From an uncultured bacterium (GTDB lineage: Bacteria > Verrucomicrobiota > Verrucomicrobiia > CAIQCK01): a stretch of DNA of 64,000 bases. This document shows, one piece after another, positions 1 to 64,000 of this stretch. The notes below the pieces were generated by a model. It ran no database searches, was not told where the DNA came from, and saw only the letters and a program-made list of their open reading frames with translations. Position 1 is the first letter of the stretch, and every line of letters begins with the position of its first letter. The stretch is taken from assembly GCA_903870275.1 (NCBI GenBank), contig CAIQCK010000056.1, positions 1 through 64,000 of the forward strand, read 5' to 3'. The translations under genes were made by a program, and so were the position numbers.

Positions 1-94
1 CTCGATGGCTTTTGCGTCGTCGCACCCGCCCAACGGGTCATACATTGGCGGCCAACCGCTTCCCAGCCGCTGGCCGCCGCCATTCCCGCCACTG

Positions 95-170
95 CCTCTA
101 ATCATGCGTTTGGGCAACAGGCCCTGAAACGCCGGGCTATTCTCGGATCGTCCCGACGGGACGATGGCCG
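95..170. repeat. dispersed-repeat-like element with short palindrome
   Basis: Positions 1-340 hold no gene I can support. At 148-164 there is a perfect odd-centred palindrome TCGTCCCGACGGGACGA. Just before it, 109-125 reads TTTGGGCAACAGGCCCT, which recurs with one mismatch at 63330-63346 near the other end of the window. Short GTCCC/GGGAC hairpins of this kind are typical of dispersed intergenic repeats. The recurrence within the window is seen directly; calling it a genome-wide repeat is inference. Confidence 0.45.
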
Positions 171-340
171 AAATCATCGCGAGAATCGCCGTCAGCCAAG
201 ACGATGGCGGGAAGCGGATGAACCGCATGAAGCCGAAGCCGCTTGCCCCGCCCCATCGCCGGCGGTATAAGCTGGAGCCAACGGAAGGCGAAAAAGTTTC
301 GATCCGAACTAAACAAGAAGGAGAATCAGGAATCTCACCT

Positions 341-970
341 ATGCGCAAGAATTTATTGTTCACCACGTTTCTATTGCTTTCGCTGACAGCGTCGGCTGCG
401 CCGCTCAGTTTTCCAGATCATAATTTCTCCATTGAGGTTCCAACGACGTGGACTCCGATAAACCCAATGCCACCGCAAGTACTCGCAGCTTTCCGAAGCG
501 CAGACAACTCAAAGAAGCTGCTGGTGTTTGCAACAAAGATCCAAAACAAAGAGCGGTCGATCGCCGCTAGCGACTTCCGGGATGGTGTGAAGAAGGGCAT
601 GACCGATCAGGGGTGGCAGGTTGATCCAGAACAGCAGCTAACGATAAGAGGAATGCCATTTGTTTCGGTCACCGGCCATTTGCCATCTGGTGTCACGATG
701 ACAGCATATTTGGCTGCCGCTGGTGACGAGCTTTATATGGTTCAGGCTATCTTGCGAGCAGGGAACGCCGCCACAGACCCGGAAGTTCAATCAGTGATTC
801 AGAATTTCAGCTTCTTATCTCCCGTTCAACCACTGCCAGATTCAACTCAACCGCAATCCGCTGCTTTTCGAGCCGGACAAGTCATTGGTAAGTTGCTCAT
901 ATTCTTCCTCATTGCGGCTTGCATTGTACACTTTATTAAGCGTGCAAGATCTAAACGACGGAATGCTTAA
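341..970 (+). CDS. exported, C-terminally membrane-anchored PsbP/DcrB-like protein
   Basis: 209 residues. The ATG at 341 is chosen because it begins a clean signal peptide (about residues 1-19, ending SASA/AP) and has a purine-rich ribosome site (AAGAAGGAG) 17-25 nt upstream. The upstream in-frame extension lacks any secretion signal. The body (about 22-155) has the look of a PsbP/DcrB-like fold: the 'FSIEVPTTW' opening, and a late 'ELYMVQAIL' strand followed by 'VQSVIQNFSFL'. A hydrophobic segment at about 178-197 followed by a KRARSKRR tail suggests a C-terminal anchor with a cytoplasmic end. GC is clearly lower than in its neighbours, so recent acquisition is possible. Function unknown. 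Confidence 0.75.
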   Translation: MRKNLLFTTFLLLSLTASAAPLSFPDHNFSIEVPTTWTPINPMPPQVLAAFRSADNSKKLLVFATKIQNKERSIAASDFRDGVKKGMTDQGWQVDPEQQLTIRGMPFVSVTGHLPSGVTMTAYLAAAGDELYMVQAILRAGNAATDPEVQSVIQNFSFLSPVQPLPDSTQPQSAAFRAGQVIGKLLIFFLIAACIVHFIKRARSKRRNA

Positions 971-1028
971 AACCCCACGCAGTGGCAAACTGCCGCCGCG
1001 TTGATGTGCCGTGTCTCAATTCTGCGCA

Positions 1029-1056
1029 TTGATTCGCGCGCGATCTTCGCTACACT
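1029..1056 (+). promoter_or_regulatory. sigma70-like promoter close to the start codon
   Basis: TTGATT at 1029-1034, a 16-nt spacer, and TACACT at 1051-1056. The ATG of the following hydrolase is at 1067, so a start site about 7 nt after the -10 box would leave a leader of only a few nucleotides. No Shine-Dalgarno sequence lies between the -10 box and the ATG. Pattern-based call. Confidence 0.4.
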
Positions 1057-1066
1057 CCGGGGCACG

Positions 1067-2374
1067 ATGAAAACACTTGCGCTGCTGTTTCTCCTCTGCT
1101 TCGTCCTCGTTCCCACCGTCCCGGCCGGCGGCAGCTATTTCGAGGTCACCTACGAGCCGTCCACGCGGACGAACGAGTTGCAACTCGGCGTCACTTACCG
1201 GCTCTGGCTGCCGGCGAACGTGAAGACGGTGCGCGGCGTGATCGTGCACCAGCACGGCTGCGGCGCCGGCTCGTGCAAGGGCGCGGTGACGGCCGCGCAG
1301 GACCTGCATTGGCAGGCGCTCGCGAAGAAGTGGGACTGCGCGCTGCTCGGCCCGTCGTTTCACCAGGGCGAGAAGGACAATTGCCGGCTCTGGTGCGACC
1401 CGCGCAACGGCTCGGACAAGACGTTCCTGAAATGCCTCGTGGACTTCGCCGCGCAGACGAAGCACCCGGAGATGGCCACGGCGCCGTGGTGTCTCTGGGG
1501 CCACTCCGGCGGCGGGTTTTGGGCGAGCCTGATGCAGACGATGTATCCGGAGCGGATCGTGGCGATCTGGTTCCGCTCCGGCACGGCGTTCGGGGCGTGG
1601 ACGAAGGGCGAGGTTCCGAAGCCGGAGATTCCCGCCGCCGCGATGGCGATCCCGATGATGTGCAATCCCGGCATGAAGGAGAACGGCGACAAACGGTTCA
1701 ACGGCGCGTGGACCGGCACGCTGGAGATGTTCAAGGCCTATCGCGAGCAGGGCGCGCCCATCGGGTTCGCGCCCGACCCACGCACGAGCCACGAGACGGG
1801 CGACTCGCGTTATCTGGCGATCCCGTTCTTCGATGCGTGCCTCGCGCAACGCCTGCCGCCGCGCGCCGGCCAGCCGCTCAAGCCGGTGGACATGAAGCAG
1901 GCGTGGCTCGCGCCGTTGCTCGGCGACGAGGTGCAGCCCGCGGCAAAGTTTTCCGGCAACGTGAAGGAAGCCGTCTGGCTCCCGGACGCGCGCGTCGCCA
2001 AGGCGTGGCTCGAATACGTGCGAATCGGCGAGACGGCGGACACCACGCCGCCGCCCGCGCCGACGAACGTGAAGGCGGCCGCGAAGGACGGCGCGGTGGA
2101 GTTGACGTGGGACGCCGAGGCGGATTTCGAAAGCGGCTTGCAGGCGTTCATCATCCAGCGCGACGGCAAAGACCTCGCGCAGTATCCGGAGAAGCCGACG
2201 AACCGTTTTGGCCGCCCGCTGTTCCAAGGCATGTCCTACGGCGACACGCCCGTCGCGCCGCTGCCGGAGTTCCGATTCACCGACACGACCGCGAAGCCGG
2301 GCGAGAAGCATCGCTACAGCGTCATCGCCGTGAACAGCGTCGGCCTGAAATCGAAACCGGCGCCCGCCCGGTAA
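1067..2374 (+). CDS. exported alpha/beta hydrolase with C-terminal fibronectin type III domain
   Basis: 435 residues with a signal peptide at about 1-20. The alpha/beta-hydrolase region (about 25-340) contains an oxyanion-type segment 'HQHGCGAG' near residue 62 and a nucleophile elbow GHSGGG with Ser147. This matches serine hydrolases of the esterase/PHB-depolymerase kind. After a Pro/Thr linker (DTTPPPAPTNV) the last 90 or so residues form an Fn3-like domain ('VELTWDAE...', '...YSVIAVNSVGLKS'), common in extracellular carbohydrate-active enzymes. Start chosen at the ATG that opens the signal peptide; the longer upstream frame has none. It lies 15 bp before the heparinase-like gene, so the two are probably co-transcribed. 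The substrate cannot be told from sequence; ester removal from a glycan is plausible. Confidence 0.8.
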   Translation: MKTLALLFLLCFVLVPTVPAGGSYFEVTYEPSTRTNELQLGVTYRLWLPANVKTVRGVIVHQHGCGAGSCKGAVTAAQDLHWQALAKKWDCALLGPSFHQGEKDNCRLWCDPRNGSDKTFLKCLVDFAAQTKHPEMATAPWCLWGHSGGGFWASLMQTMYPERIVAIWFRSGTAFGAWTKGEVPKPEIPAAAMAIPMMCNPGMKENGDKRFNGAWTGTLEMFKAYREQGAPIGFAPDPRTSHETGDSRYLAIPFFDACLAQRLPPRAGQPLKPVDMKQAWLAPLLGDEVQPAAKFSGNVKEAVWLPDARVAKAWLEYVRIGETADTTPPPAPTNVKAAAKDGAVELTWDAEADFESGLQAFIIQRDGKDLAQYPEKPTNRFGRPLFQGMSYGDTPVAPLPEFRFTDTTAKPGEKHRYSVIAVNSVGLKSKPAPAR

Positions 2375-2389
2375 ACGAAAGTTGCTCCG

Positions 2390-5300
2390 ATGAAAATCTC
2401 CCTCCGCGGCGCACGCCGCCTCCTGACAACGTGGCTCATTCTCTCGCCATCGCTGCTGCTGGCTGACGACACATTGCGCGTCAACTTCGCGAGCTGGCAG
2501 ACCAACGACTGGCAGGTCGCGCGCGAGCCGAAATCAACACAGCCGGGCCGGTGGACGCAGGAGGCCGACGGCATCCGCGCCGGCGACAAGGATGACGGCC
2601 TGCTCAATCTGCTCCACCGCTCCGTCAACGCCGCCGATGTCACGGTGGAGGCGCGCATGGCCTTCACCGGCGACGGCGCGCCGTCGTTGCTGCTGCGCGC
2701 GCAGGAAAACGCGAACGAAGTGGGCGACACTTATTTTGCCACGCTCCACAAGAAAGGCATCAACCTCTGGCGTCGCGTCAACGGCCGCGCCACCAAGGTT
2801 GCAGAGGCCGTTTTCGCGCCCGAGCCGGACAAGGTCTATCGCGTGCGCGCCTCGGCCGAAGGCTGGCGGCTGCGCGTCTGGGTGGACGACGTGCTGCGCG
2901 TGGACGCGGAGGACGCGACGATCCCAATGGCCGGCCGCGCCGGTTTGTGGGCGGGCGAAGGCGTCTGCAAGTTCCATGATTTTTCGGTCGAGGCCAAGAC
3001 GCCGCCGTCTGCCGGCATGGAAACGCCTCCGTGGCTGACCGCTGGTCAAGCCGGCGAAAAAATCTGGTCCTCTCTCAACAACACTGCCGACGGCAAGCTG
3101 ACGTGGGGCAGCAACAGCCGCGAGAAAAACACCGAATCAGCCGGCGGCGCTGCCCGCGTCTCCGCGCGCGCCAACGATGTCGCCGAGAGCCACTATGCCG
3201 GCGTGATGTTGCCGGTGCCGATCCGCGACGTGCGCCAGCAGCAAATCCTGATCGACCTGCGAAGCACCACGCCGGACGCGACCAGTTCGGTCTATGTCCG
3301 GCTCTACGACGCCGCGGGCAAACGGGTCGGCTCATGGAACGGCCATCCGCATCTGCCTTTGGCTCCCGTCACCTTCCGACTCGAGATCGGCGCCGGCAAC
3401 GATGGCATGGCATGGGAATCCAAGGAGGTCAAAGGCGAAGCTTCCGCCGTAACGAAGATCGAGTTGATCACCGGCACGCAGCAACCCAACGCCGTCTATG
3501 ACCTGGTCGCGAGCAATCTGCGCACCGCGCCGCCGCCGCCAAGCATCCGCGACCTGGCGAAGGTGAAACCGTTGTTCCTCGAAACACCGCTGGTGGCCGG
3601 TGGACGCGCGGTGGCGGCGATTGTGACGCCGTCGAAGTATCGCGACCTCGCCGTCAAGTTGCAGTCGCGCATCCGCGAACTCACCGGCGCGGACGTGCCG
3701 GTGCTCGACGACGCGGAACTGGCGGACGCACAAGGCCGTTGGAACGCCGATGGCGTCGCGCGCCGCAGCGGCTCGTTGATCGCGCTCGGCAATTTCGAGA
3801 CCAACCGCCTGCTGCCCCTGCTCTACGCGCGGTTTTACACCGCGGTGGACGCCTTTTATCCGGGCAAGGGCGGCCACGCGCTGCACACGATTCACGATCC
3901 GTGGGGCAACGATCACAACGTCGTCGTGGTGGGCGGCAGCGACGATGACGGCGTGCGCGCCGCGGCAGAGGCGTTGCTGGCGGAACTTTCGAAGCGCGCC
4001 GAGGGCAAAGACCTCGCCCTCCCACGGCTGATGCAACTGAAGCTCTCGCCCGCGCTCCTCAAGGAGTTGCCGGCGCTGGGCAGAAACCCGGACGAAAAAG
4101 CCATCGCGCAGGCGGTGATAAACGCGAGGAAGGCGTTCGAGCGCGGCCAGCACACGGGCGTGACGCTCAACGTTTACGAAGCCGGCTTCAACTACTACTA
4201 CTCCGGCCACGACGGTTACGCGGAATTATTCAAGCGGCTCGCGCGGTTGATGATCGAAATCTATCGCTCGAAGCCGACGACCTACGGCGGGCCGTGGGGC
4301 ATGGACGCGGATTTCAACTCGATGCAGGTGATCGCCGCGTGGGATCTCGTCGAGGAAAGCCCGGTGTTCACCGAGGCGGAGCGTCTGGAGATCACGCGCA
4401 TCATCGCCGAATACGCCGTGGACATGGGCAACCACGGCAATGTGCGCGGCGCGGCGGGGCCGTGGATCCGGCACAACCACAACACGTTTCCCTGCCTCGG
4501 CGTGCTTTTCGCGGCGGAATATTTCGGCAAATACTACCGCGTCGCCGAGGCCGCGCGCTGGCTCGCGGCGGCAGACGGTTGTTTCCGGCCGCAGTCGCTC
4601 AGTTTCAAACCGCAGGAGGATTCCAACGGCTACCAGTGGCTGACCGTCGGCCACATGATGCGCTATGCGCTCGCGCGGCCCGACCACACCTGGTTCGCCA
4701 ACGGCAACGCGCGCCGCATCATGGACCTGGGCATCCTCACCATGGACAACCTCGGCTACCAGTCGGCGTTCGGCGACGTGGGCGGCTGGCGTGGCTGGGC
4801 TTCCGAGGTGCCGCTCTGGACCGTCGGCACGTGGTATTTCCACGAGCCGTCGTTCCGCTGGGCCATCGAAAGGGAACAACCGGTGCAGCCCTACGCGCGC
4901 GTCCGCATCGGCGGCAACGCCACCGTCAATCCGCCCGCGAGCGCGCCCGGCGGTTTCGACGGCACGCAGGTTTTCCCCATGGAGCGGAAATTTTTCGATT
5001 ACTGGGGGCCGAGGTCCACCAATGACGTGGACAAACTCTGGCTCGCACCATTGGAGCAAACCTACGAAAAGATTTCCTTCCGTGGCAGCTTCGATCCGCA
5101 GCAGCCGTACCTGCTGCTCGACGGCATCGGCTGCGGCGGCCACCGCCACTACGACGGCAACTCGCTCGTCCGCTACAGCGAGCGCGACCGGGAGTGGTTT
5201 GCCGACGGCGACTACATCAAGGCGCTGCCGAAGTTCCATACGTCGGTGCTGGTTTTCCGTGACGGCCAATCCTCCACGCTGCCCCCGTTTTGCGCGCTCG

Positions 5301-7192
5301 AAGCGCACGCCGACCTGCCCGGCGCGGGATTTGCGCGGAGCACGGTGCGCGATTACGGCATGGCCGACTGGTCGCGGAACCTGATCTGGCTCAAGGGGAG
5401 TTGCTTCGTGGCGATTGACTCGCTCAAGGCGCGCGCCACGGACGAATATTCATTCCGCACGGTGTGGCACACGCTTGGCGAGCCGCGGATCGAAGGCAAC
5501 CGCTTTACCGTCGAGCAACATGGCGAGCGTTGCGTGATCGAGAATCTCGACGGCGCGCGGCTCAAGCTTACCGACGACGAATCGCTCGGCAAAAACTGGA
5601 ACGGCTACACCAACGCCCCACCTGTTGACCGCGTCTTGCAACAGATCGCCGGCGGGAAGATGAAAGCGGGAGAAAGCCGCCATTTCCTCAACGTCTTTGG
5701 CGCTTTCGCGTTCACGTCCGAGCGGGCCTCGGAGACGAGCGTGCTCGTGAAGACCGGCGGCGAAACGACGCTGGCCGGCGTGACCGATGGCAAGCCCACC
5801 GCCGTCGCTCCCGGCATCAAAACCGACGCGGCGTTGTTCGCGCTGCGACCGCGCAGCTTCTCGCTGGCCAACGCAACGACGCTCGTGGCCGGCGGACGCA
5901 CGCTGTTCCACGCGAGCGCGCCGGTCGCCGTTGAGTTCAACGCCGAAAACGGCCGCGCCGTCGTGCAGTCGGCGGCGCGCGTGACGGTCGCGCTGATCGG
6001 GCAGAGCGAGCGGGAGATTTCGCCCGGTCGCCAGGAGTTCACGGTCAACACCACGTCCAAGACGCCGCTGATTTCACTTCCATCGGCAAAGCCCGCGAAG
6101 GCCGAGGCGGCGGCTGTAGCCGCGAACGTGCCGCAGCTTCCGGTGCGCTGGAAGTTCAGTGGCGCGCCGTTCACGTGCATCGCCGCCGCGGATTTGGATG
6201 GCGACAAGAAGAGCGAGACGGTTGCCGGCGCATCGGACGGCCGCGTTGTTTGCATCGGAGCCGACGGCAAGCAGCGGTGGGAGTTCAAAGCGCCGAGCGC
6301 CGTCAAAGCGATCTGGGCCGGCGACCTCGGCGGCGATGGAGGAACCGTCGTCGCCGCCGGGCTGGACGACGGCAGCCTTTGTCTGCTCGACGCGGCCGGC
6401 AAACAACTCTGGTCGCACGCGTTCCCCTACTACAAACGCAAGCCGGTGGTGACGGTCATCTTCGCCGCCGACCTCGACGGCAGCGGCAAAAAAGCGATCA
6501 TCGCGGGCCTTGAGTCGTGGCATTTCTACGCGCTCGACCGCGACGGCAGGGAACTCTGGCACTACGAGAGCGTCCACGGCTCCACCTGCGGCGCGGCGGC
6601 CGACCTTGACGGCAACGGCAAGCAGGGGGTCATCGCCGGCACGGAATACTATTGGTGGCACGCCATCACACCCGATGGCAAACAACGCTGGAGCTACTCG
6701 ACCAAGACCGGCCCGCACGCGAACTGCGTGGCGGCGGGCGATCTCGGCGGCGGCAAACGCGCCGTGGTTTTCGGCGGCGTCGACGGCAACCTCCACGTCC
6801 TCGACGCCGACGGGAAATTGCTGTGGCAATTCAACACCGGCGACGAAGTGACCGGCGTCGCGGTCGCCGACGGCCGCGTGTTCGCCACCTCGATGAGCTT
6901 CAATCTCTACGCGCTCGACGGCGGCGGTAAAAAACTCTGGCGGCGCGACCACGGCGATGTGTTGCGCGGGCTGGCGCTGATGAAAGCAAACGGCGCGGCC
7001 AAACCACGCATTGCCGTTGGCGGCGAAGACGGCCGGGTGGCTGTTTACGGTTCGGACGGCACACCGCAAGGCGAGGCGAAAATCGGCGGGCCGGTGATTC
7101 AGTTGAGCGGGATTGATTTGGACGGCGGCGGCAGCCAGGACATAGTGGTTCTCGACGCGCGCGGCGAAATCACCGCCATCGGAATCAAATAA
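2390..7192 (+). CDS. giant exported heparinase II/III-like protein fused to ConA-like and beta-propeller domains
   Basis: 1600 residues, signal peptide about 1-25. The order seen is: a concanavalin/DUF1080-like domain (about 27-200), a carbohydrate-binding-like linker region (about 215-380), an alpha/alpha-toroid resembling polysaccharide lyases of the heparinase II/III group (about 560-920), its beta-sandwich with the 'GGHRHYDGNS' segment near 910-920 and following strands to about 1240, and from about 1245 to the end a propeller of FG-GAP/PQQ-like blades ('AADLDGDKKSET', 'AADLDGSGKK', 'AADLDGNGKQ'). The His-x-His-Tyr-Asp segment resembles the conserved His region of heparinase-like lyases. 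Likely role: binding and eliminative cleavage of a uronate-containing polysaccharide outside the cytoplasm. Much longer than ordinary family members (about 600-750 residues) because of the added modules. Confidence 0.8.
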   Translation: MKISLRGARRLLTTWLILSPSLLLADDTLRVNFASWQTNDWQVAREPKSTQPGRWTQEADGIRAGDKDDGLLNLLHRSVNAADVTVEARMAFTGDGAPSLLLRAQENANEVGDTYFATLHKKGINLWRRVNGRATKVAEAVFAPEPDKVYRVRASAEGWRLRVWVDDVLRVDAEDATIPMAGRAGLWAGEGVCKFHDFSVEAKTPPSAGMETPPWLTAGQAGEKIWSSLNNTADGKLTWGSNSREKNTESAGGAARVSARANDVAESHYAGVMLPVPIRDVRQQQILIDLRSTTPDATSSVYVRLYDAAGKRVGSWNGHPHLPLAPVTFRLEIGAGNDGMAWESKEVKGEASAVTKIELITGTQQPNAVYDLVASNLRTAPPPPSIRDLAKVKPLFLETPLVAGGRAVAAIVTPSKYRDLAVKLQSRIRELTGADVPVLDDAELADAQGRWNADGVARRSGSLIALGNFETNRLLPLLYARFYTAVDAFYPGKGGHALHTIHDPWGNDHNVVVVGGSDDDGVRAAAEALLAELSKRAEGKDLALPRLMQLKLSPALLKELPALGRNPDEKAIAQAVINARKAFERGQHTGVTLNVYEAGFNYYYSGHDGYAELFKRLARLMIEIYRSKPTTYGGPWGMDADFNSMQVIAAWDLVEESPVFTEAERLEITRIIAEYAVDMGNHGNVRGAAGPWIRHNHNTFPCLGVLFAAEYFGKYYRVAEAARWLAAADGCFRPQSLSFKPQEDSNGYQWLTVGHMMRYALARPDHTWFANGNARRIMDLGILTMDNLGYQSAFGDVGGWRGWASEVPLWTVGTWYFHEPSFRWAIEREQPVQPYARVRIGGNATVNPPASAPGGFDGTQVFPMERKFFDYWGPRSTNDVDKLWLAPLEQTYEKISFRGSFDPQQPYLLLDGIGCGGHRHYDGNSLVRYSERDREWFADGDYIKALPKFHTSVLVFRDGQSSTLPPFCALEAHADLPGAGFARSTVRDYGMADWSRNLIWLKGSCFVAIDSLKARATDEYSFRTVWHTLGEPRIEGNRFTVEQHGERCVIENLDGARLKLTDDESLGKNWNGYTNAPPVDRVLQQIAGGKMKAGESRHFLNVFGAFAFTSERASETSVLVKTGGETTLAGVTDGKPTAVAPGIKTDAALFALRPRSFSLANATTLVAGGRTLFHASAPVAVEFNAENGRAVVQSAARVTVALIGQSEREISPGRQEFTVNTTSKTPLISLPSAKPAKAEAAAVAANVPQLPVRWKFSGAPFTCIAAADLDGDKKSETVAGASDGRVVCIGADGKQRWEFKAPSAVKAIWAGDLGGDGGTVVAAGLDDGSLCLLDAAGKQLWSHAFPYYKRKPVVTVIFAADLDGSGKKAIIAGLESWHFYALDRDGRELWHYESVHGSTCGAAADLDGNGKQGVIAGTEYYWWHAITPDGKQRWSYSTKTGPHANCVAAGDLGGGKRAVVFGGVDGNLHVLDADGKLLWQFNTGDEVTGVAVADGRVFATSMSFNLYALDGGGKKLWRRDHGDVLRGLALMKANGAAKPRIAVGGEDGRVAVYGSDGTPQGEAKIGGPVIQLSGIDLDGGGSQDIVVLDARGEITAIGIK

Positions 7193-7234
7193 GACTGAAA
7201 CTCAACGCGCGGTCCACCGCCGGCCGAGCGACAG

Positions 7235-8191
7235 CTAGTCTTTCGACAACGCCCAAGTGCTGTCCGGATCGTATTCCTGCATGGCTTTGGCGGCGGCACC
7301 GGTCTTGGGGCCGAGGTTCTTCTCAAAAACCTTGCCGCGCTGGTTCACAATGAAGGTCATGATACCCGTGTTGCCCCATTTTTCAGGCCAGGCCACGAAC
7401 GCAAAGCCGGCGATCATGTGGCCGTTGATGACATAGTTGTATTTGCCGCCCGGAGCGTGGCGTCCCTGCCGGGTTAGAATCTTGAAATAGTAGCCGCGAT
7501 AAGGCGACTGCACGTCGGTCATAATCTTGGTCTCGTGACGGTAGCCCTCCTCCTTCGCCTCGGCGATGAGCGGGCCGAAAGGGCTGAGTTCCTCCCCCGG
7601 CTCAGCGTGCCAGTAAAGGCCGTCGTGTTTGCCCGGCGTGCTGCGAAGCCGCTGCGCGTAACTAAGCACCTCGTCGTTGTCGCGATCCTGACTCGCGTAA
7701 TCGTGCTGGGCGGCCACATAGGCGCGGCAGACGCGGATGGCGTCCAGTTCGTTTTTGCCGATGCGGCGGCTGAGAATCTCCTCCTTGCCCGCCGCTGTGT
7801 CGAAGAACCACTTCCCGCCCTCTTTCACCAGCGGAATGGGAAACGGCCAGCCGTCCGCGCCGAGTTGGAGCGTGGTCTTGGAATCGGACACGTTGACGAG
7901 TTCGACTTTCTCCGTGAGCCGATGCACAAACTGATCGAAGGCTTCGGCGGCTTCCACTACGTCGGCCGAGACCATACCGTGCCCCTCCGGCCCGAAGATG
8001 GCGTGGAGCGTGTTGGTGTCCTTGGACTTGGCGGCCGTCACCATCGCGTCGACCGCTTCCTGCGCCGTGGCGAACCGCTGCTCGCCGGCGGCGAGCGCGC
8101 GAGAGGGAAGCATCTGGACAAGACCGGTCACGGCGATGGCAAACGCCGCTGAACGGAACAACCGGTTGAATGAGAGATTACAAGGTTTCAT
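7235..8191 (-). CDS. DUF2950 family exported protein
   Basis: 318 residues with a signal peptide ending near residue 34 (SRALAAGEQ). The body matches the DUF2950 pattern: an opening 'FATAQEAVDAMVTAAKSKD...L.AIFGPEG', a central 'FDTAAGKEEILSRRIGKNELDAI', and a closing 'YNYVINGHMIAGFAFVAWPEKWGNTGIMTFIVN'. It lies 41 bp downstream of the DUF3300 gene on the same strand. DUF2950 and DUF3300 genes are commonly adjacent, so the pair probably works together in the cell envelope, but no biochemical role is established for either. It converges with the heparinase-like gene across a 42-bp gap in which I see no clear terminator. Confidence 0.9.
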   Translation of the reverse strand: MKPCNLSFNRLFRSAAFAIAVTGLVQMLPSRALAAGEQRFATAQEAVDAMVTAAKSKDTNTLHAIFGPEGHGMVSADVVEAAEAFDQFVHRLTEKVELVNVSDSKTTLQLGADGWPFPIPLVKEGGKWFFDTAAGKEEILSRRIGKNELDAIRVCRAYVAAQHDYASQDRDNDEVLSYAQRLRSTPGKHDGLYWHAEPGEELSPFGPLIAEAKEEGYRHETKIMTDVQSPYRGYYFKILTRQGRHAPGGKYNYVINGHMIAGFAFVAWPEKWGNTGIMTFIVNQRGKVFEKNLGPKTGAAAKAMQEYDPDSTWALSKD

Positions 8192-8232
8192 GGCGGTTTC
8201 TTTTTTCCGTGGAAATCATTCTGGCGATAAAA

Positions 8233-9360
8233 TCAGTGTTTGTGTCCGGAGGCTGCCGCTCCGTGGGATGACGGAGCGGGAGCGGCTGGCCGCGGAGCCG
8301 GTGCGGCCACCGCGCGGCTTTGCTGACCGCGGCTGCTGGCTGCGTGTGCTTCATGCGCGCTTTCGCCGCCCACAAACGCGCCGCCGGAGGAATGCACCGC
8401 CGGCGCCGGCGCAGCATGCGGAGCTACATAGTGACTTTCGGCACGAGGTTCCACGACGGCACGCGCCGCCGGATGCACCTCCGCACCTCTGGCAGCCGGA
8501 TGCACTTCCGCACCCCTGGCCACCGGCTGGACGGCGGCGGCATGAGCGGGATGAACATCGTGACTTGCCCAACCGCGATCCGCGCGATTCACCGTCGCAA
8601 CGGCACCGTGAACTTGCGGACGCCAGACGGTAACATGGCTGTTAACGGCCACGTTCCCGAAACGCTCGCGAGGCGGGCGACCCCACCAATCGTGCGGGCG
8701 GTAGTGATCGCGAGACCACATCATGACGTTGTGATGATGCCAGTCGCAATCGGAGTTCAGCCAGAAGCCAATGGAGAATCCCACGCCGAACGAGAAGAAG
8801 AAACCGCGCCGCGCGAAGATCATGTCGGGCTGATACATCGGCACGTAAAGCATGTCCGGATTGGCGGGGAGGATTTCGATCATGCCGTTGTCGTCGACCA
8901 CGCACAGTTGCGGCGTCGTGCGCAGGTTGCCAAGCGCCTGGGCCTGGAAGCGCAACCGCTGGATGGCTGCCATCACGTCCGCCTGCTGATACATAAACGC
9001 CAGGCCCAACTGGGTCGTCCAATCCAACCGCTGGTCCATCATCCTCAACACATCGGGATAATGGGCCACGGCCATCACGCCGGGACTCCAGGGTTGATAG
9101 TCAATCTGGCCGGGGTTTCCTCCGCCGAACACATAGCGGGCCGCGAGCGTGATCTCACCGGGCGCCGTGGCGGCGGGCAGGATTTGCGCGATCAGCGGAT
9201 CGGGATAGAGCGCAATCGGCGCAAGCAGTTGATCAAGTTCGGGCGGGGCGCGCAACGCCACCGGCGGCGCGGGAGGCGGAGCCGCCCATTGCGCCGGCGC
9301 TTGAATGGACGCGCTGACCCATACAATCAGCGCCGTGGCAAAAATAATTGTTCGTTTCAT
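8233..9360 (-). CDS. DUF3300 family exported protein with Ala/His/Pro-rich tail
   Basis: 375 residues from an ATG at 9360, preceded by GGAGAG 6-11 nt upstream; it opens a signal peptide (about 1-24). The DUF3300 signature is clear: 'LDQLLAPIALYPDPLIAQILPA', 'VMAVAHYPDVLRMM', 'LGLAFMYQQADVMAAIQRLR' and 'PDMLYVPMYQP'. A Trp/His-rich middle (about 210-250, including 'CDWHHHN') is followed by a low-complexity tail with near-identical 9-residue units around 'ARGAEVHPA', probably unstructured. The unit repeats may make this stretch prone to length change. First gene of the DUF3300-DUF2950 pair. Function unknown. Confidence 0.88.
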   Translation of the reverse strand: MKRTIIFATALIVWVSASIQAPAQWAAPPPAPPVALRAPPELDQLLAPIALYPDPLIAQILPAATAPGEITLAARYVFGGGNPGQIDYQPWSPGVMAVAHYPDVLRMMDQRLDWTTQLGLAFMYQQADVMAAIQRLRFQAQALGNLRTTPQLCVVDDNGMIEILPANPDMLYVPMYQPDMIFARRGFFFSFGVGFSIGFWLNSDCDWHHHNVMMWSRDHYRPHDWWGRPPRERFGNVAVNSHVTVWRPQVHGAVATVNRADRGWASHDVHPAHAAAVQPVARGAEVHPAARGAEVHPAARAVVEPRAESHYVAPHAAPAPAVHSSGGAFVGGESAHEAHAASSRGQQSRAVAAPAPRPAAPAPSSHGAAASGHKH

Positions 9361-9611
9361 CAGCTTCTCTCCACCATGTTTACGCACTGACTGCAATTGC
9401 CCTGACCAACGTCTCACTCGTTCCTTCTGGCCATCTTTGACGCCCACCGCGCGGCTGTATTCATCTCCGCGTCGTCAGTCCCGCCGAGCGAACTTGATAA
9501 ACCGTGCTTCAAACTACGCCATGGGGTCGTTATCTGCAACCCATTCAACCTTATCGTTCCCTTGGCGCGATCCCGGCCGATCTGGCCATGAACTTCCCAG
9601 TCGGTTTGGGC

Positions 9612-10784
9612 CTAGGACTGCGTTTCAGTCACAACAAGGTTTTTGGGCAGGATCACGAAGAAAGTAGTACCACCTTCCTCACTTGTCGTGAAGCCAGCTT
9701 TGCCCTTGAGATAGCGTTCGGCCAGCAACTTGACGCTGTAAGTTCCCAGCCCGCGTCCGGAACCCTTGGTGGAAAACGATCGGTTGAAGACCTGAAGCTG
9801 GACACCAGACGGCATGAACGTCGGGTTATGAACCCAGAATCTGACGCCGTTGTCGTCCTTCGCGCAACCGGCAGTCACCACATGACCGGGCCGCGATGCT
9901 TCGAGCGCGTTCTTGATCATGTTGCCAAGTATCCGCCTCAACAGCCGCGGATCAGTCACGAGGCCCTGCGAGACTGAAGTGGAAGCCATGCTTAACCGGC
10001 GGCCTTCTGCGACCGGGTGAGTCGTGTAAAGCTGGAGGACCTTCTCCAAGACATCCTGAGACCTCAACGGTTCAGGAACCACCGGAAGTTCATTACTCTC
10101 AGCCGCGAGGAGATCCCTTTGGGCGAGGATTTCATCGAGGACGTGACGCACGCCGGCGTGGAGCAGATCAACTTGCCCACGCATATCGGCAGGGGCGCGC
10201 TCGCCAATCAGCAGGATCCGACCTTCCAAGCCACCGGCAGAGTTGATGACATCATGGAAGAAGATCCTTTCCAACGCCCGCCTCCGCTTCTCATGGCTGA
10301 TATCCGCAATGGCCACCAGTGAATACGCCTCGTCGTTGATGGTCAACGGCGTGCCCGCCACCAGCAAGTCCATGGCTTCCCTTTCCGAACCGGAGACGCG
10401 AATCACGCGGCATTCCTGGCAATCTTTTTTGCCGGCTAGGCTGGTAAGGATGACCTTCACCGCGCCGCACTCCTTGCAAAAGGCGGTTGTGCCACATCCA
10501 CCAATGGACGCCTCGGAATGCGTGCAGCCAAAAACTTCGCCCGGCCGTTTGCCCAACAAACCTTTCAGTTCCACGCCCGGCGCCAACTCTTGCAGATTCT
10601 TGCTGGCGAAAACGATCTGCCGTTGCTGGTTCAGGATCAGGACGTAGTTTAACACCGAATTGAGCAACTCGGCGATCAACGGCTGTCGAACCACCGAGTC
10701 GATCTGGCGTTGGATCGTCTCGACTGGCGCTCTCTCAGCCGGAGCAAATTCAGTCACCAAGGAAACCGGCTGTATTGGGTTCAT
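9612..10784 (-). CDS. orphan PAS-domain sensor histidine kinase with cysteine cluster
   Basis: 390 residues, soluble, with no membrane segment. A PAS-like sensor (about 35-165) carries six cysteines, at 87, 97, 103, 106, 122 and 125, in spacing that suggests a metal or redox site (C-x2-C pairs at 103/106 and 122/125). The kinase core follows: a phospho-acceptor-like segment 'FFHDVINSAGGL' with His177, an N box 'NMIKNALEAS' (288-297), and a glycine-rich G box 'GSGRGLGTYS' (341-350). No response regulator lies next to it, so its partner must be encoded elsewhere. It probably senses redox state, a metal or a gas in the cytoplasm. Start ATG at 10784 with no obvious ribosome site. Confidence 0.85.
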   Translation of the reverse strand: MNPIQPVSLVTEFAPAERAPVETIQRQIDSVVRQPLIAELLNSVLNYVLILNQQRQIVFASKNLQELAPGVELKGLLGKRPGEVFGCTHSEASIGGCGTTAFCKECGAVKVILTSLAGKKDCQECRVIRVSGSEREAMDLLVAGTPLTINDEAYSLVAIADISHEKRRRALERIFFHDVINSAGGLEGRILLIGERAPADMRGQVDLLHAGVRHVLDEILAQRDLLAAESNELPVVPEPLRSQDVLEKVLQLYTTHPVAEGRRLSMASTSVSQGLVTDPRLLRRILGNMIKNALEASRPGHVVTAGCAKDDNGVRFWVHNPTFMPSGVQLQVFNRSFSTKGSGRGLGTYSVKLLAERYLKGKAGFTTSEEGGTTFFVILPKNLVVTETQS

Positions 10785-10879
10785 GCGTGTGTGTACTCAG
10801 AGAGACGATGGTTGCCGCTACCACTTTCTTAACCAAAACCGGGCGGTTACTCAACAACCGAATCACCGTGCTCACAAAC

Positions 10880-12139
10880 TCACGGCGCGGCGACACAAAA
10901 CAAGTGATTCACACCACGGAGCAGGAGGCGATTGCACACCGGCACCGGCGAGCCGATCATCTGTTCGCCCATGTCGTTCTCGGAAAGCACTTCAAACTTG
11001 CCCTCGATGCGCGCGACGAACACCACGCCGTCTTCGCGCGCGGCGTAAAGTTTCCCGTCAGCCACCAGCGGCGAGGCGTAATATTTGTCCTTCGTTTTCG
11101 GCAGCGCGTCGGTCCAGAAGCTCTTGCCGGTGGCGGGATTCACGCAGTCCACCTCGCCCTTGTCGCGCAGCACATAGACGCGCCCCTTGTATTCGGCCGG
11201 CGTCGGCACGAACGCGCCGCTGTCGTCGCGCCTCCAGAGGCGATGCGTCGCCGTCACGTCGCCGCTGCCGCCGAGCCGGATGCCGTGCAACCGGTCGCCG
11301 CGCCCGTAGGACACCACCGCCATGTCGCCCACCACGACCGGCGAGGCCACGGGCACCCAATTCTTCTTCGCGTCGGGGTTGAAATCGCCGCACGTCCAAA
11401 GCGTCCGGCCGTCGGCGGCGGCGTGCGCGGTCAGCCGCTCGCCGCCCAACACCAGCAGCGCCTCGCGGCCCTGCTGCCGGATGACCAGCGGCGTCGCGTA
11501 ACTGTGATCGCCCTCGAGCGACGTTTCGTAATTACGCGCCACCTTCCAGCGCAGGTTGCCGGTAAGCTTGTCAAACGCCGCGAGGTAGGATTCGCCGTGG
11601 TGCATGACGGCCATCACCACGTCCTGCTCCGTCAGCGCCGGCGATGAACCGTAATCCCAGTAGAGCGTCAACTGTCCGTATCGTTCGAGCAGGTTGGTCT
11701 TCCATCGCAGCTTGCCGTCCATGTCCACCGCCGCCAGGTTGCCGCTTTTGAAATAAACGAAAAAGCTCCGCCCGTCCGTGGCCGGCGATGGATTGCACCC
11801 GGAACCGTTCTTATGCTTGCCTTTGAACTCGGGGCCGAACGTCGCCTGCCAGAGCAGCTTCCCCGACCCGTCGAACGCGAGCAGCGCGTCCTGCCCTTCC
11901 ACCGGCGCGGTGACGTAGATGCGCCCGTTCCAGACGATGGGCGTCGAGCAACCCTTGCCCGGCAGCGAAATCTTCCACAACAGATGCGCGTTCGCACCCC
12001 ATTTTACCGGATAGCTGCCGGTGTCAACGCTGCCGTTGTCATGCGGCCCGCGCCAGCGCGGCCAGTTGGAATCGCCTTCCGCCGCGGCAAGGTTACCGGC
12101 GAGAAGCATCGCTGCTGCCAGACAAAAATGTTTCATCAT
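10880..12139 (-). CDS. exported PQQ-like beta-propeller protein
   Basis: 419 residues. The ATG at 12139 (or the next codon) opens a signal peptide ending about residue 20 and has AGGA about 7 nt upstream. After 'NWPRWRGPHDNGS', the usual opening of this family, it shows repeated blades of the form 'G...YV...G.LLAFD..GKLLWQ', typical of PQQ_2-type propellers. These resemble BamB and quinoprotein dehydrogenases, but I see no dehydrogenase catalytic residues or cysteine pair, so it is probably a binding or scaffold protein and not an enzyme. A second member of the family is at 55440-56690. Confidence 0.85.
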   Translation of the reverse strand: MMKHFCLAAAMLLAGNLAAAEGDSNWPRWRGPHDNGSVDTGSYPVKWGANAHLLWKISLPGKGCSTPIVWNGRIYVTAPVEGQDALLAFDGSGKLLWQATFGPEFKGKHKNGSGCNPSPATDGRSFFVYFKSGNLAAVDMDGKLRWKTNLLERYGQLTLYWDYGSSPALTEQDVVMAVMHHGESYLAAFDKLTGNLRWKVARNYETSLEGDHSYATPLVIRQQGREALLVLGGERLTAHAAADGRTLWTCGDFNPDAKKNWVPVASPVVVGDMAVVSYGRGDRLHGIRLGGSGDVTATHRLWRRDDSGAFVPTPAEYKGRVYVLRDKGEVDCVNPATGKSFWTDALPKTKDKYYASPLVADGKLYAAREDGVVFVARIEGKFEVLSENDMGEQMIGSPVPVCNRLLLRGVNHLFCVAAP

Positions 12140-12209
12140 GCGCATCCTGCCTGCGATTCCATTCCGCCGCAATAATGATGTCGTGAAGGAAGTCGCATTG
12201 TGGAAATAA

Positions 12210-12282
12210 AACGCAGAAACGCAGAGGACGCAGAGATTCGCAAAGAATCTGCGCGTCTCTGCGCCCTCTGCGTCTCTGCGTT
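12210..12282. repeat. 73-bp imperfect palindrome (GCAGAG type)
   Basis: Arms at 12210-12236 and 12256-12282 are complementary at 25 of 27 positions and are built from the units ACGCAGAG and CTCTGCGT. The loop contains a further stem AGATTC/GAATCT (12235-12251). It sits between the stop codon of the DUF1501 gene and the start of the PQQ-like gene, both on the minus strand, so the RNA hairpin could end or insulate transcription. The structure is seen; the terminator role and dispersed-repeat nature are inferred. Confidence 0.7.
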
Positions 12283-12313
12283 GAGTTCCGTCCCCTGCTC
12301 CGCCGACCTCGCG

Positions 12314-13537
12314 CTACGCGTTGAAGAGATCCAGCGGCGCAAACGGCGCGCCGAGCACGCTGCGGCTTTCAAGGCCGAGCCAGCGGTCGAGCGCGGTGGC
12401 GTAAAGCTGCCGGAAATCCGTGTGGAACTTCAGGCCGTCCTTGTCCAGGTCGGTCAGGCTCGGATGCGCCCCCACCGGTCCACCCTTCACCCTGCCGCCG
12501 ATGACAAACACCGGCGCCGCCGTGCCGTGGTCGGTGCCGCGCCGGCCGTTCTCGCGCGCGGTGCGGCCGAATTCCGAGAACGTCATCAGCGCGACGCGGT
12601 CGGCCAGCTTGTCGCGCTGGAGATCGCGCATGAAGGCCGTGACGGATTCCGACAGTTGGTGCAGCAGTGAACAGTGGTTGCCGATTTGGCCGGCGTGGTT
12701 GTCGAAGCCGCCGATGTTGCCGCCGCCGAGTTCGGTGTAGAAAATGCGGATGCCGAGGTCGGCCCGCATGAGCTGGGCAATGACGCGCAGTTCGGAGGCG
12801 AGCGTGAACTGCGGATAATCGCCCTCACCGACGGAGGCAGCCAGCACCGTTTCGAGACGGCGGCTGTTGGCGCTGACTTGCGCCGTTTCGCGCCGCAGAA
12901 AATCCAGCCAGGATTGATCCGACTCGACGGACGGCGTTTTCACCGGCGGCGGCGGCTGGCAAATGAGATCGCGCGGCGACTGGAGGGTCGGAACGACCAC
13001 CTGTTCGGCGTTCGACGCGAAAGGCTGCGGGATCGCGCCGACAAATGCCGCGGGCAGGTTGGCCCCGGTGGAATTCGAAAGGCGGTCCGCCGCGCGGCCC
13101 AGCCAGCCGGTCTGCGCGTCGGGCGTCTTGGGCTGGGCCGTCTGCCAGATGCGCATCCCTTCCGGATGATTGCGGTTCTGGTTCGGGTAGCCGACGCCCT
13201 GCACGATGGCGACGCCACCTTCTCGATACAATCCCGCGAGCGCGCCCATGCGCGGGTGCAGCGCGAGTTGCGAGTCCAGCCGGTGCGCCTTGGCGGCGAC
13301 CTGGCTCAACGTCGGGCGCGCGCGGAAATACGCGTCGTTCGCAAAAGGAATGACGGTGTTCAGACCGTCGTTGCCGCCCGAAAGCTGGAGCATCACCAGC
13401 ACGGTGTCGCCGTCGCGGCGGGGCGACGCAGCCGCCATCGCCGCCCGCGTCAAAAAGCTTGGCGCGTTCGCGGCGAATGAAAACAACGCCGTCGTGCGCA
13501 GTGTGTTCTTTAGAAAATCGCGTCGCGTGTAAGACAT
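12314..13537 (-). CDS. DUF1501 family Tat-exported protein
   Basis: 407 residues from the ATG at 13537, which has GGAG 6-9 nt upstream and opens a twin-arginine signal ('YTRRDFLKNTLRTTALFSF'). Family marks: 'VLVMLQLSGGNDGLNTVIPF', 'LALHPRMGAL', 'VQGVGYPNQNRNHPEGMRIW', 'VALMTFSEFGRTARENGRRGTDHGTAAPVFVIGG'. DUF1501 proteins have an alkaline-phosphatase-superfamily-like core, but their reaction is not established. The gene follows the DUF1800 gene by 16 bp, the standard pairing of these families. Both products are exported, and the DUF1800 protein may be a partner or substrate. Very common in Verrucomicrobiota and Planctomycetota. Confidence 0.93.
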   Translation of the reverse strand: MSYTRRDFLKNTLRTTALFSFAANAPSFLTRAAMAAASPRRDGDTVLVMLQLSGGNDGLNTVIPFANDAYFRARPTLSQVAAKAHRLDSQLALHPRMGALAGLYREGGVAIVQGVGYPNQNRNHPEGMRIWQTAQPKTPDAQTGWLGRAADRLSNSTGANLPAAFVGAIPQPFASNAEQVVVPTLQSPRDLICQPPPPVKTPSVESDQSWLDFLRRETAQVSANSRRLETVLAASVGEGDYPQFTLASELRVIAQLMRADLGIRIFYTELGGGNIGGFDNHAGQIGNHCSLLHQLSESVTAFMRDLQRDKLADRVALMTFSEFGRTARENGRRGTDHGTAAPVFVIGGRVKGGPVGAHPSLTDLDKDGLKFHTDFRQLYATALDRWLGLESRSVLGAPFAPLDLFNA

Positions 13538-13553
13538 GGCATTGCTCCTTCGG

Positions 13554-14906
13554 TCAAGCCAGTTGGAACTCAGGCAGCGTGAGCACGGCATAGGCGGCGC
13601 GGCGCGCGCTGGTGTCCACGTCCCACTCGCCGCCGGCAGGGATGTCGCCGGATTCGGCGTCACCCTGCAAAAACAGGTCGCGGAAGAACCGCGCGCCGCC
13701 ATCGCTGCCGGGGCGGGCGTGCCGGCCGGCCACCGCCGCCGGATTGAGTTTGCTGCCGAAAGCTCCGTCGCTCTTCAACAACGCCGCCGTCAGATTGTGG
13801 CGACCGGCCAGTGTCGCGTGGTTGATCCAATTCCGTCCGCCGGCCCAGCCTTTCGCCGTCGGCGGATGAAGCAGGTTCTGGCCAAGGCGCGCCATCGCAT
13901 CGGCCAGCGGCGCCGTCGGCACCGTTTCCTCCAGGCCTTTCACGATGCCGAGCGCGAACTCGACCGGGCACTTCATCCGCTGGCGGTAGGCGGCGGCGGA
14001 GAAAAACAGATTCGACCGCAACATCGTCTCCACCAGCGCCAGCACGTCGTCCTTTTTCGCAAACGCCTCGGCGAGCGGCGCGATCAACCCGGCGTCCGGC
14101 TCCGCCGTCTCGGAAATGAGCCAGCGGTAAAGTTTGCGCACGATCATGCGCGCTGTGGCCGGCTGTTCGAGCAGGATGCCCGCGACATCGGCGGCGGCGA
14201 AACGGCCCTCGCGGCCGAGAATGCGCTTGGTTTCCGTGTCGTGCTCGCGCTCGATGAGGCGCAGTTCGTCCTGCATCACGAACCAGCCGGTGAACGCCCG
14301 CGCCGCCTCGCGCACGTCGCCGTCGGCGTAGTTGCCGGCGCCGAGCGTGAACGCCTCCATCAGCCAGCGCGGAAAATTCTCGTTCGGAAACGCCTTGCGG
14401 CTGGCCTTCGCGTCGAGCGACAGGAACATCGCCGGGTCGTGCACGATGCCGAGCAGCATCTCGCGAAAACTGCCGAGCGCGTGGCGTCGCAAAAGCTGCA
14501 GATGCTGTTGCATCAAAAGCGCGCTCTCGATTTTGGCGCCGTTGGCGGCGAAGTGGCCGTGCCAGAAGAGCGTCATCTTTTCCAGCAGCGGATGCGGCGT
14601 GCGAATCATCCGTTGCAGCCACCACGCGCGCAGTTCGCTCACGTCGCGCGAACTGCTGGATTGTGCTTCGTAGCCGTCGAACTGTCGGTTGAACGCCGCC
14701 GCGTCGGCTTCCGGCCGCAGCAGCCCGTCAATCGTCCGCTGCGGGCCGTCACGCAGTGCGCGCTGAAGCTGGTCCCACGTCGCGCCGAACGCGGCGCGGC
14801 GGCAGAGGTGGCCCGCCAGCGCAAGGTTCCACGGCCGGCGCGCGTCCGGCTCGTATCGCGCCCACGCCCACGCGGGATCGGATGGTTGCTGGTTCAAGGT
14901 TGTCAT
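13554..14906 (-). CDS. DUF1800 family protein
   Basis: 450 residues. The family pattern is clear: 'AGHLCRRAAFGATWDQL' near the start, 'MTLFWHGHFA', 'MLLGIVHDPAMFLSLDAKASRKAFPNENFPRWLMEAFTLG', 'REAARAFTGW' and the closing 'LTLPEFQLA'. I see no ordinary signal peptide at this start; DUF1800 proteins are often thought to leave the cell together with their Tat-exported DUF1501 partner, encoded 16 bp downstream. First gene of that two-gene operon. Upstream are an ECF-like promoter motif (14946-14973) and, closer to the ATG, a sigma70-like pair TTGCAG-16-TAATAG. The molecular function of the family is unknown. Confidence 0.93.
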   Translation of the reverse strand: MTTLNQQPSDPAWAWARYEPDARRPWNLALAGHLCRRAAFGATWDQLQRALRDGPQRTIDGLLRPEADAAAFNRQFDGYEAQSSSSRDVSELRAWWLQRMIRTPHPLLEKMTLFWHGHFAANGAKIESALLMQQHLQLLRRHALGSFREMLLGIVHDPAMFLSLDAKASRKAFPNENFPRWLMEAFTLGAGNYADGDVREAARAFTGWFVMQDELRLIEREHDTETKRILGREGRFAAADVAGILLEQPATARMIVRKLYRWLISETAEPDAGLIAPLAEAFAKKDDVLALVETMLRSNLFFSAAAYRQRMKCPVEFALGIVKGLEETVPTAPLADAMARLGQNLLHPPTAKGWAGGRNWINHATLAGRHNLTAALLKSDGAFGSKLNPAAVAGRHARPGSDGGARFFRDLFLQGDAESGDIPAGGEWDVDTSARRAAYAVLTLPEFQLA

Positions 14907-14945
14907 GGACTCGTTCTATTAAGCGTCACTTTTGTCTCTGCAAAT

Positions 14946-14973
14946 AATACCGCCTGTTGGGATCAGAGGTTAC
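14946..14973 (-). promoter_or_regulatory. ECF-sigma-like promoter motif ahead of the DUF1800-DUF1501 operon
   Basis: Read on the minus strand: GTAACC (14968-14973), 16 nt, GGTATT (14946-14951). The same two boxes with 15-16 nt spacing occur at 21671-21697 and 23631-23658, each upstream of a minus-strand gene. An AAC-containing -35 box is usual for ECF sigma factors. The match between sites is seen; the sigma class is inference. Confidence 0.5.
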
Positions 14974-15020
14974 GGTTCATTTTCAGCGCGTTGATGCAAC
15001 CATTCGTGCGACCCGTTAAC

Positions 15021-15050
15021 GGCACGGTGGACGGCAACGGCTACCGTGCC
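15021..15050. terminator. hairpin over the stop codon of the sialidase-like gene
   Basis: GGCACGGT (15021-15028) and ACCGTGCC (15043-15050) form an 8-bp GC-rich stem with a 14-nt loop that includes the stop codon of the minus-strand gene ending at 15041. No T-run follows, so it would be a weak or factor-dependent terminator at best. Confidence 0.3.
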
Positions 15051-16624
15051 TCCCTTGCGATGGAATCAGCCGTGTTTTTCGGGACAATTCTGCGCCCGGT
15101 CGAGAAGATCTGAAACGCCTCCGGGTAAGCCTTGAGATTGAACTGTGGGAAAATCAGTCCGCCGTTCACGTTGGCAGAATGGTAGGCGGACTGGCCCGCG
15201 CCCACTACCGAGAAGATGGAGGGCTGTGGTGCAAAATAAGTTGTGACCATGGGCTGCTGTTTCGCGTCCAGCCGCAACCGGCCTTCGGCGAGTGATTCAA
15301 ATTCAAACACGGCCGTGCCGTGATGCACTTCGGGAACTTTTTCACGGCGCATGGGTGACGCGAGGAGAAAAAACCGCCCGCCATCTTCCGCCAGACTGGA
15401 GCCGTCGAACGCATCGGCGCCAAACCGGCCGGCATCGTCATTGTCGAGCAGCTTGCGCACGAAGTGCCAGGACCCACCGTGATCGTCCGATGCCAGCAGG
15501 AAGATCGTGTGTCCGACGCGAATGCCTCCCAGGCCAAGCCGCGGCTGCAGCGCGCTCAGTGACAGGTAAAGCCGGCCCTCATGCGCCAGTGCGCCCGGCT
15601 CGGAATAGGCGATGCTGTCCTTCAGCGACGCATCGAGCGCGTTCAGGTCCACGCGCGTCTTGTGGTAGGGCGCGGGCGGATTCTTTCCCGCGCCGAGGAG
15701 CGGAAGATCGGCGGACCATTCCCCCGCCGGGTCCGTCGCCGTGCGCAGTACGATCCAGCCGTAGTTCACCATGCGGTCCTGCTTCGGCGCCCAGAAATAA
15801 TAATGCACCAAAAGTTTCCACCGCCGGCTCGGGTCCGGATCCGCCGGGTCGCACACAAGCGTCGGCACTTCATAGCGCCACACGCCTGACAACAGTTTGC
15901 CATCGGGCATCGCGAGCGTGCCGTTCGTCGAAGTGTTGAGCTCCTTGACAAACTCCCAATGCGCTCCGCCGTCGGTCGAGCGCGCCAGATGGGTGTGCAC
16001 ATACTGCCCGATAGGTTTGTAGTCGCCCTTCACCGACGAGTAAGCCAGCCAGCCGACCTTGCCATCGGGCGTGTAGGCGATACTGGGGTCGTAAATGCCG
16101 CCCTCCATACGCTCCCCGCCCGGCACCAGCTTGGTGTATTGAACATCGCCTGCGGCGCGTTTGAGTTCATCAAGCGGACCGGCGTAGTGATGCGGTCTGT
16201 TCCACACACGCCAGGCGACGAAGGCCACAACAACAACTGCCAGCAGAATGAGAAGCGTTTTTCTTTTCATGGCGAAGACCGCACGCAGTCCACTTTTGTT
16301 GAAGATGCTGCCAACCAGAAAACCCGCCAGCGTCCGGTTGATGATCGGTTCGACCATGCCGGTGGAAATGCCGGTAAGCGCGCCAGCGATCACTGTGAGG
16401 CCCAAAGTCAGCAGGCTCAACGAAACAGCTACCGCAATCAGTTCCTTGGGCCGGCGATAACCGCAAATCCACGCGACCAGCAGCGGCGGAATGGTGAGGA
16501 CGACCGGCGCGAGGATGGCGTTGTCTTGCGGAACTTTCAGGTGGCCGACCACGATGAACACGGCTTCGACCGCCAGCGATGCGATGACATAGATAATCGC
16601 CATCGCCCAGGGTTGTCTTTTCAC
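15041..16624 (-). CDS. four-helix membrane domain fused to exported Asp-box sialidase-like domain
   Basis: 527 residues from a GTG at 16624, which has GGAAGGA ending 7 nt upstream; the open frame extends further back but into the preceding gene. Residues about 8-115 hold four hydrophobic segments joined by short polar turns, like a small integral membrane protein. At about residue 119 a second signal-anchor-like stretch begins ('MKRKTLLILLAVVVVAFVAW'). The rest (about 150-527) is a sialidase/BNR-type propeller with Asp-box motifs 'STDGGAHW' and 'SDDHGGSW'. It may be two ancestral genes joined by loss of a stop codon: the internal ATG at 16270 would start a normal exported protein, but it has no ribosome site. 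Last gene of the ABC-transporter operon, 19 bp after the gene before it. Confidence 0.7.
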   Translation of the reverse strand: MKRQPWAMAIIYVIASLAVEAVFIVVGHLKVPQDNAILAPVVLTIPPLLVAWICGYRRPKELIAVAVSLSLLTLGLTVIAGALTGISTGMVEPIINRTLAGFLVGSIFNKSGLRAVFAMKRKTLLILLAVVVVAFVAWRVWNRPHHYAGPLDELKRAAGDVQYTKLVPGGERMEGGIYDPSIAYTPDGKVGWLAYSSVKGDYKPIGQYVHTHLARSTDGGAHWEFVKELNTSTNGTLAMPDGKLLSGVWRYEVPTLVCDPADPDPSRRWKLLVHYYFWAPKQDRMVNYGWIVLRTATDPAGEWSADLPLLGAGKNPPAPYHKTRVDLNALDASLKDSIAYSEPGALAHEGRLYLSLSALQPRLGLGGIRVGHTIFLLASDDHGGSWHFVRKLLDNDDAGRFGADAFDGSSLAEDGGRFFLLASPMRREKVPEVHHGTAVFEFESLAEGRLRLDAKQQPMVTTYFAPQPSIFSVVGAGQSAYHSANVNGGLIFPQFNLKAYPEAFQIFSTGRRIVPKNTADSIAREAR

Positions 16625-16643
16625 TAAGTAATCCTTCCTTGTC

Positions 16644-18137
16644 TTACTCCCGACGATACACGTCGGGCACTTTCTCGGTCTCGCCCAGCATCTCAATCGC
16701 TTTGTTCACGAGCTTCTCCAACTCGTCGAGCTTTCCGCCGTTGGCTAGCGGCTGGGCGCCTTGCATGAGCTTGCCCACCGCCGAGGGGTCCTTGCCGCGG
16801 CTGTGCCAACGCTGAATCCCATCGCGCACCCGCTTGATCTTCGCCTGAATGCGGAACAGCGGGTTATCCATGGAGACGGGCTTCTCCACCAGCGGTTGTC
16901 CGGTCAGGAACTTGTGATAGGCCGCGATGGCTTCTTTACCATAGGCGCTTTCCCGCATTCGTGTGTGGGTATCTTTGCCGGTGCCGTCCATACTCACGCC
17001 CATGAGGACACCGCCATGGTTGTAGTGCCAGGCGAGATAGGTTTCCCAATCCACGACGGAGCCGGGAACGCCTGCGTTTGCCTCCACGCCTGCCCAAGCG
17101 GGACTGCCATGCTTCTCCAGCTCGTCATAGATGGCTTTGAAGCTCTCCCTGAGAACCGTGACCGAATAGGTGGTCCAGCCGGGCCGGGAATACTTGTTGA
17201 AGGCCGTCCAGATGCGAGCGTTCGTCATCTCGGCTGGCGCGGGGGCGACTACGTGGGTGTAGAGCTTCTCTGCGGGAATACCCGTATCGACGAACTGCTG
17301 GCACCAGAAAGCGATGGTTTCCTGAGTGATCTTCGCGAGGGCGTTTCGGAAATCGTCCGGGGGATTGTCCGCGCTAAAGCCACGATCCAGGAGTGCCCGA
17401 TAGCCGAGCGGTCCCGCGGGCACGCCGTCTTCCTTCATCATCTTCGTGCGCTCGGGATCTGGTTTAGAGTAGTCGTCGATGATTGGCTCTGAACCCACCA
17501 AAACTCCCGCGAAGAGGACCTCCTTGCCTTCGGCTTTGAGTTTCGCAATCTCCTCGCGGAGGACCGGCCCGATGACTTCTGAAACAATCCGTGTGACCTC
17601 GGCTCGCGTTTTCTTGCTCGTAAAGCACATCTGCGGCGGCCGGCGTTCGAGCACACCCCAGTTTAAGTAGCTTGCTTTGTTCGGCGGTCCATCCCAGCCG
17701 TGCCACTCGACGTTATACTTGTTGTTGGGGTCGTAACCCGGCTTGGCCGGATCAAACCAGTTCCAGAGGTCCGGGCGGTTGTTCCAAGCAACATGGAAAT
17801 CGAACGACAGCATCACCGCCATGTCATGCTCGCGCGCCGCGCTGAATGAACGGCGAATAAGGCTGGGCACATACTTCTCAAATTCATAGGTCGAAATGGG
17901 GAGACCGAAACCCAAAAGCCGGGTCCTGCCGTCGCCTTTCATGCCGATCCGCTCGACCAGTTCCCCTGCTTTCTCAGGGAGATTCCAGAAGATGAGGTAT
18001 TTCGGTTCTTTCGACGTGGCGGGCGCGTTGCTATTCGCGGGCGTGGCCGGACTGCTTTGCTCTCCCGCATCTGCCCACGCACAGGCCAACAAGAAGATTA
18101 CACCCGCCGCCGCGAGGAGGATGGCGTTTCTTTTCAT
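16644..18137 (-). CDS. exported TIM-barrel-like protein, possible glycoside hydrolase
   Basis: 497 residues with a signal peptide (about 1-22, 'LLAAAGVIFLLACAWADA') followed by a Ser/Ala/Pro-rich linker. The main part looks like a (beta/alpha)8 hydrolase: 'KYLIFWNLPEK', 'LLGFGLPISTYEFEKYVPSLIRRSFSAAREHDMAVMLSFDFHVAW', 'EVLFAGVLVGSEPII', and a late 'SPAWAGVEANAG'. Acidic residues at the ends of predicted strands could be catalytic, but I cannot place it in a known glycoside hydrolase family. A helical, charged C-terminal region (about 430-497) follows. The gene starts 14 bp after the permease stop codon and ends 19 bp before the sialidase-like gene. Confidence 0.65.
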   Translation of the reverse strand: MKRNAILLAAAGVIFLLACAWADAGEQSSPATPANSNAPATSKEPKYLIFWNLPEKAGELVERIGMKGDGRTRLLGFGLPISTYEFEKYVPSLIRRSFSAAREHDMAVMLSFDFHVAWNNRPDLWNWFDPAKPGYDPNNKYNVEWHGWDGPPNKASYLNWGVLERRPPQMCFTSKKTRAEVTRIVSEVIGPVLREEIAKLKAEGKEVLFAGVLVGSEPIIDDYSKPDPERTKMMKEDGVPAGPLGYRALLDRGFSADNPPDDFRNALAKITQETIAFWCQQFVDTGIPAEKLYTHVVAPAPAEMTNARIWTAFNKYSRPGWTTYSVTVLRESFKAIYDELEKHGSPAWAGVEANAGVPGSVVDWETYLAWHYNHGGVLMGVSMDGTGKDTHTRMRESAYGKEAIAAYHKFLTGQPLVEKPVSMDNPLFRIQAKIKRVRDGIQRWHSRGKDPSAVGKLMQGAQPLANGGKLDELEKLVNKAIEMLGETEKVPDVYRRE

Positions 18138-18142
18138 GATGT

Positions 18143-18160
18143 GAGGTGTGGTTACACCTC
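18143..18160. other. 7-bp hairpin at the permease/TIM-barrel gene junction
   Basis: GAGGTGT and ACACCTC around a 4-nt loop span the permease stop codon and the short gap before the next ATG. The only Shine-Dalgarno-like bases (GAGG) lie inside the stem and about 20 nt from the ATG, so translation of the downstream gene may depend on ribosomes arriving from the permease gene. Confidence 0.3.
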
Positions 18161-20914
18161 CACGCGCAGTATCTCGGCAGCGGGTTTTCGCAACAGGTGG
18201 CGCGTGGGCAGGTGGGCGGCGAGCGCCCCGGCCGCCACGCTGATGGCGAAAGTGGCCAGGAAGGTCACGTAAGGCATGGTGAACACAATCGGGATCTCCA
18301 TCAACATTCCCGCCTGAAGGGCGAACAGGTAGGCCAGCGTAAAACCAATCAAGCCTCCGGCAATGCCGGCCGACAGAGTCAGGACGGTCGCCTCGCCCAG
18401 AAACATGCGAAACAAGTGAGACCGTCGCAGGCCAAGGGCCTTGAGGACGCCAATCTCCCAGCGCCGCTCGATCGCAGCCGTGGCCATCGAGGCGATCAAG
18501 GCAAACACCGAGATCAGGACCGCCACGGTCAGGACCATGCCGAAGAACACCTGGGTCACCCAATAGAGAATTTTCGCCGTCCGTTTCTGTTCCAGTGACG
18601 ATTTCACTCCGAATCGGTAGCGGACATCGGATTCCTCCCGGATGCGTTTGGCCACAGTCTGCTGGATTTCCTCGCCCGGCGCGGCTTTCAGGAAGTAACG
18701 CACCAGGATCGCCTCCGCCGGCGCCGTCTGGGTCATCTGCTTGAAACTGGCCAGCGGAATCAGGATGCCCGATCCGACGGCGTTAGCCACTCGCGAACGG
18801 AAGTTGTCGAATCCGGGCATGGCGCCACAGACGGCCTCCACACGGAACCGGCCATCGCGCCGTTCCGCGCCCAGGCGAAACGAGAGCTTCACCGTGTCTC
18901 CGGCGCGGGCGTCGAGGTATTCGGCCGCCGACAGGCTCAGAATCAGCGGGGGCGCGGCGGCGGGGCCGGTTTCCTCCGTCTTCGCGGGAACCTGATAGGC
19001 TGCCAGTTTGGCGAAGGCGGCCGGCCCGCCTTCGGCGAATTGAATCCGATCCGTGTAGAGCACCTTCCCAATATTCGCGTCCACTCCGAACGGCACGATC
19101 CAAAGCTGTTTCATGCCGACCAGGTCGCTGAGAACCACGTCGTAGGCCACGCCCTGTTCCGTGCGGCCTCGCAGGAACCTGGCTTCCGCGACCTGCTCGA
19201 CCCCCTCAATACGCGCCAGGTTGCTTTTCGGATCCTCGCCGGAAGCGAATTCGGACTGGAGACGAAAATCGGCGCCATTGAAGTGTTCCACCATGTTCAT
19301 CGCCGTGCGGCTGGCCAGGACGACCAAGCTGGCTACGAAGATGACCAGCGAAATCGAGAGGATGAACATGAGCGCGGTGGTGGTGTTCCTGCGCCGGTGC
19401 CGCACCAGGTTTCGCCGCGCCAGTTCTGCGGAAGGGCCGAAAGCCCAGCCGACAGCCGCCATGACGCACCATTCGATGAGGGGAAGAACGCCCACGGCCA
19501 CCAACGTGAATCCCAATAACGTCGCCAGCAGCAGTCCCAAAACGACGGTCCCAATGAGGGAGGGATTGCCGGAGAGAAACGCCGTTGGCAGGATGAAAAG
19601 GACCACGACAGACAGGGCGGACAGCGCGAGGCCGCCCAACAGCAACGGACGGCTGGCAGCGCCCTCCGGGCGGGTTTCATGCCGGATCTGGCCCCGCCGG
19701 AGCGGATCGAGCGCATCCACGATATGCCATCGGCTGGCCTTGACCGCCGGGATCACGGCGCTGCCGATGGAGAGCACGGCCCCGGCCAGCAGCGTCAGCC
19801 AGAGAGTCGCGGGCGAAACCACCAGAGTAATCACGCCGCCCTCCGCGTGCATAATCAGCCCCACCAGCCCAAGGATCCCTCGGGCAACCAGCATGCCGGC
19901 CAGCACGCCGGGAATCACTCCCATCGCGCAGAGAAAAACCGATTCACCCAGAATCAGGCCGAAGATGTCGCGTCGTTTCGCGCCCAGCGTCCGCAAGACG
20001 CCGTATTCCCGGATGCGTTCCTCCACCGCCACTGAGATGATCGAGTAGATCAGCAGTCCGGTGACCGTGAGAGTCAACACCGCGAACACGCCGAACACAG
20101 CCCGCAGCGGGGATGTGAAATGCTGAAACGTCGCGATCGCCGCCGCCTTGGGCAGCCGGACGTCATAGTTCATGCCGAGATCAGCAGCGATGGTTTCACC
20201 CACCTCCTTCAGCCGCAGCATGCTCGCGTGCAGATCGCGGGCATCGTAGCTGGCTCTGGAATCACGGAAGGCGCCCGCCAGGGCATGCACACGCTCCGGC
20301 TCGGCCAGCAAGGACCGGGCCGCGTCCTCGTTGACCACGATGAAATCCTTTACTTCCTGGGGCAGGATGAGTTGCCGATCTATGACCGCTGCCAGCCGCA
20401 TCGCACTCGTCCCGCCCGTCGTGCTGGAGCGGATGGACAGCTCGGTTTCTTTGTCCGCCTTGAGCCGTCCCGCGAGGGATCGTGAGACGGCACAGGTGCC
20501 CTTCAAGAGAATTGGATCGGGAGAAAGTCCGGAAATATCAAGTTCGCGTTCCCTGGCCGGATTTAGCCCGATGAGGACCGCGTGGTGTTCCGTGTCGCCA
20601 CGCCCGACCTGAACGATCCCCATCAACCGAGGAGAGACGCCCCGGAGACGCGGATTCGCCTTCAGCTTGGTCTCGATTTCCGCCGGGGCAAACGGTTTCG
20701 GCTGCAGCCAATGGCTGCCTTCCGCTGTGATGATCAAATCCGCCTTGCCGGCCTGCAACGCCACCAAGTCGGTATAGGAAACCGAGATGGAATCAATGCC
20801 AATCTGGATTGCGGTGAGCAGGGACAGCGTAAGAAAAATCCCGAGCGCGCCCAGCAGCGTCCGTGTGCGCCGGCGGCCGAGATTCCGCGCGACATATCGA
20901 AAGGAGGCGGTCAT
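18152..20914 (-). CDS. FtsX/MacB-type ABC transporter permease, double-domain
   Basis: 920 residues. It has the fused architecture of LolC/MacB-like permeases with two FtsX halves: an N-terminal membrane helix (about 12-32), a large extracytoplasmic domain (about 35-265), three helices with the FtsX core ('REYGVLRTLGAKRRDIFGLILGES', about 310-335), a central membrane cluster (about 415-500) with a second 'ARRNLVRHRRRNTTTALMFILSISL' start, a second extracytoplasmic domain (about 535-770), and a final FtsX core ('RRWEIGVLKALGLRRSHLFRMFLGEA'). Such proteins usually act by mechanotransmission on lipoproteins, lipids or exported peptides and do not move substrate through a channel. Its ATG overlaps the stop codon of the ATPase gene by 4 bp, so translation is coupled. 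Confidence 0.9.
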   Translation of the reverse strand: MTASFRYVARNLGRRRTRTLLGALGIFLTLSLLTAIQIGIDSISVSYTDLVALQAGKADLIITAEGSHWLQPKPFAPAEIETKLKANPRLRGVSPRLMGIVQVGRGDTEHHAVLIGLNPARERELDISGLSPDPILLKGTCAVSRSLAGRLKADKETELSIRSSTTGGTSAMRLAAVIDRQLILPQEVKDFIVVNEDAARSLLAEPERVHALAGAFRDSRASYDARDLHASMLRLKEVGETIAADLGMNYDVRLPKAAAIATFQHFTSPLRAVFGVFAVLTLTVTGLLIYSIISVAVEERIREYGVLRTLGAKRRDIFGLILGESVFLCAMGVIPGVLAGMLVARGILGLVGLIMHAEGGVITLVVSPATLWLTLLAGAVLSIGSAVIPAVKASRWHIVDALDPLRRGQIRHETRPEGAASRPLLLGGLALSALSVVVLFILPTAFLSGNPSLIGTVVLGLLLATLLGFTLVAVGVLPLIEWCVMAAVGWAFGPSAELARRNLVRHRRRNTTTALMFILSISLVIFVASLVVLASRTAMNMVEHFNGADFRLQSEFASGEDPKSNLARIEGVEQVAEARFLRGRTEQGVAYDVVLSDLVGMKQLWIVPFGVDANIGKVLYTDRIQFAEGGPAAFAKLAAYQVPAKTEETGPAAAPPLILSLSAAEYLDARAGDTVKLSFRLGAERRDGRFRVEAVCGAMPGFDNFRSRVANAVGSGILIPLASFKQMTQTAPAEAILVRYFLKAAPGEEIQQTVAKRIREESDVRYRFGVKSSLEQKRTAKILYWVTQVFFGMVLTVAVLISVFALIASMATAAIERRWEIGVLKALGLRRSHLFRMFLGEATVLTLSAGIAGGLIGFTLAYLFALQAGMLMEIPIVFTMPYVTFLATFAISVAAGALAAHLPTRHLLRKPAAEILRVEV

Positions 20915-21603
20915 GACTTCGGGGTGCCACTCTCGATTTGGCCGTCGCGGAGCCGGACAGTGCGGGTGCTTTTCTCAGCGATGGAGGCATCGTGCGTGGC
21001 GATGAGCAGGGTGACTTTCTCGCGCTCGTTGAGATCGCTCAGCAAGGCGATGATTTCCTTCCCCGTGGCGCTGTCGAGATCTCCTGTGGGCTCGTCCAGC
21101 AGGACCAGCGCGGGTTGATTGGCCAGCGCCCGCGCGATGGAGACGCGCTGTTGCTCGCCGCCGGAAAGCTCCGAGGGTTTGTGGCCGGCCCGGTCCTTCA
21201 ACCCCACGCGTTCCAGCAGGGCCAGCGCCCGCCCGCGTCTCTCCCCGCGGCCCACGCCTTTGAATTGCATGGGAATCTCCACGTTCTCGCAGGCTGTGAG
21301 CGTCGGGATGAGATTGTAGAACTGAAAGACCATCCCGATCCGATCCCGCCGCAAATCCGCCAGTTGGTCCTCGGATAATCGCGACAGGTCCACGCCGTCA
21401 ATCTGGATCGTGCCGCGCGAGGGCAGATCAATGGCGGCCACGAGGTTGAGCAGCGTGGTCTTGCCGCAGCCGGACGGTCCCATCAACGCCACAAACTCGC
21501 CGTGGCGGACGGTCAGGTTCACGCCTCGCAACGCCCCCACCGCCGTCGCCCCGAGGACGTAGCTCTTGTGAAGATTCTCTGCCTGCACTGCGATCTCGCT
21601 CAT
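20911..21603 (-). CDS. ABC transporter ATP-binding protein (LolD/MacB type)
   Basis: 230 residues from the ATG at 21603 (AGGA 4 nt upstream); the frame can also start at a TTG 15 nt earlier. All ATPase motifs are intact: Walker A 'GPSGCGKTT' (42-50), Q-loop 'FQFYNLIPTLTACENV', signature 'LSGGEQQRVSIARAL', Walker B 'LVLLDEPTGDLD' and the H-loop 'IATHD'. The 'QFYNLIPTLTA.ENV' and 'DEPTGDLDS' phrasing is typical of the LolD/MacB/FtsE group. It pairs with the overlapping FtsX-type permease gene. First gene of a four-gene operon that also carries the TIM-barrel-like and sialidase-like proteins. An ECF-like promoter motif lies about 70-95 nt upstream. Confidence 0.93.
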   Translation of the reverse strand: MSEIAVQAENLHKSYVLGATAVGALRGVNLTVRHGEFVALMGPSGCGKTTLLNLVAAIDLPSRGTIQIDGVDLSRLSEDQLADLRRDRIGMVFQFYNLIPTLTACENVEIPMQFKGVGRGERRGRALALLERVGLKDRAGHKPSELSGGEQQRVSIARALANQPALVLLDEPTGDLDSATGKEIIALLSDLNEREKVTLLIATHDASIAEKSTRTVRLRDGQIESGTPKS

Positions 21604-21670
21604 AGTGTCCTTTGGCAAGCGCAGCGCCAGTTCTTCGAAATGCTTTCAACGGCACACGCTCTCGACCTGC

Positions 21671-21697
21671 AATACCGGAAAAACGACTGAAGGTTAC
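21671..21697 (-). promoter_or_regulatory. ECF-sigma-like promoter motif ahead of the ABC-transporter operon
   Basis: Minus strand: GTAACC (21692-21697), 15 nt, GGTATT (21671-21676). Same boxes as at 14946-14973 and 23631-23658. The distance to the ATG at 21603 gives a leader of roughly 60 nt. Inference from recurrence. Confidence 0.45.
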
Positions 21698-21815
21698 ATC
21701 GCCGGAACGCGCATCTGCCACGGCGCGTTCAAGCGCGGCGAAGGCCAGCGGGTGTTTCTTCCAGCCACCCTGGCGCAGCCGTTTCTCCAGTTCATCAACG
21801 AAGACACGCGGAGCA

Positions 21816-23606
21816 TCACCGCGCCTCGGCCACTTTCTGTCCCGGCTGCGACGGCGATTTGAAGTTCAACTCCAGCCACGCCTGGCTCATGCCGTCCTGT
21901 GTGCCGAAGCTCAGGCGCAGGTGATGCACAAACGACGATATGCCGATCATCCAGTCAATGCCCGCCGAGTCGCCCTCGCCGCTGCCGCCGGTCTTGAGCA
22001 TGTTCTGGCGCGTCAGCAACGCGTGATTGGCTTGAATGGCCGCGGCCAGCTTGTCGCCGTCGAATTCCACGAGGCTGTGCGTCTGCGCCAGCGGCGCGAC
22101 TTTCTGTTTGTCCTGGCGTCCGAGCGCGTCCATGAGGTCGCAGGCCAGATCGTCGGTGGAACTGAGGATGAGATAATGGCCCGGCATGGCGAGCGACGGG
22201 CGGTAATTGGACCGCGCGTCGCGCTGCGATTTGTCCTTGATGTTCGCCGTGGAAAACCGCGCCACGGTGAACTTCGTGGTCCAGTGAACCGGCCGTTCAA
22301 TGATGAGTCCCGGCTCGGCCTTCTGGCCGCGCGTGACGTTCGCCAGACCCACCGCCTTCTGCCACGCCTCCTCGACGAGTTCGTGACACTGTTCCGGATT
22401 GCGCAACTCCAGGATCGCGGCGAACGCGGGGATGCGCACTGTCGGCGCGTCCGCGGCGGTATCGTATTGCTGGTTCGCCACCACCAACCGGATGTGCGGC
22501 GTGGTCTGCGCCATCACGTCGTCCGTGAGGTCGCGGCCGCTGAAGAAAATGCCCATCATGTTTTCGAAAAACACCAGTCCCGACGTGCGCTCCGGGAAAA
22601 GCTGGTCCTTCGCCGCGTAGAAGCGGTGCAGGTCGCGGTAGAGGCTCACGGCGGCGACCTGGCGCGGCACGGTGAGGTTCGGCAGCGCGCCTTCGTCGGC
22701 CTTGTCGGGCAGTGCGAACGCCGAGGAGCCTTTGAGATCGAACTTCGCGCCGTCCGACACCAGTTGGAGCGCGAGGCCGCTCTCTTTGACGTGTACTCCG
22801 AGCGCCAGCCACTTCGACGAATTGGCCGTCTCGGCGATGCCGGCGAAGAGCAACGCCCCCAGTGGATTGTCGCTGTTCGGCTTCAGCGCCTTCCCGATCG
22901 CAGGCACCTGCTTGAGGACTTCCACGTTGAGATAAATCATGCCGATGGCGTCCGGGCCGACCGCACGCCTTGCCGCCTGGTAAGCCGGCGTCGCCGCCAG
23001 GCTCGATGCGCCGTTCTTGCCACGAAGCACCAGCGCCGCGCGCAAACCCTCCACGCCGCTGGAAGCCACCAGACGTTTGCCGATGATCGCGTGCGCTTCC
23101 TTCGGGCCAAACGACCACGCGGTGACGCCCTCGACTTCCTGCGAGGACGCCTCGCCTGATGACGGGCCGCCGTTCTTTTTCGCCGCCCACTTGCCGAGAA
23201 TCTCGTGCAGTTGTGTCAACATCCGCTCGTCCTCGGCGTCGGCCACGAGCATCGCCACCTGGTCCGGGCAAACGCCGAACGCGATGCCGCCGCCGGTCAG
23301 CTTGGTCAGCGCCGTCGGCCAGTCGGCGCCCAACTGGTTCTCCAGGTATTTGACAACGGCTTGAAACTGCTTGAACCCCGGCTTGGCTTCCTGCCGCTGG
23401 TAGGCCGGCATCGCCGCGATCATCGAGGAGTTTTTCTCGTCGCAGAGCGGCGCCAGCAACGCCTTCGGCTGGAACACTTCCACCGCGAACACCGCGTCGG
23501 CGGGAATCCATTGCGCCGGCGCGCCCGCCTCCTGCGCCGCCATCGCGCCATGCCCCGTCATTGCCGCGACACACAACCCGATCCAAAATCCCAATTTCTT
23601 AAACAC
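21816..23606 (-). CDS. large exported protein of unknown function (DUF3352-like)
   Basis: 596 residues from a GTG start at 23606 that opens a signal peptide (about 1-23, ending AMAAQ). The body opens 'WIPADAVFAVEVFQPKALLAPL', close to the start of DUF3352-type proteins, where a line such as 'lPadt.l.v.v.d...l' introduces two repeated alpha/beta halves. Later landmarks are 'SFGPKEAHAIIGKRLVASSGVEGLRAAL' and 'HYLILSSTDDLACDLMDALGR', consistent with that layout. No catalytic motif is visible. It stands alone between the ABC operon and divergent genes, with an ECF-like promoter motif 25-50 nt upstream of its start. Possibly a cell-envelope stress or surface protein; the function is not known. Confidence 0.75.
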   Translation of the reverse strand: MFKKLGFWIGLCVAAMTGHGAMAAQEAGAPAQWIPADAVFAVEVFQPKALLAPLCDEKNSSMIAAMPAYQRQEAKPGFKQFQAVVKYLENQLGADWPTALTKLTGGGIAFGVCPDQVAMLVADAEDERMLTQLHEILGKWAAKKNGGPSSGEASSQEVEGVTAWSFGPKEAHAIIGKRLVASSGVEGLRAALVLRGKNGASSLAATPAYQAARRAVGPDAIGMIYLNVEVLKQVPAIGKALKPNSDNPLGALLFAGIAETANSSKWLALGVHVKESGLALQLVSDGAKFDLKGSSAFALPDKADEGALPNLTVPRQVAAVSLYRDLHRFYAAKDQLFPERTSGLVFFENMMGIFFSGRDLTDDVMAQTTPHIRLVVANQQYDTAADAPTVRIPAFAAILELRNPEQCHELVEEAWQKAVGLANVTRGQKAEPGLIIERPVHWTTKFTVARFSTANIKDKSQRDARSNYRPSLAMPGHYLILSSTDDLACDLMDALGRQDKQKVAPLAQTHSLVEFDGDKLAAAIQANHALLTRQNMLKTGGSGEGDSAGIDWMIGISSFVHHLRLSFGTQDGMSQAWLELNFKSPSQPGQKVAEAR

Positions 23607-23630
23607 GTTCTCTCATCCTTTCCGCGCACT

Positions 23631-23658
23631 AATACCGCCGCCCGGCACCAAAGGTTAC
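23631..23658 (-). promoter_or_regulatory. ECF-sigma-like promoter motif for the DUF3352-like gene
   Basis: Minus strand: GTAACC (23653-23658), 16 nt, GGTATT (23631-23636). The flanking bases also match the 14946 site (both read GGCGGTATTA at the -10 box), making these two the best pair of the three copies. Confidence 0.5.
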
Positions 23659-23717
23659 ACGCCATGACCCGCATGACGAGCAATCACACTGCGTCATGAC
23701 CGGGCTGCGTCAAAGCC

Positions 23718-23746
23718 TTGCCGTTGGGCCGGGCTTCAACTAATCT
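23718..23746 (+). promoter_or_regulatory. sigma70-like promoter for the exported protein at 23792
   Basis: TTGCCG (23718-23723), 17-nt spacer, TAATCT (23741-23746), followed by an AGAGGA purine stretch at 23755-23760 and the ATG at 23792. Good spacing and a reasonable match to consensus. Confidence 0.45.
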
Positions 23747-23791
23747 CTTTGCCCAGAGGACAGAACAACCCCAAAAACACATTCTGTGACC

Positions 23792-24838
23792 ATGAAATCC
23801 ACCCTGCTGCCCGGTCTCGCCTGTCTGGCGCTCTGCTGCGGCCCATCGTTCGCCGAGACCGCCAAACCCGCCAGCCACGGCTTCACCATCGTGGAAACGC
23901 CGGAGGAGATTCGGTTCAGCGGCGACACGCTCGACGCGGCCATCCGCAAGAAGGGCTACGTGAGCGGCGTCCGCGCAGGCAGCTTGCTCGACAAGAAAAC
24001 CGGGTTCCACGACCTCGGCTTCGGCCTCGACATCGTGGACTGGATCATGGAACCGGGCAGCGACGAGGCGTATCGCAGCCAGCTTCCCGCCGACCTGCCC
24101 TACCAGACCGGCAACCTCTACCACGGCCGCGGCCAGAAGCGTTCCATCGAAGGACCGCAGATTTGCACGCAAGCAAAGGAACTGGCGCCGCGAATCATCG
24201 AGGGCCGGGATTTCGTTGCGGTCGAACAAAGCTGGCGCTACCGCGTCGCCGCCCCCGGCAAACAGACCGGCTCCGAATGGCGGCAAAAGATCGTCTTCCC
24301 CAAAGGGCGGCGTTACTTCATCTCGACCGACGAGATCCACGCGCGCAACGCCAGCGAGGCGATGTTCCTGCGCATAGACATGCCGGGCCACGTCAAGCAC
24401 AAGGCCGGCGACAGCTTCAGCGAAATCTATCTCAGCTACCGCGGCCGGATTCCCTCCAGCGAGTTTCTCCAAAACTTCGCGCCCGACGAAAAATTCAACT
24501 ATCGCCGGGACCGTGACGGCGTGCCGCGGCGGATGATCCGCGCCTATCACATTCGCGATCCGAAGACGGGAAAGGACGGCCCGTGGCTGGCCGGCATGAC
24601 GTTGAACCCGGCCGACACCTCGGAGGCGTGGTGCCACCAGCGCGGCTACGTTTGCTTCATTCATGAGTTTAACGAACGCCCCATCAAGGCGGGCGAGTCC
24701 TTCAGCGCCGCGTTCATCGTGGGCTACTTCGATTCGATCGAGGAGATGGAGCGCGTCTATGACCAGCACTGCGGGCACAGCGCTCTGGCTGTCAACGAGT
24801 CCGGCTGGAAGCTTTTGAAAACCTGCGGCGGACAATGA
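23792..24838 (+). CDS. exported protein of unknown function
   Basis: 348 residues. The ATG at 23792 opens a signal peptide (about 1-22, 'LLPGLACLALCCGPSFAET'); a GTG two codons earlier is the alternative. The remainder is rich in beta-strand and aromatic residues, with recognisable stretches 'ETPEEIRFSGDTLDAAIRKKGYVSG', 'GFGLDIVDWIMEPGSD' and 'EIYLSYRGRIPSSEFLQNFAPDEKFNY'. It looks like a galactose-mutarotase-like or glycan-binding beta-sandwich, but I cannot assign a family. Several cysteines occur late in the protein. It has its own promoter-like sequence and lies 78 bp upstream of the SIS-isomerase operon, which has a separate promoter. Confidence 0.6.
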   Translation: MKSTLLPGLACLALCCGPSFAETAKPASHGFTIVETPEEIRFSGDTLDAAIRKKGYVSGVRAGSLLDKKTGFHDLGFGLDIVDWIMEPGSDEAYRSQLPADLPYQTGNLYHGRGQKRSIEGPQICTQAKELAPRIIEGRDFVAVEQSWRYRVAAPGKQTGSEWRQKIVFPKGRRYFISTDEIHARNASEAMFLRIDMPGHVKHKAGDSFSEIYLSYRGRIPSSEFLQNFAPDEKFNYRRDRDGVPRRMIRAYHIRDPKTGKDGPWLAGMTLNPADTSEAWCHQRGYVCFIHEFNERPIKAGESFSAAFIVGYFDSIEEMERVYDQHCGHSALAVNESGWKLLKTCGGQ

Positions 24839-24865
24839 CCGCGTCGGTCTCCGGGATAGATTGCA

Positions 24866-24895
24866 TTGGACGGGTCGGGTAACAATTTGTAGTCT
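24866..24895 (+). promoter_or_regulatory. sigma70-like promoter for the SIS-PfkB-PfkB operon
   Basis: TTGGAC (24866-24871), 18-nt spacer, TAGTCT (24890-24895), 22 nt before the ATG at 24917. No strong ribosome site follows. Confidence 0.4.
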
Positions 24896-24916
24896 GTCCG
24901 CCAGAAAACAATCCCA

Positions 24917-25492
24917 ATGATCACTGATTTTCTTCAAGAAACCGTCCGGTTGATCCAGAAGCTCGATCAGGCGGCCATCGCCCGCGCCCGCGACATCCTG
25001 CTCGATTGCTACCGCCGCCAGGGGCGCGTCTTCACGGCCGGCAACGGCGGGTCGGCCTCCACGGCGCAGCATTTCGCCTGCGACCTCGGCAAGTTCGTCA
25101 TTCCGACCGGCGCGCGGCCCTTCGACGCGCGGAGCCTCACCGACAACGTCTCGCTCTACACCGCCTGGGCCAACGACGCGGCGCGTGAGGACGTGTTCGT
25201 CAACCAGATGCGCGGGCTGCTGAAGGCCGGGGACGTGCTGATCCTCATCTCGGTCCACGGCGGCAAGGGTTTCTCCGGCGACCTCGTCCGCGCCGTGCGG
25301 TACGCGAAAGAAACCGGTGCGAAGACCATCTCGCTGGTCGGCTTCGACGGCGGTATGTTGCACCAGGAATCGGATTGTTCCATCCTCGTGCCGGCAGACT
25401 CCACGCCGCAGACCGAGGCGATCCATCTGGTGATCGAGCACCTGCTGATGGACGAGTTGAAGAGGGAACTGGCTCGCGGAGAAACCCGGTGA
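24917..25492 (+). CDS. SIS-domain sugar-phosphate isomerase (GmhA-like)
   Basis: 191 residues, the usual length for phosphoheptose isomerases. It shows the SIS phosphate-binding loop 'GNGGSAS' (42-48) followed by 'TAQHFACDLGK', where His52 matches the conserved 'AxHxxxE/D' region of GmhA, and a second loop 'LILISVHGGKGFSGDLVRAV'. The 'AILIEHLLMDEL'-like ending (here 'HLVIEHLLMDELKREL') is also characteristic. It would interconvert a ketose 7-phosphate (or a related sugar phosphate) with its aldose form in the cytoplasm. Its TGA stop overlaps the ATG of the first PfkB kinase by one base, so the products are probably made in a fixed ratio. The exact sugar is not known. Confidence 0.85.
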   Translation: MITDFLQETVRLIQKLDQAAIARARDILLDCYRRQGRVFTAGNGGSASTAQHFACDLGKFVIPTGARPFDARSLTDNVSLYTAWANDAAREDVFVNQMRGLLKAGDVLILISVHGGKGFSGDLVRAVRYAKETGAKTISLVGFDGGMLHQESDCSILVPADSTPQTEAIHLVIEHLLMDELKRELARGETR

Positions 25493-26409
25493 TGGACGTG
25501 CTCTGTGTCGGCCACGCCGCGTGGGACATCAGCGTTTTCGTCGCCGGCTATCCGGTCGAGAACAGCAAGCGCGAGATTCACACGATGATTGAATGCGGCG
25601 GCGGGCCGGCCGCCAACGCCGCGTTCCTGCTGTCGCGATGGGGTGTAGCATCCGCGTTCGCTGGCGTCGTCGGCGCAGACGCTTACGGCGGGCGGATCGA
25701 ACGGGAATTTTCCGAGGCCGGCACCGACATCGCGCTGATGCGAAGAAATGCCAACGACGTCACCCCGGTGTCAGTCATCCTCGTCAACGAACAGAACGGC
25801 AGTCGCACGATCATCAATCGCAAAGCGCCGCGCGCCGGCGTGCCGCTGCGATTGTCCCGTAATTCGCGATCAACCTCGATTCAACCTCCGCGCGTGTTGC
25901 TCTTCGACGGTCACGAACCGGAAGCGTCGCTGGAGGCGATGGCGTTGTTCCCGCAGGCAAAGACCATCCTCGACGCCGGTTCGCTGCGCGAGGGAACTCG
26001 CGAGTTGGCAAAGCGCGTGGATTGCCTCGTCGCCTCGGAGCGGTTCGCGCGCGAGTTGAGCGGGTTGCCCGATCTGGAAAGCGCCGCGAATCAGGACGCC
26101 GCCGTCGCCGCGCTGCACCGGCACAACGGCAAGCCTGTCGTCATCACCTGCGGCGAGCGCGGCCTGCTCCACGGCGCCGCCGGGCGCGTCGAGCGACTGC
26201 CGGCCTTCCCGGTGAAAGTCTGCGACACCACGGCCGCCGGCGATATTTTCCACGGCGCGTTCGCCTACGGAATTCTGACGGGCCTGCCGTGGCTGGAAAC
26301 GCTGCGGCTCGCGTCGGCGACAGCGGCCCTCTCGGTCGCGGCGCGCGGAGGGCGCACTTCGATTCCAGCCTTGGCCCAGGTGAAGGAGATGCTGAGCCAT
26401 GCTGGATGA
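25492..26409 (+). CDS. PfkB-family sugar kinase (first of two)
   Basis: 305 residues from the ATG at 25492, coupled to the isomerase through a TGATG junction. PfkB marks: 'VLCVGHAAWDISVFV' strand, 'GGGPAANAAFLLSRWG' in place of the usual GG.xxN.A motif, and the catalytic C-terminal signature 'DTTAAGD' (245-251), where Asp251 should be the base and Ala replaces the usual Gly of DTxGAGD. 'VVITCGERGLL' precedes it as in the family. It would phosphorylate a sugar using ATP. Its stop codon overlaps the start of the second kinase by 11 bp. Confidence 0.9.
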   Translation: MDVLCVGHAAWDISVFVAGYPVENSKREIHTMIECGGGPAANAAFLLSRWGVASAFAGVVGADAYGGRIEREFSEAGTDIALMRRNANDVTPVSVILVNEQNGSRTIINRKAPRAGVPLRLSRNSRSTSIQPPRVLLFDGHEPEASLEAMALFPQAKTILDAGSLREGTRELAKRVDCLVASERFARELSGLPDLESAANQDAAVAALHRHNGKPVVITCGERGLLHGAAGRVERLPAFPVKVCDTTAAGDIFHGAFAYGILTGLPWLETLRLASATAALSVAARGGRTSIPALAQVKEMLSHAG

Positions 26410-27352
26410 GACGGTTTTTCGCGGCAGCAAGCTCTGCATCGTCGGCAGCATCTGCCGCGACGTGAAGACCGCCCCGCTTGCGCCCGGCGACCACCTCTTC
26501 CGCGACGGCGAGACGCCCACCGACTTCATCGTCGAGACCATCGGCGGCGGCGGCGCCAACAGCGCGCTCTTCGCGGCGGGACTCGGCGCGGAAACGCGGT
26601 TTGCGGGCAAAGTCGGCGAGGACTCCGTCGGCGCGCAACTCGAACAGGCGTTGCTCCGCCGCGGTGTTCGCTCCTTCGTCCGCCGCGATCCCACGGTGCG
26701 GACCGGCAGTTCCGTGGCGCTCAGTTTCAACACTGGCAGCCGCCACTTCATCAGTTCGCAGCCGAACAACTACTCGCTCGACTTCGCCGACCTCGATCTT
26801 TCGATGCTCGCCGGCGCCGATCATCTGCTGCGCGCCGACGTGTGGTTTTCGGAGCCGATGCTCAACGGCGGCAACGCGCAACTCCTGCAGGCCGCGCGCG
26901 ACCGCGGCCTCGCCGTGTCGCTCGACCTGAACTGGGACCCGCTCTGGGGTTCGACGGACACGGCGCGCATCGCGGCGCGGAAAGAATCGGTGCGGCGGCT
27001 CCTGCCGCTGGTGACACTGGTCCACGGCAACGTCCGCGAGCTGAATCTCTTCGCGGACTCGACCGACCTGCCGACGATGCTGGCGCGACTCACGTCCTGG
27101 GGCGCGAAAGCCGTCGTGATTCACATGGGCGCGGAAGGCGCGGGCTGTTACACCGGCGGCAAGCTGACCGTGGAGCCGTGCGCGCCGGTGAATCAATTCG
27201 TCAACACCGCAGGCACCGGCGATCTGCTCAGTGTCTGCATGATGCTGCTGCACGCGCGGCAGGAGATTTCCATCGCCGACAAGCTTCGTCTCTCGAACCG
27301 CGTGGTCGCCGAGTTCATCGAAGGCCAACGCGATCTGCTGCCACCGTTGTGA
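26399..27352 (+). CDS. PfkB-family sugar kinase-like protein (second of two)
   Basis: 317 residues, overlapping the preceding kinase gene by 11 bp. It has 'LCIVGSICRDVKT', the 'GGGGANSALFAAGLGAETRFAGKVGED' substrate region typical of PfkB proteins, and 'KAVVIHMGAEGAGCY'. The C-terminal signature reads 'NTAGTGD' (269-275): the final Asp base is kept but the leading Asp is Asn, and Thr replaces the second Ala. Activity could be altered, or the sugar may differ from that of its neighbour. It is not a copy of the first kinase. A second, truncated and diverged copy of its 3' end lies at 33962-34026. Confidence 0.85.
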   Translation: MLDETVFRGSKLCIVGSICRDVKTAPLAPGDHLFRDGETPTDFIVETIGGGGANSALFAAGLGAETRFAGKVGEDSVGAQLEQALLRRGVRSFVRRDPTVRTGSSVALSFNTGSRHFISSQPNNYSLDFADLDLSMLAGADHLLRADVWFSEPMLNGGNAQLLQAARDRGLAVSLDLNWDPLWGSTDTARIAARKESVRRLLPLVTLVHGNVRELNLFADSTDLPTMLARLTSWGAKAVVIHMGAEGAGCYTGGKLTVEPCAPVNQFVNTAGTGDLLSVCMMLLHARQEISIADKLRLSNRVVAEFIEGQRDLLPPL

Positions 27353-27385
27353 CGGCCCGCTGATCCACGCAATCCGCCAGCTCTG

Positions 27386-28810
27386 CTAGAACTCCCGTTT
27401 CTTGTATCCCGGATCAGGCATGGGATAGGTGCCGTCGGGGTCGCGTTGCAAGGGCGCGGGTGAATCCATGGTGAGTTGAGCCAGTTGCGGAGCGAATTCG
27501 TGCTCGTGGTTGAGCATCTGGTCGAAGGTGACGACCTGGCCGGTGTGGACGGCCATGCGGCCCATGAGGACGACGAGGCTGGCTTCGATGCCGCGCTTGG
27601 CCTCGTTGTAGGGTTTGTCCTGGCGGATGGCTTCGATCAGGTGATCCCACTCCAGTTGGTAGGGGTTTGGCTCCGGCTGCGGGAAGGCCCACACGAGATC
27701 GCCGTCGGCCATGGTCTGGCTCTTGTAAATGCGGCACTTGGCCGGCGTGTGCATGTAGGTGGAGATGACGGCCGCGCCTTTGGTGCCGTGGGCGTAGCTG
27801 GCGAACTCGCCGTGGCAGCGGGGAGCGTAACGCGAGTTGAGGAAAAGCTTCGCGCCGTCGGCAAAGGTGTATTCGATGGAGTAGTTGTTGAAATTCTGGT
27901 CAATGGCGTCGCCGCAATGGCAACGCCCGCCCAGACCGTGGGCCTGCACGGGCCACGCGTCCTTCATCCAGCAGCACTCGTCCACGTTGTGCGCCACGTA
28001 GTCGTGGAACACGCCGCCGCTGGCCCACATGAAGCCGAGATATCTCTGGACCTGGTAAAGCAGTTCGCTGATGCCGGCCGGCTGCGGGCCGACAACGCCA
28101 GCAGGGGTGACCAGCCGGTAGGTTCGCAGCGTCATGATGTCGCCGATCTGGCCGGACTTGATGCGGTCGTAAAGTTCCCAGCGCGCCTTGCAGTGGCGGC
28201 ACATCAGGCCAACGGCAACCTTGAGGTTTTTCTTCACCGACTCCTCCGCGAGCTGGAGCATCTTGCGCGTGGTGGGGCCGTCCACGCTGACCGGCTTCTC
28301 CATGAAGACGTTGAGGCCCTTGGCGATGGCGTATTTGAAATGCACCCAGCGGAACGCGACCGGCGTGGTCAAGATCACGACATCGCCCGGCTTCAGGCAA
28401 TCCATGGCCTTTTGATACGCGTCGAAGCCGAGGAACCGCCGCTCCGGCGGCACGTCAATCTGCGCGGCGCCGAACCCGCCGATCTGGTGGTCGGCGTGCG
28501 CCGCCTCGATGGCGTTGGGCGCACTGGCGTTCGCCTTCTTTTGGAGGGCTTCGTGGCTGCGCTGGAGGCGTTCCTCAAAGACGTCGGCCATCGCAACCAG
28601 CTTGATCGGGCCGCTCGTGGTGGCGAGGGCGTTGCCGGCCGCGCCGGTGCCGCGCCCGCCGCAGCCGACAAGGGCCAACTGGATGGTATCGCCGCCGGCC
28701 GCGTGGACATGTGGCAGCGCCATGCCGGCCAGCGCGGAAACCGCCGCGAGGCGGCTGGTGCTTGTCAGAAATTCTCGTCGGGAAACCGGGGAAGGAGTTA
28801 TCTCGTTCAT
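27386..28810 (-). CDS. Tat-exported Gfo/Idh/MocA-family NAD(P)-dependent oxidoreductase
   Basis: 474 residues from the ATG at 28810; an in-frame ATG at 28819 is also possible. The N-terminus carries a twin-arginine signal ('SRREFLTSTSRLAAVSALAGMALP'), so the protein is likely folded with its cofactor before export. The Rossmann dinucleotide motif 'GCGGRG' is at 49-54, the family's 'EKP' (Lys involved in catalysis) at 171-173, and a 'GGVFHDYVAHNVDECCWM' segment supplies the His/Asp region near the substrate. This subgroup (longer than the 330-390 residues of the cytoplasmic type) is abundant in Verrucomicrobiota and probably oxidises or reduces a sugar in the periplasm. Convergent with the PfkB operon, 33 bp apart. 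Confidence 0.9.
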   Translation of the reverse strand: MNEITPSPVSRREFLTSTSRLAAVSALAGMALPHVHAAGGDTIQLALVGCGGRGTGAAGNALATTSGPIKLVAMADVFEERLQRSHEALQKKANASAPNAIEAAHADHQIGGFGAAQIDVPPERRFLGFDAYQKAMDCLKPGDVVILTTPVAFRWVHFKYAIAKGLNVFMEKPVSVDGPTTRKMLQLAEESVKKNLKVAVGLMCRHCKARWELYDRIKSGQIGDIMTLRTYRLVTPAGVVGPQPAGISELLYQVQRYLGFMWASGGVFHDYVAHNVDECCWMKDAWPVQAHGLGGRCHCGDAIDQNFNNYSIEYTFADGAKLFLNSRYAPRCHGEFASYAHGTKGAAVISTYMHTPAKCRIYKSQTMADGDLVWAFPQPEPNPYQLEWDHLIEAIRQDKPYNEAKRGIEASLVVLMGRMAVHTGQVVTFDQMLNHEHEFAPQLAQLTMDSPAPLQRDPDGTYPMPDPGYKKREF

Positions 28811-28850
28811 GGAACGCATCGTAGTCAGTGAAGACGACGGGTTCAATCCG

Positions 28851-28904
28851 AAAACCGAAGTTGGGCAGACAGGAATGTCTGCCTCACGGTCAACTTCGGT
28901 TTCC
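28851..28904. repeat. hairpin repeat, copy A (AAAACCGAAGTTG)
   Basis: Arms AAAACCGAAGTTG (28851-28863) and CAACTTCGGTTT (28891-28902) enclose a second hairpin GGCAGACA/TGTCTGCC (28864-28883). The same outer arms recur at 33881-33934. The two copies lie on either side of the 1581-residue protein gene. Confidence 0.6.
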
Positions 28905-28924
28905 GGGCTTAGCTTCTGGGGCCG

Positions 28925-31900
28925 TCACCGGTAAACCACCCGCCGTAGCCAGCCGGCATCCAGACCGGCAGCGGTGGCGCCGTTCTTGGAGTAGATCCAT
29001 GTCAGGCGGTGTGTGCCGGCAGGAATACTGAACGTCAGCGTCTGCCAGCCTACCTCGCCAGAAATGGCTCCCGGCTGGCTTACCCCGTCTATCGAGAACG
29101 TCAGGTAATCCCCGTTCAACTCCGAGGACACCATCCAGTCAAAGCTCAACGTGCCCGGCCCCGTCACCGTCGTCTCCACCCACGACACGTTCAGATTGCC
29201 GATGTGCCCGCTCCACGCGGCGCTGCTACCGTCTTTCGTGATCGTCGGCGTCCACACCGCGTCCCCGTCCGTGCTCCACGTCAGGTTGGTCGCTCCCAAA
29301 GCCTCCCCCAGCGTCGCCGCCGCCAGCGCCGGTGTCATGGACAGACCGGAGACGACCAGACCTGATCCGCCGCTGCTCAACGACGCCGTGTGCAACAGGT
29401 TGTTCTTGATCTGCTGCAAATCCACCGCGTTGATGGTGCCGCTGCAATTGACGTCGCAGAGGAAGTTCGCCGGGGTCAGTGTCGCCAACAGGTTGTTCTT
29501 CACCTGTTGCAAGTCCACCGCGTTGACCGTGCCGCTCTGGTTGACGTCGCCATAGAGGGAGCGGATGCGCACCGCATTGGTGCCGGTGAGTGGGTTGCCG
29601 GCGGAGTCCGTGATGCCACTGAGCACCACCGTGACCACCGACTGATCCACGGCGTTGGTCAGGTTCAACGTCAGGTTGCTGGCGCTGATGGAGGCTGCAC
29701 TGTAGGTGACGTTGGTGAGCGTGAAGCTGCCCGCATTGAGCACGCCGCCTGTCGCCGCAACGTTGGTATTGAAGTTGAAGATGAGTGTGGTCGGCCCGCC
29801 AAGGCGCGGTTCGACGGTCGCGTTGCTGGTTGGATCGAGCATCAGCGGAAGGTCGAACGTGCCGGACGCGCCGTGGGTCTTGCGCGAGAAGGCGGACAGC
29901 AAGGCCAGCGCCGGGTTGATCGTGAGCGCAAAATTGCCGTTGGTGGTGACGGAGACGCTGTCGGTGACTTGCGCGATGAAATTGAATGTGCCCGTAGCAG
30001 TCGGCGTGCCGCTGAGCAAGCCGGTGGCGTCGAAAGTCAGTCCGCCGGGCAACGCGCCCCCGGTCGCGCTCCACGTGTAGGGCGGCGTGCCGTTGGTGGC
30101 GATGAGCGTTTGCGAGTAGCCGATACCAACGGTGCCCGCCGGCAGCGATGAGATCGTCGTAATCACCGGCCACACGTTGACCGTGAGCATGGCCGCGATG
30201 CTGGTGATGCTGCTGACGACGTTGCTGATGGTGACGATGTAGGTGCCGGCGTTGGTGGCGGAAACGGACGCGATGCTGTAGGTGGCGTTGGTGGCGTTGA
30301 CGATGTTGGTGCCATTCAGCCGCCATTGATAAAACAAGGGGCTCGTGCCCGAAGCCGCCACACTGAAGAAGGCACCCTGGCCCACATCCACCGTCTGGGG
30401 CGACGGCGGCGTGACCACCACGGGCGTGCTCCATTCGGAACCCAGACTCGCAAAAGCCGACGGGTTGCCTTGGTTGTTGTATTCCGTGGCAATCCAGCCG
30501 GCCGAGCGGACGACGCTGCTGATCCGAATTTCATCAACCGTGCCATTCCATTTACCGGAGAATTGAACGGAATCTCCGATCTTGAAAGTGGTTCCATTGT
30601 TCGGCGGATAAAAGGCATACGCGGCGGTTCCGGCGGCGGCGCCTTGGAGGTAGAACTGGACGTTTGTTCCATCCCACGCAGTCACAATCTGCTGCCACGT
30701 GTTCGACGAGAGGGTGGAAGTGGATGACACAAGGCCATTCGCAGGAAAGCCGAAACGGAACGTGTTGCCTCCGGCCAATGCGAATTGATAGCTTTCAGCG
30801 GTTCCTGACGTCCCGATTGAACAAACGCGCGTGCCGGCCGAAAGTGCCTTGGGATAAATCCACGCGGAGATCGTGCCCGGCGATCCCGCCAACACCAGAG
30901 CGGGGGCGTTATTGTTTATGAGGAACCCCGTGCTACCGTCGAAGCTCACCGCGTTGCCGATTTCGCCCGCAGCGCCAAAGGTGGACCCGGAATTGCCCGT
31001 CATGTTTGCGCCGTTCCCGGTTAAATCATAGGCCGGGCTGGCGCTCTCGCCCAAGTGCCAGACGCCCACGAACCCACTCGTCCACACCTGCGCGGCGTTT
31101 TGCTTGCTCACGCTGCACGACGGATTGCCATAGCGCAGATTGACCACCGTGTCCGCGGTGCTGGAAAGGTTTGGAATGTTGACCCAGACGCGGGCCTTGG
31201 TTCCGCCCGTGGCCCCGCCCGTGGGCAAGTAGCTTGCTTCAATCTCATACGCCAGCAGGTTCCCGTTGCTGTCCGAAAAGACCAAGTCAGCGCCGTCGGC
31301 GCGCGCATGAGCGGCCAGATCGTGATCGTCATTAATGACAATCAACACCGGGAAACTGGTTTGGGTGGCTGCGACCTGGCCATGGTTGATCGTGATGGCC
31401 TTGAGATAGGTCCAGCCCGACCACGTCGTGTCGTTGACCGTCAGCGTTGCGGCGCTGCTCGTCACGCTGCCGAGGCTGTTGCTGATGATCGCCGTGTAAC
31501 TGCCGGCATCCGTGAGCTGTGCCGCGGCAATCGCCTCGGTCGCGCTGGTCGCTCCGGCGATGTTCGTCCCGTTCTTCTGCCACTGATAGTAAAGCGGCGC
31601 CGTGCCGTTCGCCGCCACCGTGAAGGTTGCCGGCTGGCCCACATTCACCGTCAGTCCCGAGGGCTGCGCCGTGATGATTGGGGCAAAGGGTTGATCGGTG
31701 AGCGTCAGCGTCGCCGGATCGGTCAACACCGAGCCGCCGTAGTCGCCGATAAGACAGGCGAAGTGCGCGCCGTTGTCGCCGGCGGTGGTGAAGAAGCTGT
31801 AGCTCGCGCCGGTCGCGCCGGCGATGTTGGTGGCGTTGCGCTGCCACTGGTAGGTCAACGGCGTCGGCGCGGTCGCGCTCGCGGCGAAGGCAGCGGATTG

Positions 31901-33670
31901 GCCGGTGCTGACGGCCACGTTGGTCGGCCCGGCGGTCAACGTCGGCGCTTTGGCGGCGGCCGCGTAGTTCTCCAGTTGGTTGAATCCGTTGGTGCCGATC
32001 CAGGTGGTATACATCAGTCCCTGAAAGCCAACAATGCCCTGTGCGGCTTTCAATTCATTGCTGGCGGAGGTCGTGCCGTTGCCGGAGTCGTAGTAGCCGG
32101 CGATGAATTGTCTGTTGCCGAGGCCGGAGAAAAAGGCCAGTGAGTTGGCGCGGTTGGCCGAGTTCCAGTTCATGATGATCACGCTGGACGGCAAGCCGGT
32201 CCACGACCCGTAAACGGGTCCGCCGTCGAAATAGTAAGCGTTCGTGGTGGCGTTGTGGTAGGGATCGAACATGTCGTTCCAAGCGTATATCGTTGCGTTG
32301 GTGCAGACGCTGTGGATGGTGCTGACGGCATTGCTGACATGCCAGCCGAGCAAGCCCCCTGCGGTCTGGCCCATGGCCACGCAACTTGCGCAGGTGTTCA
32401 GGTGGCGCATCTCGTCGTAACTCATCATGATGCCGACGTTCGCCGGAAAGATGCTGGCCACGGCGGCGACATTGGTGGACATGTAGCCCGCGATGCCCGG
32501 CGCGGTGAGACAGGCGCCGACTTCAGACGAATACACCGGGTTGACGGCGTAGTAGTTGATCTTCACCTGCTGGCCGGCCGTGAGCGACGTGCCCGCGGGC
32601 AGTGTCACGGTCGGCGGCGTGTGCCAATTGGTAAACTGGCCGCTGTAACCGGTGTTCGGGACTGCGGGATCGGAGATCGTGTTGACATCGTTCGGCTCGT
32701 TGTAAACGATATTCGTGTTGGAGGCGTTGCAGATGGTCAACGGCGCGCCCGTCCTGCGCACGAGGTTCACGAGCGCGGTCTCTTGGACACTGAGGTCATC
32801 AAACCAGATGGAGCCGTTCACGGTTCCCCAATCGCCCACATAGAGATTGACCAGGGTGTTGCTCGCGCTGTTGAAGAAGTAGTCGTATTGCAACCAGGGC
32901 TGGGTGGCCTGGCACGGCAACGTTCCGGAGGAGCCGTCATAATTCAATTGGGCGCTGGTCGTCACACCAATGACCTCCACATCGGGCTGGGAGCCGCTGA
33001 AACCCGACGTCATCATCCAAACGCTGACGTGGTATTGCCGCCACGGCGTCACGGGCACGTTCGTCTTGATGAGGCGCGCAAGCCCGGTGCCTGCGCCAAT
33101 GCGGAACGAGCAGGAACCGCCGTGGACGTTGGTCGTGTCTGCAAACGTGCGAGTTCCGATGGCGTCCTGCCAGCTCCAACTCGTGAAGGTGTTGCCGCTG
33201 TGATTTTCAAAACCGCCGTCAATGACCCCCGTGAACGAATTGCTGAACACCAACGATGACTTGTCCGCGGAGACGGTAAAGCCCGCGCCGACAATCGGCT
33301 GTGGCTCGGCGAGGTTTTTGTCCAGCGGGAGGATCGAGTATTGGGAATAGCCGAACGAATAGATCATCGGAGTCACCGTGATGCCCACGTTGCTCGCGTG
33401 AGTGAGGAACGGCTGGAGGAATCCATTATACCAAGACCCGCCGGCGTCGGGCTTTTCCAGTTGGGTATCGGAGAGCACCATGCCCGTGTAACCCGCCGCC
33501 GCCGCGCGAACGAGCAGGCTGTGGGCAAATGGATTATAGGCGGCGTTGGTGTTCTGCAAATTGGTTTGCAGATAGACCCAGAGTTGCAACTGATTGGTCG
33601 TCGCCGCCGCGCACAGGGACGTCACCGTCAGCCAGCACACGACAGGACCGAACCATGAGCGGATTCTCAC
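28925..33670 (-). CDS. giant exported Ig/LamG/dockerin multidomain protein
   Basis: 1581 residues from a GTG at 33670 with a strong GGAGGGGG site 4 nt upstream; it opens a signal peptide (about 1-23). A longer frame exists but runs into the next gene. Domains in order: an N-terminal catalytic-like region with no recognised family (about 25-570; 'MMSYDEMRHLNTCASCVAMG' near 420), Ig-like (about 576-660), Ig-like (661-745), DUF2341 ('WTYLKAITINHG', from 751), LamG/ConA-like ('GVWHLGES', from about 868), Ig-like (about 1087), putative Ig with 'LPGGLTFDATGLLSGTP' (about 1168), a dockerin-like pair (about 1372-1430; 'DVNQSGTVNAVDL' and 'DVNCSGTINAVDL', both with calcium-loop Asp/Asn/Ser), and a terminal ConA-like domain. 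Probably surface-attached polysaccharide binding or degradation. Ser/Thr/Asn-rich and of lower GC than its neighbours. Confidence 0.8.
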   Translation of the reverse strand: MRIRSWFGPVVCWLTVTSLCAAATTNQLQLWVYLQTNLQNTNAAYNPFAHSLLVRAAAAGYTGMVLSDTQLEKPDAGGSWYNGFLQPFLTHASNVGITVTPMIYSFGYSQYSILPLDKNLAEPQPIVGAGFTVSADKSSLVFSNSFTGVIDGGFENHSGNTFTSWSWQDAIGTRTFADTTNVHGGSCSFRIGAGTGLARLIKTNVPVTPWRQYHVSVWMMTSGFSGSQPDVEVIGVTTSAQLNYDGSSGTLPCQATQPWLQYDYFFNSASNTLVNLYVGDWGTVNGSIWFDDLSVQETALVNLVRRTGAPLTICNASNTNIVYNEPNDVNTISDPAVPNTGYSGQFTNWHTPPTVTLPAGTSLTAGQQVKINYYAVNPVYSSEVGACLTAPGIAGYMSTNVAAVASIFPANVGIMMSYDEMRHLNTCASCVAMGQTAGGLLGWHVSNAVSTIHSVCTNATIYAWNDMFDPYHNATTNAYYFDGGPVYGSWTGLPSSVIIMNWNSANRANSLAFFSGLGNRQFIAGYYDSGNGTTSASNELKAAQGIVGFQGLMYTTWIGTNGFNQLENYAAAAKAPTLTAGPTNVAVSTGQSAAFAASATAPTPLTYQWQRNATNIAGATGASYSFFTTAGDNGAHFACLIGDYGGSVLTDPATLTLTDQPFAPIITAQPSGLTVNVGQPATFTVAANGTAPLYYQWQKNGTNIAGATSATEAIAAAQLTDAGSYTAIISNSLGSVTSSAATLTVNDTTWSGWTYLKAITINHGQVAATQTSFPVLIVINDDHDLAAHARADGADLVFSDSNGNLLAYEIEASYLPTGGATGGTKARVWVNIPNLSSTADTVVNLRYGNPSCSVSKQNAAQVWTSGFVGVWHLGESASPAYDLTGNGANMTGNSGSTFGAAGEIGNAVSFDGSTGFLINNNAPALVLAGSPGTISAWIYPKALSAGTRVCSIGTSGTAESYQFALAGGNTFRFGFPANGLVSSTSTLSSNTWQQIVTAWDGTNVQFYLQGAAAGTAAYAFYPPNNGTTFKIGDSVQFSGKWNGTVDEIRISSVVRSAGWIATEYNNQGNPSAFASLGSEWSTPVVVTPPSPQTVDVGQGAFFSVAASGTSPLFYQWRLNGTNIVNATNATYSIASVSATNAGTYIVTISNVVSSITSIAAMLTVNVWPVITTISSLPAGTVGIGYSQTLIATNGTPPYTWSATGGALPGGLTFDATGLLSGTPTATGTFNFIAQVTDSVSVTTNGNFALTINPALALLSAFSRKTHGASGTFDLPLMLDPTSNATVEPRLGGPTTLIFNFNTNVAATGGVLNAGSFTLTNVTYSAASISASNLTLNLTNAVDQSVVTVVLSGITDSAGNPLTGTNAVRIRSLYGDVNQSGTVNAVDLQQVKNNLLATLTPANFLCDVNCSGTINAVDLQQIKNNLLHTASLSSGGSGLVVSGLSMTPALAAATLGEALGATNLTWSTDGDAVWTPTITKDGSSAAWSGHIGNLNVSWVETTVTGPGTLSFDWMVSSELNGDYLTFSIDGVSQPGAISGEVGWQTLTFSIPAGTHRLTWIYSKNGATAAGLDAGWLRRVVYR

Positions 33671-33880
33671 GACGCCCCCTCCGTGAAGCTCGACGCCCAA
33701 GGCATGTTGCCGGTGGCGCCGGGCTTTCCCGTCCACTTGCAACCTTCCGGCACAATGCCTGCGGCCCTGAAAAACATGGGTCTTTCCGGTTAAATTCGGC
33801 CTGCTCGAAGCCGGAGTGTAAAACGTGTCCGATGCCGTCGGCAAGCTCGTTCTGGCGAATTGCAAATTCCCCTTCAACCC

Positions 33881-33934
33881 AAAAACCGAAGTTGACCGTA
33901 GCGCCAGCATCCTTGCCGGCTCAACTTCGTTTTC
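33881..33934. repeat. hairpin repeat, copy B (AAAACCGAAGTTG)
   Basis: AAAAACCGAAGTTGA (33881-33895) and TCAACTTCGTTTTC (33921-33934) are the same arms as at 28851-28904, with an unrelated inner sequence. It lies in the 374-bp gap upstream of the giant protein's start and directly before the PfkB remnant. The rest of that gap (33671-33880) shows nothing else I can name. Confidence 0.55.
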
Positions 33935-33961
33935 AGGTTCAATGCTCCAGTTTATGGATGG

Positions 33962-34026
33962 CGTCTCTCGAACCGCGCGGTCGCCGGGTTCGTCGAAGGC
34001 CAATGCGATCTGTTGCCGCCGTTGTA
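33962..34026 (+). pseudogene. 3'-end remnant of a PfkB-family kinase gene
   Basis: These 65 bases match the last 65 bases of the second PfkB gene (27288-27352) at 58 positions; all seven differences are transitions, and the match runs on a further four bases past the stop. It encodes about 20 residues ending DLLPPL and a stop codon (TAA here, TGA there). No start, ATP site or upstream kinase sequence remains; the repeat copy B and about 25 unrelated bases sit directly before it. It is either the tail of a lost paralogous kinase gene or an end of a tandem duplication. Not translated in any sensible frame context. Confidence 0.75.
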
Positions 34027-34044
34027 ACGGTTCCCGGGCCGCTA

Positions 34045-36531
34045 TCATTCCTTCAGCGTCGCGTCGCGCTGCACGTTGAGTTCCCTGCCATGCCAGTTGA
34101 TGCGCGCATCGCCGAAACCGTGGAAAATCCGAACCTGCCGCCCCTCGGTCCGGATGGTAAACAAGATGGGCTTCGTGTATTGCCGCCCAGCCCAACTCGT
34201 GGCGCAAAACGCAACGAACTGCGGCGATTCGATGAGGAACCCGCAGCCGGGCAGCGTCACCTCGCCGCCGGGTTTTGACTTGGTCGTGAAGTTGCCGGCG
34301 CCGAAGTTGACCGTGACCTTTGCAACAGTTCGATTCGACTTGTCCGCAAAGGTGGCGCGGCGAACCAGCCGGTCCGGCGTGAGGAACTCCAACTTCACCA
34401 GTCGCGCGTGGGCCGTCAGCTCCGCAAGCGGGCTGAGAATCTCATGCGTGTTTTTCACAAAACGGTCGGTGACGCACAAGCCGTCGGCCCAGCCATTGTC
34501 CGCGCGCGCGAAGCGGCCGGGATCGTCCGGCATGGGACGAGGTTCGACTTTCTCCATGGCGAGCGCCGGCTTCAGCCGCAACCGGCCCACCAACACACGG
34601 CCTTTCACGTCGCAACCCGGAAGCCACGCGCGCTCGGAGCCGGCCGCCCCTCGAAAGAGACCGACCAGGATGTCGAGACTGCCCGCCGGGATCTTGTCGG
34701 GCACAGTCACCTCGAACGGTCCTTCCTCGATCACATCGCCCACGTGCCACGTCGCCACTGGCTTGGCCGGCGCGTGGTCGTTTTGAAACGGCACCGGTTC
34801 GCGCGATCCGAAGTGGACGAACACGTGCCAGTCGCCCGCGCAATCCGCCTCCACCTGCCAGCGATACTTGATCCGGAACTTTCGCGGTCCAATCGGCTCG
34901 AAGGAAAGGATTTCCGGCCGGGCATTCACTTCCGCCGCCGGCGAAGCGGCCGGCTCCTTCCAATAAAGATGGTTCGGGAACGAATGATAGTTCAGCGTCC
35001 GACCGCAAAGAACGTGGTGGGCCACGTATTCGGCCGCGCCCTCCGGCCGATAGCCGTATTTGCCATAGATGGCCTCGCAGTCGTGATACACCATCTCGAA
35101 CAGCGGGATGACCGTCGCGCCGAGCTTGGCCGGATCAATATTGTTGTGGAAGTATGTGCCGCTGACGCCGCTGAGTCCCTCGAAGAAATCGCTGTGGGCG
35201 ATGGCCCACTCCCGGCCGCATTCGGAGCCGAACAGGCCGAACACGCCGCGGGTGTAATCGCTCAGCTTTTGTTTCCAGTGGATGTCGTCCGCGTAGTTCA
35301 GCGGGTGTTTCGGATCGAAACACTCCTGTGGACCGACGGCGTAGGTCGTGTCGATGAAATAGGCCTGCGGCCCGAACAGCTTCTGCACGGCGGTCAGATT
35401 CTGGGGCCGCTGGGCCAGTTCCAAAGTTTTCGGCGCGCACACCAGATAAGCCCGACCGCCGAGCCATCGCCCGCCGGCCATCAACGAGCCGTCGGGTTTC
35501 TTCTGGATGAAATCCGGATTCCACGACTTCGCGTCGCGATACATGTCCTGATAGTTGTCGTGGAAGCAGGCGACGTAGCCGAGCGCCTTGATCCGCCGGA
35601 CGGCGTCGGCGAGACCGTCGTTGCCGCCGCACTCCGCGTTGGCCGGCAGCGCATCGGGATGACGGCAGTCGTAGCCGCCCTCGGTCCAGCCGCCGAGGGT
35701 GAAGAGGCAGCGGTTGACGCCGAGATCGCGCTTCAGATGTTCGGCGATTTGCGCCGCTTCGTCGAATGACCATTGCACCGTCACGGACTCGTCCTGGGTG
35801 CTCTCCTCGTTGCGACGCCGGTTCAGGCAGGTCCACAACTTGGCGTTGGACGCGCCGGCGAGTTTCGCGGCTTCGGGATTACGCTTTTCCTTTTCGATCA
35901 AGGTGACGGCAAAACCCTTCGCCTCGGCGATTTTCCGGTAAGCACCCGCCACCGTGTTCCAATCACCGCGGCCCAGCGGCGTGAGCTTGATGGAAGCATA
36001 CACAACCTTGTCCGCGTGAGGACCGCGCCTGACGTGAACCGAGCAGGTCAAACCCTGCCCGGTCTTCTTCAGTTCCGGCGTGATGTAAGGATCGTCCCAT
36101 GTCATCAACAGCGCCGCGCCGCGCTTGACGAACCCCATCATGTTCATGTGGCAACCTTCGTAGCTCGACGTGCCGAAGCGGGTGGAAAATTCCAGCGGGC
36201 CATCCGCCGGCACGAGCAACCCCTCGCGAACGGGCACGAGCGCATAGCCCGCGTCCCCGGCGGCGATGCCCAACGCCGCATCCAGCAGCCGGACGGTTTC
36301 ATTACTAGTGAGCGCGACGCGAATCGCGATGCTTCGGCCGCCATCGGCCGGTTGCGCGTCCTGGATCTTCCCCAAATCCCAAACCGCGCCGCCGCGCTTG
36401 TCCAGCAGCGATGACCGGCCTGTGGTGGCATCGGCGGAGAACTTCAAAAAGCCGCTCTCACTTGCGGCGGCGGCCGTCGTGTGAATCACGGTCGCCAGAA
36501 AAAACGCAAACACCGCGCACCTGATAAACAT
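34045..36531 (-). CDS. large exported glycosidase-like (DUF5696/GH-like TIM barrel) protein
   Basis: 828 residues from the ATG at 36531. A TTG at 36561 (GAGG 4 nt upstream, giving a longer N-terminal region of the signal peptide) is a real alternative. After the signal peptide (about 1-23) comes a beta-sandwich (about 25-215) and then a (beta/alpha)8-type region with 'LWTCLNRRRNE', 'CLFTLGGWTEGGYDCRHPDALPANAECGGNDGLADAVRRIKALGYVACFHDNYQDMY', 'AYFIDTTYA' and 'FGLFGSECGREWAIAHSDFFEG'. Acidic residues after those strands (Asp of 'FIDTTY', Glu of 'GSECG') are reasonable catalytic candidates. The remainder is a series of beta domains. This resembles DUF5696-type glycosidases; the substrate is unknown. 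Confidence 0.7.
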   Translation of the reverse strand: MFIRCAVFAFFLATVIHTTAAAASESGFLKFSADATTGRSSLLDKRGGAVWDLGKIQDAQPADGGRSIAIRVALTSNETVRLLDAALGIAAGDAGYALVPVREGLLVPADGPLEFSTRFGTSSYEGCHMNMMGFVKRGAALLMTWDDPYITPELKKTGQGLTCSVHVRRGPHADKVVYASIKLTPLGRGDWNTVAGAYRKIAEAKGFAVTLIEKEKRNPEAAKLAGASNAKLWTCLNRRRNEESTQDESVTVQWSFDEAAQIAEHLKRDLGVNRCLFTLGGWTEGGYDCRHPDALPANAECGGNDGLADAVRRIKALGYVACFHDNYQDMYRDAKSWNPDFIQKKPDGSLMAGGRWLGGRAYLVCAPKTLELAQRPQNLTAVQKLFGPQAYFIDTTYAVGPQECFDPKHPLNYADDIHWKQKLSDYTRGVFGLFGSECGREWAIAHSDFFEGLSGVSGTYFHNNIDPAKLGATVIPLFEMVYHDCEAIYGKYGYRPEGAAEYVAHHVLCGRTLNYHSFPNHLYWKEPAASPAAEVNARPEILSFEPIGPRKFRIKYRWQVEADCAGDWHVFVHFGSREPVPFQNDHAPAKPVATWHVGDVIEEGPFEVTVPDKIPAGSLDILVGLFRGAAGSERAWLPGCDVKGRVLVGRLRLKPALAMEKVEPRPMPDDPGRFARADNGWADGLCVTDRFVKNTHEILSPLAELTAHARLVKLEFLTPDRLVRRATFADKSNRTVAKVTVNFGAGNFTTKSKPGGEVTLPGCGFLIESPQFVAFCATSWAGRQYTKPILFTIRTEGRQVRIFHGFGDARINWHGRELNVQRDATLKE

Positions 36532-36591
36532 CCGTCCGGCAGCATGAGTTATTGTTTTCAAAGCACCTCGTTGAGTTGAAGTTGGCCGCAG

Positions 36592-36619
36592 ATGATACCA
36601 TCCCGCGAGGCGACGCCAA
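36592..36619 (-). promoter_or_regulatory. sigma70-like promoter for the glycosidase-like gene
   Basis: Minus strand: TTGGCG (36614-36619), 16-nt spacer, TATCAT (36592-36597). A start about 7 nt later leaves a 25-nt leader containing GAGG just before the TTG at 36561, which favours that codon as the true start. Confidence 0.4.
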
Positions 36620-36962
36620 GCATTGACTGATGGAGAGCGCCGCGGCGGGGGCAAAGACCGCCGTTCACGAAATGAATGGCGTCGGCCACGCTTACCCGGA
36701 ATCCGAATACCCGGCCGTGAGAGCATGGCTGCGCGGGCCGGTGTTGAAGTAACGCCATGGGCGCCGGCATGGCGCGCATCGCACGGCGTCGGGGACGTTG
36801 CAAATTTGAACGCTCTCCGCGTCCTACGTCAGCGGCGTTTTGAAAGCCGCCCAAACATATCTGAAACATGCAAAAACGTGTGAAAAACGCCAAAAACGCT
36901 GCCGAAGGCTCATTACTCCTTCCCGCCTGCGGTCCACACTCCCAAGTCGCAGACGCACACGC
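36620..36962. other. gap downstream of the restriction-modification operon, no gene seen
   Basis: This stretch lies between the glycosidase-like promoter and the stop codon of the HEPN-motif gene. I see only a short, unremarkable frame and a purine-rich patch with several AAAACG units near 36870-36900. No hairpin with a T-run is evident. Confidence 0.3.
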
Positions 36963-37577
36963 TCAGGGAATGCCTAGCCGATCAAGGATACACTCGATCT
37001 GCGCGTATTCGGACATGACAAGACCCCAATAACGCCGGTTGCCAGCCGTCACGGCGATCTCGCTCTTCCTTAGAGCGCGGGGCTTGTCCGCTGAGTTCCA
37101 ACGGAAATCGCGCATAGCATCCTCGAATCTTCCACGCAGCCCAGTGTTCCCATGCGAGGATTGCAGACGAACTAGGCGCAGCGATACTTTCAGCGCGTCG
37201 GGAAACGCGGCGATGGTACCAGAAAAGCAGTGTTCGATGGCTTGCAGAGCATCAAGGATTGCATCGGCGCAGTGCTGATCGTCCACGGTAAAGGCGGCGT
37301 TGACGTGCTGCATTTTGTTCCGCGTGTCGTGATTTCGGAGAAGTGTCGCACCGAGCGTTGTCGTCTTTGCGTCGAGCTTGACAGCAGGATGTTTCAACAG
37401 GTCGTGAAACTTGATGTGGCCAAGCGTAGGATTAGCGGCAATCGCGAGGGCTTTACACGTCATTTCCACAAGCTCATCTGCAAGGATGAAAGCTGCGCGC
37501 TGCTTGTGGCGCACGTCCGAAAAATAGAGTGATACGACGGATTCTAGCGCGTCAATGATGTCCCGTGGCGCGGCCAT
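36963..37577 (-). CDS. HEPN-motif protein coupled to the restriction-modification operon
   Basis: 204 residues, mostly helical, cytoplasmic. Residues 86-91 read RNKMQH, an exact Rx4H (R-N-x3-H) signature of HEPN domains, preceded by 'FHDLLKHPAVKLDAKTTTLGATLLRNHDT' and followed by a helix 'HCADAILDALQAIEHCF', as expected for this four-helix fold. HEPN proteins with this motif are usually RNases used as toxins or in phage defence; others are inactive partners. The gene begins one base after the TGA of the specificity-subunit gene (TGACATG), so it is translated as part of the RM operon. GC content is low compared with the flanking regions. The domain assignment rests on motif and helix pattern only. 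Confidence 0.6.
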   Translation of the reverse strand: MAAPRDIIDALESVVSLYFSDVRHKQRAAFILADELVEMTCKALAIAANPTLGHIKFHDLLKHPAVKLDAKTTTLGATLLRNHDTRNKMQHVNAAFTVDDQHCADAILDALQAIEHCFSGTIAAFPDALKVSLRLVRLQSSHGNTGLRGRFEDAMRDFRWNSADKPRALRKSEIAVTAGNRRYWGLVMSEYAQIECILDRLGIP

Positions 37578-37578
37578 G

Positions 37579-38937
37579 TCATTTCCTGCCGCCGATCACC
37601 AGTCGCTCTACTTCAGCTTTCGCCTTTTCCAGCAGGCGGTCGGCTTCGCCACGGGCGGCTAGGGCTTTGCGAACTCTAAAGACCACCTCATCGCGGACTG
37701 ACTGCTTAGGAACGGCAAACGGGATTCCCATCAAGCGCGTGGTTGCAATAGCCGGATACATCGATGCGGTCGTGTGCAGGTCGAGTATCTCGCAAACGAT
37801 GGGCAGCCGAAGAAAGGTCAGCAAGACCTCGGGTTCAACGCCTTCAGCACCGTGCTTAGGCCGTAACACAGCAAAGCCGGATGAACAAACGTAGCCCGAT
37901 TGCTCCGGCGTGATCAGCGCGGAAAGCTGGCGGATCGGTCGCACAGTCGATGTGATAATGTCGTCAGGCTCGACAACCCACTGCGCGCGACTCGGGGCTT
38001 CTGACAACTTCACAGTCTCCGAATCCGCCAAGCCGTCGCTGCGAATGGAGCCAATTTCGATATACTGAAAAGTGTCAGCGGATTTCAAGGTCTCTGGGCG
38101 GAAGCGTCTCTCGGAAAGATTGGCGACGGTGCCAATGCACCTACCATTTCTTGCGAGAACTTCGAGTGCTCGCTGATAGCGCGGCGAGAAATACTCTGCG
38201 TCAAAGCGATGTGCATTGAGAAGATCGCAATACTCCTTCTCGTAGAACAAGCTCGGCGAGCCCTCCATGTGGGAAAGGCCGAGCGATTCCAGAAGCAGAA
38301 CCTCAGCACTTGAAACAAGGTTAACCGCCTTCTGACGAAGATTGTAAGCATTCTTTGTTGTGGCCGATATTTCAGGAGCAATAGACAGCTTCGGAACCTT
38401 CAGCATCTTTATCTTCTCGATAAAGAGGTTGAGCTGAACATTGCCAGTAGCTTCGCGCAGGGATTGGAAGCGCCCAAAGGTCGTGTTGAGAAAAGTGGCG
38501 ATGAAAAAAGCGTCAATCGGTGCGTCAGGCCTGAGTCGAATCAATCCCAAATGTCGGTCAATGTTCGCGGGAAGCAATTCTGTGGGTACCACCGCCGCGT
38601 TGCCAATAGTCCCAACAGTCGTGAGCAGCACATCGCCCTGCCTGAGACGTGTGCGAGTATTATTCGCATCCTGTTTTGGGCTGATCTGAAGAGCGGCGCC
38701 AATCGAGAAGTCATTGTCCTTAACACACTTGGCGGATAGGTAGCGGACACCATTTTCCTCAACGACATCGGGTGATGAGTGGATGCCGTCAGTGACAAGA
38801 CCCACGGAACCGAGGGTGACGTAGGTAAGCCGTTCGATCATCCGCTCATATTCGAGATAACGCGGCTGAAAATACTCTGCATCGAGACGTCCACGCCGAG
38901 CAAGTTCACCGGAATCTAGCACACTCCAAACGGCCAT
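37579..38937 (-). CDS. hsdS: type I/IIB-like restriction-modification specificity subunit
   Basis: 452 residues from the ATG at 38937, with GGAGG 7 nt upstream; the start lies 2 bp after the stop codon of the methyltransferase fusion. The protein has two halves, each opening with nearly the same phrase ('DAEYFQPRY' near residue 20 and 'DAEYFSPRY' near residue 250). Each half holds a target-recognition-like region and a conserved helix ('EATGNVQLNLFIEKIKMLKVPKLS'; 'ASMYPAIATTRLMGIPFAVPKQ'). Two target recognition domains imply a bipartite DNA site. It pairs with the nuclease-methyltransferase fusion and is coupled to the HEPN-motif gene downstream. Confidence 0.85.
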   Translation of the reverse strand: MAVWSVLDSGELARRGRLDAEYFQPRYLEYERMIERLTYVTLGSVGLVTDGIHSSPDVVEENGVRYLSAKCVKDNDFSIGAALQISPKQDANNTRTRLRQGDVLLTTVGTIGNAAVVPTELLPANIDRHLGLIRLRPDAPIDAFFIATFLNTTFGRFQSLREATGNVQLNLFIEKIKMLKVPKLSIAPEISATTKNAYNLRQKAVNLVSSAEVLLLESLGLSHMEGSPSLFYEKEYCDLLNAHRFDAEYFSPRYQRALEVLARNGRCIGTVANLSERRFRPETLKSADTFQYIEIGSIRSDGLADSETVKLSEAPSRAQWVVEPDDIITSTVRPIRQLSALITPEQSGYVCSSGFAVLRPKHGAEGVEPEVLLTFLRLPIVCEILDLHTTASMYPAIATTRLMGIPFAVPKQSVRDEVVFRVRKALAARGEADRLLEKAKAEVERLVIGGRK

Positions 38938-38939
38938 CG

Positions 38940-40880
38940 TTATGCCTCCTCGCAAAACCGAAGGGCCTGCTTCTTACCCCACGCAACAAAGCCGTCCGCA
39001 ATCTCGTCAAGGTCATGCTCAACGACCATGTGGCTGTGGTTGTCGAGCAGCGGCGCGTTGTCGGGACCGATGCGGTAGATGTATTCGCCGGAGTTGTCTT
39101 TGCCGGGTTTGATGCTTGTTGCTAGGAAAACTGGGTATTTCTCGATCCTCGGATTGTAGGTCGGCGATTTTTTGTCTTCGTTCCACATCTGCACAAACAA
39201 CACACTGGTTTTCGTTCCGGTGTGTGGTTTGAACGTGTTTTGGTGTAAGCCGACGACAGCGAGGATGCGAGCGCGGTCGGCAATCCAGCGGCGAATTATC
39301 TCATCACCGGAGTTGTTGAAACGACCTTGCGGCAGGACCATTGCAGCACGTCCGCCAGGCTTGAGGAATTCGATGTTGCGTTCGATGAAGAGGATGTCGC
39401 GCCCGACGTTGGCTTCCCATTTTCCCTTCGCCCCTTTGGCAATGTCGTATTGGTGGATGATACGCGAGTCCTTGATGTCTCCGGCAAAGGGCGGGTTGGT
39501 AAGGAGCACGTCGAAGTCGAAGTAACGATAGTGTTCTTGATTCCACTTGTCGCGTTCCGGGTCTTTCGGGTAGCGGCGCAGGCGCGGCTTCATGCCGACG
39601 CGGACTTCGTCGTTCCATGTCTTTGGGTCGAGCGTATTGGCGCGATAGACGTTGGTCTTGCCGTCGCCGGCAATGAGGTTGAGGGCGCGCGCGATTTTCA
39701 CTGAGCGCGGGTCAAAATCGAGGCCATAGACATGGCTGCCGGCGTAGTCGGACTGCCATTTCTCCGGCCCCTTGGCGGTAAAAACATCGCCCCAGACGTG
39801 GAAGATGGCGTGGACGGTAAACCCGCAGGAGCCTGCCGCGGTATCAATGACGTAGTCGTCAATCGAGGGGTTGAGCATCTTCACGCACATGTCGATGACG
39901 TGGCGCACCGTGAAGTATTGGCCCTTCTCGCCTTTGGCTGCTTTGATGGAGAGATACTCGAAGGCTTCGTCAATGACCTGGAGGTTTGAATTGAAGAGCT
40001 TGATGTCTTCAAGAAACGAACCACAGACCTTGAGATGGTCGGGTTCAAGGTTGATGCGCTCGCCTTCGATGAAGACGCCCGGCCATTCGCCCATTGCCCT
40101 CTTGAACAGCGAGTCTACCTTTTCGGCAAACTCACGGCCAGTGGAACCGCCGACGCGGAATTCGAGGTAACGCTTCGTCTTCCCGCCGCGTGCGGCCTGC
40201 CACTCGTCGTAAAGCTTGGCATAGACAAGCTTGAAAACTTCGTCGAAGGCGTCCACGCCAGCGTTGGCGAGGACGAGGTCTTCCATGTCGAGGATGACGC
40301 TTTTCAAAGAGCGACGTTCAGTAATGAGCTTGTTGTTCTTTTCGAGGTCTTCGAGCGTCCACCGCTCGGCGAGCATTTCGGCGAGACGTTGGCGGGCGGT
40401 GGGAATGTCCGGGAGGTTGCGAAAGAGGTTCGGCTCTTCGCGGTGAAGCGCGATGGTTTCGCTGCCGTTCGTCCACACGCCGATGGGCGAGCCTTCGGCG
40501 TTGCAGTAGCTTTTGAGTTGTTCGAGGCCGTCTTTGCGCTTCGGCTTTTTGACCTCGACAATGATGTAGGGCGTAGTGGGTGCGTCCTTTTCCCAGATGA
40601 CGATGTCGGCCGCCTTCTCGTGGACAGCGGAGCCGAAATAGACGGGCTTCTCCACGGCGATGCGCTCCTTCGGATAGCCGTAATGCCCCATGAGTTTGCG
40701 GAGATAAAGCTGCCGGACGATCTCTTCGGGCTTCGCCGGGCGTGGCTTATCACTGGCAGCGCAGGTGAGGTAGGGCTTGCCGGCTCTGTCGTGTATCTCG
40801 ATTGCTTTGATTTCTTTTTCGCTGAAAATTGTCAGCGCGTAATCAGAGCCTTTGAGGATGTCCTGAATTGTGTGGGACAT
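38940..40880 (-). CDS. hsdM: restriction nuclease-adenine methyltransferase fusion (BcgI-A-like)
   Basis: 646 residues. The N-terminal domain (about 35-150) has an HsdR-N-like PD-(D/E)xK nuclease pattern: Asp92 ('ADIVIW'), then Glu109-Val-Lys111 ('IIVEVKKP') and Gln121 ('LEQLKSY'). A helical linker follows (about 155-310), then an N6-adenine methyltransferase: SAM-binding motif I 'DTAAGSCGFT' (346-355) and catalytic 'NPPF' (462-465). Nuclease and methyltransferase in one chain with a separate specificity subunit is the layout of BcgI-type (type IIB) enzymes, whose A subunit is about this length. No translocase (HsdR helicase) gene is present. First gene of the three-gene operon. Confidence 0.85.
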   Translation of the reverse strand: MSHTIQDILKGSDYALTIFSEKEIKAIEIHDRAGKPYLTCAASDKPRPAKPEEIVRQLYLRKLMGHYGYPKERIAVEKPVYFGSAVHEKAADIVIWEKDAPTTPYIIVEVKKPKRKDGLEQLKSYCNAEGSPIGVWTNGSETIALHREEPNLFRNLPDIPTARQRLAEMLAERWTLEDLEKNNKLITERRSLKSVILDMEDLVLANAGVDAFDEVFKLVYAKLYDEWQAARGGKTKRYLEFRVGGSTGREFAEKVDSLFKRAMGEWPGVFIEGERINLEPDHLKVCGSFLEDIKLFNSNLQVIDEAFEYLSIKAAKGEKGQYFTVRHVIDMCVKMLNPSIDDYVIDTAAGSCGFTVHAIFHVWGDVFTAKGPEKWQSDYAGSHVYGLDFDPRSVKIARALNLIAGDGKTNVYRANTLDPKTWNDEVRVGMKPRLRRYPKDPERDKWNQEHYRYFDFDVLLTNPPFAGDIKDSRIIHQYDIAKGAKGKWEANVGRDILFIERNIEFLKPGGRAAMVLPQGRFNNSGDEIIRRWIADRARILAVVGLHQNTFKPHTGTKTSVLFVQMWNEDKKSPTYNPRIEKYPVFLATSIKPGKDNSGEYIYRIGPDNAPLLDNHSHMVVEHDLDEIADGFVAWGKKQALRFCEEA

Positions 40881-40925
40881 GGGCGTGCTTCGCTCGCGCG
40901 CGAATCAGCCCTGTCGGGGATGGCT

Positions 40926-41016
40926 TTCCTCTGTGGGAACCTTGGTGCCTGAAAAAAAGTGTGGGACGCACTTACTTGCGTCCCGTCACAGGCACCTAGG
41001 AGCGCCCACAGAGGAA
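40926..41016. repeat. 91-bp nested palindrome upstream of the restriction-modification operon
   Basis: Three nested arm pairs: CCTCTGTGGG (40928-40937) with CCCACAGAGG (41005-41014), GGTGCCTG (40944-40951) with CAGGCACC (40989-40996), and GGGACGCA (40963-40970) with TGCGTCCC (40977-40984). It begins 46 bp upstream of the methyltransferase start codon. The nested plan resembles REP- or MITE-type elements. Beyond it (41017-41329) I see a further GC-rich palindromic patch near 41025-41045 and no gene. Confidence 0.7.
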
Positions 41017-41329
41017 CGCTTTCGGCGCGCCCCACGTGGGGGCGCGCTTCAAGCGAAGTCCTCTGTTCGAAATTCCTAGGTTTCGTGACGGACAGCAGCC
41101 GAAGCTACGCGAAATCAGTTTTGGTTTTTGGTTACTCGATAATTCTGTATTCTCTGTGACGCGCGGAGTGTAGCGCAGGCGGCGAGAGCGCGGCAAGGAT
41201 TGCTTCGCAATCGGGCACGTGATAAAAACCAACTTTCCTTCCAATATTCAGTCTCTTGGATCGTTTCTCACCTTGAGATGAACCCGTTCATAATGACTTC
41301 TGCATCACAAACAGTCTGATCTCATCGCC

Positions 41330-42418
41330 ATGAAACACCTCTTCCTCTCCGCCATCGCGATCGCCTTTTGTGCCGTCGCCCACGCGGATGCGCCGGCGGC
41401 CAAACCCATCGCAAGCGCGGCGAATGGCACGCCCATCCTGTCGCCTATTTCCAAAGCGACCGTGGATGTCCACGACGGCGCAGCAGTCGTGAAGGTGCCG
41501 GCGGGCATGGTGTTCGTCCCGGCGGGCAAGTTCCAATTCGGCGAGGGCGCGGATGCCCGCGAAGTTTCTCTGAAGGCGTATTGCATCGGACGCTTCGAGG
41601 TGACCAACGCGGAATACAAGACGTTCCTTGATGCGACGCATTATCGCGGCGCGCCGCGCTACTGGAAGAACGGCAGCTTTCCCGCCGGCAAGGCGAATCA
41701 TCCGGTGCTCTTCGTGTCGCTCACGGACGCCGAAGCCTACTGCGCGTGGATCAGCAAAGAGACCGGCTGGACGGTCGTGATCCCGACCGCCGAGCAGTGG
41801 GAAAAAGCCGCGCGCGGCCCGAAAGCCTGGCGTTACCCGTGGGGCAACGAGAAGGATTCCCATTACGCCGGCGGCAAGCTCAAGGCCCGTTTCAACTACA
41901 ACGCCGTGTGCGCCGCTTACTTCCTTGAGAAGGAAGCGAAGACGATGACCGCCTACACCGACCGCTCCAGCCGCAGCGGACAGAAGGTCGCCGTGGCCGA
42001 TATCACCGGCAGCGACGGACAACGCTTGGGCGTCACCCCGGACGGCAGCGTCTCCGGCTGGATTGATCATCGGGCGAACACCGGCTTTGTGAACACCGAG
42101 GTTTACCGCCGTTTGGTGGACGATGGCGGCTACACTACGCCCGTGGGCAGTTTTGATGACGGCAAGAGCGCCTACGGTTGCTACGACATGGCCGGCAATG
42201 CTTACGAGTGGACCAACACCCTCATCACGGCCACCAACGGCGCCGAGCGCGGCCAGCAGGTGAACGACGTGCGCGGCGGTTCGTGGTATTCGACGGGGCG
42301 CAGCGGCGTGAGTGTCTGCACCGGCGAAGGCCGCTCCGGCCGCAGCGGCTATCATTCGGTTGGTTTCCGCATCGCGATGATCCCCGCACCCGTCGCGAAA
42401 CCTCCGACAGCGCGATAA
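41330..42418 (+). CDS. exported formylglycine-generating-enzyme-like (SUMF1 family) protein
   Basis: 362 residues with a signal peptide (about 1-20). The FGE-sulfatase fold is evident: 'MVFVPAGKFQFGEG', 'IGRFEVTNAEYKTFLDATHYRG', 'HPVLFVSLTDAEAYCAWISKETG', 'IPTAEQWEKAARG', 'YPWGNE', 'YDMAGNAYEWTNT', 'VRGGSWYST' and the closing 'VGFRIA'. True formylglycine-generating enzymes use a cysteine pair late in the domain; here one Cys sits in 'VSVCTGEG' and I cannot place a clear second, so it may be one of the many non-enzymatic SUMF1-like proteins. No sulfatase is encoded in the window. It is preceded by a long palindrome-containing gap. Confidence 0.85.
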   Translation: MKHLFLSAIAIAFCAVAHADAPAAKPIASAANGTPILSPISKATVDVHDGAAVVKVPAGMVFVPAGKFQFGEGADAREVSLKAYCIGRFEVTNAEYKTFLDATHYRGAPRYWKNGSFPAGKANHPVLFVSLTDAEAYCAWISKETGWTVVIPTAEQWEKAARGPKAWRYPWGNEKDSHYAGGKLKARFNYNAVCAAYFLEKEAKTMTAYTDRSSRSGQKVAVADITGSDGQRLGVTPDGSVSGWIDHRANTGFVNTEVYRRLVDDGGYTTPVGSFDDGKSAYGCYDMAGNAYEWTNTLITATNGAERGQQVNDVRGGSWYSTGRSGVSVCTGEGRSGRSGYHSVGFRIAMIPAPVAKPPTAR

Positions 42419-42538
42419 CATGGCGCGCGTCTATCGGGGAAATGCAAACCTCCCCCTGCGACGCCGAGAAAAGTGCAATCTGCCACAGGGTTTTCCGGGC
42501 TTGCGTTGTCGTGAAGAATCGTGATTATCGGCAGTCCT

Positions 42539-45058
42539 ATGAGAACCTTGGGCTTCAGCCGCATTCTGTTTTCCTGCGCTGTTGCGCTCGGCGTGGCCGG
42601 CATGGCTTCCGCCGCGACAAAGCCGGTCGCAACTCGCGGGGCCAATGAAGATGTGAACAGCGCCGCCGTGCGCACGCGCCAGAGCCTTGGCGCGAACACC
42701 AACCTGCTCTTCAACGGCTGGGGCGTGACGCCGGCCGGCCAGCATGTGTCCTGCGGCGATGTGGCGTTGAAGATTGTCATCGCGCCGGACAAGAAGGCGG
42801 CCGTCGCCGTGTGCGCGGGTTTCAACCAGGCGGGTGTGAACATCGTGAGCCTCGACGCCAGCCGCGCCGCGGAATTCATCCCGCTCAAGGAGGCATTCAA
42901 CGGCCTTGCCTTCAGCCGCGACGGGAAAACGTTCTATGTCAGTGGGGGTGATTCGGGCGTGATTTACGTTTTCAACTACGCCGACGGCAAGGCCACGCTC
43001 GACCGGGAGGTGAAGCCGAATCCCGGGGAGCCACAGGTGTTTCTGGCCGGCATCGCCGTGCATCCGGGCACGGGTGCGCTCTATGTGTGCAACGAGGCCA
43101 ATCATGAAATCTGGCTGCTCAATCCCGACACGCTCAAGGCCGAGCAATCCCTGGGCACCGGCCAGCATCCGCACTCGTGCGCGTTCGGCGGCGACGGCCA
43201 GCATCTCTACGTCAGCAACTGGGGCAGCAGGAGCGTGACGATCATTGACACGAAGAAATTCCGCCGTGTGCGCGACATCGCCGTCGGCATCCGGCCCAAC
43301 GACCTGACGGTCGCGCCCGATGGCCGGCTCTTCGTCGCGTGCGCGGGCGACAACACCGTGCATGTCATCGGCACCGGCAAGCTGGAAAAACCCGGCGACA
43401 CGCCCGGCCCGACGCGCCGCTTGTGGGAAGGCACGCGCGAGATCATTTCCACCTCGCTCTATCCGCAATCGCCCGAAGGCAGCACGCCGTGCGGCGTGGC
43501 CGTGTCCCCGGACGGCAGGACGCTGTTCGTCGCCAACGCAGACAACAACGACGTGATGGTCGCGGACATTTCCGGCACCTTGACGGAGGAGGCAAAGGAA
43601 CGCGGCGAGAGCATCACGGTGGTCAACGGGTTCATTCCCACCGGCTGGTATCCCAGCGCCGTCGCAGTCTCGCCGGACAACCAGTTTCTGCTCGTGGCCA
43701 ACGGCAAGGGACTCACCTCGCGGGCGAGCAATCCGCCGCGCGGCGAGAAACCGCTCAAGCTCCACACCGGCATCCTGTTCGACTATCCGCCCAGGATCTT
43801 TGAAGGCTCGATTTCCTTCATCGCCAAGCCGGACGCGAAACGGATGGCGGCTTATACCGAACAGGTGCGAAGGAATTCACCGTATCACCCGGAGCATTTC
43901 GTGAAGGCGCCGCTCGCGAGCAACACGGTCATTCCCGCGAAAGTCGGCGACCCGTGCCCGATCAAGCATGTGCTCTACATCATCAAGGAAAACCGCACCT
44001 ACGACCAGGTGCTGAGCGACATGACCGACGCCAAGGGCCGCCCCATCGGCAACGGCGACACGAACCTCCTGATGTATGGCGAGACGGTCACGCCCAACCA
44101 GCACCAGATTGCGCGCGATTACGTGCTGTTCGACAATCTCTATTGCAACAGCGAGGTGAGCGTGGACGGCCATAGTTGGACCGATGCGGCGATGGCGACG
44201 GATTTCAACCAACGTTCATGGATTCTTTCCTACTCAAAGCACGGCAGGTTGCCCGGCAACGAGGACATGGAGAATCCCGCCAGCGGTTATCTCTGGGACT
44301 TGTGCAAACGCCACGGCTTGAGTTTCAGGAACTACGGCGAAGGCGCGCAACGCGTTCCCTCCGGCAATCGCGGCCGGTGGAAGGTCAAAGGCAACCGCGA
44401 CATGGATCTCGTGAAACTTTGGATCGAGGATTTGCACGCCGCAGAACAGAGCGGCGAACTGCCGCGCTTCACCATCATGTCCCTCGGCGAAAACCACACC
44501 AAGGGCACCACCGTCGGCGCGAACACACCCGAAGCGTGCGTCGGCAGCAACGACCTCGGCCTTGGCCGTATCGTGGAGGCCGCGAGCCGCAGCCCGTTCT
44601 GGAAGGAGATGGCCATCTTTGTCATCGAGGACGACGCGCAGAACGGGCCCGATCACGTGGACGCGCATCGCACCACTGGTTTTGTCATCAGCCCCTGGTG
44701 CAGGCGCAACGCGGTGGACAGCACGCTCTACACAATGGCGAGCATGATCCGCACGATGGAACTCATTCTCGGCCTCCCGCCGCTGACGCAATACGACGCC
44801 GGCGCGACGCCGATGTTCAACGCGTTCCAGAAAGCGCCGCAACTCACGCCCTACACCGCGCTCATGCCGAAAGTGGACTTGGAGGCGAAGAACACGAAAA
44901 AGACCGCGTTCTCCAGAGAATCGGGCCGGATGAATTTCTCGGCCTACGACCTTGCGCCGGAAGACGAGTTGAATCGCATCCTCTGGGCCGCCGCGCGCCC
45001 CGGCGAGCTGTATCCCACGCCGATCCATCGCGCCATCTTCACCCAACCGGTGGAGTAA
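42539..45058 (+). CDS. exported YVTN beta-propeller/phosphoesterase fusion protein
   Basis: 839 residues from the ATG at 42539 (a GTG at 42521 is in frame), with a signal peptide (about 1-25). Residues about 60-400 form a propeller with YVTN-type repeats ('TFYVSGGDSGVIYVFNYADGK', 'LYVCNEANHEIWLLNPD', 'LYVSNWGSRSVTIIDTKKF', 'LFVANADNNDVMVADISG'). From about 470 it becomes a phosphoesterase-family (alkaline-phosphatase superfamily) domain: 'IIKENRTYDQVLSDM' near 487, 'DGHSWTDAAMATDF', 'GENHTKGT', and the metal-binding-like 'IEDDAQNGPDHVDAHRTTGFVISPW'. The pairing of the two domains is a known architecture. Substrate unknown; periplasmic phosphate-ester hydrolysis is likely. Confidence 0.88.
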   Translation: MRTLGFSRILFSCAVALGVAGMASAATKPVATRGANEDVNSAAVRTRQSLGANTNLLFNGWGVTPAGQHVSCGDVALKIVIAPDKKAAVAVCAGFNQAGVNIVSLDASRAAEFIPLKEAFNGLAFSRDGKTFYVSGGDSGVIYVFNYADGKATLDREVKPNPGEPQVFLAGIAVHPGTGALYVCNEANHEIWLLNPDTLKAEQSLGTGQHPHSCAFGGDGQHLYVSNWGSRSVTIIDTKKFRRVRDIAVGIRPNDLTVAPDGRLFVACAGDNTVHVIGTGKLEKPGDTPGPTRRLWEGTREIISTSLYPQSPEGSTPCGVAVSPDGRTLFVANADNNDVMVADISGTLTEEAKERGESITVVNGFIPTGWYPSAVAVSPDNQFLLVANGKGLTSRASNPPRGEKPLKLHTGILFDYPPRIFEGSISFIAKPDAKRMAAYTEQVRRNSPYHPEHFVKAPLASNTVIPAKVGDPCPIKHVLYIIKENRTYDQVLSDMTDAKGRPIGNGDTNLLMYGETVTPNQHQIARDYVLFDNLYCNSEVSVDGHSWTDAAMATDFNQRSWILSYSKHGRLPGNEDMENPASGYLWDLCKRHGLSFRNYGEGAQRVPSGNRGRWKVKGNRDMDLVKLWIEDLHAAEQSGELPRFTIMSLGENHTKGTTVGANTPEACVGSNDLGLGRIVEAASRSPFWKEMAIFVIEDDAQNGPDHVDAHRTTGFVISPWCRRNAVDSTLYTMASMIRTMELILGLPPLTQYDAGATPMFNAFQKAPQLTPYTALMPKVDLEAKNTKKTAFSRESGRMNFSAYDLAPEDELNRILWAAARPGELYPTPIHRAIFTQPVE

Positions 45059-45821
45059 CCCACGCCAAGCGGGTAAACCGTCGCATTTGGCTTCGTTTTG
45101 CTTCGAGCACGGTCAATTCTTGCTATGTCTTTTTCAAATAACCTGCGCGTTTGCAGTCTGTTGCAGCAATCTCGCGCTTTTCTCTATTTGGGTTCGTTTC
45201 GCAAAAAACATGTTTTCACACCCGACCTCGGGACGGATCGAAATGTCCGTATTCGAGCGAAAACACAGTGTTTTCGGGGTTGGGACGAGACCGTTGTTTG
45301 AGTTCGTTTTGCACATCGGTTGTAGTGCCAGCAGAACTGTTTCCGCCAACGGAACTTGGGCGAATAATCATGATTTTGTAAGCCATGTTTTTGCCCCATC
45401 TGTCCCAGTTCAGAGCCAGTCGGATTGAGTCGGATTGAGTCGGATTGAGTCGGATCAAGTTGGATTGGCTGCGCAGTTTCGCGCACGAACTGCTCCGCCT
45501 TCTGCCACATCGTCTCCTGACTCCTGCCTTCCGGCTTCCGACTTCTGTTCTTCGCCTTTCATCGTCGGGCACAGGGTATGATGATTTCTCTATTATGTCA
45601 AGAGAAATTACCTATTAGTTCGCGGCACGGCACAGCCCCTCCCCATGCCACCGCAAAGTCTGCAGGACTGCGGCGGGCTCAGGGTTGCGTGTCCAGGCTG
45701 TCCGGCAGATGGCTTTGCCGGAACCCGCCTTCCAGCCTCACGGAACACCTCTCGCGCCACTTCGCCCGTTAAAACAAACCTGTTGGACCAACAGCCTTCC
45801 ATATCAAACAGCGGAAGCCGC
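45059..45821. other. 763-bp gap with tandem and dispersed repeats, no gene seen
   Basis: The stretch at 45090-45400 has lower GC and dense T/A runs. Its minus strand gives open frames rich in Gln, Thr and Asn with no recognisable domain; it looks like repeat DNA. 45419-45468 holds five 10-bp tandem units (GTCGGATTGA), and 45500-45560 is a pyrimidine-rich block (TCCTGACTCCTGCCTTCC). Between 45640 and 45820 there are only short GC-rich hairpins. No promoter or coding sequence can be supported. Confidence 0.5.
45419..45468. repeat. 10-bp tandem repeat, five units
   Basis: Three exact copies of GTCGGATTGA (45419-45448), then GTCGGATCAA and GTTGGATTGG. Not a CRISPR: there are no spacers. Confidence 0.8.
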
Positions 45822-46775
45822 TCACAACTCCGTGATCGAAATGTTCCGCCAGCGGCACACCGCGCCCACTCCCCAGCGGTCGTAGCCGAGCGGGTTTTTG
45901 AGCGACACATCGTGGACTTCGAACGCGATGTGCCCCGCGCGACCCAACAGCCGCGCCACGGCTTCGGCATCGTAGCCTTTGGCCTGAATCTTCGCCGTGT
46001 CGAGTTCGCAAATCCTCGTCCCGTTGATCCACGTCGTAATGACCGGCAGCCGGCCGACACAGCGGATGCGAAACCGGTTCCAGTCGTTCACCCGCCACGC
46101 TTTCAAGAAATCCTCGAAGCTTGCCCCGTAGGTGGGTGTGACGGCGCTGAAGTTTCCTTCGGGCTGCACGGACCGCAGGTTCTCCACGCGAAAACCCGGC
46201 AGCTTGTCGCCCGTCATGGCGAAGGGCGCGACCAGAAAACTGCCGAGGGAGTTGCCATAGACTCCGCCGATGCAACCTTTCGGGCGATGGTCCACCAGGA
46301 CCTGGAACCCGACGCTGCCGAGCTCATGCGCGCGAACCATGATGCCGGTGTCCGCGGGCCAATCCGGCCGCGCATCGAGTTCCAGTTCGAAGTCGGCGAA
46401 TTTCTCTTCGCTCAACAAATACGCGCCGTGGAGCGATTCCGGCGGCTCATGTCCGCCGACAATGGCGCCGTCCACCACCTCCCAGCGACCCACGTGTTTG
46501 AGTTTGTCCTGCTGCCGATGTTCCTCGTGCCATTTCACCACCGCAGCCTTCAGTTCCTCCGGCGGGATGTTCGCGAACCGGTCATCCTTCGGGACATACA
46601 ACCGCGGCACGGCCCGCCAGCCTTTCAGCGTCTTGCCATCGAACAACGCGCGGCCGGTTTTGGCGTGCCCCGGCTCGGTGCCGGACAGCCGCTGCGAAAA
46701 TGAAACCGCGGTTGCGCCCAGTCCGGCAATGGCGGTGCGTGTGAGAAAACGGCGGCGAGTGAGGACGCAGTTCAT
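45822..46775 (-). CDS. Tat-exported DUF1080 (3-keto-disaccharide hydrolase-like) protein
   Basis: 317 residues from the ATG at 46775, which opens a twin-arginine signal ('TRRRFLTRTAIAGLGATAV'). DUF1080 marks: 'LFDGKTLKGWRAV' near residue 43, 'WEVVDGAIVGG', 'YLLSEEKFADFELELDARP', 'DTGIMVRAH', 'GYQVLVDH'-like 'GFQVLVDHRPKG', 'WNRFRIRCVGRLPVITTWINGTRICEL' and 'GHIAFEVHDVSLKNPLGYDR'. The fold is a ConA-like lectin/glucanase sandwich; some members hydrolyse 3-keto-sugars. It is divergently arranged with the GH127 gene, 120 bp apart, and its promoter-like sequence places the -10 box 7 nt from the ATG. Confidence 0.88.
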   Translation of the reverse strand: MNCVLTRRRFLTRTAIAGLGATAVSFSQRLSGTEPGHAKTGRALFDGKTLKGWRAVPRLYVPKDDRFANIPPEELKAAVVKWHEEHRQQDKLKHVGRWEVVDGAIVGGHEPPESLHGAYLLSEEKFADFELELDARPDWPADTGIMVRAHELGSVGFQVLVDHRPKGCIGGVYGNSLGSFLVAPFAMTGDKLPGFRVENLRSVQPEGNFSAVTPTYGASFEDFLKAWRVNDWNRFRIRCVGRLPVITTWINGTRICELDTAKIQAKGYDAEAVARLLGRAGHIAFEVHDVSLKNPLGYDRWGVGAVCRWRNISITEL

Positions 46776-46782
46776 GCGGCGG

Positions 46783-46811
46783 ATGCTAGTTTGCAACCGG
46801 TCTCGCGACAA
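46783..46811 (-). promoter_or_regulatory. sigma70-like promoter of the DUF1080 gene, leaderless layout
   Basis: Minus strand: TTGTCG (46806-46811), 17-nt spacer, TAGCAT (46783-46788), then 7 nt to the ATG at 46775. Transcription would start at or next to the A of the start codon, and no ribosome site is present. Confidence 0.45.
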
Positions 46812-46858
46812 GCCCGTTTGCCGGTGAAAAGCGCCGGAGCCGGACTGAAAATCAGCGG

Positions 46859-46887
46859 TTGTGGTCTGGAGGCGGGACTCATAAACT
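46859..46887 (+). promoter_or_regulatory. sigma70-like promoter of the GH127 gene, leaderless layout
   Basis: TTGTGG (46859-46864), 17-nt spacer, TAAACT (46882-46887), then 8 nt to the ATG at 46896. It mirrors the divergent DUF1080 promoter less than 50 bp away. Confidence 0.45.
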
Positions 46888-46895
46888 CGCGACTC

Positions 46896-49316
46896 ATGCG
46901 CCTTGTGATTTTCTGGATAACGTTTGCCGTTTCCATGGTTCCGCTGGCGGCGGAACCGGTGACGCCGAAGGGAGCGGAACTGTTTCATTCGTTGGGGACA
47001 GGCCGATGGCAATTCGGTGGCGTCGTGGCTCTGCGGCTGGCGGCCAATCTCGACCAGTGGCTGCTGCGCGCGCCGGAGGCGAACCCGGCGTTAACGGAAA
47101 TGTTCCGCCTGCGCGATCGGCAACCCGTGCCGAAACTGACGCCGTGGGCGGGGGAGTTCGCCGGCAAATATCTCATCTCCTGCGTGCAGGCTTTGCGACT
47201 ATGCGACCGCGCGGACTTGCGCGAGCACACCGCGCGCTTTGTCGCCGATCTGATCGGCACGCAAGCCGACGACGGTTATCTCGGCCCGTTTCCGAAAAAG
47301 GAACGGCTGCTCGGCCATTGGGATTTGTGGGGCCACTACCATGTCATGCAAGGGCTGCTGCTCTGGCACGATTTCAGCGGCGACGCTTCGGCGCTCGCGG
47401 CAGTGCGCCGGGCCGCGGATTTGATTTGCCGGACGTATCTGGACGGCTCGCGCCGCGTGTTCGACGCCGGCTCGCCGGAAATGAACATGGCCGTCGCTCA
47501 CGTGCTCGCCGAACTTCACCGCCGCACCGGCGAACCGCGGTACCTCGCCATGACCGGGGAGATCGTGAAGGATTGGGAACGAGGGGGTGATTATCTGCGC
47601 ACCGGCGTTGCCGGCACGCCGTTTTACAAAACCCCGCGTCCGCGCTGGGAAAGCCTGCACGATCTTCAGGCGCTCGCCGAACTCTGGCGCATCACCGGCG
47701 AGGCGCGCTACCGCGAGGCGTTCATCAGCCACTGGCGGACAATTCGCGAGTTTGACCGGCGCAACACCGGCGCGTTCAGCGGTGGCGAGAAGGCCACCGG
47801 CAACGTGTTTGCGCCGTCGGCCATCGAGACTTGCTGCACCGTCGCGTGGATGGCACTGAGCTGCGACATGCTGCGGCTGACCGGCGACTCGCGCGTGGCC
47901 GACGAACTCGAACTGGCCACCTTCAACGCCGCGCTGGGCGCGCAGCATCCGAGCGGGCGTTGGTGGACGTATAACACGCCGATGGACGGCGAGCGCAAAG
48001 CCAGCGCCCACGACATTGTTTTTCAAGCGCGCACCGGTTCGCCGGAGTTGAATTGTTGTTCGGTCAACGGCCCGCGCACGCTCGGCATGCTCAGCGATTG
48101 GGCCGTGATGCGCGACGAACGCGGCCTCGTGGTGAACTGGCTCGGCCCGCTCGAACTGACCACGCGTGACGCCACGGGCGGCAAGGTGACACTGCGTTGC
48201 GACACCCATTATCCGCTCGATGGGGACATCGCGTGGCATATCACCAGCGCCAGACCGACAAGCGTTCGATTCCGCATTCCTGCGTGGGCGGAAGGCGCCA
48301 GCGTAAGCGTCGCCGGCGAGGCGACGCCCGTGAAACCCGGCAGCTATCTCGAAGTCGAACGCACATGGCGCGACGCGGATACCGTGAAGCTTCATCTGCC
48401 GATGCCGCTCCGCACGTTGGAAGGCCAGCGCGAGCAATCGGGCAAGGTGAGTCTTTATCGCGGACCGCTGTTACTCGCCTACGACCAGCGCGACAACGCT
48501 TTCGACGAAACCGGCATTCCGTCCATTGAGCCGGCGCGGGTAACGGAGGCGAGGCTCGTCCCGTTACACGAGCCGGCCGGCAACCTGCTTGCGCCTTGGC
48601 TGCTGCTCGAACTACCCACGGCAAAGGGTCCGCTCCGCTTGCGCGACTTTGCCAGCGCGGGAGCGAGTGGCACTCGCTACCGCTCCTGGCTGCGCGTCGC
48701 CGGCCGCGAAGCGCCGATTGGGCCGGACGCGCTGGTGGTTTCCGCCAGCTTGAAAGGCGAGGCCAAGCCGCAGTTCGGCCAACTACTCAACGCGACCGGT
48801 TGTGTTGCCACCGCCGACGGCAAAGCCGTCAGCCTCAACGGGCGCGACGGGATGCTCCTCTACGCGCTGCCGGAAAACTTTGGCGCCGACTTCACTGTCG
48901 CCGTGCGCGTGCGCGTGCGCGAGCTGCCGCCCGCGAAACAGATCGGCCAGATCTTCAGCGCATGGTGCGGCAGCCTCGACGATCCGTTGCGGTTGACGGT
49001 CGATGGCGGAAAGCTCGCCGCGCGAATCGAAGCCGGGCGCAGTTACGGCACGGCTGGTGTGCCATTGGCCGTCGGCGAATGGCATCGCGTCGCCGCCGTG
49101 AAGGCCGGCGCGAGACTGACGCTCTATATGGACGGCGCCGTCCGCGCCTCCGCCGAAGTCCCGGCCGTCGTGCTCACGCAATCCCGCGTCTTTGCGCTCG
49201 GCGGCAATCCCGCTTACACCGGCGGGCCGGAATTTCTCGCTGCCGACTTCGCCAACCTTCTTGTCCGCAACCGCGCCCTGTCCGATGCCGAAGTTGCCGC
49301 GCTTTGCCATCCCTGA
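46896..49316 (+). CDS. exported GH127 (DUF1680) beta-L-arabinofuranosidase-like enzyme with C-terminal LamG-like domain
   Basis: 806 residues from the ATG at 46896, which opens a signal peptide (about 1-19); a longer upstream frame has no signal. The alpha/alpha-barrel (about 25-440) carries the zinc-thiolate active-site pattern known for GH127: Glu311-Thr-Cys313 ('IETCCTVAWM') and adjacent Cys387-Cys388 ('LNCCSVNGPR'), where the first Cys of the second pair would be the nucleophile. 'ELHRRTGEPRYLAM' and 'HDLQALAELWRITGEARY' are typical helices. Beta domains follow, and the last 170 or so residues form a LamG/ConA-like domain ('NFGADFTVAVRVRVRELP', 'GEWHRVAAVKAGARLTLYMDG'). It probably removes L-arabinofuranose from plant glycans. 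Confidence 0.9.
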   Translation: MRLVIFWITFAVSMVPLAAEPVTPKGAELFHSLGTGRWQFGGVVALRLAANLDQWLLRAPEANPALTEMFRLRDRQPVPKLTPWAGEFAGKYLISCVQALRLCDRADLREHTARFVADLIGTQADDGYLGPFPKKERLLGHWDLWGHYHVMQGLLLWHDFSGDASALAAVRRAADLICRTYLDGSRRVFDAGSPEMNMAVAHVLAELHRRTGEPRYLAMTGEIVKDWERGGDYLRTGVAGTPFYKTPRPRWESLHDLQALAELWRITGEARYREAFISHWRTIREFDRRNTGAFSGGEKATGNVFAPSAIETCCTVAWMALSCDMLRLTGDSRVADELELATFNAALGAQHPSGRWWTYNTPMDGERKASAHDIVFQARTGSPELNCCSVNGPRTLGMLSDWAVMRDERGLVVNWLGPLELTTRDATGGKVTLRCDTHYPLDGDIAWHITSARPTSVRFRIPAWAEGASVSVAGEATPVKPGSYLEVERTWRDADTVKLHLPMPLRTLEGQREQSGKVSLYRGPLLLAYDQRDNAFDETGIPSIEPARVTEARLVPLHEPAGNLLAPWLLLELPTAKGPLRLRDFASAGASGTRYRSWLRVAGREAPIGPDALVVSASLKGEAKPQFGQLLNATGCVATADGKAVSLNGRDGMLLYALPENFGADFTVAVRVRVRELPPAKQIGQIFSAWCGSLDDPLRLTVDGGKLAARIEAGRSYGTAGVPLAVGEWHRVAAVKAGARLTLYMDGAVRASAEVPAVVLTQSRVFALGGNPAYTGGPEFLAADFANLLVRNRALSDAEVAALCHP

Positions 49317-49381
49317 ACCGCAAAGGAATTGATTGGGGATGAGTGCCGGCGTATGAAAGACGCTTGGAAAGTGAACCGACT

Positions 49382-50872
49382 ATGAAACAAACCTCTCGAC
49401 GATCCTTTCTGATGTCATCGGCGCTCGGCGTCTCCGGCATTGCGAGCGCGGCCAGAGCCATCGCCGCCGATGAGAAACCGTCCGGCTCCAAAAAGACCTT
49501 CCAGTTCACACGCGAAATCCCGGCGGAGGAAGGCTTCGATCTCGTCGTGGCCGGCGGCGGGCCGGCGGGCGCGGCGGCGGCGATTTGCGCGGCCCGGCTC
49601 GGCGCGAAAGTCCTGCTGGTCGAGGCCACCGGCAGCCTCGGCGGCACGGGGACAAGCGCGTTGGTCTCGCTCTGGTTTTCCCTGACCGACGGCATCAAGA
49701 GCGTCGTCGGTGGACTGATCCTCGAACTGATCCAGACGCTCTGCCGCGACAACGCGGCGGCGCCGAACGCGCTGGTCAAATTCCAAAAGGGGCTGCCTAT
49801 TGACTCCATCGGGTTCCAGCCGGAATCGCTCAAGATGCTGCTCGACAAGCTGTGCCACGACGCCGGCGTCGAGGTGCGCTTCTTCACACGCGTCGTCGAG
49901 GCCGATGCCGATCCCCGGCAGCGCTGCGTCCGCGGAATCATCACCAGCAACGTCGAAGGCCTGCGCTACCTGCGCGCCAAGACGTTCATTGATGCGACCG
50001 GCGACGCCATCCTCGCCGATTTGTGCGGTGCGCTCGCCCGCGCCGCCGGACGCGACACGCCCCACATCATGCCGCCCACGCTCTGCGCGGCGCTCAGCGA
50101 TATTGATTTCGACCAGTTCTCGAAAAAAAACCAGCAGGCGATGGTGGAGCAAGCGATTGCCGACGGTTTCTTTTCCCAGGCCGACCGGCATGTGCCCGGT
50201 GTGTTCCGCAACGGCCCCGGCACCGCCGCGTTCATGAACGCCGGCCACCTGTTCCACACCAATGCCCTGAAAACGCGCAGCCTCTCCGACGCCATGGTGC
50301 GCGGCCGCCAGCTCGTGCAGGAATACGCCGCCTTCTACCGCAAATACATGCCCGGCTGCGAACACCTGCAGGTTGTGGCCACCGGCTCGCTGCTCGGCGT
50401 GCGCGAGTCGCGCCGCATCGTGGGCGAATATGAATTGAACCATGACGATTTCAAGGCGCGCCGCCATTTTCCCGACCAGATCGCCGTTTACACCAAGGCC
50501 ATTGACATCCATGTCTATGACCTGAGCCCCGAAGAATACAAACGCTACCACGACGAATACACCAAGCTGGACAATCCCAAGCGCGGCGAGAGCTACGGTC
50601 TGCCCTACGGCATTTTGGTGCCCAAAGGCTGGTCGAATTTGTGGGTGGCGGGTCGTTGCAACAGCAGCGACGTAAAGGTCAACGGCGCGATCCGCGATCA
50701 ACCGGCCTGCTCGATGATGGGCCAGGCCGCCGGCACCGCCGCCGTGCAGTCCATCGCCACCGGCCAGCCCGCGTGCGATCTCGACACGGCGAAGCTCGTC
50801 GAGACCCTGCGCGCCAAAGGCGCCTACCTGCCGCAAACGGAACTGCAAAAGACCATGACGCGCGCGACGTAG
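49382..50872 (+). CDS. Tat-exported FAD-dependent oxidoreductase (FAD_oxidored family)
   Basis: 496 residues from the ATG at 49382. The N-terminus is a twin-arginine-type signal ('SRRSFLMSSALGVSGIASAARAI'). The dinucleotide motif 'GGGPAG' is at 58-63 within 'FDLVVAGGGPAGAAAAICAARLGAKVLLVEA', followed by 'GSLGGTGTSALVSLW', as in FAD_oxidored proteins. A second nucleotide-contact region 'KTFIDATGDAILADL' and the C-terminal 'NLWVAGRCNSSDVKVNGAIRDQPACSMMGQAAGTAA' complete the FAD site. It may oxidise a sugar or sugar acid in the periplasm. It lies 65 bp after the GH127 gene on the same strand and may share its transcript. Confidence 0.88.
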   Translation: MKQTSRRSFLMSSALGVSGIASAARAIAADEKPSGSKKTFQFTREIPAEEGFDLVVAGGGPAGAAAAICAARLGAKVLLVEATGSLGGTGTSALVSLWFSLTDGIKSVVGGLILELIQTLCRDNAAAPNALVKFQKGLPIDSIGFQPESLKMLLDKLCHDAGVEVRFFTRVVEADADPRQRCVRGIITSNVEGLRYLRAKTFIDATGDAILADLCGALARAAGRDTPHIMPPTLCAALSDIDFDQFSKKNQQAMVEQAIADGFFSQADRHVPGVFRNGPGTAAFMNAGHLFHTNALKTRSLSDAMVRGRQLVQEYAAFYRKYMPGCEHLQVVATGSLLGVRESRRIVGEYELNHDDFKARRHFPDQIAVYTKAIDIHVYDLSPEEYKRYHDEYTKLDNPKRGESYGLPYGILVPKGWSNLWVAGRCNSSDVKVNGAIRDQPACSMMGQAAGTAAVQSIATGQPACDLDTAKLVETLRAKGAYLPQTELQKTMTRAT

Positions 50873-50892
50873 GACAGGCGTCCCGCCTGTCC
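50872..50892. repeat. GC-rich hairpin after the FAD oxidoreductase gene
   Basis: Stem GGACAGGCG / CGCCTGTCC with a 3-nt loop begins at the last base of the stop codon. No T-run follows. It may be a factor-dependent terminator, or one of the dispersed GGACAGGCG repeats seen in this type of genome. Confidence 0.45.
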
Positions 50893-50979
50893 ATGAACCG
50901 CCGGCGGACCCGCTGGTGTCCCGCCTTCAGGCGGCGCGTCAATGTGGAGTATTGGAGTGCTGGAGTGGTGGCGCGCGTT

Positions 50980-51105
50980 GACGTTCCGAGTTCCGCCTTC
51001 AGCCGTAATGATGCCGTCGCGGCACGCGACCATCTGCCCATCGTCTCCTTTGACCGCGATTTCGACAAGTTCAAGGGCATCCGCCGCGTCGAACCAAAAC
51101 CTTGA
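50980..51105 (+). pseudogene. C-terminal remnant of a PIN-domain (VapC-like) toxin gene
   Basis: The frame ending at the TGA at 51103-51105 encodes 'SRNDAVAARDHLPIVSFDRDFDKFKGIRRVEPKP', which matches the last 35 or so residues of PIN-domain toxins (an acidic 'D..vaa', then 'lpivSfDrDF.kf.gi..v.P'). The first 90-100 residues, with the other active-site acids, are missing, and the upstream sequence is a repeat-like GGAGTGCTGGAGTGG patch. No antitoxin gene is adjacent. Call rests on the motif alone. Confidence 0.55.
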
Positions 51106-51162
51106 TCCGAGCCATGATCCAAATCCATCCGCACCCAAGTGAACAAGGCGTGGCTGGCGGTT

Positions 51163-51966
51163 TCATTGGACCTCAAACTTGGTGCTAACGACCGCGGTGA
51201 TCTCTTTCTCGAAGGACGTTGTATCGTTGATGCCTTCAGCGGAGGTCGCCGTGACACCCTTGGGGTTGATCTGCATCACGCCCATGCGCGCTTCCACCAG
51301 TTTGCCGAGACGCCCTTTGGCGTTGTTGACAATCTGCTCAGCCCGCGCCGTGGCGTCCTTGGTGGCTTCGCCGAGCATGCTGATCTTCAGTTCGGAGAGC
51401 TTCGTGTATAAATACCGAGGGGTGTCCGAGTCTATTTGCACGCCATCCTTGATCAAACTCGTGACGTTCCGTGCCACGATCGGCACCTTCTCCATGTTCG
51501 TCGAGGTTATCGAGATGACCTGCGTCAGCGTGTAGTTGTCAACGATGGCGGTCGAGATGACCGATGGCGAGTCGGACGTTCCTGCCGGCGCCTTGAGCAC
51601 CTCCTTCTTGTAGTGGCGCGCCGTCGCGATGGATGCGGCGGTAACATCAGACTCCGCGATGCCGGCTGCCAGGATGAACGTTTTGACCTTGTCGGTCTCG
51701 TTTTTCAACGTGTCGTAGGCTTTCACCAGATCCGGGTCGCTGGCAGTGACGGTGCCGGCCCAGGTCACGACATCCGACACAATGAGTTTGCGCGCGGAAC
51801 CCGTCACGGAGATGGTTTTTCTTTCGATCTTCACCGACAGGTAGGCCCATGCCAGAATCGCGACACACACGACATTGGCCAGTGCGAAGATGTATCCGCC
51901 GGCCCGCAGCGTGATCACCAGCTTCTTCGGGAGGCTTTCCGCTGGTTCGTTTGGATCTGTCTTCAT
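51163..51966 (-). CDS. membrane-anchored SIMPL-domain (DUF541) protein
   Basis: 267 residues from the ATG at 51966. One membrane segment (about 20-42, 'AGGYIFALANVVCVAILAWAYL') is followed by a periplasmic SIMPL domain: 'KTISVTGSARKLIVSDVVTWAGTVTASDPDLVKAYDTLKNETDKVKTFILAAGIAESDVTAASI', the standard opening and first half, then 'YTLTQVISITSTNMEKVPIVARNVTSLIKDGVQI', and the late 'ATKDATARAEQIVNNAKGRLGKLVEARMGVMQINP'. SIMPL proteins are linked to oxidative-stress protection and to periplasmic assemblies, without a settled biochemical activity. Single gene, convergent with the FAD oxidoreductase. Confidence 0.9.
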   Translation of the reverse strand: MKTDPNEPAESLPKKLVITLRAGGYIFALANVVCVAILAWAYLSVKIERKTISVTGSARKLIVSDVVTWAGTVTASDPDLVKAYDTLKNETDKVKTFILAAGIAESDVTAASIATARHYKKEVLKAPAGTSDSPSVISTAIVDNYTLTQVISITSTNMEKVPIVARNVTSLIKDGVQIDSDTPRYLYTKLSELKISMLGEATKDATARAEQIVNNAKGRLGKLVEARMGVMQINPKGVTATSAEGINDTTSFEKEITAVVSTKFEVQ

Positions 51967-52119
51967 GTCATTTCTTTTCCATGGCCAACGTCCAAGCTCA
52001 AACACCGCTCTCCTTGAGCTGGGGCGGAGCATACGCTTTCGATCTGGGGACGCCAGATCAAAACAGCCAGTTGAGCCGCGGATGAAACCCGTTGGACATT
52101 GCCAAGGCACGATGACAAA

Positions 52120-52148
52120 GTGGCCGCGTCACGGAGTGACGTGGCTAC
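52120..52148. repeat. GTGGC/GCCAC-type hairpin in a promoter region
   Basis: GTGGCCGCGTCAC and GTGACGTGGCTAC flank a 3-nt loop (complementary at 11 of 13 positions). It ends 9 nt before the ATG at 52158 and overlaps the place where that gene's -10 box (TACTTT at 52146-52151) would be, so it could also affect transcription or translation start. Confidence 0.5.
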
Positions 52149-52157
52149 TTTCAAAAC

Positions 52158-54074
52158 ATGAATCCTGTTTGGCAATTGATCATCGCTCTTTTCAGCGTAG
52201 CGGCCGCGATGTCCGCCATGGGCGCCGATGTCACAACCTCCCCGTCATCCGCCGAGGCGGTCATTGCTGGCGCTGACGCGCGGCGGGATGGCGCGATGCG
52301 CGCGCAACTGGCCGCGCCGTATCCGTCGAACGGCTGCTGGCATTACGAGGACTTCGCGCTCGCGGCCTACTGGCTCAACGAGCACACCGCCGACGCCGAC
52401 AAGGCCATCCTCGCCGAGCGGGAGAAGGAGTTTCCCGCGTCGTTGAAGGACGGCGACTTCCACTGGCACGCTTACATTTTGGAGCGCATTTACTTCCTCT
52501 TCAGCCGCGCGAGCCAGCATTTCCCCGGTCGCATGAACGTGGAAGCCGAGGCGGCGCTGCTCGACATGCTCTGGCAATGGGCCGGGCCGCGTTGCCGGCT
52601 GGAGATGACGCTGCCGGAGCGCGATGGGTGGCAATGGGGCAGCGAGAACCATCACGCGCAGGCTTGGGCCGGTTTCTGGGGCGCGGCGCAGATTTTCGCG
52701 CAGCACGCCGGCTACAAGAACCGCCGCTATGCCGACGGCACGACGCCCGCGCAGATGGCGGCAGCATTCACCGATTACTTCAAACGCTTCGCCCGTGAGC
52801 GCGCTGCGAAGGGACTGCTCGTGGAGTGCAACTCCGGCTACAACAAATACACGCTCGGCGGCTGGTATAACCTCGCCGATTTCGCCGACGACCCCGTCCT
52901 TCGCCGGCGCTTCGTGATGTTGCTGGACCTTTTCTGGGCCGACTGGGCCATCGAGCAGATCAACGGCGTCCGCGGCGGCAGCCGGCATCGTTGTTACCCC
53001 GGCACCGATTCGACCGCCGGCTCAAGCATGGACGGGCTGGCGTGGTTCCACTTCGGCCTCGGCCGCGAAAAAAGCCAGCATCCCAGCCACATGTGCGGCG
53101 CGACGACGTTCTGGCGGCCGTCGCCTGTCGTCGCGGAGCTGGCGCTCGACGTGGCGGGACGCGGCGTTTACGAATACACCTCGCGCCGGCCCGGTCTTGC
53201 GCAGCAGCAAAAGGACGGCGCACCGCCGCCGAACTATGTCTGCGATCCGGCGCATCCGTTCTTCGTGCCGCAAGGCATTTATTCCCTGCGTCCCGAAGGC
53301 GGCGGCTTGCTGCGCTATAGCTACTGCACACCCGACTTCATCATGGGCACGAGCATGGTCGAGGCACGGCCGAAAGAAGACTGGACCGCCATCAGCAGCC
53401 AGAACCGCTGGGAAGGCGTGATCTTTGCCGGTCATCCGACCGCGCGCATCTTCGTGCAACCGCTGACGCCGAAACGCGGCAGCGTCTATAACGCCAACTG
53501 GTCGGTGCAAAAGCGCGGCGTCCTCATCGTCCAACGGCTCAAGACCAGCAACGCGCAAGGCCAGCGCGTGTGGTTCGACGCCTCATTGCGCCGCGAGGAA
53601 CATGACGGCTGGGTTTTCGCCGAAGCGCCGCAAGCCTTCGCCGCCGTCCGCGTCGTGAACGGCCCGTCCATTTGGGAACCGGACACCGTCGAGCAACATC
53701 GAAACAAAAAGGGCGCCACCGACACGGGCGAATGGTTGAAATGCAAGGACGAGTTCTCGCCCGTCATCATCGAGGTCACGAGAAAGGCCGACTGCAAAGA
53801 TTTCACTGCGTTCCAGGCCGCTATCCTTGACACCCCCTTGAAGTGGGAAAACCGCCGCCTTGATTACACCAGCCGGTTGAACAAGACGATGCTGACGTTC
53901 TTCGCCGACTACTCGCGCCCTCCGCTGGTGGACGGCGCGCCGGCGAACTACGCGCCGCCGAAGGTTTACGACAGCCCGTTCATCCAGTCCGATTTCGGCA
54001 GCGGCGTCGTGACCATCCGCAAAGACGGCCGCAAACTCGTGCTGGACTTCAACGCGGAATCCGGTGGTTTCTAA
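52158..54074 (+). CDS. exported alpha/alpha-barrel-like protein, possible polysaccharide lyase or hydrolase
   Basis: 638 residues with a signal peptide (about 1-23). The N-terminal half (about 30-360) is helical and Trp/His-rich ('CWHYEDFALAAYWLNEHTADADKA', 'GSENHHAQAWAGFWGAAQIFAQHAG', 'YNKYTLGGWYNLADFADDPVLRRRF'), like an alpha/alpha toroid of the heparinase/alginate-lyase kind. The second half is beta-rich. The 'SENHHAQAW' phrase, with Asn-His-His after a Trp, resembles the catalytic Asn/His region of some polysaccharide lyases. I cannot name a family. Its stop codon is directly adjacent to the stop codon of the opposite-strand gene at 54075. Confidence 0.65.
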   Translation: MNPVWQLIIALFSVAAAMSAMGADVTTSPSSAEAVIAGADARRDGAMRAQLAAPYPSNGCWHYEDFALAAYWLNEHTADADKAILAEREKEFPASLKDGDFHWHAYILERIYFLFSRASQHFPGRMNVEAEAALLDMLWQWAGPRCRLEMTLPERDGWQWGSENHHAQAWAGFWGAAQIFAQHAGYKNRRYADGTTPAQMAAAFTDYFKRFARERAAKGLLVECNSGYNKYTLGGWYNLADFADDPVLRRRFVMLLDLFWADWAIEQINGVRGGSRHRCYPGTDSTAGSSMDGLAWFHFGLGREKSQHPSHMCGATTFWRPSPVVAELALDVAGRGVYEYTSRRPGLAQQQKDGAPPPNYVCDPAHPFFVPQGIYSLRPEGGGLLRYSYCTPDFIMGTSMVEARPKEDWTAISSQNRWEGVIFAGHPTARIFVQPLTPKRGSVYNANWSVQKRGVLIVQRLKTSNAQGQRVWFDASLRREEHDGWVFAEAPQAFAAVRVVNGPSIWEPDTVEQHRNKKGATDTGEWLKCKDEFSPVIIEVTRKADCKDFTAFQAAILDTPLKWENRRLDYTSRLNKTMLTFFADYSRPPLVDGAPANYAPPKVYDSPFIQSDFGSGVVTIRKDGRKLVLDFNAESGGF

Positions 54075-55325
54075 TCACGGCTTCGCGAGGAACCAGCGCT
54101 TCGCTCCCGTGTCCGTCTTGAAAAAATCCAGCAGCAGCGCGGTCGTTTTCTTGCAGCCGGCGTCGTTGGGATGCAGGCGGTCGGCGCGCACGTCGTTTTC
54201 CGACCAGACCATCCCGTCGAGTTTGCGAGGCGAATTGCCGCACGCCCAAAGATACGGCCCCCAGAGCACCAGCGGCGCCTTCACCTCGCCGCGCGCGGGA
54301 TCGAAATTCAGTGCCGCGTCACCGCGAATTTGGCTCTGCACGATCCAGCGCGTGCCGAAACCCGATTCGTAGGCGTAAGGCTCCGGGCTGCCGCTCTCGC
54401 GCCCTGACCAGCCGCCGAACGTGCGGCTCGACAGATACACGACGCGCAGGTTCGGGTAATGATGCCGCGCGATCTGGAGAATGGCGGTGATGTCCGCCTG
54501 CAACGCGCGGGCGTGCGCGGGAAATTCGCCGAGCGGCTTGGGGTTCGCCTCGACGTGCTTGAGCCACGCGACCTGCACTTGTTTTGGCGAAAGGCCCGCC
54601 GCTTCGATCCGCTTCGCCAGCGTCGGCCACGTGTCCTTTTCGAGACCCGAATTGCGGCGAACGCCTTTGGGCATGTGGACGACATCCATCTCCTTGTCGA
54701 GCCGCTCCTGCTCGGCTTTCGGCAAAACGTCCGCGCCATCCCATGCCCACATGACCGCCGAGCGCCCGCCGATGCAGCCGTTGACAATGACGACACGCGG
54801 GGATTTCTGCGGATCGGCGTCGGCGACGCGCTTGAAAGCTGCGGACTCGATCAAAGGATTGGAGAAACCGATCGTGATGAAACCGATTTTGCCGCTGCCC
54901 GCCGGCGCGCCGTTCGCGTCGCGCGGAACGATTTGTTCCGCCTCTTTCAAATACGCCGCGCGATGCGCCTCCGGCGGTTCGTTCCTGCCGCCGCCGTAAA
55001 GACCGCCGTCCTCGCCTTTGTATGGCGCGGTCATGTCGGTGATCGGCACCAGGGCGCTCCAGTCATTCGTGCTCACTGCCACCGGGCGTGCCGCGCCGCC
55101 TTTGGGCGAGGGACCGGAACGATTGCCGGCACGCTTGCGAATCTCCTCGCGCACGCGGTCGAGATAAGCCTGCTCCTCCGGCGTCAGCGTTTCGCCCGCC
55201 TGAAATTTCTGCATCAGTTGCTTGCCACGCGCGACGTCAATCGGCGGCGGCTCGTCGGCGGCGTGGAGCGCAACGGCGAAACTGGCGAGGACACACACGG
55301 CGAGGATGTGCCTGAAGGTTTTCAT
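54075..55325 (-). CDS. exported protein with SGNH-hydrolase-like C-terminus
   Basis: 416 residues with a signal peptide (about 1-22). A charged helical region (about 30-65, 'GETLTPEEQAYLDRVREEIRKRAG') is followed by an alpha/beta domain: 'IGFITIGFSNPLIESAAF', 'PRVVIVNGCIGGRSAVMWAW', 'VQVAWLKHVEANP', 'NLRVVYLSSRTFGGWS', and finally 'DRLHPNDAGCKKTTALLLDFF'. The 'D..HP...G' end is the SGNH block V pattern, whose Asp and His complete a catalytic dyad or triad; the nucleophile Ser could be in 'GFSNP'. Possibly an acetyl-esterase acting on glycans. Convergent with the preceding gene with no base between the two stop codons. Confidence 0.65.
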   Translation of the reverse strand: MKTFRHILAVCVLASFAVALHAADEPPPIDVARGKQLMQKFQAGETLTPEEQAYLDRVREEIRKRAGNRSGPSPKGGAARPVAVSTNDWSALVPITDMTAPYKGEDGGLYGGGRNEPPEAHRAAYLKEAEQIVPRDANGAPAGSGKIGFITIGFSNPLIESAAFKRVADADPQKSPRVVIVNGCIGGRSAVMWAWDGADVLPKAEQERLDKEMDVVHMPKGVRRNSGLEKDTWPTLAKRIEAAGLSPKQVQVAWLKHVEANPKPLGEFPAHARALQADITAILQIARHHYPNLRVVYLSSRTFGGWSGRESGSPEPYAYESGFGTRWIVQSQIRGDAALNFDPARGEVKAPLVLWGPYLWACGNSPRKLDGMVWSENDVRADRLHPNDAGCKKTTALLLDFFKTDTGAKRWFLAKP

Positions 55326-55439
55326 GGCTTATCTACTAAACACGCTGGCTCCGGTTTTGTTGTGCGTCTTTTTCCGCGAACCGCACTCGGAATCGTTCTT
55401 GGCCGGAGGAATCCCGTTGTGCCAGACTACCGCCACCTT

Positions 55440-56690
55440 ATGCGAACGATGACTCGCGCGGTTTTTTGGATGGCGTTGGCGGCGTGCGGCGGCGGCGTGT
55501 GGGCCGACGACTGGCCGTGTTTCATGGGGCCGACGCATGACGGCGTTTCGGCCGAGACGAATCTCGTGACGAGCTGGCCGGAGCAAGGGCCACCGTTGAT
55601 GTGGAAGATGGATGTCGGCCTGTCTTACAGCGCGCCGTCGGTGGTGAAAGGCGCCCTGTATTTGTTTCACCGCATCGGCGGCGAGGAAGTACTGGAGTGC
55701 CTGGACGCCGCCACCAGCGCGCGGCGATGGCAGGCCTCTTATCCCACCGATTATGTGGACCGCTACGGCTACAACGGCGGACCGCGCGCCACGCCGTTGG
55801 TGTCTGGCGATCAAGTGTTCACCTTCGGCGCGGCCGGGGAGTTTTGCTGCTTCAACGCCAGGACCGGCGCGGTGATCTGGCAGCGGCAGATCAACCAGGA
55901 ACTGGCCGTGCCGCAGAATTTCTTCGGTGTCGGAAGCACGCCGCTGCTCGAAGGCAAGCTGCTGATCGTGAACGCCGGCGGCCCCAACGGCGCGGGCGTC
56001 GTGGCGCTCGACCGCGACACCGGCAAAACCGTCTGGCAAGCCACCGATGAGGGCGCGAGCTACGCGTCGCCGAGGTGCGCGACCATCGGCGGCCAGCGGT
56101 TCGCGTTCATCTTCGGGCGCGGCGGTCTGGTGGCGCTCGATCCGGCGAACGGCAAGGTGTTCTGGCGGTTCCCGCTGCGCTCGAAGCTCGTCGAGTCCGT
56201 CAACGCCGCGTCGCCGGTCATCGTAGGCGACCTCGTGTTTGTGTCGGCGTCGTATCAGACCGGCGGCGCGCTGCTGCGCTGCCGCAAGGATGGCAACGAC
56301 GTGGTCTGGCGCGACGAGGTGTTGTCCACGCACTGGGCCACTTCGATGCATCGCGACGGTTATCTCTACGGATTCAACGGCCGGCACGAGAAAGGCACGA
56401 CGCTGCGTTGCGTGGAACTGGCGACGGCCAAACTGATGTGGGAGCAGCCGGCGCTGACCCGCTGCCAGATGATTTACGCCAACGGTCATTACCTCATCCT
56501 CAACGAATGGGGAAAATTGATGCTGACGCGGCTGACGCCCAAAGGCTGCGAAATCATCTGCACCGCACAGGTTCTCGACCCGGAGCGGCCGAGTTACATC
56601 GCGCCGGTGCTGGCCGACGGCTTCCTCTACGTCCGCAACGAACGACAACTGCTTTGCTTCGACCTCCGCGCGGATCGGACGAAGAAATAA
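55440..56690 (+). CDS. exported PQQ-like beta-propeller protein
   Basis: 416 residues from the ATG at 55440 (a second ATG at 55449 also fits), opening a signal peptide that ends near residue 23 (GVWADDW). The family opening 'DDWPCFMGPTHDGVSAETNLVTSWPEQGPPLMWK' matches the 'W.rGp..dG.s.e..l...W...gP..lW' pattern of PQQ_2 propeller proteins, and about seven blades follow ('LYLFHRIGGEEVLECLDAATSARRWQ', 'GVVALDRDTGKTVWQATDE', 'LVALDPANGKVFWRFPL'). No dehydrogenase residues are seen. It is followed after 23 bp by a sugar isomerase/epimerase gene on the same strand. The much longer frame upstream overlaps the opposite-strand gene and is not real. Confidence 0.87.
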   Translation: MRTMTRAVFWMALAACGGGVWADDWPCFMGPTHDGVSAETNLVTSWPEQGPPLMWKMDVGLSYSAPSVVKGALYLFHRIGGEEVLECLDAATSARRWQASYPTDYVDRYGYNGGPRATPLVSGDQVFTFGAAGEFCCFNARTGAVIWQRQINQELAVPQNFFGVGSTPLLEGKLLIVNAGGPNGAGVVALDRDTGKTVWQATDEGASYASPRCATIGGQRFAFIFGRGGLVALDPANGKVFWRFPLRSKLVESVNAASPVIVGDLVFVSASYQTGGALLRCRKDGNDVVWRDEVLSTHWATSMHRDGYLYGFNGRHEKGTTLRCVELATAKLMWEQPALTRCQMIYANGHYLILNEWGKLMLTRLTPKGCEIICTAQVLDPERPSYIAPVLADGFLYVRNERQLLCFDLRADRTKK

Positions 56691-56713
56691 TCCGAAGAAT
56701 CAGGAGACGCTTC

Positions 56714-57625
56714 ATGCAAACCCGCCGCCAGTTCCTCCAGCAAACCGCCAGCATCGCCGCGCTCGCCGCTTTTCCGTGTGCGACACGCGCCGCGGACAGC
56801 GGCATCCGTCTCGGCTTCAGCCTTTACGGCATGAAGACCGTGCCGCTGGATGAAGCGTTGCGCGCGTGCGCGGAGATCGGCTACCGCAACGTCGAGTTCG
56901 CCCTGATGCCCGGCTTCCCGACCGAGCCGAAGCTGCTGTCCGCTGACGCGCGAAAGGACCTTCGCAACCGTCTCAAGTCGCTGCATCTCGACCTCTCCGC
57001 CTTGATGATCAACATGAGCCTGACGGCGGACGACGCCGCGCACGCGAAGAATCTCGACGCCCTCAAAGCCGCCGCGCAGTTCGCACACGACCTCGCACCT
57101 CAACAGCCGCCGGTCATCGAGACGGTACTCGGTGGCAAACCGCCGGAATGGGACAACCTCAAGGATCGCATGGTCGAGCGCCTGCAATCGTGGGCTGCCG
57201 TTGCCACAGCGGGCCGGGTCACGATGGCGATCAAGGCGCACGTCGGCAACGCGGTCAACTCGCCGGAGCGGTTGCTCTGGCTTATCGAAAAGGCCAACAG
57301 CCCGGCGATCAAGGCCGCGTATGACTACAGCCACTTCCAACTGGCGGGCCTTCCGCTTGCCGACAGCCTGAAGGCGCTGTTGCCGCAAACACGGTTCATT
57401 CACCTGAAGGATGCCGCCGGTGACTCGAAGAAATTCCATTTCCTTCTCCCCGGCGAAGGCAGCACGGATTACGCCGCCTATTTCAAGCTCCTCAAGCAAC
57501 TCGGCTACAACGGCCCCGCCGTCGTCGAGGTGAGCGGGCAGATTTTCAACAAGCCCGGCTACGATCCCATGGCCGCCGCGAAGAAATGTTTCGCCGTCCT
57601 CTCCGCCGCGCTAACGCGAGCTTGA
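56714..57625 (+). CDS. Tat-exported sugar phosphate isomerase/epimerase-like protein
   Basis: 303 residues from the ATG at 56714 with AGGAG 8-12 nt upstream. A short twin-arginine-type signal ('TRRQFLQQTASIAALAAFP') precedes an AP-endonuclease-2-type TIM barrel: 'IRLGFSLYGMKTVPLDEALRACAEIGYRNVEFALM', 'VTMAIKAHVGNAVNSPERLLWLIEKANSPAIKAAYDYSHFQLAG', 'RFIHLKDAAGDSKKFHFLLPGEGSTDYAAYFKLLKQLGYNG', 'VVEVSG'. The Glu of 'NVEFAL', His of 'KAHVG', Asp of 'AYDYSHFQ', His of 'IHLKD' and last Glu of 'VVEVS' match the metal-binding set of this family. It would isomerise or epimerise a keto-sugar, here in the periplasm. It shares a transcript with the PQQ-like gene. Confidence 0.88.
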   Translation: MQTRRQFLQQTASIAALAAFPCATRAADSGIRLGFSLYGMKTVPLDEALRACAEIGYRNVEFALMPGFPTEPKLLSADARKDLRNRLKSLHLDLSALMINMSLTADDAAHAKNLDALKAAAQFAHDLAPQQPPVIETVLGGKPPEWDNLKDRMVERLQSWAAVATAGRVTMAIKAHVGNAVNSPERLLWLIEKANSPAIKAAYDYSHFQLAGLPLADSLKALLPQTRFIHLKDAAGDSKKFHFLLPGEGSTDYAAYFKLLKQLGYNGPAVVEVSGQIFNKPGYDPMAAAKKCFAVLSAALTRA

Positions 57626-57636
57626 TGGCGTCGCAA

Positions 57637-59733
57637 TTACGCTTCCGTCCAAACTTCCAGCAAACCCACCGGCGGCGATTCCTTGGGAACGAACAAGTGT
57701 CCCAGGGTGCTGGTCACTTCGATGACGATTTCGTTCCGGCCCGTTTTTGCCGCGCCGCGCAGGTCGAAGATGAACGGCGGCCACGCGCGAAGGCCGAGGT
57801 TCCTGCCGTTCCAAATCGCGCGCACCGGATAGCCGCCGCTGTTCACGCCCAGATGTTTCGGAGCGGTTTCGAAATTCACTTCGGCACGGTAGCGCCCCGT
57901 GCCGCAAAAAGCGGGAAACCCCTGCGACCGCCAGTCACCCGGCTTGATCGTCTTCGGTGATGCGATCAAACGCCCTTCCGCATCCACCGCAAAATCGCCC
58001 CAAAGAATCAGCGCGGGCAAAAACTTCAGCGGCTTTGCCTCGGCTGTGTCCACTTCGACACGATTCTCGCCGACGCGCAACAGCCTGGCAACCGGGACGC
58101 GCCAATAACTCAAATCGAACCGCCGGTCGGCGGGCGCGGAATCCAGATTCACCGCCGCGCCGTTGATGCGCAGGCCGCGCACGAGTTGCGATTGGACGGA
58201 CAGCTCCGCCGCGCGCGGTAGAGCGACGACATTCAAGACCGGCTGGTCGAGCCGGAGGGAGTTCAGCCCCTTGAAGCCGAAACTCCATTCCACTTCCAGA
58301 TTGCGACGCGGCGCGGCCACGGCGGGAACGGCGTTGCCCGGCTCCAGCCGCGCGCGGATGGCTTCGCGCGCCGCCGCAACGAATTTCTCCGTCATGTCCT
58401 TCAACGCCTTCGACTTCGTCGGTGCCGGACCCGCCGCGGCCCAGAGTTCCTCATCCGAAGGCCAGGGCACGCCCAACGGTTTGGCCGCGCGAGCGCGTTC
58501 GGCGGCCTCGGCCACATACTCGGCGTAAACTCTCGCGCCGTCGCGGAACCAAGGCTGCTGCGGTCCCGACACGCCGCAATACTCGCGTTTGAACACACTG
58601 CCGCGAAGATCGAACGGACAAATCGCCAGCACGTAACGGTCCACGCCGCACGCGGCGCACAGGTCCACCATTTTTCGCATGGTCGCCATGCTCATGCTCG
58701 GCGGGCCGAGCGCATAGACTTCCACCATCCGCTCGCGTCCGGCGAATTCGGCGATGGCAGCCAGCGTGAGCGCCTCGCAGTCGGCCGGCTCCGTGCGCGT
58801 GGCAATCTCGTCAATGCCGGGAATGCCCTGCGCGGCAAGCTGGCGGCGCAAGCTGCCGTTGTAGGCGACCTGCGTGCCGAAGGTGCCCTCGCCGAGCCAA
58901 TGGCCGCTCGCCGCCAGTTTGTGCGCTTCGCACCAGCGCGCGATGGGCGTAATCCACGCGTCGTGGAAAACGCGCGCGTAGGCCGCCCAGTAATCGCGCC
59001 ACAGCGGCGAGCGTTCGAGGTCGCCGGCACCGGCCAGCCGCTGGCGGAAATCACCGCCGAGCGCCTTCTCCATCGCCGCCGACCACGTCAGTTGCCACAA
59101 GGCGCCGCCCGGCTTGCGCGGTTGGTGCTGGCGCGCCAGCGAAGCCTCGTCGGAGAAAACGGCGCGCACCGTCGAGCCAAAAAACCCGCCGATCGCGGCG
59201 GCGTATCGCTCGTGCGTCACCGCCAGGAACCGCGCCGTGGCCTCGGGCATCAGCAAATTGGCGCTGCCGGGAACGCGCTCGATGCGGCTCTTGCCGTCCG
59301 GCTCGACGTGCAGCACTTGCGCTTCCAATTCCTCGTGGTCTTTCGTGACCAAGCCCTTGGCGTGACCGCTCGGCCAGGTGAATTCATCGTAGAGCCACAC
59401 CTCCATCCTTCGCGCCGCCGCCTGCTCGACGATGAACCGGATGCGCTCGAACCACGCCTCGCCGAGATATTCGAGTTCCAATCCCCAGCGCGGATAGAGC
59501 ACCACACCCCAACCCGCGTCGCGATACAAGTCGAGCTGGCGGCGTACGCCGTCCGATGACAGCGTGCCGGTGAGCGCCCACATCGCCAGCGGCCCCGAGG
59601 GGCGTTTCGCAGGCGCCGCCGTCGCCATCGGGCTGCTTGGAAGGAGCGATCCCAGGCCGGCCGCCGCCGCGCCGCCGAGACTTCGCGCAAGAAACTCGCG
59701 CCGCGAAAAAGATGAGTCGTGTTTCGGCTGCAC
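57637..59733 (-). CDS. exported GH106-like (alpha-L-rhamnosidase-type) glycoside hydrolase
   Basis: 698 residues from a GTG at 59733 with GAGG just upstream (spacing only 3 nt). The start is chosen because it gives a Tat-type signal ('FSRREFLARSLGGAAAAGLGSLLP'); the longer frame overlaps the deacetylase gene. The barrel begins 'RRQLDLYRDAGWGVVLYPRWGLELEYLGEAWFERIRFIVEQAAARRMEVWLYDEFTWPSGHAKG', the characteristic opening of GH106-type enzymes, with 'YDEFTWPSG' near residue 115 and 'AVFSDEAS' near 195 as likely catalytic-region acids. The last third is a galactose-binding-like beta-sandwich ('GTGRYRAEVNF', 'LRAWPPFIFDLRGAAKTGRNEIVIEVTSTLG'). Shorter than typical GH106 members (900 or more residues). 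Convergent with the epimerase gene. Confidence 0.75.
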   Translation of the reverse strand: MQPKHDSSFSRREFLARSLGGAAAAGLGSLLPSSPMATAAPAKRPSGPLAMWALTGTLSSDGVRRQLDLYRDAGWGVVLYPRWGLELEYLGEAWFERIRFIVEQAAARRMEVWLYDEFTWPSGHAKGLVTKDHEELEAQVLHVEPDGKSRIERVPGSANLLMPEATARFLAVTHERYAAAIGGFFGSTVRAVFSDEASLARQHQPRKPGGALWQLTWSAAMEKALGGDFRQRLAGAGDLERSPLWRDYWAAYARVFHDAWITPIARWCEAHKLAASGHWLGEGTFGTQVAYNGSLRRQLAAQGIPGIDEIATRTEPADCEALTLAAIAEFAGRERMVEVYALGPPSMSMATMRKMVDLCAACGVDRYVLAICPFDLRGSVFKREYCGVSGPQQPWFRDGARVYAEYVAEAAERARAAKPLGVPWPSDEELWAAAGPAPTKSKALKDMTEKFVAAAREAIRARLEPGNAVPAVAAPRRNLEVEWSFGFKGLNSLRLDQPVLNVVALPRAAELSVQSQLVRGLRINGAAVNLDSAPADRRFDLSYWRVPVARLLRVGENRVEVDTAEAKPLKFLPALILWGDFAVDAEGRLIASPKTIKPGDWRSQGFPAFCGTGRYRAEVNFETAPKHLGVNSGGYPVRAIWNGRNLGLRAWPPFIFDLRGAAKTGRNEIVIEVTSTLGHLFVPKESPPVGLLEVWTEA

Positions 59734-59753
59734 TGTCCTCGGTTCCACTACGG

Positions 59754-60719
59754 CTACTTCGCGAACGTCGGGAAGAGCTTCTTCAACTGCTCGATCGTGG
59801 GCCGGGCGCCGTATTCGCACAGCTCGAACGCCTCGGCGTGCTTCACCTGCTTGCCGCGCTCTTCGCCATACAGCTCGATCAGTCGGGCGCGATACTGGTT
59901 GGCTATGCCCGCGAAACGATTGCGGAGCCGGTTGCGCACCTCCGTCATGCGCTTCACGTATTCCTCCTGCGTCTTCGGCACCAGCTTTTCGTCGCCGCCG
60001 CAACAGCCTTCGAGCATCTGCGATTCGAGCATGGCGATGGCGTTGACCTTCTTCTCGATCACGTCGTCAATCGAGACCACGATATCGGGCCGGAACGGAT
60101 TCGGCCGCTCGAAACTGTCGGAGTAGTAGAGGAACACCGGGTTCTTCGCCAGATAGGGCACCGCCGGGCAGAAGAACGGCACCGTCACCATGAACGCCGC
60201 ATCCTGCACGAGGATGCCCGTGTAGCGATGGTCGGGATGATAATCGTTCGAGCGCGGCGCGAGCACGACGTCGGCCCGCCACTCGCGGATCAACCGCGTG
60301 ATCGTCCGGCGGTTTTCCAGCGTCGGCATCAGTTCGCCGTCGTGGTTGTCCAAAACTTCCGACGTCGCGCCCATCGCCGCGTCGCACTTCTTCACCTCGG
60401 CCATGCGCCGCAGCGCCAGCGGCCCGCCCGCCTGGCTCCAGTGGCCGACGTCGCCGTTGGTCACCGACACCAGCTTGACGTGGCAACCCTGCTCTGCCCA
60501 CAACGCGCCCACGCCGCCCGCCTTCAACTCCGAGTCGTCGGGATGCGCGCCAAAGGCGATGATGGACAACTTGCCATCCTCGCGCGGCGCAGCCGCCGGC
60601 GGTTTCTTGCCCGTGGCCAGCGTGGCGTTCCACGCCTCCTCCGCGCAACCGCCGCCGCTCACGAAAGCGAAGCACGCCGCCAACACGATTTCGGAAACAA
60701 ACCAGTTCTTTCCATTCAT
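59754..60719 (-). CDS. exported PIG-L/LmbE-family zinc deacetylase
   Basis: 321 residues with AAGGAG 9-14 nt before the ATG and a signal peptide (about 1-26). The zinc-binding and catalytic motif 'AHPDDSE' (58-64) is intact, and a late His in 'NDYHPDHRYTG' provides the third zinc ligand. 'ADVVLAPRSNDYHPDH', 'PVFLYYSD' and 'PDIVVSID' are usual landmarks. These enzymes remove N-acetyl groups from sugars or sugar conjugates; here it would act outside the cytoplasm. A C-terminal helical extension (about 225-321) is typical for the exported variety. The GH106-like gene starts 20 bp downstream on the same strand, so the two are probably one operon. Confidence 0.9.
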   Translation of the reverse strand: MNGKNWFVSEIVLAACFAFVSGGGCAEEAWNATLATGKKPPAAAPREDGKLSIIAFGAHPDDSELKAGGVGALWAEQGCHVKLVSVTNGDVGHWSQAGGPLALRRMAEVKKCDAAMGATSEVLDNHDGELMPTLENRRTITRLIREWRADVVLAPRSNDYHPDHRYTGILVQDAAFMVTVPFFCPAVPYLAKNPVFLYYSDSFERPNPFRPDIVVSIDDVIEKKVNAIAMLESQMLEGCCGGDEKLVPKTQEEYVKRMTEVRNRLRNRFAGIANQYRARLIELYGEERGKQVKHAEAFELCEYGARPTIEQLKKLFPTFAK

Positions 60720-60866
60720 GGGATCATTCTCCTTGCGCGCATTGAGTGGCCTTGCGCCATCCGCGCCGTCATTGCATTGCTCTTCACGGCTTCCTTGGAC
60801 ATCGCCGGCAGTGTAACCGCGAACGGCCTACGCACAAAAGCCAAATTTCTTCGCCATGTCAGCGGC

Positions 60867-60894
60867 TTGCCAATCCCGCGCCACGGCCTACAAT
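60867..60894 (+). promoter_or_regulatory. sigma70-like promoter of recQ, leaderless layout
   Basis: TTGCCA (60867-60872), 16-nt spacer, TACAAT (60889-60894), then 6 nt to the GTG at 60901. A transcript starting there would be leaderless, which argues against the upstream ATG at 60856. Confidence 0.5.
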
Positions 60895-60900
60895 CGGCGC

Positions 60901-63060
60901 GTGTCCGATACGACTGAGTTGCATGGGTTGCTGCACCGGCATTTTGGCTTTCACGAGTTTCTCGAAGGCCAGGAGACGGTGATCGAGGCCATTGTCGGCG
61001 GGCAGGACTCGGTGGTGATCATGCCGACCGGCGGCGGCAAGTCGCTCTGCTACCAGTTGCCGGCGATGGTGCTCGACGGCATCACCGTGGTCGTCTCGCC
61101 GCTCATCGCGCTGATGAAGGACCAGGTGGACGCGATGATGGAGAAGAAAATCCCCGCCACGTTCATCAACTCCTCGCTCGGCCAGTCGGAGATGGACAAC
61201 CGCATCGCGCGGATGCAGCGGGGCGAATACCGGCTGGTCTATGTCGCGCCGGAGCGGTTCAAGAGCGAGCGGTTCGTCGCCGCGCTCGCGCCGCTCTCCA
61301 TCGCGTTGTTCGCCATCGACGAGGCGCACTGCATCTCGCAATGGGGCCACGATTTCCGGCCCGACTACCTGCGGCTGAAATGGGCGCTCAAGGACCTCGG
61401 CCAGCCGCAGGTCGCCGCGCTCACCGCCACCGCCACGCCGGAGGTGCGCGACGACATCATCGAGCAGCTCGCGCTCGGCAAGTTCGGCCGCCAGCCGCCG
61501 CAGGTGTTCGTCTCCGGTTTCGCGCGCCACAACCTCACGCTGGCCGTCACGCGCGCCAAGAACAAGGCGGAGAAGCTGGAGCGCATCTTCGACGCCATCC
61601 GCCAACTGAAGACCGGCATCGTTTATTGCGCCACGCGCAAGAACGTCGAGAAGGTTTACGAGCATCTGGCCGAGAAACGCGCGCAGGCCACCTACTACCA
61701 CGGCGGCATGAGCGAGGACCAGCGGACGAAGGCGCAGGACAAGTTCATGAGCGGCCAGTGTCCGGTGGCGGTGGCGACGAACGCGTTCGGCATGGGCGTG
61801 GACCGCTCGGACCTGCGGTTCGTGATCCACTTCGACATTCCCGGCAGCGTCGAGGCTTACTACCAGGAGGCCGGACGCGCCGGCCGCGACGGCGAGCCGG
61901 CGCGGTGCGAGCTGCTGTTCAACTACGCCGACGTGCGGACGCAGGAGTTTTTCATCGAAGGCGCCAACCCGACGCGCGAGATCATCGCCAGCCTCCATCA
62001 GGCGTTGCTGCGCCTCTGCAAAGGCGGCCCCGTGGAGATGCCGATGTCGGAGATTGCGGAGCACGTCAAGGCCGCCAAGAACGACATGGCGGTCGGCAGC
62101 GCGCTCTATCTGCTGGAGCGCGCCGGCTTCATCGCGCGCGACTACCGCCAGGGCAGCCGCACCTACACGACGCGGCTCATCGAGCCGGCGAGATCGCTGG
62201 ACGACCTGGAGATTAATTTTGAGCGGCTCGACGCCAAACACGTTCGCGACCAGGCGAAGCTGCGGCGGATAATTGATTACGTGGACTGCCACGGCTGCCG
62301 GCACGGTTATATCCTGAACTACTTCGGCGAGACCGACGCGGCGGCGCGTTGCAGTGCGTGCGACAACTGCGGCTCCGGGCCGGCGCGGAAGCATCGCGCC
62401 GCCAGGCCCGCGCGGGCCGAAGCTGCGCCGGACGCGACGCCGCTGAGTGTCAGCGCCAGGGAAAGGACGGTCCTGCTGCAAAAGGCGCTGAGCGGCGTGG
62501 CGCGGATGAACGGCCGGTTCGGCCTGGGGCGCATCACGCTGGTGCTGACCGGCTCGCGCTCCAAGGAAGTGTTCGACTCCCGACTGGAGGAACTTTCCAC
62601 CTACGGCTTGCTCAAGGAGTTCGGCTACGACTTCACACAGGAACTGCTGCGCCGGCTTGCCGCCGCCGACTGCATCCACGTGACCGACTCCGAATATCCG
62701 AAAGCGTCGCTGACGGAACTGGGCCGGCAGGTGATGCTGGCGAAAACGCCGCTCGACATCGAGTTGCCGCCGTTTGAAAAAGCAAAGCCCGCCGCGCGCA
62801 AGGCCGCCGCCGCCGCGACGAAGGCCGAGGCATCGTATGATGGGGCGGTGTTCGAGGCGTTGCGGGAGTGGCGGCGCGATCTGGCCGCCACGATGGGCAT
62901 TCCCGCTTACCTCATTTATCCCGACGTCACGCTGAAGGAATTGTCGCGGCAGAAACCGCAGACGATGGCGGCGTTGCTGGAAGTGCGCGGCATCGGCCCC
63001 GCCAAGGCGCGGCAGTTTGGCGCGGAGACGCTGGCCATCATCCGCGGGGCTTCGTCGTAG
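60901..63060 (+). CDS. recQ: RecQ-family ATP-dependent DNA helicase
   Basis: 719 residues from the GTG at 60901. The family's usual opening 'L...FGF..F..GQE.VI' starts within 10 residues of it, and a -10 box sits 6 nt upstream. The ATP site 'TGGGKS' has Lys47, the DEAH box is at 140-143 ('DEAHCISQWGHDFRPDY'), and motif VI 'YYQEAGRAGRDG' is intact. The zinc-binding cluster appears as 'CHGCRHGYILNYFGE...CSACDNC'. RQC winged-helix sequence follows (about 530-640), then a Lys/Ala-rich linker and a C-terminal HRDC domain ('LREWRRDLAATMGIPAYLIYPDVTLKELSRQKPQTMAALLEVRGIGPAKARQFG'). It unwinds DNA 3' to 5' in recombination and repair. Full length and apparently intact. Confidence 0.96.
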   Translation: MSDTTELHGLLHRHFGFHEFLEGQETVIEAIVGGQDSVVIMPTGGGKSLCYQLPAMVLDGITVVVSPLIALMKDQVDAMMEKKIPATFINSSLGQSEMDNRIARMQRGEYRLVYVAPERFKSERFVAALAPLSIALFAIDEAHCISQWGHDFRPDYLRLKWALKDLGQPQVAALTATATPEVRDDIIEQLALGKFGRQPPQVFVSGFARHNLTLAVTRAKNKAEKLERIFDAIRQLKTGIVYCATRKNVEKVYEHLAEKRAQATYYHGGMSEDQRTKAQDKFMSGQCPVAVATNAFGMGVDRSDLRFVIHFDIPGSVEAYYQEAGRAGRDGEPARCELLFNYADVRTQEFFIEGANPTREIIASLHQALLRLCKGGPVEMPMSEIAEHVKAAKNDMAVGSALYLLERAGFIARDYRQGSRTYTTRLIEPARSLDDLEINFERLDAKHVRDQAKLRRIIDYVDCHGCRHGYILNYFGETDAAARCSACDNCGSGPARKHRAARPARAEAAPDATPLSVSARERTVLLQKALSGVARMNGRFGLGRITLVLTGSRSKEVFDSRLEELSTYGLLKEFGYDFTQELLRRLAAADCIHVTDSEYPKASLTELGRQVMLAKTPLDIELPPFEKAKPAARKAAAAATKAEASYDGAVFEALREWRRDLAATMGIPAYLIYPDVTLKELSRQKPQTMAALLEVRGIGPAKARQFGAETLAIIRGASS

Positions 63061-63106
63061 AACGAATGTCCAAGGCGTGTGGCCCAAACCGTTCCAGCCG
63101 CGGAGC

Positions 63107-63280
63107 GGCGTCAGATAATAGCCCACGGCGCAAGCCGTGGGATTCGTGACGCGAAATGGAAGCCCCGGCAGGGGCGAAAGAAATCATTTATGGGGACGCG
63201 TTTTCTGCCGCCCCTGACGGGGCTTGTGTTTTTCGAGCCATTAATCCCACGGCTTGCGCCGTGGGCTATTTTCTGACGCG
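63107..63280. repeat. 174-bp nested inverted repeat
   Basis: Outer arms 63107-63144 and 63243-63280 are complementary at 36 of 38 positions, and each arm itself contains the hairpin CCCACGGCGCAAGCCGTGGG. Inner arms near 63161-63183 and 63201-63223 (AGCCCC...GGGGCG) pair as well. It lies between the convergent recQ and hydrolase genes, where a cruciform or RNA hairpin could end transcription from both sides. No transposase is nearby. The rest of the 368-bp gap holds the TTTGGGCAACA motif at 63330-63346 and nothing else I can name. Confidence 0.8.
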
Positions 63281-63428
63281 CCTCCGGCGCTCTCCGCCAG
63301 AGATGGCTTGGTTTCGAACCAACAGAACATTTGGGCAACACGCCCTCCACATCCGTTCTGCCACAGGCCGGAAAAACGGGCTTGGAAGCCGTTCTACGTC
63401 GAGACGACGCTTTCTTGCTTTGACTTGT

Positions 63429-64000
63429 TCACTTCGTCACCCACGCGGCGATTTCGTCGTCGGCCAGCTTTTCATGCCGCGTTTCGACGCCGGGTTTGAA
63501 CGCGTCGCCGGCGTTGTGAATCAGCAACGGCGCGCTGCCGATGAGGGCGACGGCGGCGCGGAAATCGCCGGCGCGGCGCAGGACGGGGACGTACAACTGC
63601 TTGAGGTAGGCGGTGTCGCTGGTGGGGTTGAATTGCACGGCATCGGCGGCGGTCTTTTTCACGAACGGCGCGAACGGCCGCGCCAGCAGGCACCAGAGGC
63701 CGGCTTCGTCCAAGCCGACGAGGTTGATCGCGCTGACATCCTTGCGCCCGTGCAGCCAGGCCAGTGCGGTGACGATGTCCTGCACACGAAGCTGCGTGTC
63801 GGTCTTGTTGTAGGTCGTGAAGAACTTGTCGTCGGTCTTCCGCAGTTCGCTGAAGCAGTCAATCGCCAGCACGATCTGGCCGCTGGAAACGAGCTTCGAC
63901 GCAAACGGCTCCGCGGCGAGCCAGCCTTTGGGATGCACCACGAGCGTCGCGATATGCTTGCCGCCGCCCTTGGGCAGCGAGAGCTTCGCGGGAATCCGGT
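63429..64000 (-). CDS. alpha/beta hydrolase-like protein, 5' end cut by the window edge
   Basis: At least 190 residues; the frame is still open at position 64000, with 'RIPAKLSLPKGGGKHIATLVVHPKGWLAAEPFASKLVSSGQIVLAIDCFSELRK' as the first visible part. It has the central sheet of alpha/beta hydrolases of the acetyl-xylan-esterase/dienelactone kind: strand 'VVHPKG', 'IVLAIDCFSE', 'INLVGLDEAGLWCLLA', 'LIHNAGDAF'. The nucleophile elbow position reads 'GLDEAG' (Asp in place of Ser), and the usual catalytic His before the C-terminus is not obvious, so the protein may be inactive or have lost part of its triad. The start and N-terminal domain lie outside the window. Confidence 0.65.
   Translation of the reverse strand, partial: RIPAKLSLPKGGGKHIATLVVHPKGWLAAEPFASKLVSSGQIVLAIDCFSELRKTDDKFFTTYNKTDTQLRVQDIVTALAWLHGRKDVSAINLVGLDEAGLWCLLARPFAPFVKKTAADAVQFNPTSDTAYLKQLYVPVLRRAGDFRAAVALIGSAPLLIHNAGDAFKPGVETRHEKLADDEIAAWVTK

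Follow-up and report, generated by a model that had tools for sequence, protein, structure and literature searches.

In the window, by which we mean the whole 64,000-nucleotide stretch of DNA analysed here, three minus-strand genes, M, S and X, form a compact operon (Table 1). The reading we put forward, to which we give an even chance, is that the locus is a horizontally acquired restriction-modification (RM) system of the HsdR-less type IIB plan, combined with a HEPN-family RNase toxin, X, that M-S would hold inactive and that would serve second-line defence or retention of the module. The order M-S-X recurs in different phyla, and a second family of third genes, Y, recurs in the order M-S-Y.

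Table 1. Features of the M-S-X operon, in window coordinates
Feature	Position	Strand	Description
M	38940-40880	minus	646 aa; HsdR-type PD-(D/E)xK nuclease domain fused to N6-adenine methyltransferase
HSDR_N_2 nuclease domain of M	40401-40730	minus	residues 51-160, E 9e-26
N6_Mtase domain of M	39177-39971	minus	residues 304-568, E 2e-26
S specificity subunit	37579-38937	minus	about 452 aa, two recognition domains
X	36963-37577	minus	204 aa; predicted HEPN-fold protein
E38-x3-K42 of X, second HEPN-type motif Ex3[KR]	37452-37466	minus	invariant in three homologues
R86-N87-x3-H91 of X, candidate HEPN RNase motif	37305-37322	minus	C-terminal end of helix 74-91

All three open reading frames were found at the coordinates in Table 1, with one adjustment. 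The listed TTG start of S at 38955 falls within M, and the ATG at 38937, which gives a protein of 452 aa, was preferred; it lies 2 nt past the stop codon of M, is preceded by GGAGG and agrees with the start of the S homologue in the gammaproteobacterial metagenome-assembled genome (MAG) L002. At the S/X junction, AGGAAATGACATGG, a single nucleotide separates the stop codon of S from the start codon of X (TGA-C-ATG), and a Shine-Dalgarno-like AGGA lies ahead of X in the 3′ end of S. The GC content of the M-S-X block is 55.5% versus 62.7% for the window, making it about the lowest 3.9-kb stretch of the window. Both the one-base spacing behind S and the lower GC than the flanks had been noted in the original prediction and were reproduced here.

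X is flanked by S and by the gene of a DUF6259 protein. The other neighbours of the operon encode an FGE-sulfatase-like protein and a beta-propeller/phosphoesterase protein, and no obvious defence genes are among them. No direct repeats were found flanking the M-S-X block. An empty site was sought in three congeners, but none could be demonstrated, the downstream flanking gene being also absent there at the threshold used. Because M is 90% identical to its counterpart in L002 while X is absent from the same three congeners, we conclude that the cassette moves horizontally.

Comparisons of M and S with known families suggest that their architecture very probably follows the type IIB (BcgI/BsaXI) plan. 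When M was aligned with 12 relatives, D92, E109, K111 and Q121 of the nuclease (encoded within 40518-40607) proved invariant across the 13 homologues, as was the NPPF methylase motif at residues 462-465. The best solved structure for the profile of these 13 proteins was the type IIB enzyme RM.BsaXI (E 1e-34), and the match covered the nuclease domain too, aligned at EVK. Many type I specificity (Specificity_I) models matched S, several of them in two stretches, and S is 52% identical to the S of L002. A natural relative in which M and S are fused into a single chain is encoded on the Picosynechococcus plasmid pAQ6. There is no HsdR in the window, and a motif screen of 28 related loci detected none beside M-S; the only motif match in that screen, in locus L045, was a strawberry-notch protein. 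The genome does hold one EcoEI-type HsdR on a separate contig, C101, in an operon of the order R-S-FRG-M that comprises HsdR, its own S, a gene for an FRG-domain protein and the beginning of an HsdM. The M of this operon has only a short stretch in common with the M studied here. The claims made earlier for this part of the locus, namely an N-terminal PD-(D/E)xK domain with the four residues listed above, an intact adenine methyltransferase, a separate specificity subunit with two target recognition domains (TRDs) and the lack of an HsdR motor, were upheld, and the BcgI-type plan is well supported.

BcgI-like enzymes consist of two proteins, an RM chain and S, and do not need a translocase (PMC3874165). 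The M-S pair shares with BcgI and BsaXI a nuclease and a gamma-type adenine methylase in one chain, a separate two-TRD S and the absence of a translocase, and we assigned it to the type IIB architecture because of this combination. It differs in that its nuclease domain scores as the HsdR-type HSDR_N_2 and in that a third gene is present, whereas the described BcgI-like enzymes have two proteins (PMC3874165). Two other classes were considered and rejected. M-S has no HsdR motor of its own and the one encoded on C101 comes with a separate S and M, which excludes M-S from the type I systems. M and S match the MAD2 and MAD5 models of the MADS system over most of their length, but their scores fall far short of the curated cut-offs, at 267 versus 720 bits (MAD2) and 101 versus 400 bits (MAD5), and none of the remaining MAD genes accompanies them.

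The motif of X reads R86-N-K-M-Q-H91 and fits the HEPN pattern Rx4-6H. In 148 background proteins, the chance rate of RN...H was about 0.015 per 204 aa. The Ex3[KR] sequence is the second HEPN motif (PMC3710099) and is represented in X by E38-x3-K42. R86, N87, H91 and both residues of the second motif are invariant in the three X homologues, a conservation that carries little weight with three full-length members. A pattern search of 84,980 species genomes yielded two full-length homologues elsewhere (67% identity), in the planctomycete MAG L001 and in L002, and a 34-residue fragment of X that stands alone in L003. In both L001 and L002, X lies 3-6 nt behind S in the order M-S-X. X was found neither in plasmids nor in viral contigs, and among 388 genomes of the host phylum it occurred only in the present one.

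No Pfam, NCBIfam or PHROG relative of X was detected, the PADLOC match was at chance level only, and comparison of X and Y with PDB sequences gave chance matches only. The AlphaFold2 model of X, built from three sequences, is all-helical with a pLDDT of 81. When this model was compared with the PDB by Foldseek, HepT/HEPN structures were returned with probabilities of 0.92 (6m6u), 0.75 (5yep) and 0.72 (2hsb), together with 6m6w and 7bxo; the TM scores to target of the HEPN matches were 0.5-0.6, with weak E-values of 0.7-2.5. The sole non-HEPN match at a probability of ≥0.5 was the uncharacterised protein 1wwp (0.51). The exact R-N-x3-H motif of the original prediction is therefore present and invariant, and two of the checks that it proposed came out in its favour: both other full-length X proteins stand directly behind the S of a related M-S pair and none away from RM genes, and the higher-probability fold matches are HEPN or HepT proteins. 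As the operon also has no HsdR gene beside it, none of the three refuting conditions set out in that prediction was borne out. Its HEPN assignment gained from these fold matches and from the retention of both motifs, but the E-values of 0.7-2.5 and the lack of any family match leave it short of full confirmation. We consider that X probably belongs to the HEPN superfamily, and that an RNase toxin is plausible and somewhat more likely than not. HepT of the HepT/MntA (HEPN-MNT) pair is the best structural match of X, and no MNT nucleotidyltransferase gene adjoins X, so that X was not assigned to the HEPN-MNT toxin-antitoxin systems.

The PADLOC family PDLC03034 retrieved relatives of M from 14 of 388 genomes in the host phylum, 11 of 399 in that of L002 and 4 of 343 in that of L001, at thresholds that differed between phyla. 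Searches of plasmids, phages and viral contigs yielded further relatives. In 25 loci, the gene after S could be seen together with M and S. A same-strand gene abuts S in 20 of them, and the third gene is absent in the remaining five. The third gene is of the RNxxxH type in 13 of the 25 loci (three X and ten Y). In the other seven, the slot holds SLFN_AlbA_2; AbiEii with an S-DUF6577 fusion; DUF1016_N plus Fic; TIR plus an ATPase; DUF3800; an NTase_sub_bind-nucleotidyltransferase fusion plus YhcG; or RelE. In three further loci, BRO or DUF488 genes separate M from S. Different third genes accompany M proteins that share 93%, 73% and 69% identity, and 15 changes were needed when the third-gene labels were placed on the M tree (33 rows), indicating that the slot is exchanged.

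For comparison, 20 HsdM loci of the ordinary kind from the host class were inspected by eye. The region around S often has HsdR and sometimes other accessory genes; an HsdR-like helicase was detected in at least 8 of the 20 control loci versus none of the 28 M-S loci of the present class. It is thus common for RM loci in general to have accessory genes near S, and since ordinary type I loci have them as well, such a neighbour need not be functionally coupled. The present M-S class stands out by having no HsdR and, frequently, an RNxxxH partner.

Y, the commonest third gene, is about 200-275 aa long in most loci and 376 aa in L049, and the motif R-[NC]-x-[LM]-x-H is invariant in it. No Pfam or NCBIfam model matched Y, with at most one weak PADLOC match, and profile comparison detected no relation between X and Y. 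The structure model of Y places the motif at a helix end. No HEPN protein was among the top 50 matches of the fold search, and Y can be called HEPN-like by its motif only. When Y was sought alone, it was always found behind S, in the viral contigs L089, L090 and L091; in genomes it occurred in 2 of 299, both times in M-S loci, and the single intact Y in the plasmid collection has M-S beside it. The plasmid, genome and viral-contig searches turned up no intact Y lacking M-S. In 465 plasmid records, nearly all from Klebsiella, Y is reduced to residues 129-263, and the one truncated record examined is without M-S and abuts IS1. Escherichia coli was found to hold three intact copies of M-S-Y along with two remnants, and E. 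coli EC2001 carries a near-identical M-S-Y copy. This pattern of decay fits a dependence of the putative toxin on M-S, although the remnants could stem from one event.

In the mechanism we propose, two M chains together with one S would bind to a bipartite site and methylate adenines in it, and the N-terminal nuclease domain of M would cut unmethylated DNA near the site, with no ATP-driven translocation. X would be translated by coupling to S as a small HEPN ribonuclease toxin and would be kept inactive by the M-S complex. X would cut cellular RNA and arrest growth once the RM proteins are neutralised, saturated or lost, and could thereby provide second-line defence or help to retain the module. 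Control of X by M-S and its role as a backup are predicted, and we give them an even chance.

Alternatively, X might not be a toxin. As an accessory or regulatory subunit with a HEPN fold, binding RNA or DNA or forming a component of M-S, it would tune RM expression or activity; its tight translational coupling to S and constant position after S suit such a role, and non-catalytic HEPN domains are known to bind RNA (PMC3710099). However, both catalytic-type motifs are kept in X, and the slot is filled in relatives by unrelated toxin-like proteins (AbiEii, Fic, TIR, RelE, NTase_sub_bind-NTase). With such unrelated occupants and five loci that lack a third gene, an obligatory subunit is unlikely, and we accord this explanation a distinctly minor share of the probability. 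That M-S is modification-only here, or borrows the C101 HsdR, is very improbable. The genome does have this EcoEI-type HsdR, accompanied by an S of its own and the N-terminal region of an HsdM, and the best PADLOC model for M is named 'MTase_I', but the nuclease motif of M is complete and invariant in the 13 relatives, no HsdR was detected beside M-S in the 28 related loci screened, and the C101 enzyme has its own partner genes, including an M that resembles ours over a short stretch only.

X could also be an addiction toxin that serves retention of the RM module, with M-S as the antitoxin and no dedicated phage trigger. The patchy and mobile loci, the lone X fragment in L003, and the finding that Y was never met intact where M-S is missing, whereas it is truncated in decayed loci, are consistent with this possibility. 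RM systems alone, however, already cause post-segregational killing, which makes an extra toxin unnecessary, and the truncated Klebsiella copies, 465 in number, differ so little that they may go back to one event. We regard pure addiction as rather unlikely and retain the reading of X as a putative RNase toxin restrained by M-S that would serve second-line defence or retention of the module.

HEPN-RM coupling was proposed in 2013 as a multi-pronged defence involving at least 16 HEPN clades, and PrrC, which is held inactive by the type Ic RM system PrrI, is a tested example (Anantharaman et al., PMC3710099). The RM-HEPN pairing itself is already known and not a first. The present locus shares the general idea of the 2013 associations but differs from them in that X and Y match no Pfam HEPN family. 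Like PrrC with PrrI (EcoprrI), it joins an RM locus to a HEPN RNase, a candidate one here, with a predicted second line of defence. Unlike PrrC, which carries an N-terminal ABC ATPase and belongs to a complete hsdMSR operon, X is a solo domain of 204 aa that follows a pair without HsdR; with this size, no Pfam domain and no ABC ATPase, it was not classed as a PrrC-type anticodon nuclease. No title or abstract found among open-licence papers reports type IIB-like systems with a HEPN gene in third position, and the X and Y families behind M-S appear undescribed so far.

We tentatively extend this reading to a general scheme, which is less likely to be correct than not: HsdR-less type IIB-like RM systems may have an exchangeable effector slot behind S whose default occupants are the HEPN RNase families X and Y, with M-S acting as an antitoxin that senses anti-restriction, giving a two-tier, DNA-then-RNA module. 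Should X and Y prove to be RNases that M-S restrains, the compact type IIB enzymes, commonly viewed as plain two-protein cutters, would be self-guarding immune modules. The third slot behind S is also a place to seek further effectors.

The specificity subunit (S) took different forms in loci related to the M-S-X operon, where it accompanies the nuclease-methyltransferase chain (M) and the predicted HEPN-fold protein (X). In L033, DUF6577 is joined to the C-terminus of S and an AbiEii toxin gene follows, so that the specificity subunit is apparently tied physically to a toxin-antitoxin partner. The S of the planctomycete M-S-X locus (L001) is merely ~220 aa long and is apparently a half-S; a single recognition domain would suggest a palindromic target.

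Directly upstream of M in L029, another related locus, a 140-aa stretch was judged by eye to be an HsdR N-terminal-like remnant, possibly a trace of an older type I operon. Two intergenic inverted repeats (arms of 15 nt and 17 nt) lie upstream of M in the window and may be regulatory or a mobile-element remnant. Elsewhere, the host genome encodes a separate type I restriction-modification operon, in which a 953-aa EcoEI-type HsdR is accompanied by S, an FRG-domain gene and the N-terminal region of an HsdM. It also encodes a single-chain, 1020-aa type IIG-like enzyme with Eco57I methylase, TaqI_C and, weakly, HSDR_N_2 domains.

Coordinates of features in the window, the host genome and compared loci
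Feature	Location	Coordinates
S-DUF6577 and AbiEii	L033	9884-13100
Short S	L001	about 8654-9319
HsdR-like remnant	L029	7457-7879
Inverted repeats	window	40923-41055
Type I operon	L028 (host contig C101)	4895-12001
Type IIG-like enzyme	L027 (host contig C35)	5761-8820
X fragment	L003	10001-10102
Intact M-S-Y	L086 (E. coli EC2001 chromosome)	8001-12216

An Opitutaceae contig (L003) holds a lone X fragment, the first 34 residues at 85% identity, with neither M nor S nearby; it is apparently a scar left by a lost cassette. A remnant of Y, the commonest third-gene family abutting S in related M-S loci, spans residues 129-263 and is near-identical across 465 plasmid records (L085). In the one record examined, it adjoins IS1 and lacks M, S and the N-terminal half. 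M-S-Y is intact on the E. coli EC2001 chromosome, adjoined by two DUF262 genes, and is 99.9% identical to a Klebsiella plasmid copy. The EC2001 locus provides a test system that is ready to use.
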